Shown here piece after piece: positions 1-46,699 of a stretch of DNA of 46,699 nt; position 1 is the first letter of the stretch; each line of letters begins with the position of its first letter. The stretch is from contig JAJXUE010000022.1 of assembly GCA_021783135.1 (NCBI GenBank), forward strand, positions 1 to 46,699, given 5' to 3'. The translations under genes and the position numbers were made by a program. The stretch comes from Bacillota bacterium. GTDB lineage: Bacteria > Bacillota > Desulfitobacteriia > Desulfitobacteriales > JAJXUE01. The notes beneath the pieces are model-generated. The model ran no database searches. It saw only the letters and a list, made by a program, of their open reading frames with translations, and had not been told where the DNA came from.

Positions 1-216
1 CCAAAGGGTGCGTTTGCTTTCTGCGCAGAGAAGCATTACGGAGGCGCCGTTAGCATACTCGGCGAGCGCCCGAACGAGAGCACGTATGCTCGCGCCCCAT
101 TTATGGCTACGTTCGCGGAAGTGAGGAAGCGAGCCGATAAGTATGCCAGGCGCTGTAGTTTGCTGAACGGAGCAGAAAGTAAACTCGACCCCAGCGACCC
201 GAAGCTAGTTTCAGGA
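1..216. repeat. Structured ~216-bp tandem repeat, copy 1
   Basis: This unit recurs at 273-488 with an offset of exactly 272 bp and few differences. It is an imperfect palindrome over most of its length. Nested complementary arms are visible: GTTTGCTTTCTGC against GCAGAAAGTAAAC, then GCGCC/GGCGC, then GCATACT/AGTATGC, then CGGC/GCCG, with an inner GAGCA-CGTA-TGCTC hairpin. It is more GC-rich than the flanking genes and carries no credible gene. The array may continue left of the window. Its function is unknown. Confidence 0.85.
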
Positions 217-272
217 TAGACCCCCATGCCGCGGGCGCGGCACCACCAAAAAATGCAACAAGGGCCGCTTAG
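217..272. other. Spacer between the two structured repeats
   Basis: This 56-bp spacer separates the two repeat copies. It holds one short hairpin, GCCGC-GGGC-GCGGC. I see no gene in it. Confidence 0.5.
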
Positions 273-488
273 CCAAAGGGTGAGTTTGCTTTCTGCGCAG
301 AGAAGCATTACGGAGGCGCCGTTAGCATACTCGGCGAGCGCCCGAACGAGAGCACGCCTGCTCGCGCCCCATTTACGGCTACGTTTGCGGAAGTGAGGCA
401 GCGAGCCGAAAAGTATGCTAGGCGCAGTAGTCTGCGAAACGGAGCAGAAAGCAAACTCGACCCCAGCGACCCGAAGTTATTTTCAGGC
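273..488. repeat. Structured ~216-bp tandem repeat, copy 2
   Basis: This is the second copy of the element at 1-216. Here the outer stem is perfect over 15 bp (GAGTTTGCTTTCTGC with GCAGAAAGCAAACTC), and a further GGGT/ACCC lies beyond a one-base bulge. The inner arms TAGCATACT/AGTATGCTA pair perfectly over 9 bp, whereas copy 1 has one mismatch there. The tip hairpin keeps its GAGCA/TGCTC stem but has loop CGCC instead of CGTA. The element ends just before the terminator of the deacetylase gene. Confidence 0.85.
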
Positions 489-493
489 TATTA

Positions 494-529
494 CAAGAAA
501 AGCGGTCCCCCGTAATCTTAGGGGACCGC
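494..529 (-). terminator. Intrinsic terminator of the deacetylase gene
   Basis: On the minus strand a 9-bp stem GCGGTCCCC/GGGGACCGC is followed by TTTTCTT. It lies 17 nt past the stop codon of the polysaccharide deacetylase gene. Confidence 0.85.
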
Positions 530-545
530 CATTTTATTATTGTAG

Positions 546-1802
546 CTATGCTTCCTGCGGCAACCACCGCTCCAGCAGATTTTTGCGACTGATCCAGACA
601 AGCTTAGGTTGATTGCCGACCGATTTACCGGGTCGATGTTTACCGGCGGAATGATACTCATTCATGATCGATTTTTGCAATACCCCGACCAAGCGGTTAC
701 CCAGCGTTATCGGCAAATCCTCGATTTGAAAGCCAAAACCTTTAACACCGCGGTGCAGCATCGTAATACCAATAAACACCTGCACATCCTGATAAGCTGA
801 CTGCGTCTGTACATAGCGGGCCATTCCCGGCAAAGATTGTTTGGTCTGCCTTATTGCCCTTAATGCTAGCTTTTGGGCATCAGTCTCCCCTTCTCCTTGG
901 AGACGCATGCTGTCAAAATGGATTTCGCATACCCAATCGCCTGTTTTAGCGAGAAGTTGACCATCTTCATAGAGGTCGGGCCCTTGGTAGCGAGTTCTCG
1001 CCAACCGGATCATATTATCCGCTGCAACGTACTCCACATGGTAAAGCTTCGCAAACAGATGCTCCCACATACCCCAAAGCGTGTACTTGAGGCGTCGCCA
1101 ACCGGACCATTCTGGAAATTGCAACGCTACCAGCGGGCGTTTCTTCTCTTGCAACACACCTCGCAAAATATGATCCAGGGCTTGTACTGTGTTTTGCGGA
1201 GCTCCCTTGTCGCCCCCGGCGTCATGGAGTACAACGATTGAGCCATCACTCACCCGCTGCAAAACACGTTGTGTTATCCGTTGCCAGTTATTTTGGGCCT
1301 GCCAGTCATGACCTTCCACGTTCCAAAGTACTGCCCGTTTCCGGCGGCGTTGAAGCCACAGCCAAGTAGCAAGGTTAAAGGTCCCCCATGGCGGGCGGAC
1401 CCAGTAAATACTTTCACCCAGTATACCTTCTAAGGTAGCCACTGCCTTATCCCATTCACGCCAAGTACGATACGGCGACATAAACCAAGCGTAACGATGC
1501 TCCATCGAATGCGCGCCGATAACATGACCACGTTGCCGCATTTCCCGGAGCAGCTCAGGGTACCTTACAGCGCGTTCACCCACTACGAAAAAAGTTGCAG
1601 CGAGCTGATACCTGTCAAGTATATCTAAAATTTGCGGTGTGGTTGTCGGGTCAGGTCCATCATCGAAGGTAATTGCCACACCCGGTGTATACTGTCGTTT
1701 CCAGCTACCTACTCCCAGCCGGTGCAAAAAAAGATCCGGAATGACGGTATATAACGCTAAGGCAACTACAACTACGGCCAGCAGAACATCGAGCCAACCC
1801 AT
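546..1802 (-). CDS. Polysaccharide deacetylase (NodB-domain), membrane anchored
   Basis: This is a predicted carbohydrate esterase 4 enzyme that removes N-acetyl groups from an envelope polysaccharide or peptidoglycan. One N-terminal hydrophobic helix (residues ~5-25) anchors it. The NodB domain follows, with TFDDGPD (catalytic Asp and metal Asp), HSMEH (metal-binding histidines), RPPWG and LHDAG. About 200 C-terminal residues beyond the NodB domain are not recognised. The ATG at 1802 is preferred because AGGAG lies 8 nt upstream; an in-frame TTG three bases earlier is possible. It is followed by a terminator and sits 38 nt after the glycosyltransferase gene, so the two are probably cotranscribed. 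The exact substrate is not known. Confidence 0.9.
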   Translation of the reverse strand: MGWLDVLLAVVVVALALYTVIPDLFLHRLGVGSWKRQYTPGVAITFDDGPDPTTTPQILDILDRYQLAATFFVVGERAVRYPELLREMRQRGHVIGAHSMEHRYAWFMSPYRTWREWDKAVATLEGILGESIYWVRPPWGTFNLATWLWLQRRRKRAVLWNVEGHDWQAQNNWQRITQRVLQRVSDGSIVVLHDAGGDKGAPQNTVQALDHILRGVLQEKKRPLVALQFPEWSGWRRLKYTLWGMWEHLFAKLYHVEYVAADNMIRLARTRYQGPDLYEDGQLLAKTGDWVCEIHFDSMRLQGEGETDAQKLALRAIRQTKQSLPGMARYVQTQSAYQDVQVFIGITMLHRGVKGFGFQIEDLPITLGNRLVGVLQKSIMNEYHSAGKHRPGKSVGNQPKLVWISRKNLLERWLPQEA

Positions 1803-1840
1803 CAACCAATCTCCTTTGCATCCATGCAGTCAACTTAAAA

Positions 1841-2989
1841 TTACCCTATTTTTTGATTGCCCTCAGCGTTGACTAAATCCAACATATATTCTACTGCTTG
1901 TTCTGCGGCACGACCCGGCAAAGCTTGCTCAGCAGCACGCCGCATATTGGCTAACAAATCCGGCTGAGAAATCAAGGCTCTTAACACTTGTTCTAATTCT
2001 TCCTGAGTGTTGGCAACCTTACCCGCTCCTAAACGTCGAATAAAGTTGGCATTCTCCTCTTCCTGCCCAGGAATAGGTTTAAAGATTACTAATGGTAGTT
2101 GTTTGGTCAACGCCTCGGAAACAGTCAAGCCGCCTGCCTTGGTAATAATAATGTCTGCTGCCGTCATTAACTCTTCCACATTGCGAATAAAACCAAACCT
2201 GAGAAACTTATACTGCGCATCCTTGGTTATATCATCTAGGGATTTAAACAACTTTTCATCTCTGCCACAAACGACAATTGACTGGACCGGATCGGTAGAT
2301 TCCGCGAGAATTTTGCAAACTTCCTTAGCGCCACCCAAAACGCCATAGGCGCCGCCCATTACCAAGATGATTGGCAATTTAGGATCTAACTCCAGTTTTG
2401 CCAGAACGTCACTCCGGTTGAGCCTCGATTCAAATTTTGGACTGATCGGTATTCCGGTCACCCTAATCCGGTCGGGTTCTATACCTCTTTTTACTAAGCC
2501 TTGATAGACATCGTCACACCCTACAATGTACAAGTCTACCCCATAATGAATCCATTGGCTGTGCACCGCAAAATCAGTTACTACGGTTACCAAGGGGATT
2601 GCCAAGACCTGCTTTAGCCTTAATTCAGCTAAAACACCTGCCACCGTGGGATAAGTACAAATAATCAAATCAGGTTGAAGTGTATGAATGTACTTGACGA
2701 ACTCCGTTCGACCCAGTTTATTCAGAAACCGTTGGAGAACCGAGTCAGGCGCAATCTTAGAAGTTCGATGATAAAATTTGCCCCAAAGCTTGGGTGAGTG
2801 TTTGATTAATTCTATATAGGTATTTTTAATTACTTTATTAAACGTTTTGCTCAGAAATGCACCAAAGTCCAAATGCGTGATTTCAATATTTGGTTCTTTA
2901 TTGCGCAACGCCTCAATGGCTGCATCTGCTGCCCTTACATGTCCGGCGCCAAAGGATGCAGAGAAAACAAGCACCCGTAAGTTCTTCAC
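1841..2989 (-). CDS. GT28-family glycosyltransferase (MGDG synthase/UgtP-like)
   Basis: This resembles the MGDG synthase and processive diacylglycerol glucosyltransferase family, which transfer sugar from a UDP-sugar to membrane lipid. The N-terminal acceptor domain begins with SASFGAGHVRAA, the family's lipid-side motif. The C-terminal nucleotide-sugar domain contains VMGGAYG and KAGGLTVSEAL. At 382 residues it has the usual family length. The start is GTG at 2989, with AAAGGAGG 7 nt upstream. It lies in a minus-strand envelope group with the deacetylase. Whether it makes a glycolipid for lipoteichoic acid or a membrane glycolipid cannot be told from the sequence. Confidence 0.88.
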   Translation of the reverse strand: MKNLRVLVFSASFGAGHVRAADAAIEALRNKEPNIEITHLDFGAFLSKTFNKVIKNTYIELIKHSPKLWGKFYHRTSKIAPDSVLQRFLNKLGRTEFVKYIHTLQPDLIICTYPTVAGVLAELRLKQVLAIPLVTVVTDFAVHSQWIHYGVDLYIVGCDDVYQGLVKRGIEPDRIRVTGIPISPKFESRLNRSDVLAKLELDPKLPIILVMGGAYGVLGGAKEVCKILAESTDPVQSIVVCGRDEKLFKSLDDITKDAQYKFLRFGFIRNVEELMTAADIIITKAGGLTVSEALTKQLPLVIFKPIPGQEEENANFIRRLGAGKVANTQEELEQVLRALISQPDLLANMRRAAEQALPGRAAEQAVEYMLDLVNAEGNQKIG

Positions 2990-3131
2990 CGGCCAACCTC
3001 CTTTAACAGTATTTTTTTATTGTTCGAAAGAAAGCCTCCGTCTATGCGTAAAACCACAAGGGTTTATGTAGCAATTTTTTTCCAAAGGAAATCATTTCTG
3101 TACTGCGTTAAGTTTAAACCAAAATGGCCTT

Positions 3132-3740
3132 TTAAGCAATATTGTTACCCCCCTGCTTTTTGTCATAAGCTTTAAATCCCAATATTCGCATCACCCAACG
3201 AGTTAGTGGCTCGAACTTATCGCTGAAGCGCTTCATTATTACGGCACTCACTATCCCTACAATCACCCCCGCAATCACATCTGTGGGCCAATGCACCCCT
3301 ACATAAACTCGTGCAACACCAACTAAAACGGCTAAGCATGTAAAACTAATACTGACCCAACGTTCAGCCCGATACCAAGAACCGGCGGCAAAACCAAAAC
3401 TACCTGCAGCATGGTCGCTGGGAAAAGATGAGTCGGCAGAATGCGGTATTAACTGAGTGAAGCTGCCTTGCTTTAGGGTGACAAATGGCCTGGGACGAAA
3501 CCAAAGGTGCGCCAGCAAAACATTAAGCAACAAAGCCAAAACTCCTGCCAACCCCATTACTACTAGCGCGTTGCGGCGCTTAACTTCAGGCTTAGGCAAT
3601 ACAAACCAAGCAATGACAAACAACAGCGCATAGATTTCCAGCGCATATTGCGCCAAGAAACTCATGGTAGTATCGAGAAGTGGGATATGTCCGGCCCAAT
3701 GGTTCAGCAAATGATACCCAAACAAATCAAAAGAGTTCAT
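3132..3740 (-). CDS. bcrC: PAP2-family phosphatase, undecaprenyl-diphosphatase (BcrC-like)
   Basis: This is a membrane phosphatase of the BcrC/PAP2 type, which dephosphorylates undecaprenyl pyrophosphate to recycle the wall-lipid carrier. It is 202 residues long with about five membrane helices. Motif 1 appears as WFRPRPF (residues ~80-86), motif 2 as SFPSDHA, and motif 3 as RVYVGVHWPTDV with its catalytic His and Asp. All catalytic motifs look intact. A GGGAGG lies about 13 nt before the ATG. The gene is divergent from the sigma factor operon. The BcrC assignment over other PAP2 phosphatases rests on length and motif style. Confidence 0.85.
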   Translation of the reverse strand: MNSFDLFGYHLLNHWAGHIPLLDTTMSFLAQYALEIYALLFVIAWFVLPKPEVKRRNALVVMGLAGVLALLLNVLLAHLWFRPRPFVTLKQGSFTQLIPHSADSSFPSDHAAGSFGFAAGSWYRAERWVSISFTCLAVLVGVARVYVGVHWPTDVIAGVIVGIVSAVIMKRFSDKFEPLTRWVMRILGFKAYDKKQGGNNIA

Positions 3741-3962
3741 TAAAAGACTATTCCTCCCGGCTAATGATTATTTTATTTTTTACACATAATTAACAGACGT
3801 AAAATATCCAGCAAAAGTTCGAACTTTTAAAAGTTTATTTTCGTCTTTATTACTAGATTCAGTCGAGTAATCAAATAGAGTTATATTGTCATAGGCCGTA
3901 TAATCTGGTAAATTTAGTTCAAATTGACGTCAAGCCTTGCCATAACAGACTTTGACGCAAGG

Positions 3963-4520
3963 ATGAGAGGGGACGGAAATAAGGCCGTGATCGACAATTT
4001 AGCTGACATAGTCGAAAAAGTCCGTTCCGGCGATGCAACAGCATTTACAACTCTGGTTAACGGGTACTCGGGCTACGTTTACCGTACAGCCTTTGCCCTC
4101 ATGCATAACCCGCAAGATGCTGAAGATATTGTGCAAGAAGCGTTTCTCAAAGTTTATCGCAGTATTGGCCAATTACAGGAAAGTTATGCCTTTCACACCT
4201 GGTTGACCAGGCTGGTTACGAACCTTTGCCTGGACAGACTAAAAAAGCATACTCCCACACCCGTTGCCGAGATCAGTTACAGCGCATCATCCCGCGATAT
4301 AACACCGGACTGGGATCAACACCTAATGGTGATAGAGGCTGTAAAACAGTTAAATATTGAGCACAGAGAAGTGTTAGTAATGCGCGAGTGGCAAGGCTAT
4401 GACTACAAGGAAATTGCCGCCATGCTGAAGATTCCTCTTGGCACCGTCAAATCAAGAATTTACGCTGCAAGGTTACATCTCAAACAAATACTTAATAACT
4501 CTGGCTATATAAAGGAGTGA
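3963..4520 (+). CDS. ECF-type RNA polymerase sigma factor
   Basis: This is an extracytoplasmic-function sigma-70 factor. Region 2 is visible as DAEDIVQEAFLKVYRSIGQL. Region 4 follows the variable linker, with LNIEHREVLVMREWQGYDY and the helix-turn-helix KEIAAMLKIPLGTVKSRIY. The start is uncertain: ATG 3963 (used here), TTG 3924 and GTG 3987 are all in frame and none has a well-spaced Shine-Dalgarno sequence. A TATAAT lies at 3899-3904 with only a weak -35. The next gene is an anti-sigma factor whose ribosome site lies in this gene's last codons, so the two are translationally coupled. The inducing stress is not evident. Confidence 0.93.
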   Translation: MRGDGNKAVIDNLADIVEKVRSGDATAFTTLVNGYSGYVYRTAFALMHNPQDAEDIVQEAFLKVYRSIGQLQESYAFHTWLTRLVTNLCLDRLKKHTPTPVAEISYSASSRDITPDWDQHLMVIEAVKQLNIEHREVLVMREWQGYDYKEIAAMLKIPLGTVKSRIYAARLHLKQILNNSGYIKE

Positions 4521-4525
4521 GCAAA

Positions 4526-5026
4526 ATGGATTGCAGGGCATACGCCCCCAACATCTCCGCCTACGTCGACGGAGAACTAAGCCAAGCAGAGCAGCTGGTA
4601 GTTAAACACCATCTTGAGCAATGCTCTGAATGCCGCCAATTGGCAGACGATTTTTTACATTTAGGCGAGAATTTTCGCGCAAATATCAACATCCTGCCGG
4701 TACCGTACTACTTGACTCAAAGTGTCTTGCTCAGCCTAAAGCGTGAGCATAACAAATTAACGCACCTGCAGATGTGGTTTACCGGCATAACCATTGCGGT
4801 TATGGTCAGTCCCATCTTAATTCTATTTTCTCCCCTGCTCACTACCCTGTTGCATTTATCATATGTCGCCTTTGGAGCCATATGGCGTATGCTCCCCGCC
4901 TTGCTGCAGATTATGCCGGTGTCCCTACTGGCTGTGGGAGCAGGGACAACCATCGCAATTATAGTCGGAATCTACTTCATTCGTACTCTAATGCGGGGAA
5001 TAAGTTATGACGAGGTGCTTTCATGA
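4526..5026 (+). CDS. Zinc-finger anti-sigma factor (zf-HC2 type)
   Basis: This is the likely membrane anti-sigma factor for the upstream ECF sigma factor. The N-terminus has the zinc-binding anti-sigma pattern C-x(n)-HHLEQCSEC with the HxxxCxxC signature (residues ~34-40). Two hydrophobic segments follow, at about residues 90-112 and 130-155. ATG 4526 is chosen because AAGGAG is 8 nt upstream; an in-frame GTG at 4517 overlaps the sigma stop. The gene overlaps the next one by 4 nt (ATGA). Confidence 0.9.
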   Translation: MDCRAYAPNISAYVDGELSQAEQLVVKHHLEQCSECRQLADDFLHLGENFRANINILPVPYYLTQSVLLSLKREHNKLTHLQMWFTGITIAVMVSPILILFSPLLTTLLHLSYVAFGAIWRMLPALLQIMPVSLLAVGAGTTIAIIVGIYFIRTLMRGISYDEVLS

Positions 5027-5868
5027 AGCGGCGCAGGCTAGTCGTTGGCGTTTTAAGCATACTGTGTATCCTGCTCTTACCCGCAGCCGCGTTGGCTGGA
5101 CCCCACGTCAGTCAAATAGGTGGTAATGCTGTGAATATCCCACTTGGGCACAGCGTGGAAACCGTTGTTGCAATTGGTACCGATGCTCACATCAACGGCA
5201 GAGTAAGTGATATCGTGTTAGTCATTAATGGCAATGCCTATCTAGATGAATCTGCCCACGCCGATTTAGTTGTAGTTATGGGCGGACACGTATTTAACGC
5301 CGCGGCCAAAACCGCACACACTGATATTTTCGAGGTACACTTTACCCAAACCGTTATTAACGAGCTATTTATTGCAGGTTCTCTTTTTTTTAGCGTCTGG
5401 TTATTCCGTGCAATGCTGAGCCTTTTTTGTATCATACTACTAACAGGCTTAGGCTATGCTCTGCGTCAGCATTTCGAACCTGCCCTCAATCTTTTATCCG
5501 GATCGGCCTCCCGTCTTTTCGGCATCGGCGCCGTTGCTACTTTGATTAGTGTTGCCTTAATCATTTTCTTAGCTCTTACAATTGTCGGAATTCCGCTAGC
5601 CGTACTGATTATCTTACTGTTACTTCTTAGCTCTCTCTGGGGCCTGCTCCCTATTATCGCCTATTTGGGCAACCACTTTCTCTCAGCTCACATGCAAGAT
5701 TATCCCGACTTAACACGCTGGTTAGTTTTTGCGGCATTATTTGTGGCACTGGCTAATCTTCCGTTACTTGGAATTATGTTTGTATTTGGGACCGTTGCAA
5801 CAGGTCTGGGACTCACTTTAACTCAAGCCTGGATTGTGCTGCAGCATCGCAGGTCAAACGTAAAATAG
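5023..5868 (+). CDS. Exported bactofilin-like membrane protein, unknown function
   Basis: A signal peptide (residues 1-25, ending ALAG) precedes a short beta-repeat segment. In it, hydrophobic steps such as VVAIGTDAHINGRV, IVLVINGNAYL and LVVVMGGHVF recur about every 17-18 residues, like polymer-forming bactofilin repeats. The C-terminal half has about four membrane helices (residues ~115-270). Membrane proteins with such a repeat domain often sit behind ECF sigma/anti-sigma pairs, so an envelope-stress or structural role is inferred. No catalytic motif is seen. The gene starts within the anti-sigma stop (ATGA), so translation is coupled. Confidence 0.72.
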   Translation: MKRRRLVVGVLSILCILLLPAAALAGPHVSQIGGNAVNIPLGHSVETVVAIGTDAHINGRVSDIVLVINGNAYLDESAHADLVVVMGGHVFNAAAKTAHTDIFEVHFTQTVINELFIAGSLFFSVWLFRAMLSLFCIILLTGLGYALRQHFEPALNLLSGSASRLFGIGAVATLISVALIIFLALTIVGIPLAVLIILLLLLSSLWGLLPIIAYLGNHFLSAHMQDYPDLTRWLVFAALFVALANLPLLGIMFVFGTVATGLGLTLTQAWIVLQHRRSNVK

Positions 5869-5891
5869 CAACAAGCATTAAGGAGCCCGCC

Positions 5892-7196
5892 ATGTTCGCA
5901 AATCTCTTACTTTTTTTAGCACACTATGGATACTTAGCCCTCTTTGTAATTCTGGGTATCTCCATCTTGGGCATTCCACTGCCCGACGAAACGTTTTTAA
6001 CGTTTGTAGGATTCCTGACTTTTAGTGGCAAACTGAATCCGGCATTAGCGAGCTTAGCTGCAGCTGTGGGCAGCATGTGCGGCATTACTTTAGCCTATTT
6101 TCTGGGTAGGTTTTTCAATCGTTTCGTCACGCGCCATTTGGAACAGCATGCGGGCAAGGACCGCATTAACAAGGTATTTAACTGGTATAATCACCATGGC
6201 GGTAAACTTTTAACCATCGGCTATTTTATTCCCGGCGTCCGTCACCTTTCCGGCTACGTCGCCGGTTTAAGCCGCATCAGCTACCGTAAATTCGCCTTTT
6301 TCGCTTACCTCGGTGCTGCCTTGTGGACAACTACTTGGATTATGCTCGGGCGTTTGCTGGGCAGCCGTTGGAATACCCTGCTGCCAATCATCCATCGCTA
6401 TGCTCTCGTATTAAGCGTTGCCGGCGCAGTGCTTGGAATTGCCTTTTATCTGGTCTATCGCAATCATACCCGTTGGGGTACATGGCTGTTCAATGAGTTG
6501 CGCCGCTTACCCGGACGCTACCTGTCACTCGGCAAAAGGCGCTTCCTTGTAACCATCGGCGGACTTACTTTTGTCGGCTTGTTTATATTTCTCATGGGTT
6601 TAATTCAAGACTTGGTTACTAATGAGGTTGGCGAGTTTGACACGTTGGTGGCAGCCTGGTTAAAATTCTCCTCCCCTCCGGCGGTAATCAAGCTGATGCA
6701 ACTGTTTAATGCCCTAGGCACCCAGTTAGCAATTTGTATAGTGTTCCTAATTGTGACACCTGCTTTACATGCAACAACCCGGCGCTGGACCCATACGCTG
6801 CCCCTGCTCCTGGCCTGGGGCGGCGGAACCTTGATTGATCATCTCTTTCGCTTGATCTTCGCCGGACAAAGCTTGCATCTATTCGAGGATCTTACCCCGT
6901 TTCAAGCGCCAAATCCGGGTTTTCTCCTAGCTGCGCTTTCATTCTATGCCGTTGTCGCGTATCTCGTGGGCCGCCAACAAACAAGACGCGTCCAGTTCAT
7001 AATCCTCATCGGTATATTGTTGGTGTTCCTCCTCCTCGGCCTAAGCCCGATATACTTAAGGGTACATGCTCCCAGCGCCGTAGTAACCGGCATGACGGTC
7101 AGTGGCTTATGGGCTCTGGTATGTGTGTTTGTGTATGAATTTCGGCTCCATCGCCTCGAAACAGAAGCTGCCGCGCAAAAAAACGCCCAAGTCTGA
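5892..7196 (+). CDS. DedA-family membrane protein fused to degenerate PAP2 domain
   Basis: Residues ~1-200 form a DedA/VTT domain. DedA proteins flip or recycle undecaprenyl phosphate or other lipids. Family signs are GIPLPDETFL near the start and IPGVRHLSGYVAGL in the re-entrant region. Residues ~215-420 are a second membrane domain arranged like PAP2 phosphatases. Its catalytic motifs are lost: where PSGH is expected there is NPGF, and the third motif reads SPIYLRVHAPSAV with Asp replaced by Ala. AAGGAG lies 6 nt before the ATG. It is the last gene of the sigma factor operon, and its stop codon lies inside a terminator hairpin shared with guaA. Confidence 0.85.
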   Translation: MFANLLLFLAHYGYLALFVILGISILGIPLPDETFLTFVGFLTFSGKLNPALASLAAAVGSMCGITLAYFLGRFFNRFVTRHLEQHAGKDRINKVFNWYNHHGGKLLTIGYFIPGVRHLSGYVAGLSRISYRKFAFFAYLGAALWTTTWIMLGRLLGSRWNTLLPIIHRYALVLSVAGAVLGIAFYLVYRNHTRWGTWLFNELRRLPGRYLSLGKRRFLVTIGGLTFVGLFIFLMGLIQDLVTNEVGEFDTLVAAWLKFSSPPAVIKLMQLFNALGTQLAICIVFLIVTPALHATTRRWTHTLPLLLAWGGGTLIDHLFRLIFAGQSLHLFEDLTPFQAPNPGFLLAALSFYAVVAYLVGRQQTRRVQFIILIGILLVFLLLGLSPIYLRVHAPSAVVTGMTVSGLWALVCVFVYEFRLHRLETEAAAQKNAQV

Positions 7197-7210
7197 TGAC
7201 TTGGGCGTTT
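7177..7210 (-). terminator. Bidirectional terminator between dedA-like gene and guaA
   Basis: A perfect 13-bp stem AAACGCCCAAGTC/GACTTGGGCGTTT has a 4-nt loop. On the minus strand it ends in seven T residues and serves guaA. On the plus strand it includes the stop codon of the DedA-PAP2 gene and can also end that operon. Confidence 0.88.
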
Positions 7211-7230
7211 AGCGTCAGTTAGGAGGCTGT

Positions 7231-8763
7231 CTACTCCCACTCAATAGTTCCGGGGGGCTTGCTGGTAATATCATAAACGACGCGATTAATTCCCCGTACT
7301 TCGTTCACGATACGGTTGGAGATGCTCTCCAACAGCTCATAGGGCAGCCTGGCCCAGTCTGCCGTCATGGCATCATCACTGGTAACAGCGCGAATAATCA
7401 CAGGATAAGCATAAGTTCTTTCATCTCCCATGACCCCGACACTCTGGATGGAAGGCAGCACCGCAAAGCATTGCCACACTTCTCGGTAAAGACCGGCCTT
7501 GCGCACTTCATCCAACAAGATGGCATCGGCTTCACGCAAAATATCCAGTTTTTCCTGTGTAATGTCCCCAATAATCCTAATAGCAAGACCCGGACCGGGG
7601 AAGGGCTGCCGCCAGACAATGCTTTCCGGCAGGCCCAACTCCAAGCCAACCTCTCTCACTTCATCTTTAAATAACAAACGTAGCGGTTCAATCAAGGCAA
7701 ATTGCATATCCTCCGGCAAGCCGCCGACGTTGTGGTGACTCTTAATTGTAGCGGCAGTGGAAGTACCACTTTCTACGATATCTGGGTATAGTGTTCCCTG
7801 TACCAAAAATTCTACCTGGCCCAGTTTCTTGGCCTCATCCTCAAACAACCTGATAAATTCGGTGCCGATTAATTTGCGTTTTTGCTCCGGCTCGCTGACC
7901 TCGGTAAGTTTGCCCATGAAACGTTCCCGGGCATCGACAAAGACCAAGTTCATGTTAAACCGACCGGTAAAGGTTTCCTTAACCTGTTCCGCTTCATCTT
8001 TGCGCATAAAGCCGTGGTCGACAAAGACACAGGTTAAGCGATCGCCAATAGCGCGGTGGACTAAGACTGCAGCGACAGAGGAGTCAACCCCGCCACTTAG
8101 GGCGCAGAGAACTTTTTTGTCGCCTACCCTGGCCCGAATCGCTGCGATTTGTTGATCAATGAACGATTCCATCGTCCAATCGCCCGCACAGCCACAGACA
8201 TCATACAGAAAATGTTCCAGCATGCTCTGCCCTGCCAAGGTATGTTTTACTTCCGGGTGAAATTGTACACCATAAAACCGCCGCCCTTGATCCGCAATTG
8301 CGGCATTCGGGGTATGCGTTGTAGTGCCTGTAACCGCAAAGCCTTCCGGCAACATTTCGACAGAATCACCGTGACTCATCCAGACCTGGGCTTCACTTGG
8401 CATGCCCCGGAACAAGCCTTCAGCCGCTTTAACCTGCAGCATTGTTTTACCGTATTCGCGTACGCCCGCTGAGGTGACCTTCCCGCCCAACTGGTGCACC
8501 ATTAACTGCAGGCCGTAACAGATACCAAGAATCGGTACGCCAAGTTCATAGATACCGGGGTCACAATATGGGGCCTTTTCACCATATACGCTTAGAGGTC
8601 CACCCGAGAAAATGATACCTTTCGGGTTTAAAGCCTTTAGTTCAGCTAAGGGAATATTGTAGGGCAGCATCTCAGAATACACTTTAGCTTCACGCACGCG
8701 GCGCGCAATCAATTGATTATACTGGCCGCCAAAATCCAACACTACAACGAGTTCCTGTTCCAT
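7231..8763 (-). CDS. guaA: GMP synthase (glutamine-hydrolysing)
   Basis: This enzyme amidates XMP to GMP using glutamine and ATP, the last step of GMP synthesis. The class I glutamine amidotransferase domain has the nucleophile in GICYGLQ (Cys82) and FHPE. The ATP pyrophosphatase domain has the P-loop LSGGVDSSV. The C-terminal dimerisation domain ends in PPGTIEWE, as in other GuaA proteins. ATG 8763 is chosen over ATG 8781 because GAAGGGA precedes it by 8 nt and it matches the usual family N-terminus. The 510-residue length is normal. The purine salvage gene hpt lies upstream, separated by a terminator. Confidence 0.97.
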
Positions 8764-8820
8764 GTTATACGTCCCTTCCATTTGGTCTGGTCCTAATTAT
8801 CTCGCCCTAATAACAAATTA

Positions 8821-8858
8821 TAATAAAAGAGCCGTGAGAAGTCCAACCTCTCAGGCTC
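8821..8858 (-). terminator. Terminator after hpt
   Basis: On the minus strand GAGCC-TGAGA pairs with TCTCA-C-GGCTC around a short loop and is followed by TTTTATTA. It lies 20 nt past the hpt stop and separates hpt from guaA. Confidence 0.8.
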
Positions 8859-8878
8859 AATTACTAACGCAGATTTTA

Positions 8879-9421
8879 TCACTTACCACCGTATGCCGCC
8901 GGTTTTAGCACGCCGACATAAGGAAGGTGCCGAAATCGCTCATTGTAATCCAGGCCGTAGCCGACAACAAATTCATCTGGTATGGCAAAGCCATTATAAT
9001 CAGCGGCAATATCCACCTTGCGTCGGCTTGCTTTATCCAGCAAAGTGCATACCCTGACACTCAAAGGATTTCGCGCACGTAAATTTTCCACCAGGTATTT
9101 TAGCGTCAAGCCGGTATCGATAATATCTTCCACTATAAGAATGTTCACATTTTCGATACTGCGCTCGAGGTCCTTCATTATCCTGACCACTCCGGATGAT
9201 TCGGTGGACACACCGTAACTCGATACTGCCATAAAATCAATGGCATGTGGCGTTTTAATTTGTCTTATCAAGTCGCTCATAAAAACTACCGCACCCTTAA
9301 GAATACCTACAACTAGCAAGTTTTGCCCTACATAGTCTTGCGTAATTTGCCGTCCCAGTTCAAGCACTTTGCTATTTATTTCATCAGCAGTTAAAAGCAC
9401 TTTTTGTACATCAGATTCCAT
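8879..9421 (-). CDS. hpt: Hypoxanthine phosphoribosyltransferase
   Basis: This purine salvage enzyme makes IMP or GMP from hypoxanthine or guanine and PRPP. The PRPP-binding loop VEDIIDTGLT is present (residues ~100-109), as are the flexible-loop segment SSYGVST and the C-terminal purine contact region DEFVVGYGLDYNE. It is 180 residues long, normal for the family. ATG 9421 is preferred, with GGAGGG 7 nt upstream, over an ATG 6 nt earlier that sits directly on the ribosome site. The neighbouring guaA also serves guanine nucleotide supply. Confidence 0.96.
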   Translation of the reverse strand: MESDVQKVLLTADEINSKVLELGRQITQDYVGQNLLVVGILKGAVVFMSDLIRQIKTPHAIDFMAVSSYGVSTESSGVVRIMKDLERSIENVNILIVEDIIDTGLTLKYLVENLRARNPLSVRVCTLLDKASRRKVDIAADYNGFAIPDEFVVGYGLDYNERFRHLPYVGVLKPAAYGGK

Positions 9422-9500
9422 CAACATTCCCTCCCAGCTGGATTATATCAATCAATCCGTACGTTTGTCAAACATGCGTTGACTTTGTTCGGATTTAATC

Positions 9501-9541
9501 AAATAATAAAAGTAGGCTGGCTCTTGTCGATCCAGCCTGCT
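9501..9541 (-). terminator. Terminator after the anchored protein gene
   Basis: On the minus strand AGCAGGCTGG pairs with CCAGCCTACT (one G.T pair), followed by TTTATTATTT. It lies directly downstream of the gene at 9546-10214. Confidence 0.82.
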
Positions 9542-9545
9542 TTTA

Positions 9546-10214
9546 TTATTTGCTTGGAGCCGTTATTTCAATACTTTGACCGAAATCTTTGAAATTGACG
9601 GTTAGAGTTAAGCTGCTATTGGATTTAACTTTACTTTTTGCTTGCAAAACCCCTTTAAGTAAATACCCATTTTTCAAACTGACATACATCGTATAGTTAA
9701 AATCGGTCCAAAGCGTTTCCATCAGTTGATTTTGAACACTCGGGTTCAACTGGAATTTTTGTGTCTTTTGTCCATCCAGCTTTTCTTGGCCTAGATATTT
9801 CACCTCCCCTAATTCTTTAAAATTGAAATTCGCCAGAGGATTGAGTTCTGTCATAAATACCTCTTGCGCAGCAGGCGGTGCACCCTTGACAATAATCCAC
9901 TTTTTCGCGAATTGGTCTCTTTGGTAAATGGTATCGCCAATTTGATAGATGTCTACTTCCGAGCCATACATACTGCCTTTGATATGCGTATTGGGGGCAC
10001 CCTTTTCACCGTCTACCTTGGTCCACGCCTTACTGCTGCCGTCAATTGTCAATTGTTGAGTGATGGAATAGCGGTAGGTTTTGCTTGCTGCGGTTTTCTT
10101 GAGGGCATGTTCTAATTTTACTTGGGGTTCTACCTGGTTAAATTCCTGGTAGGCTACCACCCCCGCCACAATTAGCCCAAGTATTATTACCGCAAAAACA
10201 ACTTTTTTTACCAC
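9546..10214 (-). CDS. Membrane-anchored exported protein of unknown function
   Basis: I do not recognise this 222-residue protein with certainty. A Lys-rich start and one hydrophobic helix (residues ~4-25) act as signal or anchor, with no lipobox Cys. The outer part is rich in alternating polar and hydrophobic residues (YRYSITQQLTIDG, VDIYQIGDTIYQRD, FNYTMYVSLKNGYLL), as in LolA/LprG-like half-barrels that carry lipids, but that fold call is an inference. GTG 10214 is chosen because AAAGGG lies 8 nt upstream; GTG 10223 is also in frame. It stands alone between groEL and hpt with its own terminator. Confidence 0.7.
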   Translation of the reverse strand: MVKKVVFAVIILGLIVAGVVAYQEFNQVEPQVKLEHALKKTAASKTYRYSITQQLTIDGSSKAWTKVDGEKGAPNTHIKGSMYGSEVDIYQIGDTIYQRDQFAKKWIIVKGAPPAAQEVFMTELNPLANFNFKELGEVKYLGQEKLDGQKTQKFQLNPSVQNQLMETLWTDFNYTMYVSLKNGYLLKGVLQAKSKVKSNSSLTLTVNFKDFGQSIEITAPSK

Positions 10215-10295
10215 ATTTTCCACCCTTTCAGCAACTCACCTCTATGCACTTAACCATACGAATTTAATCTTGGTCTTATTACTGCCATTGTATGG

Positions 10296-10322
10296 AAAAA
10301 GCCCCCGGCAAAAGCCGAGGGC
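10296..10322 (-). terminator. Terminator of groESL
   Basis: On the minus strand GCCCTCGGC-TTTT-GCCGGGGGC is followed by TTTTT. It lies 20 nt past the groEL stop codon. Confidence 0.88.
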
Positions 10323-10342
10323 GAGAAAAATTGAGTTGAGAC

Positions 10343-11989
<1,647 letters not shown>

Positions 11990-11993
11990 TCAA

Positions 11994-12278
11994 TTAGCCT
12001 ACAATAGCTAAGACATCACTTTGTTTTAGAATCAAATATTCTTCGCCGTCCACCTTAACTTCAGTACCGGCATACTTAGAATAAATTACACGATCGCCAA
12101 CCTTAACATCTAAAGGCTCACGTTCGCCTTTTTCAAACTTGCCCGGGCCCACAGCGACAATTTCACCTTCTTGGGGTTTTTCTTTCGCTGTATCCGGCAG
12201 AACAATGCCGCTTTTGGTTTTTTCTTCACCGGCTAGGGTTTTGATGACAACACGATCAGCTAGTGGGGTAATGTTCAT
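11994..12278 (-). CDS. groS: Co-chaperonin GroES (10 kDa)
   Basis: This is the heptameric lid of the GroEL chamber. The 94 residues begin [21 protein letters not shown]; the mobile loop ([12 protein letters not shown]) and the ending [15 protein letters not shown] are typical. AAGGAGG precedes the ATG. It is the first gene of the groESL operon and lies directly behind the CIRCE operator and a clear sigma-A promoter. Confidence 0.99.
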
Positions 12279-12311
12279 ATTGCTTTTAAGCCTCCTTCGA
12301 AATCTTTTTTG

Positions 12312-12338
12312 TTAGCACTCACCTCTAGCGAGTGCTAA
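12312..12338 (-). promoter_or_regulatory. CIRCE operator (HrcA binding site)
   Basis: This is a perfect 9-bp inverted repeat, TTAGCACTC-N9-GAGTGCTAA. It is the binding site of the heat-shock repressor HrcA. It sits between the groES promoter and start codon, just downstream of the -10 box. hrcA itself is not in the window. Confidence 0.97.
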
Positions 12339-12350
12339 CACCTATCTATA

Positions 12351-12379
12351 ATAATATTAGAGGAAAGAGAGGAAATCAA
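12351..12379 (-). promoter_or_regulatory. groESL promoter, sigma-A type
   Basis: On the minus strand the -35 box is TTGATT (12379-12374) and the -10 box TATTAT (12356-12351), with a 17-bp spacer. The predicted transcription start falls at the edge of the CIRCE operator, so HrcA would block transcription. Confidence 0.8.
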
Positions 12380-12473
12380 CCCCCTTTGGATAAAAATTAT
12401 TCCAGCAAGTTGTGATTCCTAGACTCATAGCTAAAATTTTTGCCTAATTAGAGCTTTATTATACATACTGGCA

Positions 12474-12505
12474 CAAAAAAATATGGGGATGCGGCTTACA
12501 TCCCC
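12474..12505 (-). terminator. Terminator of the moaA-MOSC-mog operon
   Basis: On the minus strand GGGGATG-TAAGCCG-CATCCCC is followed by ATATTTTTTT. It lies just past the mog stop codon. Confidence 0.85.
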
Positions 12506-12513
12506 ACCCCCAT

Positions 12514-13005
12514 TTAAGTCCTAGCACACTCAGTAGCTTGCCCTTGTAAAATCTCAATCCCATGCGGTAACGCCGGAAAAATTGCTTCCAGGCACTCTGC
12601 TACCGCCTTCGGACTGCCCGGTAAATTTACGATTAGAGTCCGTCCGCGAATCCCGGCAACGGCGCGGCTTAGCATTGCTTTTGGTGTCTTTTTTAAGCTT
12701 TCTTGTCGCATAACCTCGGGTATACCTGGTGTAAGTCGTTCAACAACTGCAAGAGTGGCTTCAGGCGTTACGTCGCGCGGGCTAAAGCCGGTCCCACCTG
12801 TGGTAAAAACTAAATCAAGGTTTAGCTCATCTGCATAAATACGCAACTGTGCAGCCAGTGTGGCTTGGTCGTCAGGCAAAACACTATACGCTGTTACTTC
12901 GCCGCCTATCTGCACCACAAGTTGTTTAATCAAATCGCCGGAAAGATCGACTCTCTCCCCCCTAGCACCCTTGTCGCTGGCTGTGATAACTCCTATTTTG
13001 ATCAT
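12514..13005 (-). CDS. mog: Molybdopterin adenylyltransferase (MogA/MoaB family)
   Basis: This enzyme activates molybdopterin by adenylation before metal insertion during Moco or tungsten cofactor synthesis. The conserved TTGGTGFSPRDVTPEA motif lies at residues ~69-84, and NLPGSPKAV is near the C-terminus. At 163 residues it is a stand-alone MogA/MoaB protein. It starts 4 nt inside the MOSC gene stop (ATGA) and is the last gene of moaA-MOSC-mog. The final transfer gene moeA is not in the window. The cofactor is needed by the formate dehydrogenase encoded 8 kb away. Confidence 0.93.
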   Translation of the reverse strand: MIKIGVITASDKGARGERVDLSGDLIKQLVVQIGGEVTAYSVLPDDQATLAAQLRIYADELNLDLVFTTGGTGFSPRDVTPEATLAVVERLTPGIPEVMRQESLKKTPKAMLSRAVAGIRGRTLIVNLPGSPKAVAECLEAIFPALPHGIEILQGQATECART

Positions 13006-13436
13006 ATAAGTACCTCGACCCTGTCACCCACCTTAACCGTTCCGCCCTGCAGTACTCGAATAAAAATACCTTCTTTGGGCATTACACAATCGCCTGCCTG
13101 ATAATAGATTGCACAGCGGGTATGACATTCTTTGCCGATTTGGGTTACCTCACCTAAAGCTTCCGAGCCGAGTTGCAGTTTGGTTCCAACCGGTAGACTA
13201 ACCAAATCAATACCTTGCGTAGTTATATTCTCAGCAAAATCACCCGGGTTAACGTCTAAACCCAGTTGCCGCATTTTATCAATACTCTCTAAGGCTAACA
13301 GGCTTACCTGGCGGTGCCAGGCACCGGCATGGGCATCTCCTTCGAAGCCATGCTCAGTAATCAATAACCCGGTTCCCTGATTCTTTTTGCGCATACCTTT
13401 TTTAGCACTTGTACAAACTGCTACAATTTCTCCCAT
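13002..13436 (-). CDS. MOSC-domain protein (Moco sulfur-carrier related)
   Basis: This is a small stand-alone MOSC domain protein of 144 residues. MOSC domains bind or transfer sulfur for molybdenum enzymes; the family Cys appears in KECHTRCAIYYQAGDC (residues ~101-116). ATG 13436 is chosen, with GGGAAGG 9 nt upstream; upstream in-frame codons overlap moaA and are less likely. It lies 17 nt after moaA and overlaps mog by 4 nt, so it is cotranscribed with cofactor synthesis genes. Its exact role in sulfuration versus cofactor transfer is not established by the sequence. Confidence 0.9.
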   Translation of the reverse strand: MGEIVAVCTSAKKGMRKKNQGTGLLITEHGFEGDAHAGAWHRQVSLLALESIDKMRQLGLDVNPGDFAENITTQGIDLVSLPVGTKLQLGSEALGEVTQIGKECHTRCAIYYQAGDCVMPKEGIFIRVLQGGTVKVGDRVEVLI

Positions 13437-13453
13437 AATAACTACCTTCCCTC

Positions 13454-14428
13454 TCATCCACCAATTTGCGACATTCCTCTTGTTTGCCCATCCCAACCCT
13501 GCGTGAGCATATGATGTTGCGATGGTTTAAGCAGTACTGCTTCAGCTATAGCTTCTTTTACTTCAGCATCACTAACCCCTGCCCGCAGTGCCGCCTTTAA
13601 GTCATACTCCGTCGCACTGTGCAGGCAAGGCTTGAGTTTTCCGTCCGCTGTAAGGCGCACACGATTACACTGAGTACAAAAGTGCTGACTTATGGCACTG
13701 ATAAACCCGATACTCCCTTGCAATTCAGGTGCGCTGTAACATTGAGCCGGTCCGGCACCTTGCACAGCTTCAGTTGGGGTCAGCTTAAGATAGGCAAGTT
13801 TTTGCCGCATTTCTGCCACCGTTACTAAGGCTGAGTTCTGTTCTGCACCTGTACCAATCGGCATAAGTTCGATAAATCTAATATGCAAGGGATATTCTTG
13901 CGCCAAAGCCACAAAGTCGGTAAGATTATTGTCATTAAAGCCTCGCATGACTACAACATTTAGCTTAACGGGTGCGAAACCAACCTCGATGGATTGCTTG
14001 ATTCCCGCCAATACCCTGGTCAATTCACCGCCACGCGTTATCGCCGCAAATTTAGCCGGGTCCAACGTATCCAAACTAATGTTTAAACGCTTTACCCCGG
14101 CATCCTTGAGTTGCGCCGCCATGTCCGGTAATAAAATCCCATTTGTCGTTAAAGTCAAGTCTTTAACTCCCTCGAGGCTGGCCAGTTGTTTAAGAAACCC
14201 CAAAACTCCTTTGCGCAGCAGGGGTTCACCACCCGTAACGCGAAACTTATTAAAACCCAAACTTACACTTAATCTAGCTATGCGCAGGATTTCCTCGTAG
14301 CTAAGGATCTCGCCAGAGGGCATCCACTGTACGCCTTGGGCCGGCATACAGTAACTACAACGTAAATTACACCGGTCGGTGATGGAAATTCTTAAATATT
14401 CAATTTGCCTTTGATATTGATCGCGCAA
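13454..14428 (-). CDS. moaA: GTP 3',8-cyclase MoaA (radical SAM)
   Basis: This radical SAM enzyme starts Moco/Tuco synthesis by converting GTP to 3',8-cyclo-GTP. The N-terminal cluster motif is CNLRCSYC and the SAM-site motif is TGGEPL. The second cluster lies in FCTQCNRVR plus a later Cys (KPCLHS). The C-terminal Gly-Gly needed for catalysis is the true end of the protein (SQIGG). TTG 14428 is preferred, with AGGGGTGA upstream; GTG 14437 and TTG 14446 are also in frame. It is the first gene of its operon, behind a long structured leader with an intrinsic terminator. Confidence 0.96.
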   Translation of the reverse strand: MRDQYQRQIEYLRISITDRCNLRCSYCMPAQGVQWMPSGEILSYEEILRIARLSVSLGFNKFRVTGGEPLLRKGVLGFLKQLASLEGVKDLTLTTNGILLPDMAAQLKDAGVKRLNISLDTLDPAKFAAITRGGELTRVLAGIKQSIEVGFAPVKLNVVVMRGFNDNNLTDFVALAQEYPLHIRFIELMPIGTGAEQNSALVTVAEMRQKLAYLKLTPTEAVQGAGPAQCYSAPELQGSIGFISAISQHFCTQCNRVRLTADGKLKPCLHSATEYDLKAALRAGVSDAEVKEAIAEAVLLKPSQHHMLTQGWDGQTRGMSQIGG

Positions 14429-14454
14429 TTTAATCACCCCTAACAAAAAAGCAA

Positions 14455-14492
14455 CAAAAAAACCGATGTCTGTATAGCAAAAGACACCGGTT
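14455..14492 (-). terminator. Leader terminator (attenuator) upstream of moaA
   Basis: On the minus strand AACCGGTGTCT pairs with AGACATCGGTT (one G.T pair) and is followed by a T-rich run. It lies only 27-38 nt before the moaA start and after the putative riboswitch, so it would stop transcription inside the leader unless an alternative fold forms. Confidence 0.75.
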
Positions 14493-14499
14493 TAAACCA

Positions 14500-14618
14500 G
14501 CAAGCTAACAGACTCCTTTCCAAACACGGGAGGCACAGCGGTTTCCCGACTATACCCGGATACCTATTAAGGTATTAGCCCTGTACACCATTATTTTTAC
14601 ATATTAGGCCTTACAGGG
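14500..14618 (-). promoter_or_regulatory. Putative Moco/Tuco riboswitch in the moaA leader
   Basis: The leader RNA (minus strand) folds into several helices. CCCTGTA/TACAGGG is at the 5' end, a closing stem GCTAA/TTAGC spans 14504-14579, ATACC/GGTAT is within it, and CGGGA/TCCCG surrounds the segment CGGGAAACCGCTGTGCC. GGAAAGGAGTC follows. Its place before moaA, the compact closed fold and the downstream terminator fit the molybdenum/tungsten cofactor riboswitch. I am matching from memory of that class and could not run a covariance model. Confidence 0.55.
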
Positions 14619-14777
14619 TCGGAGTTTATATTAAATTATTACTATGCAATATATTCGTCACAATAATCTGAATACCTCCTAACCTGATAATAATTTATTA
14701 AGTGTTAGGCGACAGCAAGGTATTGGCTGAACTTGACCAGAATAAATAAGTAAGTAAAATTTGATGAGGTAGAAAAA

Positions 14778-15581
14778 ATGAATGATAACTTTTCCGAAGC
14801 ATCAATTGCCCAACGCATTACAAAAATTGTCGGTAATAATCGGCTTGAAGTTGAGGATCTAGTTGTTGTGGAACGGGCTCTTACGCTTAACCTTAATTCC
14901 GAAGAGTTTATGACCATTATTTGTTCTCCAGGCCAAGAACGCGAACTCGTAACCGGCATTCTTTATTCTGAAGGCGTAATTTCACACGCCGACGACATCC
15001 TGAATTTTACGTTAAACAGCGACGAGGGCGTGGTTTGGCTGGATACAAGACGCAAAGATACCATGGGTGAGAAGCTTTTTCTGAAGCGGTATTTAACCTC
15101 ATGCTGTGGCAAAGGAAGAACTTCATTTTACTTCGCCAACGATGCCAGACTTACCCGCCCTGTTGAGAGTACGCTCTGTATCAGTACTTCCCAGGTAAGC
15201 AATTATGCGGTAATGCTGGAGGAGCATTCCGAACTTTTCAAACTTACCGGCGGTGTGCATGGCGGGGCCCTGGCAAATGAGGCAGAGTTTAGGTTTTATT
15301 CCTTTGATATCGGCAGGCACAACGTGTTAGACAAGTTACTCGGCCAAGCACTCTTAGCCGAAGCTGTAACTGCAGACAAAGTCCTGGTGTTTAGTGGGCG
15401 GGTATCTTCCGAGATTTTAATTAAGACAGCCAAGATGCGCTGTCCTATTATCATCGCCAGATCGGCCCCTACTGACTTAGCACTGCAATTAGCGGAGGAA
15501 TTAGGTATCACGGTGATTGGTTTTGCGCGCGAAAATAAAATGAATATTTATACGCATGCAGCTCGAATAATTTCCAGTTAA
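14778..15581 (+). CDS. fdhD: Formate dehydrogenase accessory sulfurtransferase FdhD
   Basis: FdhD passes sulfur from a cysteine desulfurase to the Mo/W-bis-MGD cofactor of formate dehydrogenase, which is needed for activity. The 267 residues carry the family motifs LTGGVHGGAL and DIGRHNVLDK, followed by FSGRVSSE. The catalytic-loop segment reads TSCCGKG, with adjacent Cys109-Cys110 rather than the CxxC of the E. coli protein. GAGG lies 8 nt before the ATG. It is divergent from moaA and shares a ~350-bp control region with it. Its client is most likely the FdhA at 20763-23468. Confidence 0.95.
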   Translation: MNDNFSEASIAQRITKIVGNNRLEVEDLVVVERALTLNLNSEEFMTIICSPGQERELVTGILYSEGVISHADDILNFTLNSDEGVVWLDTRRKDTMGEKLFLKRYLTSCCGKGRTSFYFANDARLTRPVESTLCISTSQVSNYAVMLEEHSELFKLTGGVHGGALANEAEFRFYSFDIGRHNVLDKLLGQALLAEAVTADKVLVFSGRVSSEILIKTAKMRCPIIIARSAPTDLALQLAEELGITVIGFARENKMNIYTHAARIISS

Positions 15582-15644
15582 ATCACGGCAAGTTGGGTAA
15601 ACTATCCCTAACCTCCAATTAGTTGAGAAAGGGAGTATGGGAAT

Positions 15645-15794
15645 ATGTCAAACGACCGCAATTTAGAGTTTGCCACCTTAGATCAAGCTCAGTTAGGTGA
15701 TCTAAAGCGAATTGAACAGGAAATTAATAGCTCAGCTGGTGATTCCGCCCAGGAAATTATCCTTCTGGCTTATGCCAAGCCTAACAATCAATAA
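15645..15794 (+). CDS. Small hypothetical protein (49 aa)
   Basis: This is a short frame with a GGGAG ribosome site about 10 nt before the ATG. The product is acidic and soluble with no Cys or membrane segment. It begins MSNDRNLEFATLDQAQLGDL, continues with the charged helix KRIEQEINSS, and ends in a hydrophobic stretch EIILLAYAKP. The pattern of a Leu/Glu-rich helix followed by one beta strand suggests a small folded protein. It lies 63 nt downstream of fdhD on the same strand and upstream of a terminator, so it may be cotranscribed. I do not recognise the family. Confidence 0.6.
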   Translation: MSNDRNLEFATLDQAQLGDLKRIEQEINSSAGDSAQEIILLAYAKPNNQ

Positions 15795-15807
15795 GTAGAG
15801 ACAAATC

Positions 15808-15833
15808 TCAAGTACTCGGCTCAAGTACTCGGC
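15808..15833. repeat. 13-bp tandem duplication
   Basis: TCAAGTACTCGGC occurs twice head to tail between the 49-aa gene and the terminator. It looks like a simple local duplication; no function is evident. Confidence 0.8.
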
Positions 15834-15885
15834 TGAAATGCTTTACTGAAGCTGCCGCGCATTTACTAGTCTGAGCTACAAGCTT

Positions 15886-15914
15886 AAGGAGGCCAAACGG
15901 CCTCCTTATTGCTT
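15886..15914. terminator. Bidirectional terminator
   Basis: A perfect 9-bp stem AAGGAGGCC/GGCCTCCTT surrounds loop AAAC. It lies between the fdhD/49-aa transcript (plus) and the DUF3243 gene (minus), and it can serve both. Confidence 0.75.
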
Positions 15915-15918
15915 TAAG

Positions 15919-16194
15919 TTAATGTTCATGTGTTACATGATGTTTGCTCATACGTGTGACCAGTCTGGCCAACATATGTTTTTCCTGGTCATCGGCACTG
16001 TCCCACAGGTCTTTTAAGACACGTTGCTGCGGGTTTTCAGGATCCATATTTTCCGCTAAAAAATCACCCATACCTTTGGCTAAACCGGCAACGTTGTCAT
16101 CCGACAAACCTAACTTTTCGAGAAACTTAGTGCCTCTGCCGAGAAATTCCTGCCATTGCTGAAAGGATTCCAGAGTGTGCACGGACGATTCCAT
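15919..16194 (-). CDS. DUF3243 family protein (YmfJ-like)
   Basis: This 91-residue soluble protein matches the DUF3243 family of Firmicutes (B. subtilis YmfJ). Recognisable parts are GLSDDNVAGLAKGMGDFLAEN and DPENPQQRVLKDLWDSAD, followed by helices ending in a His-rich tail (KHHVTHEH). The family has no known biochemical role. AAAGGAGGGTGA precedes the ATG. It is a single gene, followed by a shared terminator. Confidence 0.85.
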   Translation of the reverse strand: MESSVHTLESFQQWQEFLGRGTKFLEKLGLSDDNVAGLAKGMGDFLAENMDPENPQQRVLKDLWDSADDQEKHMLARLVTRMSKHHVTHEH

Positions 16195-16286
16195 AGACCT
16201 TCACCCTCCTTTAGGTTTATTCGTGGGTTTATTCAAAATTTAGTATTCCCATTAACGTACAAAGATACAAAGATTATTTACCCCTG

Positions 16287-16589
16287 CTAGCTCGACCAGA
16301 AATAGGCATCATCCTGGTCAGAGTTCGGTTCAACCGGATAGCGCACTGCGGCATCTAAAACAAATGCCCCGTCCTCTTCCTCCACCCGCACCATGCCAAC
16401 AACCCCACAATCACGCTTAGCTTGCAGATAACGTGCCACAAAATCCTGGAAGCCCTCTTCTTGCTGTGGCTGAGGGAAGTCTGCCGTCAGCTTGCGAAAA
16501 ACTTCCTGCGGCACTTTCAGCCGGCGGTGAAATACCTGAAAACCCTTTTCTTGCGGCGGTAAATCCTGCACTTGAGCCCACACATCCAT
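16287..16589 (-). CDS. Hypothetical acidic protein (100 aa)
   Basis: I do not recognise this protein. It is acidic, soluble and about 100 residues long, without signal peptide or membrane helix. An N-terminal mixed segment (LPPQEKGFQVFHRRLKVP) precedes an amphipathic helical region and a beta-like stretch VVGMVRVEEEDGAFVLDAAV. It ends in an acidic-aromatic tail (DQDDAYFWSS). ATG 16589 is used because GGAGG lies 7 nt upstream. It sits between the DUF3243 gene and the 33-aa microprotein, all on the minus strand. Confidence 0.7.
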   Translation of the reverse strand: MDVWAQVQDLPPQEKGFQVFHRRLKVPQEVFRKLTADFPQPQQEEGFQDFVARYLQAKRDCGVVGMVRVEEEDGAFVLDAAVRYPVEPNSDQDDAYFWSS

Positions 16590-16652
16590 TATCAAGCCTC
16601 CTAAACAGAACTACGTTTAGTATGGCAACTTAAACGTCACAGAATACCAACT

Positions 16653-16698
16653 CAAAAAGGTCATAGCCAATTCCGCATTGGGAATTGGCTATGACCTT
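16653..16698 (-). terminator. Strong hairpin terminator after the 33-aa microprotein gene
   Basis: A perfect 16-bp stem GGTCATAGCCAATTCC with its complement, extended by AA/TT to about 18 bp, has loop CAATGC. On the minus strand it ends in TTTTT. It lies 33 nt past the stop of the microprotein gene and supports that gene being a real transcription unit. Confidence 0.85.
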
Positions 16699-16730
16699 AA
16701 AAACGAAGGTGCTACTTTAACCTGCATGTA

Positions 16731-16832
16731 CTACTTCTTGGTAGGCTTTTTCACAGCCCACGCAAACCCCAAAAAAACGAACAGAATGATTACCGCTAAC
16801 AGGTACCAGATAATACTAGTTAACGCGTCCAT
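16731..16832 (-). CDS. Single-helix membrane microprotein (33 aa)
   Basis: This very short frame starts ATG 16832 with AGGAGGG about 9 nt upstream, and is followed by a strong terminator. The product reads MDALTSIIWYLLAVIILFVF, then LGFAWAVKKPTKK. It has one membrane helix (residues ~6-27) and a basic tail that should face the cytoplasm. Small proteins of this design often act as extra subunits or regulators of membrane complexes, for example the CydX or CcoQ types, but nothing here shows which partner it has. I do not recognise the family. Confidence 0.7.
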   Translation of the reverse strand: MDALTSIIWYLLAVIILFVFLGFAWAVKKPTKK

Positions 16833-16998
16833 TTTTCCGCCCTCCTAGTGTAATTATCCATAAGTGAATTATAACACAAACTCCTGCAAAAGGGGAAAAT
16901 GTTGCACTTTTCCTTTAAACGGCCTTGGTAGTGTTTGCGCCAGGTTGGCTTAAAGCGATATAATTACTCTATGACAAAATATTAAAGGGTGGTGTCCG

Positions 16999-17472
16999 GT
17001 GGCACAGAAAACCAATGCGGCCCGCATGCTGGATCAAGCCAAAATAACTTACGAACTTAAGGAATATCCGGTTGACGAATCCGATTTGTCGGCCACAAGT
17101 GTTGCCGCCAAAATTGGCTTGCCGATTAATCAAGTCTACAAAACTTTAGTAGCCAAAGGTGACAAAACCGGGGTTTTATTAGCCTGCATTCCCGGCGATA
17201 TGGAGCTGGATTTGAAAGCCTTAGCAGCGGTTAGCGGCAATAAAAAAGTCGAAGTAGTCCCGCTCAAAGATGTACAACCACTCACAGGTTATATTCGAGG
17301 CGGTGTTTCCCCGGTAGGTACCAAGAAAAGGTACCCGGTATACATAGATGAAGCCATCATCAATCTCCGCCAGGTTTCCGTCAGCGCCGGCCAACGAGGC
17401 TGCCAAATGGTTGTGACTCCGCAAGATTTGATTTTGATCACACTTGCTAAGACCGGCCTAATTGCACGTTAA
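16999..17472 (+). CDS. ybaK: Cys-tRNA(Pro)/Cys-tRNA deacylase, YbaK/EbsC family
   Basis: This is a trans-editing enzyme that hydrolyses mischarged Cys-tRNA(Pro). The YbaK fold is indicated by SATSVAAKIGLPINQVYKTL, VEVVPLKDVQPLTGYIRGG, VSPVGTKKRYPVYID and the ending VVTPQDLILI. At 157 residues it is standard length. The start is GTG 16999 with AAAGGGTGG upstream. A promoter-like TTGCGC (16935) and TATAAT (16959), 18 bp apart, precede it. It converges with the cyclase gene with only one base between stop codons. Confidence 0.92.
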   Translation: MAQKTNAARMLDQAKITYELKEYPVDESDLSATSVAAKIGLPINQVYKTLVAKGDKTGVLLACIPGDMELDLKALAAVSGNKKVEVVPLKDVQPLTGYIRGGVSPVGTKKRYPVYIDEAIINLRQVSVSAGQRGCQMVVTPQDLILITLAKTGLIAR

Positions 17473-17473
17473 T

Positions 17474-18094
17474 TCATTCTGCAATCAGGATCGCCCTTGT
17501 AGGCGCAGCTTCTGCCCCTTTAATTTTTAACGGTGCTGCGCAGAGAAAATATTCACCCGCGTCGACCTCTTTTAACCGCAACCCTTCCAGAATACTGATC
17601 CCCTGATCTAACAAAATATGATGGGTGGGATGGGTAGGTTGCCCTCGTTCGACCCCAAGAGCATCGATTCCCACTCCTTTTACCTGCTTTTCGCTTAGGT
17701 ACTGAGCTCCATCGGCATCGAGATAGATGAAATCCGGCCTAAAGCTATCTGAATAAGAATTTTGCGTCTTCAACAGCAGAAAGTCACCCGCAACTATTTG
17801 GGCTGTGGCTAAATCAGCACGGGTAATTTTGGCCGTCAAATGGGTTAAATCCAACACCTTGCACTTCGTTACCACTTGGTCCAAACTTTGCGACTCTACC
17901 GTAGCCCCGTCCACTGTGACATGCCGCGGCGCATCGAGGTGGGTGCCACAATGCATGTCCATGTGAATGCTGGACTCATATGTGGTTGCCTTGCTAAAAT
18001 CTTGGGTAACGGTGAGTCTCGGCCGCTTCTCCGGTTTGTTTTTATAAACCGCCATGTCTAACTCTATTGTCATTGAAATATCAACTATTCTCAT
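17474..18094 (-). CDS. Cyclase-family metal hydrolase (kynurenine formamidase-like)
   Basis: This belongs to the cyclase/arylformamidase superfamily of metal-dependent amide or ester hydrolases. The diagnostic metal-binding motif HCGTHLDAPRH is present (residues ~49-59), and the later GVGIDALGVERG and HHILLDQGISILEGL are typical. It has 206 residues, cytosolic. ATG 18094 overlaps the zwf stop by 4 nt (ATGA), so it is translationally coupled to zwf. The substrate is unknown; tryptophan breakdown is not implied by the neighbours. Confidence 0.9.
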   Translation of the reverse strand: MRIVDISMTIELDMAVYKNKPEKRPRLTVTQDFSKATTYESSIHMDMHCGTHLDAPRHVTVDGATVESQSLDQVVTKCKVLDLTHLTAKITRADLATAQIVAGDFLLLKTQNSYSDSFRPDFIYLDADGAQYLSEKQVKGVGIDALGVERGQPTHPTHHILLDQGISILEGLRLKEVDAGEYFLCAAPLKIKGAEAAPTRAILIAE

Positions 18095-19575
18095 ACCTGC
18101 CACCATTGACGCTGATCTTTGACCAAGAGCTGCTCAGCCGCCAGCGGACCCCACGTACCTGCGGCATAAGTTGGCAGTGCGGTCGGCTGCGTCTGCCAGG
18201 CATTGGCTATACTTTCAACAAACTTCCACGCATTCTCTACTTCATCCCAGCGTGTAAATAAAGTGGAATCTCCTTGCGTCACATCTAGCAACAGCTTTTC
18301 GTAGGCCTCGGGAGAGTTATCCTCTGCCAAACAATTTTGGCAAAAATCCATATTAACCGGTACAATTTTGTTCTGAATCCCTGGTTCTTTGACGTTAAAC
18401 TGAAAGTAAATTCCTTCGGTAGGCTGGATTTTAATGCTTAGAATGTTAGGGTGCAAAGTGCCGTAGTCTTTAAAATAAAGTATTTGTGGCAATCTTTTGA
18501 ACTGGACAATAATTTCGGTACCCTTGTTCTGCATACGTTTGCCGGTACGAATGTAAAAAGGCACCCCGGCCCAACGGAAGTTCGCCACATTTACTTTTAA
18601 CGCCACAAAAGTTTCCACGTTGGATATCAAAGATACTTTCTCTTCGGCCCGATAGGCGCGAACCTTTTTACCGTCAATTTTTCCGGCTCCATATTGCCCC
18701 CGCACGATAAATTCTTGCGCAGTTTGCGGTGTGAAGTGCTCCAATGCTTTTAGTACTTTAACCTTTTCATCCCGGATCGATTCCGTACTTAGATTTGCCG
18801 GCGGTTCCATGGCGATTAACGTCAGCAACTGGAGCATGTGGTTTTGCACCATATCACGCAGCGCGCCTGACTGCTCAAAATACTCGCCCCTGTTCTCCAC
18901 TCCCACTATTTCGCTGGAAGATATCTGAATGTTATCAATGAATTGGCTGTTCCATACCGATTCAAATACGACATTGGCAAACCGCAAAACCATGATATTC
19001 TGAATCATTTCTTTCCCTAAATAATGGTCAATGCGATAAGTGTTCTCCTCGGAAAACACCTCCGTTATCCGTTGGTTCAACGCGCGGGCAGAGCTGAGGT
19101 CGCGCCCGAACGGCTTCTCAATCACGACCTTTTGACTTGTGGTTCTGTTTTTCACCATAGAGTTCTGATACAGCTTCTCGACAATAACAGGGAAGTATTC
19201 CGGCGCAACAGCCAAATAATAAACCCTGTTACCACCTGTGCCATGTTTCTCGTCTAGCTCGGACAAGAACAGTTTCAGGTCATAATATCCACCGTCGTCG
19301 TTAAAATTAGCCTTTTGATAATAGAGGCGCTCGCACAGTTGAGCCCAAATTTTGGGGTCAACCTCAGTGCGGGAAAATTGTTGTAAAGCCTTATACGCAG
19401 CATCCATATATGCGTCGGCTTGGATATCCCGGCGCCCCACGGCGACCACGGCAAAGTTATCCGGCATGGCATTTTTTGCTTGCAGATTGTACAGCGCCGG
19501 CAGCAACTTGCGATATGTTAAATCCCCTGTACCGCCAAATATGACCATAATGCACGCTCTGGCGTCAGTCCCCAT
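18091..19575 (-). CDS. zwf: Glucose-6-phosphate 1-dehydrogenase
   Basis: This enzyme oxidises glucose-6-phosphate to 6-phosphogluconolactone, entering the oxidative pentose phosphate path and yielding NADPH. The nucleotide-binding FGGTGDLTYRKL is at the N-terminus and the catalytic motif RIDHYLGKEMIQN at residues ~180-192. The C-terminal domain includes WAGVPFYIRTGKRM. The 494 residues match the family. AAGGTGATT precedes the ATG. It lies 11 nt behind gnd on the minus strand. The lactonase gene pgl is not adjacent. Confidence 0.97.
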   Translation of the reverse strand: MGTDARACIMVIFGGTGDLTYRKLLPALYNLQAKNAMPDNFAVVAVGRRDIQADAYMDAAYKALQQFSRTEVDPKIWAQLCERLYYQKANFNDDGGYYDLKLFLSELDEKHGTGGNRVYYLAVAPEYFPVIVEKLYQNSMVKNRTTSQKVVIEKPFGRDLSSARALNQRITEVFSEENTYRIDHYLGKEMIQNIMVLRFANVVFESVWNSQFIDNIQISSSEIVGVENRGEYFEQSGALRDMVQNHMLQLLTLIAMEPPANLSTESIRDEKVKVLKALEHFTPQTAQEFIVRGQYGAGKIDGKKVRAYRAEEKVSLISNVETFVALKVNVANFRWAGVPFYIRTGKRMQNKGTEIIVQFKRLPQILYFKDYGTLHPNILSIKIQPTEGIYFQFNVKEPGIQNKIVPVNMDFCQNCLAEDNSPEAYEKLLLDVTQGDSTLFTRWDEVENAWKFVESIANAWQTQPTALPTYAAGTWGPLAAEQLLVKDQRQWWQV

Positions 19576-19586
19576 TTAATCACCTT

Positions 19587-20492
19587 CTACTGTTTTTCTA
19601 CCGCATGCCCGCCAAATTCATTGCGCAAAGCCGCAACTACCTTGCCGGAAAAGGTGTCCGTCTGCTGCGACCGATAGCGCGTAAACAGCGACTCCGCTAT
19701 CACCGGTACTGCAACACTAAGGTCAAGCGCCTCCTGCACGGTCCACAGGCCTTCACCTGAGGCATGCACTACTCCCTTGATCTGCTCAAGCTCCGGGTCA
19801 CGGCTTAAGGCCTTTTCGGTCAATTCCATTAACCAACCACGAATAACAGAACCGTGGCTCCATACGCCGGCAACTTGCCTGTAATCCAAGTCAAACCTGC
19901 CTGCTTGCAAAATTTCAAAGCCCTCGCCGATAGCTTGCATCATGCCATACTCGATGCCATTATGCACCATCTTAACGTAGTGCCCCGAACCGTTCGCACC
20001 GGTATGCACGTATCCGTTTTTCACACTTATCGCTTGAAACAATGGTTCTAATACCTGAAATACTTCTGCTTCGGCCCCAACCATGGTGCACGCTCCATAC
20101 CTGGCCCCCGAAATTCCCCCGCTGGTGCCTACATCGACAAAATCAATCCCCTGCTGCTTTAAATGGGCATAGCGGTTGAGTGTATCCTTATAGTTAGAGT
20201 TTCCGCCGTCGATAATAATGTCGTGTGGCTGTAACATTACGGCAAGCTGCGCAATTACATCATCTACCGGCTTGCCTGCAGGTACCATTAGCCAGATTAC
20301 CCTGCGCCCGTCCAGACGGCTGACCAATTCCTCTAAGCTGGCAACCCCGATGATACCTTGCTGGTTAGCCTTGTCCACCGCTTCCGGCGACCTGTTATAG
20401 GCGACCACTTGATAACCATGTTCCTGCATATTTAAGGCTAGATTAAAGCCCATCTTTCCTAACCCTACCAAGCCTACTTGTATCCCAGCCAC
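19587..20492 (-). CDS. gnd: 6-phosphogluconate dehydrogenase, short (YqeC/GndA-like) type
   Basis: This enzyme oxidatively decarboxylates 6-phosphogluconate to ribulose-5-phosphate. The N-terminal dinucleotide fold has GLVGLGKMGFNLALN, and NRS follows beta strand 2, which favours NADP(H) by inference. The substrate loop is GTSGGISGA and the catalytic motif is GHYVKMVHNGIEYG. At about 301 residues it is the short form. GTG 20492 is chosen because AAAGGAGG lies 8 nt upstream. It is the first gene of gnd-zwf-cyclase. Confidence 0.94.
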   Translation of the reverse strand: MAGIQVGLVGLGKMGFNLALNMQEHGYQVVAYNRSPEAVDKANQQGIIGVASLEELVSRLDGRRVIWLMVPAGKPVDDVIAQLAVMLQPHDIIIDGGNSNYKDTLNRYAHLKQQGIDFVDVGTSGGISGARYGACTMVGAEAEVFQVLEPLFQAISVKNGYVHTGANGSGHYVKMVHNGIEYGMMQAIGEGFEILQAGRFDLDYRQVAGVWSHGSVIRGWLMELTEKALSRDPELEQIKGVVHASGEGLWTVQEALDLSVAVPVIAESLFTRYRSQQTDTFSGKVVAALRNEFGGHAVEKQ

Positions 20493-20593
20493 AGCTCGTA
20501 CCTCCTTTAATTCGATCAATTATATTTACAATTACCCAATATACTAATTTTACACCTAATATCTAAATTTTAGTATTTTTTCTTGCCCTCATG

Positions 20594-20628
20594 AAAAGCG
20601 CGCATCGGTTTCCTCTACGCGCGCTTTT
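20594..20628 (-). terminator. Second hairpin downstream of fdhA
   Basis: AAAAGCGCGC pairs with GCGCGCTTTT around a 15-nt loop. It lies downstream of the main fdhA terminator and upstream of gnd, all on the minus strand. It can act as a back-up terminator. Another hairpin (CCTCGCC/GGCGAGG at 20650-20668) lies between the two. Confidence 0.6.
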
Positions 20629-20647
20629 CCTCGTACTATCTTCCGCT
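20625..20647. repeat. Dispersed 23-nt motif, copy at 20.6 kb
   Basis: This is the partner of the motif at 34085-34107 (21 of 23 bases identical, including GTACTATCT). It directly follows the GCGCGC hairpin downstream of fdhA. Confidence 0.55.
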
Positions 20648-20684
20648 GCCCTCGCCTAGTTGGCGAGGTTATAATTTCTGATAG

Positions 20685-20735
20685 TGAAAAATAACAGGGG
20701 GCGTCTCAAGCCTAGCTTGAGCTGCCCCCTGTTTT
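20685..20735 (-). terminator. Terminator of the formate dehydrogenase operon
   Basis: On the minus strand AACAGGGGGC pairs with GCCCCCTGTT, and an inner CTCAAGC/GCTTGAG stem extends the hairpin. ATTTTTC follows. It lies 28 nt past the fdhA stop codon. Confidence 0.88.
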
Positions 20736-20762
20736 GCATATGATTTTCCCTTGTGGCGGTTT

Positions 20763-23468
20763 TTACTTCGCGCCTTGTGCCCAGTCCGGTTTTTCAGCCT
20801 TGGAAATTTTAACACCGCAGATTTTGTACTCATACGTCTTGGTCACTTTATCCGAGGCCCCATTGGTTAATTCATTAACAGGACTTTCCAGGAAGTGATG
20901 GGTCATAAACAGCACCCCGGGCGGCACCCGGTCTGTCAGTTTAACCCTGGTCACCAACTGACCCCGTCTTGATTGCACGTGCATATAATCTCCGTCTGCG
21001 ACCCCAATATTAGCACCATCCAGCGGATTTAACTCCGCCATCTCTTCAGGACTATACGCCTCTAACCCTTTGGAATTGCGGGTCATTACGCCGTAATGGT
21101 ATAGCATACGCCCTGTGGTAAGCAAGATAGGATACTCGTCGTCAGGGGATTCAGCCGGCAGTTCATAGTCGATACTTTGGAACAGTCCTAAACCACGCAC
21201 GAACTTACCTGCATGCAAGAACTTAGTTCCGGAATGCTCTTTTGACGGTACCGGCCACTGCAGCCCATCGTTATCGATGCGATCATAGTCAATACCGGCA
21301 TAAGATGGGGTCACGCTGGCAATCTCGGCCATGATTTCTGCCGGATGCCTATAGTTGAAGTTGCCGCCCATGCGATTAGCAACCTCCATAATTATTTGCC
21401 AATCCGGTTTACAATTGCCGAGTGGCTCGATTGCTTTACGCACTCGTTGCACACGGCGTTCTGTATTGGTAAAGGTTCCGTCCTTCTCGGCAAAACTTGC
21501 ACCAGGTAAAATAACGTCAGCCAATTTCGCCGTTTCACTCATGAAAAGTTCCTGAACTACGAGGAAGTCGAGACTCTGCAGTCCTTTACGCACGTGATTG
21601 GCATCAGCATCAGTTAGTATCGGATCTTCGCCAAAATCATACAGTGCCCGCAGCTTACCTTCGACTGCGCCATCAAACATATCCGGAATCATAAAGCCGA
21701 GCTTATTATCTAGTTTAGCCCCCCAAGCCTTTTCAAACTTAGCGTGAACCACCGGATCAACTACAGACTGATAACCCGGATAGACATTCGGCAAAGCTCC
21801 CATGTCACAGGCGCCCTGCACATTATTCTGGCCGCGCAGGGGATTAACTCCGGCGTTCTCTTTACCCATATTACCGGTAAGCATCGCTAAGTTAGCCAGG
21901 CTCATAACGTTGTCAGTACCACAGGTATGCTCCGTAATGCCCAGCGTGTAGAAAATTTGCGCCCGTTCAGCAGTAGCGTAGATCCTGGCTGCCTCATACA
22001 GTTTCTCTTGTGGCACCCCGGTAACTTTGGCGACAAAATCAGGTGTATAATTAGCTACGGTCTTGCGGAGATTTTCAAACCCTTCCGTACGCGCCTCAAT
22101 AAAAGCACTGTCTTGCCAGCCTTCTTTGAGGATAATGTGCATTAAGCCGTTAATTAATGGTACATCTGTCCCTGGTCGATGGCGCAGCCACAGTGTAGCG
22201 CGCTCAGTTAGTTCAATAGCCCGCGGGTCACACACCACCAGTTGGGCACCCTTGCGCACGGCTTGCAGCATCTTAGCCCCGATAATGGGATGGGCTTCCG
22301 TAGTATTTGAGCCGATTACAAATAACACTTTAGAATCAGGGATTTCGTTAATGGAGTTGGTCATTGCTCCGGAACCAAAGGAAGTGGCCAGACCGGCCAC
22401 AGTAGGACTGTGTCAGGTCCGGGCGCAGTGATCCACGTTGTTCGTGCCTATCACTGCGCGCATGAATTTTTGCATTAGGTAATTTTCTTCATTTGTACAC
22501 CTGGCAGAGCTTAAGCCTGCAATAGAATCCGGCCCATACTTTTCCTTGATTGCTGTTAATTTCTCTGCCACCAAGTTTAACGCTTCATCCCACGTAGCTT
22601 CCACAAACACCCCGTCTCGCTTAATTAGCGGGGTAGTTATTCTTCTATCACTATGAATAAAATCGGTGCCAAAACGACCTTTGATACACAAATGGCGTCC
22701 GTTAACAACACTTGTCTCATTGCCAGTTACCCCAATTACCTTACCGTCTTTGACGTTTAAGTCGTAGTTGCAACCGACACCGCAGAAATTACACGTAGTT
22801 TTAACTTTGCGAATTTCCCACGGCCGTCCTTTGCCAATCATATTCTTTTCCGTCAGTGCGCCTACAGGACAAACTGCAACACAGCTGCCACAAAAGACGC
22901 AATCTGACTCGCCTAATGGCAGTAAGGCTGGGCTAACTTCTGTATTAAAGCCGCGATAAGCGAAATCAATCACGCTGCGTCCTTGGATTTCCTCACAAGC
23001 CCGTACACATTTGCCACATAAAATACATTTATTCATATCTCGGACAATGAAATGATTGGAATCGTCGATCGGATGTTGGGCCTTTTCACCCTCAAACGGT
23101 TGATTGGCAACCTCATACTCGTAGGCGTACGCAGCCAGAGAACAATCTCCCATTTTTTGGCACACCATGCAGTCCAGCGGGTGATTGGCTACCATTAGCT
23201 CCAGTACGGTCTTTCTGGCTTCCCTCACTGTTGCAGTGTTAGTCCTTACTACCATACCCTGACCGGCAGTGGTAACACAAGACGGGGGTAAATTACGCAT
23301 TCCTTCAATCTCTACAACGCACAGACGACACCCGCCCGGACTGGAAAGTTCCGGATCATGGCAGAGAGTGGGAATGATAATGTCGTTATAACGGCAAGCT
23401 TCCAGAACGGTCGCGCCCTTAGGGGCTTGGACTTCTTTACCGTCAATGTTCAAGGTAATAAATTCCAC
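20763..23468 (-). CDS. fdhA: Formate dehydrogenase catalytic subunit, selenoprotein with NuoG-like N-terminus
   Basis: This is one 901-residue gene read through an in-frame TGA at 22415-22413 as selenocysteine (Sec352), in the motif CARTUHSPTVAGLA. A SECIS hairpin follows directly. The N-terminus has a [2Fe-2S] site (Cys36, 47, 50, 64), a His/Cys cluster site (His96, Cys100, 103, 109) and two [4Fe-4S] sites (Cys148-158 and 190-200). The bis-MGD catalytic domain starts with its own [4Fe-4S] site (Cys226, 229, 233, 261). It reversibly oxidises formate to CO2 and passes electrons to the NuoF-like partner. The start is GTG with AAAGGAG upstream. A standard gene caller would split it at the TGA. 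Confidence 0.95.
22384..22415 (-). promoter_or_regulatory. Bacterial SECIS element and UGA(Sec) codon of fdhA
   Basis: The UGA (22415-22413) is followed after 12 nt by a perfect 6-bp hairpin GTGGCC-GGTCT-GGCCAC. The apical GGUCU loop and its distance from the UGA closely match the E. coli fdhF SECIS bound by SelB. It lies inside the coding sequence, as usual in bacteria. selA, selB, selC and selD are not in this window. Confidence 0.92.
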
Positions 23469-23498
23469 GTTTTGCTCTCCTTTCTCCTTATATTCGAG

Positions 23499-25448
23499 TT
23501 AGCCTTTGATTACAGCGCCGAACTTACACTTATCCATGCACGTACCGCATTTAATACATTGGCTGGCATCAATGCGATATGGCTTCTTGAGTTCTCCACT
23601 AATGCAATTAACCGGACATGCCTTAGCACACGCTCCGCACCCAACACATTTTTCGCTGTCAATCCTATAGGTCAACAGGGCAGAACAAGCACCGGCAGGA
23701 CACCTTTTTTCGTTGATGTGGGCCTCATACTCATGTCGGAAATATTTCAAAGTTGTTAAAATCGGATTAGGTGCAGTCTGGCCTAAACCGCAGAGTGACG
23801 TAGCCTGAATGTTCTTGGCTAAGCGCTCCAGCGTTTCAATATCTCCTGCTTTTCCTTGCCCTTTCGTAATTCGGGTCAGGATTTCCAACATGCGTTTAGT
23901 GCCTTCACGACAGGGTGTACACTTACCGCAGGATTCTTTCTGGGTAAAGTTAAGGAAAAAACGGGCAATGTCGACCATGCAGGTAGTCTCATCCATCGTA
24001 ACAAGCCCACCCGAACCTACCATGGCACCGACTTTAATCAAGGAGTCATAATCAACCGGTAAATCAAGCATTTCCTTCGGCAAACAACCCCCCGAGGGGC
24101 CGCCAATTTGGACAGCTTTGAACTCCTTGCCGTTTTGGATACCGCCGCCGATATCAAAAATTATCTCGCGTAGGGTAACGCCCATGGGAACTTCGGCTAA
24201 CCCGGTATTATTCACTTTACCCGTTAACGCAAACACTTTGGTTCCCTTGCTGCGCTCCGTACCAAGCCCAGCATACCATTCACTGCCGCGACGCAAGATA
24301 GCTGGCACATTGGCATAGGTCTCGACATTGTTAATGTTAGTCGGTTTATCCCAAAGACCTTTGACGGCAGGGAAGGGCGGCCTCACCCGAGGCATGCCAC
24401 GTTTGCCTTCTACGGATGCCATTAAGGCGGTCTCTTCGCCACACACAAAAGCTCCGGCACCGGCTTTGATTTTTAGATGAAAGTCAAAGCCCGAGTTTAA
24501 AACGTTATCTCCCAACACGCCACAGGCTGACGCTTGATCAATTGCAACTTTAAGGCGTTTGATGGCGAGCGGATATTCGGCCCGCACGTAGATTACACCG
24601 TTGTTGGCGCCAATAGCATATCCAGCGACAAGCATACCCTCAATTACAGCATGAGGATCGCCTTCTAAAACTGAGCGGTCCATAAAGGCACCAGGGTCGC
24701 CTTCATCCGCATTGCAGACGACATATTTCTCATCACCCGGTGACTTAGACGCAAATTCCCACTTTTGGCCAGTGGAGAACCCTGCGCCGCCTCTGCCGCG
24801 CAACCCCGATTTTTTGACATCTTCAATCACTTCAAGCGGAGACATTGTTAACGCCTTGACAAACCCTTTGTAGCCATCACGCGCTATATACTCCTCCATG
24901 TTTTCCGGATCGATGTGTCCGCAGTTTCTTAATACATTACGTTGTTGCTTTTTATAAAAAGGGATATCTTGATAGTGCCGTACCTTCTCGCCAGTAATTG
25001 GTTCCTTATAAAGCAGCCGGTCAACCAATTCACCCTTGCCCAAGGCCTTCTCGACTAATTCCGGCACATCTTCTGGCTGAACCCGGCAGTAAAACGTTCC
25101 CTCCGGCTCCACAATAAAGATGGGACCTTGTTCACAAAACCCATGGCAGCCGGTAACGGTGATTTTCACTTTGTCGGCAAGCCCTTGCTTGGCCAATTCT
25201 GCCTCAAGGGCAGCATCTACTTTACGAGAACCGGAAGAAATGCAGCCAGATCCGGCGCAAATCAAAACTTGTTTTAACCCCGATTCAGGGGCAATCACTA
25301 CCTGCTTCAAACGTGTTTGTACTTTTTCCTTGCAGCTGGCATCATCGTGACATAACGGCCCTTCCGTACGGCAGGCGATATATTTGTCGCATGGCGTAGT
25401 GGGCGTATGAGTACACTTGTCGCAGCATACCTCCATTAGACTGTTCAT
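23499..25448 (-). CDS. HydB/NuoF-like flavoprotein subunit of formate dehydrogenase
   Basis: This NAD(H)-binding FMN subunit would link FdhA to NAD. Domains in order: a Cys-rich extension (seven Cys within residues 8-39), a thioredoxin-like [2Fe-2S] domain (Cys64, 69, 101, 105), and the NuoF core with GRGGAGFSTG (FMN) and CNADEGDPGAFMDR (NADH). The cluster site SCGKCTPCREGT follows, and a C-terminal ferredoxin carries two [4Fe-4S] motifs. The added 2Fe-2S and ferredoxin domains are those of HydB in electron-bifurcating hydrogenases, not of plain NuoF. GGAGG lies 7 nt before the ATG. It is 11 nt behind the NuoE-like gene and 30 nt before fdhA. Confidence 0.92.
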   Translation of the reverse strand: MNSLMEVCCDKCTHTPTTPCDKYIACRTEGPLCHDDASCKEKVQTRLKQVVIAPESGLKQVLICAGSGCISSGSRKVDAALEAELAKQGLADKVKITVTGCHGFCEQGPIFIVEPEGTFYCRVQPEDVPELVEKALGKGELVDRLLYKEPITGEKVRHYQDIPFYKKQQRNVLRNCGHIDPENMEEYIARDGYKGFVKALTMSPLEVIEDVKKSGLRGRGGAGFSTGQKWEFASKSPGDEKYVVCNADEGDPGAFMDRSVLEGDPHAVIEGMLVAGYAIGANNGVIYVRAEYPLAIKRLKVAIDQASACGVLGDNVLNSGFDFHLKIKAGAGAFVCGEETALMASVEGKRGMPRVRPPFPAVKGLWDKPTNINNVETYANVPAILRRGSEWYAGLGTERSKGTKVFALTGKVNNTGLAEVPMGVTLREIIFDIGGGIQNGKEFKAVQIGGPSGGCLPKEMLDLPVDYDSLIKVGAMVGSGGLVTMDETTCMVDIARFFLNFTQKESCGKCTPCREGTKRMLEILTRITKGQGKAGDIETLERLAKNIQATSLCGLGQTAPNPILTTLKYFRHEYEAHINEKRCPAGACSALLTYRIDSEKCVGCGACAKACPVNCISGELKKPYRIDASQCIKCGTCMDKCKFGAVIKG

Positions 25449-25459
25449 CCTACCGCCTC

Positions 25460-25954
25460 CTATTCGTATTGGGCCAGGATTTTCCCAAGTTTGTCGGGCG
25501 TTAACCTGCCGTGAGTATCTTCATTCACCATAATTACCGGAGCCAAACCACAGGCCCCAATACAAGCAATCGACTCTAAGGTATAACGGAGATCTTCACT
25601 TGTCTGCCCGTCCTCAATGCCGAGTTCTTTCTGAATTGTTTCTAAGATTTTTGCCCCGCCCCTGACATGGCAGGCTGTTCCTAAGCAAACTCGAACTATA
25701 TTTCTGCCTCGGGGATTTAAATGGAACTGGGCGTAAAAGGTAACAACGCCATATACTTTACTCAAAGGAATTTTTAGTTCGAAGCTAATCCTGCGCAACA
25801 CCTCGGCTGGCAGGTAACCATAAACTTCCTGAGTTTCCTGTAGGACCGGTATTAGGGCGCCTTTTTGCTGTTTGTACTTGGCCAAGATTTCTCCAAGTTT
25901 AATCTCTTTTGGGTCCGGCTGTAAGCCGTCTTCCACTGCACACTGGCAACTCAT
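25460..25954 (-). CDS. HydC/NuoE-like [2Fe-2S] subunit
   Basis: This thioredoxin-like [2Fe-2S] protein is the small partner of the HydB/NuoF-like subunit. The four cluster Cys lie in CLGTACHVRG and ACIGACGLAP. The N-terminal helical part contains the family segment GYLPAEVLRRISFEL, followed by KVYGVVTFYAQF. An unusual CxC (MSCQC) opens the protein. GGGAGG lies 7 nt before the ATG. It lies in the operon cyclo-ligase, NuoE-like, NuoF-like, fdhA. Confidence 0.94.
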   Translation of the reverse strand: MSCQCAVEDGLQPDPKEIKLGEILAKYKQQKGALIPVLQETQEVYGYLPAEVLRRISFELKIPLSKVYGVVTFYAQFHLNPRGRNIVRVCLGTACHVRGGAKILETIQKELGIEDGQTSEDLRYTLESIACIGACGLAPVIMVNEDTHGRLTPDKLGKILAQYE

Positions 25955-25972
25955 CCTTTAACCTCCCTCTGC

Positions 25973-26539
25973 TCATTTAACCATAATTAGCCTGGATTCG
26001 GTGACTACCATATGCATTGGGCAGTCATGGGGATCCGGTTGGATTTCAGGCAAAATTTGGGCCTCAAACGCTAAAGCCACCAGTGGAACTGCCGCACGCA
26101 GTTGGGGTACAAAACGATCATAATAGCCCGCTCCGTAACCCACGCGGTTGCCATTTGCGTCAAACGCCACACCCGGTACCAACACTAAGTCTATCTCTAA
26201 AGGATCCACCGAAGGGCAAACCTCCGGCTTGGGTTCCCTAATCCCCCAGGTTCCTGCTTGCAAGTCAGCGGAGATATTGCATATCTGTTTCGGTGTAATT
26301 GTTTTGTCAGCATTACATACCGGAACCACTACTCGCTTTCCTTGCACTAGGAGTTCCTCTATTAGGGCTTCAGTTTCCACTTCACCGCGAAAATCAAGAT
26401 ATAGCATTACCGTCTTGGCTTCTTGAAAGGCAGGTAACTCTTTAATTCGCTCAGAAATGTTTTGGCTTTTAGCGGCGCGTTCATCTGCGCTAAGGGCGGC
26501 CCGCTTGGTCAAAGCCGCCTGACGTAGTTGCTGTTTCAA
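25973..26539 (-). CDS. 5-formyltetrahydrofolate cyclo-ligase
   Basis: This enzyme uses ATP to convert 5-formyl-THF to 5,10-methenyl-THF, returning a stored folate to the one-carbon pool. The family motifs are VLVPGVAFD and GYGAGYYDRF (ATP/Mg site), with an Arg/Lys-rich N-terminal helix. TTG 26539 is chosen because GGGGG lies 7 nt upstream; GTG 26545 is also in frame. It lies 18 nt upstream of the NuoE-like gene on the same strand, so it is probably cotranscribed with formate dehydrogenase. That fits formate-linked C1 metabolism. Confidence 0.93.
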   Translation of the reverse strand: MKQQLRQAALTKRAALSADERAAKSQNISERIKELPAFQEAKTVMLYLDFRGEVETEALIEELLVQGKRVVVPVCNADKTITPKQICNISADLQAGTWGIREPKPEVCPSVDPLEIDLVLVPGVAFDANGNRVGYGAGYYDRFVPQLRAAVPLVALAFEAQILPEIQPDPHDCPMHMVVTESRLIMVK

Positions 26540-26643
26540 GTTCACACCCCCTAAGAAAACGGCAAGAACAATCAAATATTAGACAAGCAACAAACAAAAT
26601 CCTGCCTGTAGCACAAATATTCTGACTATATATTTGCGACACT

Positions 26644-27612
26644 TTAAAGTTTCACTAAAAATGGAACCAGTAACGGGACTAGCGTTGAGAGGCAAACACC
26701 GCTGACAAACCCAATTAACGCCGTCTGCGTTCCCGCTGCTGTGGCCACTATCGGTAAAGTGGTATCCATCGCAGTAGCTCCACTCGGTGCAACAATCACC
26801 ATGGGACTCATTTTTTTGGCCAGCAGCGGAATCATTATCACCGCCAGCAACTCCCGCAAGACGTTGCTCAAAAACGCAATAGCGCCAAGCTTAACAGTAT
26901 AGATTTGAGCCAGTAAAACTCCTGACAAGCTGTACCAGCCAAACCCTGCCCCTACAGCAGCAGATTCATTAAACGGCAGATGTACCAAAAGCCCGCCCAA
27001 AACTGCGCCTAATATGCTGCCTAAAGCAACGCCGACAGGGACTAGCAGAACCCGCCAACCCAGGGTAACAACTTTGCGCAGGGTCTCCTTGCTGTTGCCA
27101 AGTTCAACCCCCACAGACCATAAGGTAATGTAGAGTGCCCAATCTGTAACTCCGTTTAATCTCTCGGCCGCCGTATTTGGCATCAGCCAATATCCGCCCG
27201 CAATGCCTAAAAGCATTGCTCCCAAGATTAAATATGTCAACAAATAGCCTGATGCTTGACCTTGCTGGCGGTCCAGGTTCGCCAGGGCAGTAAGTTCGGA
27301 GTCTTGTTCTAGATCCGCGCGGCTGGCCAACCCTGCCTCTGCAGCTTTGGTCTTGCCCAGCGCTTCCAGACTCCACACCGCCAGTATACTTCCTCCCACC
27401 GCAAATACTGCCAAAACAAAAGCCTGCCAGCCAAACAACGCCAGATTCCGCATTAAGTCAGGGTCGACACCGATTTTAGCTCCCATGGACCCAATCAATA
27501 CTACTACAGCAATCATACTTATGCGCGTAGCCAATCGAGCTATACCAGACGGTAAGAGCCTAAAAAAGCTCAGCGCAAATCCTACAAATAACGCAACCAA
27601 TATTGCTAACAT
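26644..27612 (-). CDS. lysO: Lysine exporter LysO family protein
   Basis: This membrane protein of the LysO (DUF340) family exports L-lysine or its toxic analogue in E. coli. It has about eight hydrophobic segments over 322 residues. The family motifs GFGWYSLSGVL and SGATAMDTTLPI lie in the C-terminal half. A soluble charged linker (residues ~95-120) separates the two halves. ATG 27612 has GGAGG 5 nt upstream. No lysine riboswitch is evident in the 160 bp before it. Substrate is inferred from the family. Confidence 0.88.
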   Translation of the reverse strand: MLAILVALFVGFALSFFRLLPSGIARLATRISMIAVVVLIGSMGAKIGVDPDLMRNLALFGWQAFVLAVFAVGGSILAVWSLEALGKTKAAEAGLASRADLEQDSELTALANLDRQQGQASGYLLTYLILGAMLLGIAGGYWLMPNTAAERLNGVTDWALYITLWSVGVELGNSKETLRKVVTLGWRVLLVPVGVALGSILGAVLGGLLVHLPFNESAAVGAGFGWYSLSGVLLAQIYTVKLGAIAFLSNVLRELLAVIMIPLLAKKMSPMVIVAPSGATAMDTTLPIVATAAGTQTALIGFVSGVCLSTLVPLLVPFLVKL

Positions 27613-27702
27613 TTGAACCTCCAAAGCTTATGAATTAAGTATACCATCGCTGTGAGCAATAAGTTCAGAATTTTTGCATGTCTATTTATACCAATCGTGT
27701 CC

Positions 27703-27737
27703 AAAAAAAATAAGCTGCTTCGCCCGCAAAAGCAGCT
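27703..27737 (-). terminator. Terminator after the anchored protein gene at 27.8-28.4 kb
   Basis: On the minus strand AGCTGCTT pairs with AAGCAGCT and is followed by ATTTTTTTT. It isolates lysO from the gene upstream. Confidence 0.85.
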
Positions 27738-27772
27738 CACAAGGCCAGCTGCAAAGCCAGCCTTACAACGAG

Positions 27773-28411
27773 TTATTCCTGCAACAGTGCAGCCACAAGG
27801 TCTGTGGCTTGCTTTGTCACTATATCCGCTTTGGCCTGATAGGCCTTAATTATAACTTGATCTTTCCCACTGGTACTGTAAGCAGCAGCGGTTAATTCCG
27901 TAATATGCTGGGCCATGTCGTGCACACTCAAAGATAGATTTTTGGCCATCTGCTTATCCTTTTCGCTGGCCTGATAATGATACTTACTCATTCGTTGCTC
28001 CAAGTTGTAGGATACTAATTGTAGCTCCGACAAGGCATCGCCAAACTGGAAGTCACTTTTATTAAATCCTGGCGCATCATCGTACACCTCATATATGCCG
28101 GAGTGCTTGAGCAACAATGCTTCTTGCTCAATTACGTTAAGCGAGCCCAAGGGGCTGTCGCCTGCTCCTGCGGGTCCATCTGCCAGGTCAGCCAGAAATA
28201 CAGCGGTATCATCCAAATGATTGCGAATCAGACTTATTTCTGCGGCACTAAGCGTGTCGCGCTGGCTGGTTAGCACGGCTAACTTGCTTGAATTGATAAT
28301 TAGTTCGATTAACAATAAGCCCAATATAATCAAGAGCCCTGCGATTAATTTTCTGCTCACCCTACTCACCCACCTATAATCAGGTTTAATCTTTTTCTCT
28401 ATTCTCCCCAT
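27773..28411 (-). CDS. Membrane-anchored helical protein of unknown function
   Basis: I do not recognise this 212-residue protein. A basic start (KKIKPDYRWVSRVSRK) leads into one membrane helix (residues ~22-42). The outer part is mostly alpha-helical and has a Gly/Ala/Pro-rich loop (DGPAGAGDSP). There is no catalytic motif, lipobox or repeat. The overall plan resembles sensor-like or methyl-accepting ectodomains without a cytoplasmic output, but that is only an impression. AAGG lies 6 nt before the ATG. It is a single gene with its own terminator. Confidence 0.68.
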   Translation of the reverse strand: MGRIEKKIKPDYRWVSRVSRKLIAGLLIILGLLLIELIINSSKLAVLTSQRDTLSAAEISLIRNHLDDTAVFLADLADGPAGAGDSPLGSLNVIEQEALLLKHSGIYEVYDDAPGFNKSDFQFGDALSELQLVSYNLEQRMSKYHYQASEKDKQMAKNLSLSVHDMAQHITELTAAAYSTSGKDQVIIKAYQAKADIVTKQATDLVAALLQE

Positions 28412-28518
28412 CTGTTTCCTTTTCCTCCTTTAGTTACCAACTCGACTTTTTAAAGCCTATTTTTCAATTATATTCCATATGATTTTTCCTTAATCCTTTG
28501 TCCTTGTTTGCGCACCAA

Positions 28519-28550
28519 CAAAAAAAAGAAGCTCTATCTTTGCGAGCCTC
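28519..28550 (-). terminator. Terminator overlapping the stop of the CCA-type gene
   Basis: On the minus strand GAGGCTC pairs with GAGCTTC (one G.T pair) and is followed by eight T residues. The last codons and the TAG stop of the CCA-type gene lie inside the hairpin. Confidence 0.8.
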
Positions 28551-29823
28551 CTTTGAGATATGCGATTGCCTCATCTTTAGTTTTTACCAACCCGTCGACC
28601 TGGGCCAGCATAAGGTCTTCCAACAGCAAGCCGACCTGCACCCCCGGTTCAAGTCCCATTGTCTGCATCACCTCCTTGCCGTTAAGCAGGGCAGGGGGTA
28701 AATAGCGTTCTCGTGCAAAACTGAACCTGTGCATTAGTTCGAGCAGAAACTCCCGATAACCCGCCTCAATTGCCCCATCCCGATGCTCAGAGGCGGTAGC
28801 CATGGCATCGGCGAGTGATAACAATATAATCCCAATGCCGTCCTCACCAGCGCTTAGCATTAATTTATGTACAGCCCGGTCTGTAACTTGATCCGATTTG
28901 AACAAGAAACCACAGCGCATATGCAGTTTAATCAGTTTAGCAATAAGCTTAGTTTCTGTTGCGCTCAGACGCAACCGCCTAGCTATACCGATAAATTTTT
29001 CCTCGCCTGCGACATCATGCCCGTGAAACGTGATCCGACCGTCTGCTCGCCTCGCTTGGGTTTCCGGCTTACCAATATCGTGAACGAGCGCAGCAAATTT
29101 CACTAATTCCCGCACCCTCCCAGGGCCGACCTGACGGTCAAGATAAGTTGCAACCTTCACTTTAAGCTCGTTTGAAAATGGATTGCATACCAAAATCTGC
29201 TCCATACTTTTATACACTTGCAAGGAATGTAACCAGACGTTTTTCGTATGGTAATAGTTCTGTTCTACCTCTGCCAAATCTGCCAATTCGGGTAGGATAG
29301 CCTGAAAAACACCCAGGTGAAACATTTCTTCGCATATCTTCCAGCTTTGCTCGCTCCGCATTAGTCGCAATAATTCCGGCCAAATTCTTTCAGGCGGGCT
29401 TTGCACCAATAGCGGTGCCGCCTCTGCCATCCACTTAACGGTTTCAAGGTCTGACGCAAGGTCTAATTCATATTTAAAGCGCAGTCCGCGCAGGATTCGG
29501 ACCGGATCAGTACTCAGCGCCATATTTGTTACCGCTTTTAAGCGCTTTTGGGCCAAATCTCCTCTGCCTAAAGCCGGATCAACAACTCGCTCCAGACCGG
29601 ATTCCAGATAATTATTTATCTCAACCGCCATCGCATTACACGTGAAGTCACGCGCCAGCAAGTTCTCCTCCAGGCTTTTGCCCTCAAACCCGGCAAAATC
29701 CAGAACTAATTCAGGACTAACCACTCGAGCCAGCTCCGGTTCATCTTTCATGCGAACTAGCTTCTTACCCAGGAATACTGCCACCTTCTGAGCCAAATCA
29801 AGGGGATTTAAGATTTGTTCCAT
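28534..29823 (-). CDS. CCA-adding/poly(A) polymerase-like HD protein lacking the catalytic head
   Basis: This is a 429-residue relative of bacterial tRNA nucleotidyltransferases. It keeps the segment LLARDFTCNAMAVEI, the neck helices around DPVRILRGLRF and a complete HD domain (HDIGKPETQ plus downstream His/Asp). It lacks the N-terminal GGxVRD and DxD motifs that bind NTP and metal: the protein begins only ~45 residues before the LLARDF motif. The frame upstream reaches a stop within ~50 nt without those motifs. AGGGGGG lies 5 nt before the ATG, so this is a genuine start. It is predicted not to add CCA; a role as an HD phosphohydrolase or RNA-binding protein is inferred. Confidence 0.8.
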   Translation of the reverse strand: MEQILNPLDLAQKVAVFLGKKLVRMKDEPELARVVSPELVLDFAGFEGKSLEENLLARDFTCNAMAVEINNYLESGLERVVDPALGRGDLAQKRLKAVTNMALSTDPVRILRGLRFKYELDLASDLETVKWMAEAAPLLVQSPPERIWPELLRLMRSEQSWKICEEMFHLGVFQAILPELADLAEVEQNYYHTKNVWLHSLQVYKSMEQILVCNPFSNELKVKVATYLDRQVGPGRVRELVKFAALVHDIGKPETQARRADGRITFHGHDVAGEEKFIGIARRLRLSATETKLIAKLIKLHMRCGFLFKSDQVTDRAVHKLMLSAGEDGIGIILLSLADAMATASEHRDGAIEAGYREFLLELMHRFSFARERYLPPALLNGKEVMQTMGLEPGVQVGLLLEDLMLAQVDGLVKTKDEAIAYLKGGSQR

Positions 29824-29989
29824 TGTATCCCCCCTTATGCTGAAATTTCGAGTTGAAACATAGATATTTTATTACATCTTTTTTAATATTTTCTAATGCG
29901 ACATTATGAATCTTTATTATACATTATACCACTATTTACCACTAAACTGTGCGCAATACAAACATACTAAACATTTGGGCATTAACAGC
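29824..29989. other. AT-rich gene-free stretch left of the DnaA-box cluster
   Basis: No gene is seen here. The stretch is markedly AT-rich (for example TATTTTATTACATC and TTATTATACATTATACC). It holds the promoter region of the CCA-type gene, and it could serve as an unwinding region if the adjacent DnaA boxes act in initiation; that is speculation. Confidence 0.4.
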
Positions 29990-30220
29990 TTTTCCACATC
30001 CTAAGCGTGATAATACAGGCAATTTTGCAACTTATCCACATTGTCCACAGCCCCTGCCTATGAATATCTCATAACGCCTGTGCACAATTTAACCCACAAA
30101 AAAACCCCCGAAAATAGGGTTATTAACAGAGTTACACACATTATCCACAGGCATTCACGCTTTCATGTATCCACAGAACAAACCTTCTGTGGGGAAGTTG
30201 TTAGTTATCCACAGAAGGTT
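29990..30220. other. DnaA-box cluster
   Basis: Three perfect DnaA boxes TTATCCACA lie at 30032, 30141 and 30205. One-mismatch forms lie at 29990 (TTTTCCACA), 30041 (TTGTCCACA) and 30167 (GTATCCACA), with weaker forms such as CTGTGCACA at 30078. A 12-bp inverted repeat AACCTTCTGTGG/CCACAGAAGGTT (30181-30192, 30209-30220) contains part of the last box. No dnaA, dnaN or other usual origin gene is in the window, and gene strand bias does not switch here. A DnaA-titration or regulatory site is more likely than the chromosomal origin. Confidence 0.75.
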
Positions 30221-30297
30221 TATACGTGCAAGGAAGCTCAGTTGTAATACTTACTCCCATCGCCAAAGCCTATCCTGAGAATGGGCTATTTTCGATC

Positions 30298-30513
30298 TTA
30301 GTAGTCAACATCTACAATTTTGTCAATAGGTATTACATGGTTAGCGGTCGGCGTGCAACTCATATCGTGCAATTTTACAGTCTCAACAGTTACCTTAGTT
30401 ACAACGCCATGATATCCACTGTTGGTTCCGCCGCTGGCGTAAACCCGGACAAGGTTGCCGTTTTTATGCAACCGTTTAAGTAAGCTCCTGATTGAACCGA
30501 TGGAACCGGCCAT
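30298..30513 (-). CDS. Small beta-rich protein, possibly Sm-like (71 aa)
   Basis: The start is ATG 30513, with AAAGGAGG 8 nt upstream; longer in-frame readings lack a ribosome site. The product opens with a helix (SIGSIRSLLKRLHKNGN). Alternating strands follow (LVRVYASGG, GYHGVVTKVTVETVKL) and it closes with IPIDKIVDVDY. A helix followed by five short strands with a central GxVxxV turn resembles Sm-like barrels such as DUF2642 proteins, but I cannot confirm that. It lies between the t6A operon terminator and the DnaA-box cluster. Confidence 0.65.
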   Translation of the reverse strand: MAGSIGSIRSLLKRLHKNGNLVRVYASGGTNSGYHGVVTKVTVETVKLHDMSCTPTANHVIPIDKIVDVDY

Positions 30514-30650
30514 GCCATAAGCCTCCTTTGTTTGGTTATTGGTTAAGCCCGGAATGTTCTGCCAAATATGTGTAAGATACCACCCTCCTTTGTCACGAAC
30601 CTCTAATTCATAATATCCAAAGGACTGTAAGTTTGTTCTTAATAAGTAAA

Positions 30651-30686
30651 CAAAAAAGCGAGTCCGGCTCATTCCGCTGACTCGCT
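30651..30686 (-). terminator. Terminator of the t6A operon
   Basis: On the minus strand AGCGAGTC pairs with GACTCGCT and is followed by TTTTTT. It lies 20 nt past the tsaD stop codon. Confidence 0.87.
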
Positions 30687-30705
30687 ACGCATCGCAGTTA
30701 TGGTA

Positions 30706-31722
30706 TTAAGCTAAGGCCATACCCGGTATGGCATTTAAATCTTGGCTCGAAAATTCACCGCGCAAGTATTTGTAATAAGCCGCACAGCCGATCATGGCCG
30801 CATTATCCGTGCACAGTTCGATGGGCGGGTAGTAAAAATTATAGCCTGCTGCATTACAGGCGTCAGTCATACTTTGCCGCAAGGCCTGATTGGCCGCGAC
30901 ACCTCCCGCTAATAAAACGGTTCTAACTCCGGTCGCTTTGGCAGCGGTTAAGGTCTTGCCCACCAAAATTTCTATAACTGCCTGTTGAAAGCTTGCTGCC
31001 AAATCAGCTTTGTCGACGACTTCGCCTTTCTGCCCTGCTCGGTTTAAATAATTAAGTACAGCCGATTTCATACCGGAAAAACTAAAATCAAGACTCCCCG
31101 GCTCCAACCAAGCGCGGGGAAGTTCAATCCCTAACGGATTTCCGGTAGCGGCTGTAGCTTGTATCTGCGGTCCGCCGGGATAGCCCAAACCCATAGCCCT
31201 GGCAACTTTGTCAAAGGCCTCCCCAGCGGCATCGTCGCGAGTCCGGCCCAATATCTTGTATTTGCCATGGTCTTGCAGCAGAACCAAATGTGTGTGTCCA
31301 CCGGAGACCAATAAACATAACAGAGGAAATTGCAGCTGAGGGTGGACTAAGAAATTAGCATAGATGTGCCCTTCAATGTGATTGACCCCAATCAGCGGCA
31401 AACCCTGAGCCGCTGCCATGGCTTTGGCACCCGCAACTCCTACAAGTAGGGCACCCACCAGACCGGGACCATAGGTTACCGCGATAGCATCTAGGTCAGA
31501 AAATGATACCTCGGCCATTTGCAAAGCCTCTGCTACGACCTGTGGCAAATGTTCTAGGTGATGCCGCGACGCAATCTCCGGTACAACCCCGCCAAATTTT
31601 TGATGGACCGGTATCTGCGAGAAAATTATGTTCGCAAGAATGTCATGCCCATCAGCAATCACAGCTGCGGCTGTTTCGTCACAGCTCGTTTCGATGCTCA
31701 GGATTAAATTTTTTTTGTCCAA
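30706..31722 (-). CDS. tsaD: tRNA threonylcarbamoyladenosine transferase TsaD
   Basis: This is the catalytic subunit that transfers threonylcarbamoyl to A37 of ANN-decoding tRNAs. The ASKHA fold begins LILSIETSCDETAAAV, and the metal-binding HIEGHIYAN and the downstream GGVAANQALR are present. The protein has 338 residues. TTG 31722 is chosen over longer upstream readings because GGAGG lies 7 nt before it and the family begins here. It is the last gene of tsaE-tsaB-rimI-tsaD. The first enzyme, TsaC, is not in the window. Confidence 0.96.
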   Translation of the reverse strand: MDKKNLILSIETSCDETAAAVIADGHDILANIIFSQIPVHQKFGGVVPEIASRHHLEHLPQVVAEALQMAEVSFSDLDAIAVTYGPGLVGALLVGVAGAKAMAAAQGLPLIGVNHIEGHIYANFLVHPQLQFPLLCLLVSGGHTHLVLLQDHGKYKILGRTRDDAAGEAFDKVARAMGLGYPGGPQIQATAATGNPLGIELPRAWLEPGSLDFSFSGMKSAVLNYLNRAGQKGEVVDKADLAASFQQAVIEILVGKTLTAAKATGVRTVLLAGGVAANQALRQSMTDACNAAGYNFYYPPIELCTDNAAMIGCAAYYKYLRGEFSSQDLNAIPGMALA

Positions 31723-31747
31723 ACCACTACCTCCAACTACACTGTCC

Positions 31748-32215
31748 CTAATCAAGCTTGTCCTTCCACATGATAATGGCGTCTTCCTTGGTGTCAGTAT
31801 AATAACCCTTGCGCAGCCCTGCATTGGTAAAACCCATTTTGGCATATAAAGACTGCGCCGCTGAGTTGGAAACCCTTACTTCCAAAGTCATGCGTTTTAT
31901 GCCTGCTACCTGGCAGCGCAGTTCCACTTCACGCATGAGTAACTCGCCAAGGCTACGGTTGCGATACTCTGGGTGAATCGCGACATTCGTAATGTGAGCC
32001 TCATCCAGAATAACCCACAACCCCATATAGCCTATCACCGTATCATTACTGAGCAAACAGTAATATCGCGCAAAGTCATTGTCCATCAACTCACAGCTAA
32101 ATGCGTAGCGAGACCACGGCGTAGGAAATGACTTTTCTTCAATGCGTAAAACTTGGTCGAGATGTTGCAGGTGCATGGGCACAAGTGTGTACCCCGCTAT
32201 GGCCGGTTCTGCCAT
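31748..32215 (-). CDS. rimI: Ribosomal protein S18-alanine N-acetyltransferase
   Basis: This GNAT acetyltransferase modifies the N-terminus of ribosomal protein S18. The acetyl-CoA site appears as VAIHPEYRNRSLGELLM (the R/QxxGxG/A region is RNRSLG). The RimI-specific part VRVSNSAAQSLYAKMGF and ending GYYTDTKEDAIIMW are present. Its ATG directly follows the tsaB stop (TAAATG), so the two are coupled. Linkage to the tsa genes is common in Firmicutes. Confidence 0.93.
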   Translation of the reverse strand: MAEPAIAGYTLVPMHLQHLDQVLRIEEKSFPTPWSRYAFSCELMDNDFARYYCLLSNDTVIGYMGLWVILDEAHITNVAIHPEYRNRSLGELLMREVELRCQVAGIKRMTLEVRVSNSAAQSLYAKMGFTNAGLRKGYYTDTKEDAIIMWKDKLD

Positions 32216-32929
32216 TTAACAGCCCCCCTGACCGAACTTTTTGGCCCAAGTCACCTCTGCTTCCGACTGGCGTATATACATTGGTTTTAACGTATACAGG
32301 TCATCGTACGAGCCTAGGGCCATGCGGGCAGCAGCCAAAGCGCCAACATTAGCAGCGCGGGGCAAACTCAGCCGCTCCGGTAAAAATACGGCATTATGGC
32401 CAAGTATCTCCTCCAGCAGTTCCTTATAGGTCGCAACTCCGTCCCCCAAGAACAAAACTCTTGTGTCGGCAAGTCTAAGTTCCTGACTTAAAATCCGGGG
32501 GGAAATAGCGCGATAACTATCCAACAACACTACCTTGCCGTTCTCCGCGCGATAACTTGCTGTATATACCTCGTCTTTGCGCGCATCCAATATCGGCACC
32601 ACCACGCCATTAAAACCTAACCCGCCTTGTGCCAAGGCATCTAAGGTGTTAATCCCGAGGATTGGAATCCTTTTCACCTGAGCGATACCTTTAGCTGTTG
32701 CCATGCCGATACGCAAACCTGTAAAAGAGCCGGGGCCGGATGTCACGGCCACTGCTCCCAGATCAGAAAAATCAACTCCTGCATTAGCGAGAATTTGCAG
32801 CACCATGGGCATTAAACGCTCAGAATGGTTTTTTCCGGTATGTAGAAAGGACTCCGCCACCAGCGTAGTGTTATCATTTAAAGCCAAACCTGTTACTTTA
32901 GATGCGGTGTCAATACTTAACAGCCACAA
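32216..32929 (-). CDS. tsaB: t6A synthesis dimerisation protein TsaB
   Basis: TsaB is the TsaD-like scaffold protein of the t6A complex and binds TsaD and TsaE. It begins WLLSIDTASKVTGLAL and has the family motif SGPGSFTGLRIGM; the TsaD metal-binding histidines are absent, as expected. TTG 32929 is the likely start and overlaps the end of tsaE by 20 nt; ATG 32971 is also in frame but deep inside tsaE. The ribosome site is weak, and coupling to tsaE translation is likely. Confidence 0.93.
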   Translation of the reverse strand: MWLLSIDTASKVTGLALNDNTTLVAESFLHTGKNHSERLMPMVLQILANAGVDFSDLGAVAVTSGPGSFTGLRIGMATAKGIAQVKRIPILGINTLDALAQGGLGFNGVVVPILDARKDEVYTASYRAENGKVVLLDSYRAISPRILSQELRLADTRVLFLGDGVATYKELLEEILGHNAVFLPERLSLPRAANVGALAAARMALGSYDDLYTLKPMYIRQSEAEVTWAKKFGQGGC

Positions 32930-33377
32930 TTTTATCCACTTCCTCAATAATTTGCCTTGATCGCGTTCCATGCCCCGTTAGCTCTATCAACCGAGCCCCT
33001 AGCTGGTCACTAATATCCACCTGGAGAACATCCCGCGGTAAAAGCTCTGCAGCAATCTGCGGCCACTCCACCACACATAGACCCTTCCCCCAAAAGTATT
33101 CTTGCAGGCCCAGCTCTTCTCCTTCTTCAACGCAGGCCATGCGGTACAAATCCATATGGTAAAACGGTAATCGTCCCTGATATTCATGTATTAGGGTAAA
33201 TGTAGGGCTATTGATAGTTTCTATAATACCTAGCCCGGCAGCAATACCTTGCGCCAAACTGGTCTTGCCTGCCCCTAACTCACCCAGTAAACAGTAGACA
33301 TCGCCTGGTTGAGCCACACGACCCAGAATGTCCCCCAGATCCAATGTTGCGTCTAAATTACGACTTATGTATTGCAC
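32910..33377 (-). CDS. tsaE: t6A synthesis ATPase TsaE
   Basis: This P-loop ATPase resets the t6A complex. The Walker A motif is GELGAGKTSL (residues ~33-42), followed by SPTFTLIHEY and the conserved HMDLYR, with VVEWP later. It has 155 residues. The start is GTG with GAGGTGA upstream. It is the first gene of the minus-strand t6A operon. Confidence 0.95.
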   Translation of the reverse strand: MQYISRNLDATLDLGDILGRVAQPGDVYCLLGELGAGKTSLAQGIAAGLGIIETINSPTFTLIHEYQGRLPFYHMDLYRMACVEEGEELGLQEYFWGKGLCVVEWPQIAAELLPRDVLQVDISDQLGARLIELTGHGTRSRQIIEEVDKIVAVKY

Positions 33378-33553
33378 AAAATCACCTCAAAGCGCTACTT
33401 AAACCACTACCTCTGTCTATTTTAACCTGTTTACCACCCCTTTAAAAGGAAGATAATACCTTCCGAAGTAAACTGAATTAATTCTCGTTATATTTGTTGC
33501 AGGCTATGCTAAAATAGTAAATAGATGTACTTTAATTATTAGGAGTGAAAAAA

Positions 33554-34018
33554 ATGGGAATCGGTATATTAGATCAGCTTAGTTTTGCGCGCACAGGTAC
33601 CCTGAGTACTGTTGCCGAACTGACCCAAACCGAAGCAAACATTATTCCACAGGGCTTTAATAACAATATTTTGTGGAATCTTGGTCACCTTTATTTATCG
33701 CAAGAGCGCTTTGCCTTTCATTTTGTGCAAGAACCAATGCTAATACCGTCTGGATTCCTCGAATTATTTGGCAAGGGGAGTAAACCCGAAGCATGGGCGC
33801 AAGCTCCTGATTTAGGGGAAATCGTAAATTTACTTGAGGCCCAGCCCAACAGGATTCGGGAAAAACTGCAAGGACGTTTACAGGATGCGGTTACCAACCC
33901 GCCCCCAATTCCCGGCATCACTTTTAGCACTGTCGAAGATATGCTTACCTTTAATTTGTATCATGAAGGCATCCATGTGCAAGCCATCAGAATGTTACGC
34001 AGATTAATAGCGAAATAA
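33554..34018 (+). CDS. DinB-like metal-binding helical protein
   Basis: This is a four-helix bundle protein of the DinB/YfiT type. The likely metal His residues lie in LWNLGHLYLSQERF (residue ~45) and NLYHEGIHVQAIRML (residues ~138-142). Members include thiol-dependent transferases such as bacillithiol transferases; the substrate here is unknown. ATG 33554 is used (GGAG 8 nt upstream; GTG 33545 is in frame but overlaps that site). It is a single plus-strand gene with its own terminator, divergent from the t6A operon. Confidence 0.85.
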   Translation: MGIGILDQLSFARTGTLSTVAELTQTEANIIPQGFNNNILWNLGHLYLSQERFAFHFVQEPMLIPSGFLELFGKGSKPEAWAQAPDLGEIVNLLEAQPNRIREKLQGRLQDAVTNPPPIPGITFSTVEDMLTFNLYHEGIHVQAIRMLRRLIAK

Positions 34019-34061
34019 AAAACTGCCCTATACCATAGGCCAGTTATAGCTCCATTATCAG

Positions 34062-34090
34062 ACTCCCACTTCTTTAGGTGGGAGTTTTCC
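34062..34090 (+). terminator. Terminator after the DinB-like gene
   Basis: ACTCCCAC pairs with GTGGGAGT and is followed by TTTCC. A smaller hairpin (AACTG...CAGTT region at 34021-34045) precedes it. The same ~23-nt tail after the stem recurs at 20625-20647. Confidence 0.7.
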
Positions 34091-34107
34091 TTGTACTATC
34101 TGCCGCT
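34085..34107. repeat. Dispersed 23-nt motif, copy at 34.1 kb
   Basis: This stretch (core GTACTATCT, then CCGCT) matches 20625-20647 at 21 of 23 positions. In both places it begins with the TTTTCC tail of a hairpin. It may belong to a larger dispersed element; no gene is present. Confidence 0.55.
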
Positions 34108-34116
34108 TCTTACCAC

Positions 34117-34737
34117 CTAGACGTTTTCAGCACGTAACACTATGTGTCCTACTTGCGCCTCTATTTGGCCCGCAGAAATTTCCTTCAGCCTGAACATGAA
34201 GGCTACTAGGCCGGCCTCAGGCACCAGATACACTGCCCGCACTTGGGTGGCATATTCTGTACTGGCCTTAGCATAATCGCACAAAGCCGCCTCATGTTCC
34301 ACCAAATTAACAAGTGCATACTCCATATCTACAATTACTTCATGATATGGAACTAAACATATCCGCGTAGCGGCATCCAAGCCTGCCTTAACACTCTGGG
34401 CGTAGGCCCGAATGAGTCCGCCGGCACCCAAAAGTATGCCGCCAAAATAACGCGTTACTACAGCCAAAATGTTATCCAAGTCCTCCCTGCGTAAAACCTC
34501 GAGTACAGGCCGACCGGCAGTACCGCTGGGTTCTCCATCATCAGACAACCTTTCGACCGATCCGAGCCGATAAGCATACACATTGTGTCTGGCGTCCCGG
34601 TTTTGGCTCTTCACCTCCGCCAGTTTGGCCTTAGCTTCAGCCTCAGATTCAATTGGAAAAAGCCGTGCGATGAAGCGTGATTTCAGGATGACAATTTCCG
34701 CTTCCGTTGCCCGTGCTATGGATTGAAGTTTATGCAT
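34117..34737 (-). CDS. yigZ: YigZ/IMPACT family protein
   Basis: This is a UPF0029 (IMPACT) protein. Family motifs are KSRFIARLFPI near the start, DDGEPSGTAGRPVLE (residues ~68-82) and VTRYFGGILLGAGGLIRAY. A second ferredoxin-like domain (DUF1949) makes up the C-terminal third. At 206 residues it is normal length. Its role is unclear in bacteria; eukaryotic IMPACT affects translation control. ATG 34737 is used, with AAGGTG 6 nt upstream; GTG 34746 is also in frame. It converges with the DinB-like gene. Confidence 0.92.
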   Translation of the reverse strand: MHKLQSIARATEAEIVILKSRFIARLFPIESEAEAKAKLAEVKSQNRDARHNVYAYRLGSVERLSDDGEPSGTAGRPVLEVLRREDLDNILAVVTRYFGGILLGAGGLIRAYAQSVKAGLDAATRICLVPYHEVIVDMEYALVNLVEHEAALCDYAKASTEYATQVRAVYLVPEAGLVAFMFRLKEISAGQIEAQVGHIVLRAENV

Positions 34738-34838
34738 AACACTCACCTTAATTATCTGTAAAACTATCCACTTAGCCCCTCAACCGTCATGCTTAGCTGG
34801 CATATATTAAATAGCAGCATTGGAAAAGGGGGATGAAA

Positions 34839-36239
34839 ATGGCTGTTCGGCATTACACTCTGCTCGCAACCGATGGCTACATAAACCTGGCCTCTAAAGC
34901 CGACGCATCTCACAAAACTATCGAGCGCCAAAAGGTTTATGCTTTCGGTTTTTGCGGTGGGCTATTTAAACTTGATGATACTGTAATTAACGCCAAGCTA
35001 GACCCCGGTAACCCTGCCAATATGTCCTACTGGCAAACTTTAAAGGGTAAGGCATCGATCCCGTCGCCGCTAATATGGGCTGAACAAGGGGATAGGGTTT
35101 ATGTCACCTTGATCAATCTGGGTATGTTGCAGCTGCCTGAACGCAATAACTTACATACTGTCCATATCCTTGGCGGGCAGGTGTCAAGCGCCTCAGGCGC
35201 ATTCCCGCTAACATCTTCCGGCGTACCTGTATGGGACGACACCCAGCTCCCACCGCCGCAAGCAACCTACTTTTTGCAGCCGGATCAACCCGGGACATAT
35301 GTGTACCACTGTTTCGCTGAGGCCTCGGAACACATCCAAATGGGTATGTACGGAGCATTAGTCGTATACCCTTCCAGCGCAAGCCTGCTTGATGCCGGTA
35401 TCTACCAAAGTCCTTTAACCGCACGCTGGTTCGTCAACGGTACACCACAGCGTCAGATACCACTTAGTGCTACCAACCGTAATTTTGCCTATAACGATAT
35501 CCAAAGCTATTTTGCCAAGGAATACGTGCTGCTTCTTTCCGAGATTGATACCGCATGGCATGAGAGCATTGAGCACAACTCGCCCTTTAATGCCGCTAAT
35601 TACAAACCAAACTATTGGCTTATCAACGGCCGATCATTTCCTGATACTCTATTGCCTCAGCCCATCACCACACCAGACAGCGGGTCACACCAAATTACCT
35701 ATGAATCATATCCACATGGGCAAGCAGGGCAAAATATGCTTCTGCGCGTACTGAATATGGGCTATCACTCAGTTCCCTGGTATGTACACGGAGGATATTT
35801 TACTTTAATCGGCAAAGATGCTAAGCCAAATCCATGGCTCAAACTGGTCCGCCATTTAGGCCTGAGCGGAGAGGAATTTGTCTCAACCCATTCTACGGTT
35901 ACACTGGGCTCCGGCGAAACCTATGATTTGCTCTTCAAGCCTGCACCAACCGAGTCAGTTGACTGCTCACAAGCGCAAACCGCAAACTATAGCCAGGTCG
36001 CGCCGCAATTATATCCTATGCACAACCATGCGGCCTACACTCTAACCAATAACGGTGTGTACCCCGGCGGCCAGCTCACCTATATTCAGGCCGACAGTCC
36101 CAGCGATGGAAGTGACTCAAGTGAATCCACAGCCCCGGAGAGAGTCGACCCGGTAGAATACATCCTAGGCAATACGCTGAAATATATGACTACCCTGTTT
36201 AAGAATTGGCCGAAGCCGCCTCAAACCGGCGAAAAATGA
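34839..36239 (+). CDS. Multicopper-oxidase-like cupredoxin protein with altered copper ligands
   Basis: This has a 466-residue multicopper oxidase fold without a signal peptide. The first cupredoxin domain has LHTVHILGG and YHCFAEASEHIQMGMYG, keeping the type-1 ligands Cys, His and Met. The second His of the HCH motif is Phe, and the HxHG motif has lost a His. The C-terminal domain has WYVHGGYF and YPMHNHAAYTLTNNGVYPGG, the latter with Asn in place of Cys. About five of eight trinuclear-cluster His remain, so oxygen reduction is doubtful. ATG 34839 follows GGGGG by 6 nt. A spore-coat or copper-binding role is possible. Confidence 0.8.
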   Translation: MAVRHYTLLATDGYINLASKADASHKTIERQKVYAFGFCGGLFKLDDTVINAKLDPGNPANMSYWQTLKGKASIPSPLIWAEQGDRVYVTLINLGMLQLPERNNLHTVHILGGQVSSASGAFPLTSSGVPVWDDTQLPPPQATYFLQPDQPGTYVYHCFAEASEHIQMGMYGALVVYPSSASLLDAGIYQSPLTARWFVNGTPQRQIPLSATNRNFAYNDIQSYFAKEYVLLLSEIDTAWHESIEHNSPFNAANYKPNYWLINGRSFPDTLLPQPITTPDSGSHQITYESYPHGQAGQNMLLRVLNMGYHSVPWYVHGGYFTLIGKDAKPNPWLKLVRHLGLSGEEFVSTHSTVTLGSGETYDLLFKPAPTESVDCSQAQTANYSQVAPQLYPMHNHAAYTLTNNGVYPGGQLTYIQADSPSDGSDSSESTAPERVDPVEYILGNTLKYMTTLFKNWPKPPQTGEK

Positions 36240-37381
36240 TCTGAGAAAACTATTTTACCGTCGATTAGTACCAGCTTAGGCTTAGATGCCAGCTCAAAAG
36301 GATTGCCGGACCAAACGACTACATCCGCGTCTTTACCAGGCGCCAAACTGCCTACCCGATCTGCAACGCCTAAGATTTCAGCAGGATTGATGGTGAGCGC
36401 CTTTAAGGCATCCGCTTGGCTCATACCCTCCCTGATGGCCAGTCCCGCGCTAATGGGCAAATATTGGATAGGAATTACAGGATGATCCGTCATTAAAGCT
36501 ACTTTAACTCCAGCTTTGGCCAAAATACCCGGAGTTTTATAGGTGATGTCCTTGAGTTCTATTTTGGCCCGATTGGATAATGAGGGCCCAACTACAGCAG
36601 GAATACCTGCTTCGGCTAACTCAGCAGCAATCTTATGACCTTCGGTACAATGCTCAATCACCAAATCAACGTCAAACTCTCGGGCTATTCTGACTGCAGT
36701 CATAATATCATCAGCCCGGTGCGCATGCGCGCGCAAGGGAATCTCACGCCGTAAAACTTGCAGTAAAACCTCCAACCGCAAATCGCGTTCGGGCAACTCC
36801 GCAGGATCAGTCTTGCCTCTTTCGATACTTTCTTGGTAATTCTGTGCCTTTACAAGGCTCTCGCGCATAAGTCCTGCTGTACCCATACGCGTCATAGGCA
36901 TTTTCTTATCTTCGCCATAAACCCGTTTAGGGTTTTCCCCGAATGCAATTTTTAAGCCGGCCGGTTCACGCAGGACCATTTTGTCCACAATCTTACCGTA
37001 TGTCTTCATCACCAGACCCGTTCCCCCGACTACATTGCCACTGCCGGGTGCAGCGAAAACAGTGGTGATGCCCCCTGCTACCGCATCTTGCAATCCCTCA
37101 TCTTCCGGATTAACTGCATCTAAGGCTCGCAAATGAGGAGTGACCGGTTCGGTCATCTCATTAGTATCATCGCCTTCAATTCGATACGTTTCTTCACATA
37201 TACCCAAGTGTGTGTGTGCGTCGATGAAACCGGGCAGCACCCACATACCCTGAGCATCAATTACCTCGGCATCGGGCGGGACCTCAAGCTTGCCCACTGC
37301 CGTTATTTTGCCTTGTTCAATTAGCACAACACCTTCAACAGGTTCAGGTGTAAAAATCTTGCCATTGGTAATTGCCAACAT
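36221..37381 (-). CDS. Amidohydrolase family protein (imidazolonepropionase-like)
   Basis: This is a metal-dependent hydrolase with a TIM barrel. Metal ligands appear in FIDAHTHLG (residues ~55-63), RAHAHRADD, IEHCTEGH and MTDHPV. The C-terminal segment LAPGKDADVVVWSGNP is the usual beta-sandwich return. About 386 residues. ATG 37381 is used, with GGAGGAG upstream. Its 3' end overlaps the copper protein gene by 19 nt on the opposite strand. Substrate cannot be inferred; many relatives are dipeptidases or act on cyclic amides. Confidence 0.9.
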   Translation of the reverse strand: MLAITNGKIFTPEPVEGVVLIEQGKITAVGKLEVPPDAEVIDAQGMWVLPGFIDAHTHLGICEETYRIEGDDTNEMTEPVTPHLRALDAVNPEDEGLQDAVAGGITTVFAAPGSGNVVGGTGLVMKTYGKIVDKMVLREPAGLKIAFGENPKRVYGEDKKMPMTRMGTAGLMRESLVKAQNYQESIERGKTDPAELPERDLRLEVLLQVLRREIPLRAHAHRADDIMTAVRIAREFDVDLVIEHCTEGHKIAAELAEAGIPAVVGPSLSNRAKIELKDITYKTPGILAKAGVKVALMTDHPVIPIQYLPISAGLAIREGMSQADALKALTINPAEILGVADRVGSLAPGKDADVVVWSGNPFELASKPKLVLIDGKIVFSDHFSPV

Positions 37382-37445
37382 GGCTATCTCCTCCAAATTA
37401 TTCGCTTGATCCAAACACTATATGTTGGAAAACACAAATTTAGGT

Positions 37446-38345
37446 CTATGTACCAGGGTGTAAATCCCGCGCTCTAAGCACTAAAATACTCAAGGTAATT
37501 AAAACTGCACCTGCTGTCTGCCACAAACCAAACTTTTCATGCAGAAATATAAAAGCCAAAACAAACGTAAGCGGTAACTCCAGGGTACCGATAATTGAAG
37601 CCTTGGTCGCACCAATGTACTTAATTCCAACCAACAATAGCCAAAGGGGCAGGATCGAAGCAAAGGTGGCCATCACAAAACACACCAACAATTGTGCCCA
37701 GTTCGCAGCAAATAAAGCGGAACCTGCCTCCGAATTTTGCAGTCGGTAACTCAGAAGAAAAATACTAGAGAAGACCTGGACATAAAGCAAGGTCGTTAGG
37801 GGATTTAAGTTATCGAGCAGTCGCTCACCATAGAGAATAAAAAATGTATAACAAACTGCCGCAGCAAGACCTAAAATAATCCCGCGAAACTGGACAGTTG
37901 CCAAGCTAACCTGCCAAATTTGGGTGGATAAGACAGTGCCCCCGACTGCAAAAATCAGGGCCACCACCTCTACCCCCCTGACTTTGGCACGCAAAAAAAT
38001 ATATGCTACGAATGTAACTAACACGGGGTAGGTAAATAGCAGGACTGCGCCCAGGTTTGCCGGTATGTATAACAGCGCATAAGTGAATAAAAATGATGTT
38101 CCTAAACTGCCAATCAAGCCTTGCGCAAGCAGCTTAGGCGCTTGACTGAGTTTAATCCGCACCATGTCGTGCTTAAATACCAGCGCATATAGCAGCAGGA
38201 TGAAGGCAGAGAGGGTTGTTTGAGTTGTAAGAATTTGCCCTGCAGTCATGCCCAGCCTATAAGCGAACTTAGTTAAGATTGCTACCAAAGCAAATAATCC
38301 GGCTGAAAGAAGTACTGCCAAGTAGCCACGGAAGCGTGCGGACAT
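37446..38345 (-). CDS. EamA/DMT-family transporter
   Basis: This is an inner-membrane drug/metabolite transporter with about ten hydrophobic helices in two EamA repeats (residues ~6-140 and ~150-292). Family signs are the N-terminal GYLAVLLSAGLFALVAIL and the final-repeat region EKFGLWQTAGAVLIT. Substrate is unknown; many members export amino acids or metabolites. Its ATG follows the tex stop directly (TAAATG), so it is translationally coupled to tex. Confidence 0.9.
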   Translation of the reverse strand: MSARFRGYLAVLLSAGLFALVAILTKFAYRLGMTAGQILTTQTTLSAFILLLYALVFKHDMVRIKLSQAPKLLAQGLIGSLGTSFLFTYALLYIPANLGAVLLFTYPVLVTFVAYIFLRAKVRGVEVVALIFAVGGTVLSTQIWQVSLATVQFRGIILGLAAAVCYTFFILYGERLLDNLNPLTTLLYVQVFSSIFLLSYRLQNSEAGSALFAANWAQLLVCFVMATFASILPLWLLLVGIKYIGATKASIIGTLELPLTFVLAFIFLHEKFGLWQTAGAVLITLSILVLRARDLHPGT

Positions 38346-40490
38346 TTAGTCCAAGTCCTTCATGCTTAAGGCAATTCTTTGGTGCGTCAAATCAATACTC
38401 AATACTTTTACTTTGACAATATCGCCAACTGCTGCCGCTTCCATGGGGTGCTTAATAAATCTGTTGGATAACTGAGAAATATGTACTAATCCATCTTGTT
38501 TAACCCCAATGTCCACAAACGCGCCAAAATCGACAACATTACGCACCGTTCCCTGTAACAGCATACCGGGCTTGAGGCTTTCTAACGTCGTAATTTCTGA
38601 GTGCATCAGCGGTTTGGGTAATTCGTCACGAGGGTCACGCCCTGGCCTTTGCAGTGCTTGGATAATGTCTTTCACCGTCGGAACACCTGCCCCTAACTCT
38701 GCCGCAACAGCAGCGGCGTCAAGGGTGCCCAACGCTCGCTTTACCTCTTCTTTTTTGGCTAAGAGGTCTTGCGGACGATAACCGACCTTAGTCAAAATAG
38801 CCTCGGCCACACTGTATGACTCGGGGTGCACAGGCGTGTTTTCCAGCGGATTATCGCCATCCGGCAAACGCAAAAAGCCGGCACACTGAATGAAGGTTTG
38901 CTCTCCCAACCGCGGCACCAGTTTTAATTCACTGCGCAGGCGAAACTTCCCTTTTTTCTCACGCCAAGCTATAACGTTTTTGGCCGTAGCCGCTTTAAAG
39001 CCTGCTACATATTGCAAGAGTGCCGCAGAGGCGGTATTCAAATCCACTCCCACGGTGTTAACGCAAGATTCAACTACCCCGCTCAGCGACTCATCTAATC
39101 GCTTCGGTGTTACATCATGTTGATATTGGCCCACGCCAACTGCCTTCGGCTCGATTTTGACCAACTCGGCCAAGGGATCTTGCAGCCTGCGGGCAATGGA
39201 AACTGCGCTGCGCTTGGTCAAATCCAGCTCTGGGAACTCTTCCCCCGCCAGTTTTGAGGCCGAGTATACCGAGGCTCCTGCTTCACTAACCATGAGAAAT
39301 TGCACGCCCGGCAAGCCTTCCTTAATAACTTCAGCCACCATCGCCTCAGTCTCACGCGAAGCCGTACCGTTGCCAATCGCTACTATTTCCGAACCAAACT
39401 GCCGGATTACCGCCAAGATAGTTTGTTTAGCCTCATCCCAGCGCTTTTGCGGTGGATGAGGGTAGACAACTCCCACCTGGAGGAGCTTGCCGGTGTCATC
39501 TACCGCCGCATATTTACATCCTGTGCGGTAACTTGGGTCGATTCCCAGCACGTTTTTCCCTCTGACCGGAGGTTGCAGCAGCAAATTGCGTAAGTTAGCC
39601 GAAAATACCTTAATAGCCTGTTCCTCCGCCATGGAAGTCATCTCAGCTCGTACCTCGCGCTCAATTGAAGGTGCAATCAGACGTTTATAGGCATCTTCCC
39701 CAGCGCCACTAACTAAGGGAGCAAAAATTCCATCCCGTACAAATTTGCGCAGAATGATACCTGCCACTTCTTCCGGCACATCAATTTTGACAGCGAGAAA
39801 TCCATCCCTCTCGCCACGGTTAATCGCTAACACCCGGTGCGGCGGTATCTTACCTACCGGTTCGCTATAATCGTAATACATTTCATACGGACTAACCTCA
39901 CCGGGTTTACTGCCTTTACACAGCAAAGTACCCTTACTCAGAAAGTACTCCCGAATATCCTTCCGTACTAATGCGTCATCGGAAATAATTTCCGCTATAA
40001 TGTCTTGTGCCCCAGTCAGAGCATCTTCCGGGGTTACCACGCCTAACTCCGCGTTCAGAAAGTCATAAGCATAGTCAATCGGTTGACCGGACTTGGCTGT
40101 CTGAGCTAAAATCAGCGCTGCTAAAGGTTCCAGGCCTTTTTCTTTTGCTATGGTAGCGCGGGTGCGGCGTTTTTGCTTGTATGGTCGATAAAGGTCTTCA
40201 ACCTCCTGGAGGATCTTTGCGGTTTCAAGCGCCGTTTGTAGTTCCGGTGTAAGCTTGTCTTGCTCCCCAATCAGGCGAATGACCTCTGCCTTGCGCTGCG
40301 CCAAATTGCGCAAGTAGGCTAGTTTTGCCTCAATATCCCGTAGGGCATTTTCGTCCAATTCACCGGTGGCCTCTTTACGGTAGCGCGCGATAAAAGGAAT
40401 AGTATTGCCTTGATCCAGTAACTCGACTGCACTCTGAACTTGGGTCTCCTTAATCTTTAATGTTTGGGCTATTTCCCTAACGATCGACAA
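38346..40490 (-). CDS. tex: Tex family RNA-binding transcription accessory protein
   Basis: This is a 714-residue Tex protein. In order, it has the N-terminal helical domain with IPFIARYRKEATG, the YqgF-like RNase H fold domain (VLGIDPSYRTGCKYA), helix-hairpin-helix repeats (VDLNTASAALLQYVAGF) and a C-terminal S1 RNA-binding domain (VVDFGAFVDIGVKQDGLVHI). Tex binds nucleic acids and affects transcription and stress tolerance. Its start overlaps the asparaginase stop by 14 nt, and the EamA gene follows without a gap, forming asparaginase-tex-EamA. Confidence 0.97.
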   Translation of the reverse strand: MSIVREIAQTLKIKETQVQSAVELLDQGNTIPFIARYRKEATGELDENALRDIEAKLAYLRNLAQRKAEVIRLIGEQDKLTPELQTALETAKILQEVEDLYRPYKQKRRTRATIAKEKGLEPLAALILAQTAKSGQPIDYAYDFLNAELGVVTPEDALTGAQDIIAEIISDDALVRKDIREYFLSKGTLLCKGSKPGEVSPYEMYYDYSEPVGKIPPHRVLAINRGERDGFLAVKIDVPEEVAGIILRKFVRDGIFAPLVSGAGEDAYKRLIAPSIEREVRAEMTSMAEEQAIKVFSANLRNLLLQPPVRGKNVLGIDPSYRTGCKYAAVDDTGKLLQVGVVYPHPPQKRWDEAKQTILAVIRQFGSEIVAIGNGTASRETEAMVAEVIKEGLPGVQFLMVSEAGASVYSASKLAGEEFPELDLTKRSAVSIARRLQDPLAELVKIEPKAVGVGQYQHDVTPKRLDESLSGVVESCVNTVGVDLNTASAALLQYVAGFKAATAKNVIAWREKKGKFRLRSELKLVPRLGEQTFIQCAGFLRLPDGDNPLENTPVHPESYSVAEAILTKVGYRPQDLLAKKEEVKRALGTLDAAAVAAELGAGVPTVKDIIQALQRPGRDPRDELPKPLMHSEITTLESLKPGMLLQGTVRNVVDFGAFVDIGVKQDGLVHISQLSNRFIKHPMEAAAVGDIVKVKVLSIDLTHQRIALSMKDLD

Positions 40491-41505
40491 CTGGTTCCCT
40501 CCTTGACCCTAGGCCGTGCAACTTAAATACCGGCCTCAACTCTCCTACGATATCCCGCCGGTGATTTTTGATAGGCACTCTATGTCTTGTCGCCAACACC
40601 TCAAGTTCAGGCTCACTCAAGACTCCCAGTTGCTGCAATACCTCGATTGCCACTGGTTCTATAGCCCTAGCTGCTCCGTCGGCAATTTTGATGGCAATAC
40701 CGATACCCTTGTCCTGCCAGCCAATACATTGCACACCCTCTGCCCCACCTTTGGATACTAATCTGCCCCCGGTAGCCTCCATCAATATGGTATCCAGCCT
40801 TTCCGACCCTGCCACCAGGCTAGGATGCGTAATCATCGCATGTACAAGCGTGTGTGCCGCCGAGGCTACCTCAGCGGGCAATCGGTCCGGGTCTACCAGC
40901 CTGGCGTAGCCCTTCGCCATCTCGCTTAAGGGTAATGCATAGACCGGCACGCCACAGCCGTCTACACCCACCGCTATATTCTCGTAAGCATGGTAATCTT
41001 GCATGGTCCTTAACAACATTTGTTGTAGGGGATGATCTATATCAAGATAATTAGCTAACGACCAATCGTTGTGGACACATATGGCCAGCATGCCACTGTG
41101 CTTACCGGAACAATTACAGTGGAGCGGACCAGGCTTTTGTCCCTGTTGCCAAATTGCCTGTGCACTGGGTTTATGGAAAGGCGGATGGACGCCGCACAGC
41201 AACGCGTCTGCCGACAAACCCAGTTTTGCCAACAAAGCGCCTACCACTGCCACATGTGTTTCCTCACCACTATGCGAGGCGCAGATAATGGCTAATTCAG
41301 CTTCCGTAAGCGAAAAGCGCGCCGCTGCCCCGGACGTAATTACCGGAATAGCTTGAATCGGCTTAGCCGAGGAGCGGTAAAAAGTTACACCTTCCGGCTC
41401 ACCTGACCATGCCAATAGATTCCCTGCAGCGTCTGCAACTGCAATACTACCCCAATGTTCACTTTCTACCAATGAACCTCTTGTTACTTCGACTAATTTC
41501 TCCAC
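40477..41505 (-). CDS. L-asparaginase II family protein (Rhizobium ReAII type)
   Basis: This is an asparaginase of the AnsA-II/ReAII family (about 342 residues), unrelated to the classical E. coli enzymes. Motifs are TFYRSSAKPIQAIP (active-site Ser-Ser-x-Lys), ICASHSGE, CNCSGKHSGML and VDGCGVPVY, with the zinc-binding Cys. It would release ammonia from L-asparagine in the cytosol. GTG 41505 is chosen because AAGGAG lies 8 nt upstream; the longer reading from 41574 has no ribosome site. It overlaps tex by 14 nt. Confidence 0.9.
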   Translation of the reverse strand: MEKLVEVTRGSLVESEHWGSIAVADAAGNLLAWSGEPEGVTFYRSSAKPIQAIPVITSGAAARFSLTEAELAIICASHSGEETHVAVVGALLAKLGLSADALLCGVHPPFHKPSAQAIWQQGQKPGPLHCNCSGKHSGMLAICVHNDWSLANYLDIDHPLQQMLLRTMQDYHAYENIAVGVDGCGVPVYALPLSEMAKGYARLVDPDRLPAEVASAAHTLVHAMITHPSLVAGSERLDTILMEATGGRLVSKGGAEGVQCIGWQDKGIGIAIKIADGAARAIEPVAIEVLQQLGVLSEPELEVLATRHRVPIKNHRRDIVGELRPVFKLHGLGSRREPVVDR

Positions 41506-41611
41506 ACCGTCATCTCCTTGCCAAGCGGCAAAATGCTCATTTGGCGACACATCAGTTAGCCCAGCATTTTGCATAATCTATAGTCCCTTTGTCACGCTTA
41601 ATTTAAATTAT

Positions 41612-42316
41612 TTAGGCCTTGCTTGCGCAAGCCTTAACCAAGGCTTGAAACAGCGCTAAAGACCTATAATCTGTGTCGACCATAGTTTCAGGATGCCACT
41701 GCACGCCGAGAGCAAATTCCTCATGCTTAGCTTCAATGGCTTCGATAATCCCATCCGAAGCTTGCCCCACCACACAAAAGCGCTCTGCCACCAACTCCAA
41801 AGCCTGATGATGAAAGCTATTGACCCGCAAGTGCTCTGTACCGCAGATATCCGCCAGCCTGCTCCCCTGGCTAACCTTTACGGAATGCCATGCTTGACTG
41901 CGCGGGGCCTTTTGATCATGTCCCAAACCGCCTTGGAAGTTGGCGATATCTTGATAGATAGTGCCGCCACAGGCAATATTCATTACTTGGATGCCTCGGC
42001 AAATTCCTAACACAGGCATTCCACTAGCAAGTGCTCTCTCTGCCAGAGCTATTTCCCAAGCATCTCTTTCTGGGTACACTTTACCTGTTCCCGGTAACGG
42101 TTCCTGCTTAAAACAGTATGGATCCACGTCGCTTCCCCCACTGAGAATAAGCCCATCCAGCACTGCCAAGTAGCTGTCGACTACGTGCTTATCTGCAATT
42201 GGGAGGAGCATAGGTATCCCTCCGGCTTTAAGAACCGCTTGCGCGTAAAACTGGCGTGGATAGGTGTTAATCTCCTCCTCGTAGTGAGCAGTTGTAATAC
42301 CAATCAACGGCGCCAT
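41612..42316 (-). CDS. Gamma-glutamyl-GABA hydrolase-like amidotransferase (peptidase C26)
   Basis: This is a class I glutamine-amidotransferase-fold hydrolase related to PuuD. The nucleophile lies in GICRGIQVMNIACGG (Cys within residues ~105-110), the His/Glu pair in VQWHPE, and SGGSDVDPY is typical of the family. About 234 residues. ATG 42316 is used, with GAGGG 8 nt upstream. Known members cleave gamma-glutamyl-GABA or other gamma-glutamyl amides; no putrescine pathway genes are nearby, so the substrate is open. Confidence 0.9.
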   Translation of the reverse strand: MAPLIGITTAHYEEEINTYPRQFYAQAVLKAGGIPMLLPIADKHVVDSYLAVLDGLILSGGSDVDPYCFKQEPLPGTGKVYPERDAWEIALAERALASGMPVLGICRGIQVMNIACGGTIYQDIANFQGGLGHDQKAPRSQAWHSVKVSQGSRLADICGTEHLRVNSFHHQALELVAERFCVVGQASDGIIEAIEAKHEEFALGVQWHPETMVDTDYRSLALFQALVKACASKA

Positions 42317-42335
42317 TAATTTACCCTCTCCTCTT

Positions 42336-42362
42336 AAATAAAAAACAGGCAAAGGCCTGTTT
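42336..42362 (-). terminator. Terminator of the toxin-antitoxin operon
   Basis: On the minus strand AAACAGGC pairs with GCCTGTTT around loop CTTT, followed by TTTATTT. It lies 10 nt past the toxin stop. Confidence 0.85.
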
Positions 42363-42372
42363 CTGTTACAAG

Positions 42373-42723
42373 TTATAAGTCCACTAGTCCTAGACTAACT
42401 TCAATCGCCTGGTTAACCCTGGCCATAGTTTCATCATCCAGCACCGTAACCTTTTCTTTTAAGCGGCTTTTATCAATAGTGCGAATTTGTTCAGTCAAAA
42501 TTACAGAATCACGTTCTAAACCGCTGCGTTTGGACGTGACCTCAACGTGTGTCGGTAGTTTTGCCTTACTAATCTGGGAGGTGATGGCAGCGATGATGGT
42601 GGTTGGACTATATTGATTGCCAATATCATTCTGAATTACCAAAACCGGCCTCGTACCACCTTGTTCTGAGCCCACTACCGGATTCAATTCAGCATAGTAA
42701 ATCTCCCCACGTCTAATGAGCAT
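42373..42723 (-). CDS. ndoA: MazF/NdoA-type endoribonuclease toxin
   Basis: This type II toxin cleaves single-stranded RNA at short sites. The 116 residues show the full PemK/MazF pattern: [20 protein letters not shown] (active-site Arg region), [12 protein letters not shown], the beta-strand region TIIAAITSQ and [15 protein letters not shown]. It lies 2 nt behind the antitoxin gene. In Bacilli the pair follows alr; here no alanine racemase is near. It is probably the chromosomal EndoA homologue. Confidence 0.96.
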
Positions 42724-42725
42724 CT

Positions 42726-43001
42726 TCAGTTACACTCCAACAATTTCTTTTCGTAAAACCGCTGGGCTTCACTTTCAGTATCGAAATTCTCCCTAGCCAT
42801 AGTTAGATTGAGTTGGGCCATTTCCTTGTACCCTTTCACCATCTGTTCCCGCAGACTTCTTCTCTTGCGCTCTAATAATAAGCTGTGCAAAGCATCTCGG
42901 ATAAATTCACTGCGGTTTCTGCGTTCCATGTTAACAATGCCGTCAACTTCTGCCAACAAACTTTCGGGCAAGCTGATCATGATTCTTTTCACATCAGCCA
43001 C
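42726..43001 (-). CDS. ndoAI: Ribbon-helix-helix antitoxin (NdoAI/MazE type)
   Basis: This CopG-like antitoxin binds its own promoter and neutralises NdoA. The N-terminal ribbon-helix-helix is [20 protein letters not shown] followed by [12 protein letters not shown]. The C-terminal helices (residues ~55-90) would wrap the toxin. GTG 43001 is used because AGGAGG lies 7 nt upstream. Upstream lie a strong promoter and AT-rich palindromes that fit autoregulation. Confidence 0.93.
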
Positions 43002-43052
43002 TCCAGCACCTCCTAGGGTTATACCCACAGTGTATACCGACTTATATACTAT

Positions 43053-43082
43053 ATTATATAAATTTTATATACATATTGTCAA
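43053..43082 (-). promoter_or_regulatory. ndoAI-ndoA promoter with palindromic AT-rich operator
   Basis: On the minus strand a consensus TTGACA (43082-43077) and TATAAT (43058-43053) are separated by 18 bp. The spacer and the following ~25 bp contain overlapping palindromes such as GTATAC and TATATA, likely sites for the RHH antitoxin. Confidence 0.82.
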
Positions 43083-43183
43083 TTAACTGGACTGTCCTAT
43101 ACTGGTAATTCACTTGTTTAACGGTCGGTAATTTATTCCATCCACCCTTGTTGCTTCTAATCGCAATATATCACTATGTTATT

Positions 43184-43933
43184 TTAGGTCTGCTTGAGCC
43201 TGTTTACAATATACTGATGCGCTTCGATTTCCAGGCTATCGTCAAGTTTGGCCAAGCCCACTGTACCCCAACGCCGCTCAATTGCCCGTGCCAAAAGCAT
43301 ATCGGCAAAATGCGGGTTTTTCGGCAAAAGTGGGCCATGTAAATAAGTGCCGAAGACATTCTTATACACGAACCCTTCCATGCCGTCGTTCCCGTTATTA
43401 CCGAAACCCTTGACTACTTTACCTAGCGGTTTTAGGCCACCCAAGAAGGTCTGACCAGAATGGTTTTCAAAACCGACCAAAGTAGGCAGTTTGAACTCTC
43501 CCTCACCCGTGTCTGCTGCTTCCCCCAACTCGATACAAACATTGCCAATCAGACGTTTAGCTCCGGCAACAGTCCATAAATCGAGTATTTCAATACCGGG
43601 GATTTTGCTTCCATCGGCAGTCTGATAATACTTACCCATCATTTGCAAGCCGCCGCAAATGTTTAACATGACAAGCCCGTCGTTAATTGCGGCGGCTAAG
43701 TTCTCCGCCCGGTCGTGCAAATCTTGAAACAAGATAGACTGTTCCCGATCTGAACCGCCGCCCATAAAGACAATATCCCAATCTTTAAAATTGAGTTGTT
43801 CACCGAGCGTGATGCGCGTAATCTCTACATCTATACCGCGCCAGTAACAACGACGCTCGAGTGCAATAATGTTCCCGCGATCACCGTATAAATCCAATAA
43901 ATCAGGGTACAAATGACAAATTTTAAGTAGCAT
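43184..43933 (-). CDS. gatD: Lipid II isoglutaminyl synthase, glutamine amidotransferase subunit GatD
   Basis: GatD releases ammonia from glutamine for MurT, which amidates D-Glu of lipid II stem peptide to D-isoglutamine. The catalytic Cys lies in LNICGGLQMMG and the His in GTYLHGPLLPKNPHF. The N-terminus LKICHLYPDLLDLYGDRGN is characteristic. About 249 residues. It overlaps the upstream murT by 11 nt, and the two proteins form a complex. Confidence 0.97.
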   Translation of the reverse strand: MLLKICHLYPDLLDLYGDRGNIIALERRCYWRGIDVEITRITLGEQLNFKDWDIVFMGGGSDREQSILFQDLHDRAENLAAAINDGLVMLNICGGLQMMGKYYQTADGSKIPGIEILDLWTVAGAKRLIGNVCIELGEAADTGEGEFKLPTLVGFENHSGQTFLGGLKPLGKVVKGFGNNGNDGMEGFVYKNVFGTYLHGPLLPKNPHFADMLLARAIERRWGTVGLAKLDDSLEIEAHQYIVNRLKQT

Positions 43934-45299
43934 AAGCTTTGCTCCTTAATTTACTCAATGCATCACGCAGCGGGAAGAGCGCAGTATAGGTTGGCAGTAC
44001 ATAAATTCCTTGTTCAGAATGTTGGCGCTCGGTCAAACTTGCCAATGCCTGATTCAAATCCTTAATGATCGCTAACTTATCCGTTGCAATTCCGGCATAT
44101 TTTAAACGTACTGCCATATCCTCCGCCCGAGTTCCGGCGCAGATAACATGGTCTATTCTGCCCTGCAAGAGTTCAAAATCCACATCCCAAAGCCAAGATA
44201 TATCACGCCCGTCAGCGGCATTATCATTAATTGCAATTAATAAATCTAATTGCTTATTGCCTTGGACCATGGCCCGAATCACTTCATTGAGCCCGGTCGG
44301 GTTTTTTACGAGACTTAGAGTTATCCGATTTGTCCCAACAGCAAATTGTTCCATACGACCCGCTTGGGGTTTGAACTCCTGCAAAGCAGTCTTAATCGTT
44401 TGGTCGTCAATTCCCATGTTCTCAGCGGCTGCGATCGCGGCCAAGGCATTGTACACATTATAGAATCCTTGATGTTGCAAATAAAAGTCAGTTGCGCCTA
44501 CTTTAAAACTAATTCCTTCTAAATCGTGCAACCCTACTTCTTCCGCTAATACTTGTGGAGCAGGGCGCTTAAAGCCGCATTTTGGGCAGCGGTAAATTCC
44601 CAATTGTCCATAATGGTAAAAGTCATAAACGTAAGTATAGCCGCAAAAACTGCAATGTCTCGCCTCGCGTGCTTGGTTACTTTGCGCCGTGCCATACTCA
44701 TTGGCACTAACACCGTAATACACCACATTAGTGCGGCCGACTCCTATTTGTGCAACTAACGGATCATCAGCATTTAAAATAAGTTTGGCCTTGGGCAAAT
44801 TGTCCAAAACTGTCTCTTTAACCAACCAAACTGTCTTATCTAGCTCACCATAGCGATCCAACTGATCGCGGAAAAAATTAGTGATTATTACGGTGTGAGG
44901 CATTACTTGGGGTGCAACCTTGCTTACAGTAGCTTCATCAACTTCCAGCACCGCCATCTCAGTCTTGATGCTTCCTGACCAGTCTGACGAGTTCAGAAAA
45001 GCGGTAGCCACGCCGGTTATGAGGTTAGCACCTGCTTGATTAAACGTTAAATTTAAATTAGTTTTAGCAAATATTGCTGCTAACATATTAGCCGTAGTGG
45101 TTTTGCCATTAGTTCCGGTAACGATAACTGTTCCTTTCGGCAGTTGTCGAGCCAAATAACCAATTAACTGCGGCGATAGTTTCAATGCTAGCGCCCCAGG
45201 TAAGGTAGTTCCGTTTTTTCCCATGAGGCGTGATAGCCAAAAAACAGTCTTACCCAGCCATACGGCGGCAATGAAGCGTAATTTGGTGACGAAATTCAT
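43923..45299 (-). CDS. murT: Lipid II isoglutaminyl synthase, Mur-ligase-like subunit MurT
   Basis: MurT amidates lipid II together with GatD using ATP. The Mur-ligase ATP motif is GTNGKTTTA (residues ~61-69). The MurT-specific zinc ribbon is present as CSFCGYTY and YRCPKCGFKRP. The C-terminal domain (DUF1727) contains VKNPTGLNEVIR. ATG 45299 has AAAGGGG 9 nt upstream. About 458 residues. A ~440-bp gene-free stretch lies before it. Confidence 0.96.
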   Translation of the reverse strand: MNFVTKLRFIAAVWLGKTVFWLSRLMGKNGTTLPGALALKLSPQLIGYLARQLPKGTVIVTGTNGKTTTANMLAAIFAKTNLNLTFNQAGANLITGVATAFLNSSDWSGSIKTEMAVLEVDEATVSKVAPQVMPHTVIITNFFRDQLDRYGELDKTVWLVKETVLDNLPKAKLILNADDPLVAQIGVGRTNVVYYGVSANEYGTAQSNQAREARHCSFCGYTYVYDFYHYGQLGIYRCPKCGFKRPAPQVLAEEVGLHDLEGISFKVGATDFYLQHQGFYNVYNALAAIAAAENMGIDDQTIKTALQEFKPQAGRMEQFAVGTNRITLSLVKNPTGLNEVIRAMVQGNKQLDLLIAINDNAADGRDISWLWDVDFELLQGRIDHVICAGTRAEDMAVRLKYAGIATDKLAIIKDLNQALASLTERQHSEQGIYVLPTYTALFPLRDALSKLRSKAYAT

Positions 45300-45736
45300 T
45301 AAATATATCCCCTTTATGTTACGCCAATCCATTCTAATTCTAAGCTTTACGGTAAATATTATCAACAACTATACGTTTTTCTTAAACTTCGTCCCTTAAA
45401 ATACTTTCAGGTATTACAATTACTATCGAGCCAATACCCTATTCACCACACATATCTAGGCTTGGCAGACCCTCTACTAGGCAGCTAGAAGACTATCCTG
45501 CGTTATGCAGAAAGACCCCGTCACGCCTGAAAACGCAACAGGATCTTCACCCACAGATAAATTACTCATACCGCATCTCGGAGGCTAAGCCGCATCGTTT
45601 TACAGCCTAAGCCAATATATGCTGACGTACCATTCCCCAGCTACGAGCTAGGCTTTATGTTCTTGGCAGTTGCTATATGCTTTGTTCCTGGCTTCTCGGC
45701 AAAAGCAATACTTCAAATAATGGCTTTACTATACGC
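45300..45736. other. Gene-free stretch with strong secondary structure upstream of murT
   Basis: No convincing gene is present in 437 bp. The minus strand has several stems. GAAGA...TCTTC encloses TCCTG/CAGGA and GCGTT/AACGC at about 45490-45553, and AATAC/GTATT lies near 45400. A long-range GCCTA...TAGGC pairing spans about 45605-45655. It could be the murT 5' leader or a separate RNA. I tested it by eye against cobalamin, c-di-AMP, 6S, RNase P, tmRNA and SRP RNA signatures and found no match. Confidence 0.4.
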
Positions 45737-46204
45737 TTACGCTTTACTTTCTTCAACTAAAAACTCTTTATGAAATAGTGCCTGATGAATATCCCCCTGA
45801 CTCACAAGCCCGATTAACCTGCCGGATGTGTCCACAACAGGCAATCTTCTAATATGTTTACTGACCATCATTGAAAGCGCATTTAACAGCGGTGTGTCAG
45901 GTTCAACAGAGTAGACCTTTTTGGTGAACACTTCGCCAACTTTTTGGTGCGCTGTAGCTCCATATCTTCGGCTTAAATCATCGAAGACTTTAAATTCATT
46001 AGGGTCGTTAAAAAGTTCGGCATAACTAGGGTAAATTGAGCGGAGTATATCCACTTCAGTTATCATCCCAACTAGATTATCGTTGTCGTCTAACACTGGA
46101 AGTCCACTAAATTTTCTCAAACAAATAACAGAAGCTGCCTTCTTTACACTATCATCTAGCCTCACAGTTTGAACATTTGTTGTCATAATGTCTTTAATTA
46201 ACAC
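45737..46204 (-). CDS. Two-CBS-domain protein
   Basis: This is a 155-residue stand-alone pair of CBS domains. The first (residues ~1-55) has IMTTNVQTVRLDDS and SGLPVLDDNDNLVGMITEVDIL. The second (residues ~90-145) has VYSVEPDTPL and RRLPVVDTSGRLIGLVSQGDI. CBS pairs bind adenosyl ligands such as AMP, ATP or SAM and act as energy or ligand sensors. The start is GTG with AAAGGGG about 10 nt upstream. No enzyme domain is attached, and the partner is unknown. Confidence 0.92.
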   Translation of the reverse strand: MLIKDIMTTNVQTVRLDDSVKKAASVICLRKFSGLPVLDDNDNLVGMITEVDILRSIYPSYAELFNDPNEFKVFDDLSRRYGATAHQKVGEVFTKKVYSVEPDTPLLNALSMMVSKHIRRLPVVDTSGRLIGLVSQGDIHQALFHKEFLVEESKA

Positions 46205-46578
46205 ATTATTCGTCCCCTTTCAATGGATACCCTCAAATGCCACATCAGAATGCATTTTGACTCATTAAACACTATTCTTTACCTTAAACACTATTCTTTA
46301 CCTTACCTAGTAAAAAGAAAGCTTTTTTCTCTCACCCTAAGTTTTCAGATAATATAATTGATACTAAATAGTTTGTCGATTTTTGTCAAGAGTTTTGATT
46401 TCCCAAATACATATCTTCCCAATTTAACGAATTTTCTAAACGTCCACTTTGCTTAATGGTTAACGTGCTCCGGCACCTATGGGATGGATTATTTCACCTA
46501 GGCAATACCCTACGCAATACCACCTTCTCCGCCGTGGCAACGGCGCAGCGCGGCGCGTTTGCTCATGCCGGGCACATA
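46205..46578. other. Gene-free stretch between the CBS gene and 5S rRNA
   Basis: No gene is seen. It holds a 19-bp tandem repeat (46265-46302), an AT-rich part, and a GC-rich end with CGCCGTTGCC-type self-complementarity near 46530-46560, just past the rRNA terminator. Confidence 0.5.
46265..46302. repeat. 19-bp tandem repeat
   Basis: TTAAACACTATTCTTTACC occurs twice head to tail, with the first bases of a third unit following. It lies ~60 bp before the CBS gene start. No function is evident. Confidence 0.85.
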
Positions 46579-46613
46579 TAAAAAAAGACCGGTACTCACA
46601 AGAAGTACCGGAC
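46579..46613 (-). terminator. Terminator of the rRNA operon
   Basis: On the minus strand GTCCGGTACT pairs with AGTACCGGTC (one mismatch) and is followed by seven T residues. It lies just past the 3' end of 5S rRNA. Confidence 0.88.
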
Positions 46614-46619
46614 TTTTTA

Positions 46620-46699
46620 CCTGGCAACGACCTACCTTCCCAGGACCCTGCGGTCCAAGTATTATCGGCCCTGGAGGGCTTAACTGCCGTGTTCGGGAT
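46620..46699 (-). rRNA. rrf: 5S ribosomal RNA (3' part; runs off the window)
   Basis: The minus strand contains the conserved 5S segments ATCCCGAACACGGCAG, TTAAGCCCTCCAG and, at the 3' end, TAGGTCGTTGCCAGG. About 80 nt are in the window and the 5' ~37 nt lie beyond the right edge. The orientation implies 16S and 23S genes further right. Confidence 0.95.

Follow-up and report, generated by a model that had tools for sequence, protein, structure and literature searches.

The DnaA-box clusters that lie outside oriC in Bacillus subtilis are usually regarded as redundant. Okumura 2012, as cited in reviews, reportedly described such clusters outside oriC, the one at gcp-ydiF among them. One of the regions that DnaA binds most strongly in vitro is the B. 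subtilis region listed as 'downstream of gcp; downstream of ydiF', which has 10 sites and is flanked by two 3′ ends (Smith and Grossman 2015, PMC4447404). Its apparent Kd is 0.15 μM for ATP-DnaA and 0.33 μM for ADP-DnaA, and 16-fold more of its DNA was recovered with ATP-DnaA at 55 nM (PMC4447404). Removal of six clusters outside oriC causes B. subtilis to initiate early, which suggests sensitivity to free DnaA (PMC5295017; PMC13220808). Hda, SeqA, IHF and datA are all missing from this bacterium (PMC13220808).

We compared these systems to a DnaA-box array within a 46.7 kb window, the whole stretch of DNA analysed here. Like the B. subtilis gcp-ydiF cluster, the array is intergenic, contains many boxes, lies outside oriC and is positioned 3′ of tsaD, formerly gcp, as judged from the published B. 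subtilis position (PMC4447404). Since gcp is tsaD, and DnaA binds strongly at this place in B. subtilis, the array is best read as the gcp-ydiF site in a distant Firmicute. Several Clostridia also share a convergent ABC-F ATPase gene beyond the cluster, as ydiF is in B. subtilis. The two lineages are distant, however, and the array here has a CCA-type gene in the place of ydiF and a small ORF in between.

The resemblance to the Escherichia coli sites is more partial. datA is also a DnaA-box cluster outside oriC, and lowers active DnaA (PMC5295017), but it needs IHF, promotes ATP hydrolysis and has a gene context unlike that of the array. DARS1 and DARS2 are likewise non-coding DnaA-binding sites distant from oriC, yet they reactivate DnaA, an effect opposite to that proposed for the array. 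A high-density DnaA-motif region in E. coli is described as titrating DnaA through conserved, motif-rich chromosomal DNA (PMC12371093), whereas its dense motifs lie near the origin and form no compact spaced array. Searching the text of that paper for Bacillus or Firmicutes gave no match. DnaA-box clusters as a kind, and one at tsaD, are already known, while the phylum-wide depth and the fixed layout of the tsaD cluster appear to be new. The literature searched, which did not cover the key B. subtilis studies Okumura 2012 and Ishikawa 2007, contained no paper joining tsaD with DnaA boxes and no earlier report that the tsaD cluster is conserved.

The DnaA-box array and its layout

Six boxes are located at 29990–30213, three exact copies of TTATCCACA and three with one mismatch, every one on the + strand (Table 1). 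The preliminary description had noted three perfect boxes and further near-boxes in the same orientation, and both observations hold. No other exact box is found in the window, and pattern searches, the basis of the genome-wide counts, gave 43 exact boxes across the genome (2.71 Mb draft in 67 contigs, 96.7% complete). We scored clustering by summing exact boxes as 1 and one-mismatch boxes as 0.5 per 300 bp. The array scored 4.5, relative to a mean of 0.89 and a maximum of 1.5 in 300 dinucleotide-preserving shuffles of the window, and the closeness of its boxes is thus far above chance. Two degenerate boxes, TTACACACA (30132) and TTATTAACA (30120), are in register with the others and occupy the same place in relatives.

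Table 1 Features of the array and its surroundings, in window coordinates.
Feature	Position	Strand	Remark
Whole DnaA-box array	29990..30213	+	Six exact or one-mismatch boxes and two degenerate ones
Box G, TTTTCCACA, one mismatch	29990..29998	+	Box F lies 42 bp on; unchanged in both relatives from the same family
Box F, TTATCCACA, exact	30032..30040	+	Half of the 9-bp tandem pair
Box E, TTGTCCACA, one mismatch	30041..30049	+	Other half of the 9-bp tandem pair
Terminator-like hairpin and T run within the array	30103..30121	-	For transcripts arriving from tsaD; folding energy weak
Degenerate box TTATTAACA	30120..30128	+	Next box 12 bp on; conserved in relatives
Degenerate box TTACACACA	30132..30140	+	Tandem with box C; position kept in relatives
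Box C, TTATCCACA, exact	30141..30149	+	Pattern search
Box B, GTATCCACA, one mismatch	30167..30175	+	Pattern search
13-bp perfect inverted repeat overlapping box A	30180..30221 (arms 30180–30192 / 30209–30221)		Sequence search
Box A, TTATCCACA, exact	30205..30213	+	Pattern search
72-aa small ORF separating tsaD from the array	30298..30516	-	No family (Pfam) match
tsaD (old name gcp)	30706..31845	-	TIGR03723, E 1.7e-133; the neighbour that is conserved
CCA/poly(A)-polymerase-like gene with HD domain	28534..29823	-	Flanks the array opposite tsaD; not conserved

Comparison with two relatives from the same family reveals that the order A-38-B-26/28-C-100-E-9-F-42-G is kept. Identity to these relatives is 94% within the boxes (144 comparisons) and 58% at the intervening positions (318 comparisons). 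Judged by these comparisons, both the boxes and their spacing are under constraint.

The same arrangement recurs at tsaD in other genomes. A tandem pair of boxes, 9 bp from start to start, is present at 109 of 196 tsaD loci, and 88 of these 109 have a third box, matching at 7 or more of 9 positions, 40–46 bp past the second (42–44 bp in 74 cases). An inverted box precedes the tandem pair by 14 bp in 22 loci. The window follows this pattern, with the tandem pair at 30041/30032 and the third box at 29990 (9 and 42 bp). Among the order-level and named sets described below, the commonest spacings of antisense boxes are 9, 12, 21, 32, 42–43, 51–52 and 63 bp. These are compatible with a DNA-helix repeat, although the loci are related and the spacings provide no independent statistic.

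Gene neighbours and transcription signals

The array sits 3′ of tsaD at a distance of 500–720 bp, with its boxes pointing against the gene, and rimI and tsaB precede tsaD in the window. A 73-residue ORF occupies the position of the 72-residue ORF in both same-family relatives. The window copy has a good ribosome-binding site. The preliminary description had named the CCA-type gene, with the small gene, as flanking. We rejected the CCA-type gene as an anchor of the array, since 40 relatives yielded only partial, distant matches to it, the best at most 38% identical, and the conserved and informative neighbour is instead tsaD. The genes past the cluster vary among lineages in both identity and direction; reading names from the sequences, we take them to be 5-formyl-THF-ligase-like, ABC-F ATPase, BioY-like, PepV-like peptidase and radical-SAM-like genes. 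Control of one fixed neighbour is therefore not the shared function, and in that sense the earlier suggestion of control over the small gene or the CCA-type gene lacks support, given the distant and partial CCA-type matches and the varied flanking genes.

A related possibility is that bound DnaA regulates a neighbour, here the CCA-type gene, or stops transcripts of the tsaD operon from reading through. The array contains a terminator-like hairpin, and both relatives from the same family have a hairpin and T run in the corresponding position. In addition, a weak promoter-like match on the minus strand overlaps boxes E and F, and DnaA is known to act as a transcription factor in B. subtilis (PMC4447404). 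However, promoter-like matches occur at chance level (3 against 2.6 expected), the genes past the cluster differ between lineages as described above, and the B. subtilis site lies between two 3′ ends (PMC4447404). We consider a transcriptional element to be a rather improbable account of the array.

The inverted repeat that overlaps the last box, earlier given as 12 bp, extends to 13 bp. Folded as RNA it reaches -21.4 kcal/mol (z -6.5), far better than shuffles, and it may mark an RNA end or serve as a signal for processing. It is incompletely kept in the two same-family relatives, and we rejected it as a conserved part of the array.

Conservation of the cluster at tsaD

We collected tsaD and its flanks in three sets with few genomes in common: order-level relatives, 80 named GTDB loci, and an even phylum-wide sample. 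Loci with at least 1 kb of 3′ flank were counted, and scored positive where a cluster score of at least 2 was reached within 2 kb 3′ of tsaD. The cluster was present in 26 of 28 order-level relatives, 34 of 75 named loci and 58 of 85 evenly drawn phylum genomes. On the 5′ side of tsaD, none of 188 loci had a cluster (0 in each of the three sets). The absence of the boxes in relatives had been put forward as the observation that would count against the site, and their presence in the order-level set favours the finding instead. Around a third of the phylum sample lacks a cluster at tsaD, as do Negativicutes such as Selenomonas, Propionispira and Megamonas among the named GTDB loci.

The boxes are concentrated immediately after the gene, with a density of 1.84 per 250 bp right after tsaD against approximately 0.1 elsewhere within 5 kb (order-level and named sets). 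Their orientation is strongly biased, with 577 boxes in tsaD clusters running against tsaD and 72 along it. When the box was permuted (60 versions), the phylum sample gave a mean of 0.03 positive loci of 88, with a maximum of 1. A chance cluster of boxes would find its sole encouragement in the AT-rich intergenic setting; it is opposed by the shuffles, these permuted-box controls and the in-register conservation, and is refuted by conservation across families, leaving it a negligible probability. That some two thirds of the phylum-wide sample carry the cluster beside this one gene and with matching spacing argues for lasting selection on the tsaD site.

We also surveyed Sua5/tsaC, another t6A gene, and found clusters around 0 of 30 loci. 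Thus, the association is with the tsaD place and not with the t6A pathway, and a general link of clusters to t6A synthesis was rejected. In B. subtilis, the tsaC-like gene ywlC also bears a DnaA-box cluster.

Replication origin, proposed role and a second array

The preliminary description had remarked on the absence of dnaA and on an unswitched strand bias, had proposed locating dnaA and oriC, and had listed a separate origin among the candidate roles. We confirmed that dnaA is absent from the window, which lies on contig C53, and located it on contig C9, where an ordinary oriC is found at dnaA-dnaN; the array is outside it. The dnaA-dnaN gap holds a near-box followed by CTACTACTATTACTACTAT, which we take to be the DnaA-trio pattern. 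These trio-like repeats, beside the near-box near 80.6 kb of C9 (about 820–860 of locus L001, minus strand), are likely the unwinding site of this genome's oriC. Near the array we found no trio-like repeats, and elsewhere in the search they occurred only at chance level. Almost every kilobase of the window shows a negative GC skew, which does not switch at the array. Thus, although its box density resembles that of oriC and it has an AT-rich flank, the array lacks adjacency to dnaA or dnaN, and has neither trio repeats beside a box nor a switch in skew, while a normal origin exists in the same genome. We regard a second or alternative origin as highly improbable. Since the same row of boxes stands in the same place in most related Firmicutes, we think it probable that the array is a long-standing control site restraining DnaA and not a second origin.

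We propose, with moderate confidence, that the array represents the DnaA-box cluster found in Firmicutes at tsaD (gcp), and that it holds ATP-DnaA and restrains initiation. Of the roles first listed for the array, a DnaA-titrating site is the best supported, by synteny with B. subtilis gcp-ydiF and by conservation at tsaD, while gene control and a separate origin have lost ground. The boxes, their spacing, position, conservation and constraint are directly supported here. We infer that DnaA binds the array in this organism and affects the timing of initiation there. DnaA, above all ATP-DnaA, would bind the strong boxes and spread over the degenerate ones to form an ordered complex, in which spacings of 9, 12, 21 and 42–44 bp would turn most boxes towards much the same side of the helix. 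Passage of the replication fork would double the tsaD site and take up more ATP-DnaA, and the lowered level of free DnaA at oriC would delay the next initiation.

Three observations count against titration. In complete relatives, the distance of tsaD from dnaA ranges from approximately 0.2 to 0.95 of a replication arm, with most copies towards mid-arm (genome sizes rounded), so that tsaD is not always proximal to the origin, and this position is loose for a timing device. The genomes without the cluster, both in the phylum sample and among the Negativicutes, weigh in the same direction, and the strict spacing exceeds what passive titration would need.

An alternative is that the array resembles datA or DARS in function, with an ordered complex that alters the nucleotide state of DnaA, by ATP hydrolysis or ADP release, rather than merely holding it. 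The conserved order and spacing of the boxes, including the degenerate ones, would be expected of a defined complex, and the syntenic B. subtilis site prefers ATP-DnaA (PMC4447404). However, datA and DARS2 depend on IHF (and Fis), B. subtilis has neither IHF nor datA/DARS loci (PMC13220808), and the literature consulted reports no catalytic effect for any B. subtilis cluster (PMC5295017). At the level of sequence, a catalytic site and simple titration would look alike. This alternative is unlikely, if less so than the transcriptional one.

The tandem pair also occurs at other places. Among the matches listed for this genome, the 18-bp tandem with at most one mismatch is found twice, in the tsaD array and at C9:197976. 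Among 150 tandem sites listed from 85 phylum-sample genomes, 63 are no more than 4.5 kb away from tsaD, and these come from 55 genomes. We examined 40 other tandem sites and found comFC in 18 of the 40 loci, with its 3′ end 92–562 bp from the tandem, and hpf in 21 of the 40. The other tandem array of this genome (C9:197896–198008) is also 3′ of comFC, from which a small zinc-finger ORF separates it. The comFC-hpf array looks like a second phylum-wide DnaA-box cluster. PMC4447404 does not include this site in its list of the ten strongest DnaA regions of B. subtilis. This second cluster lies between comFC and either hpf/secA or an amino-acid ABC transporter.

A bolder reading, which we advance tentatively, would see in the tsaD array a DnaA-control element that is ancestral in Firmicutes and keeps one layout throughout (9-bp tandem, third box 42–44 bp on, inverted box). 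It may then assemble a defined ATP-DnaA complex that goes beyond passive titration and, together with the comFC-hpf array, could form the Firmicute counterpart of datA/DARS. As a single small site, the tsaD cluster is open to deletion or mutation in many species, and the finding also directs attention to the conserved site at comFC-hpf, which merits separate study.

Elsewhere in the window, a molybdenum/tungsten cofactor riboswitch is found at 14499–14636 on the minus strand (75.9 bits), and NuoE/HoxE-, NuoF- and NuoG-like genes stand in a row at 22413–25954, also on the minus strand, as in hydrogenase or formate dehydrogenase complexes.
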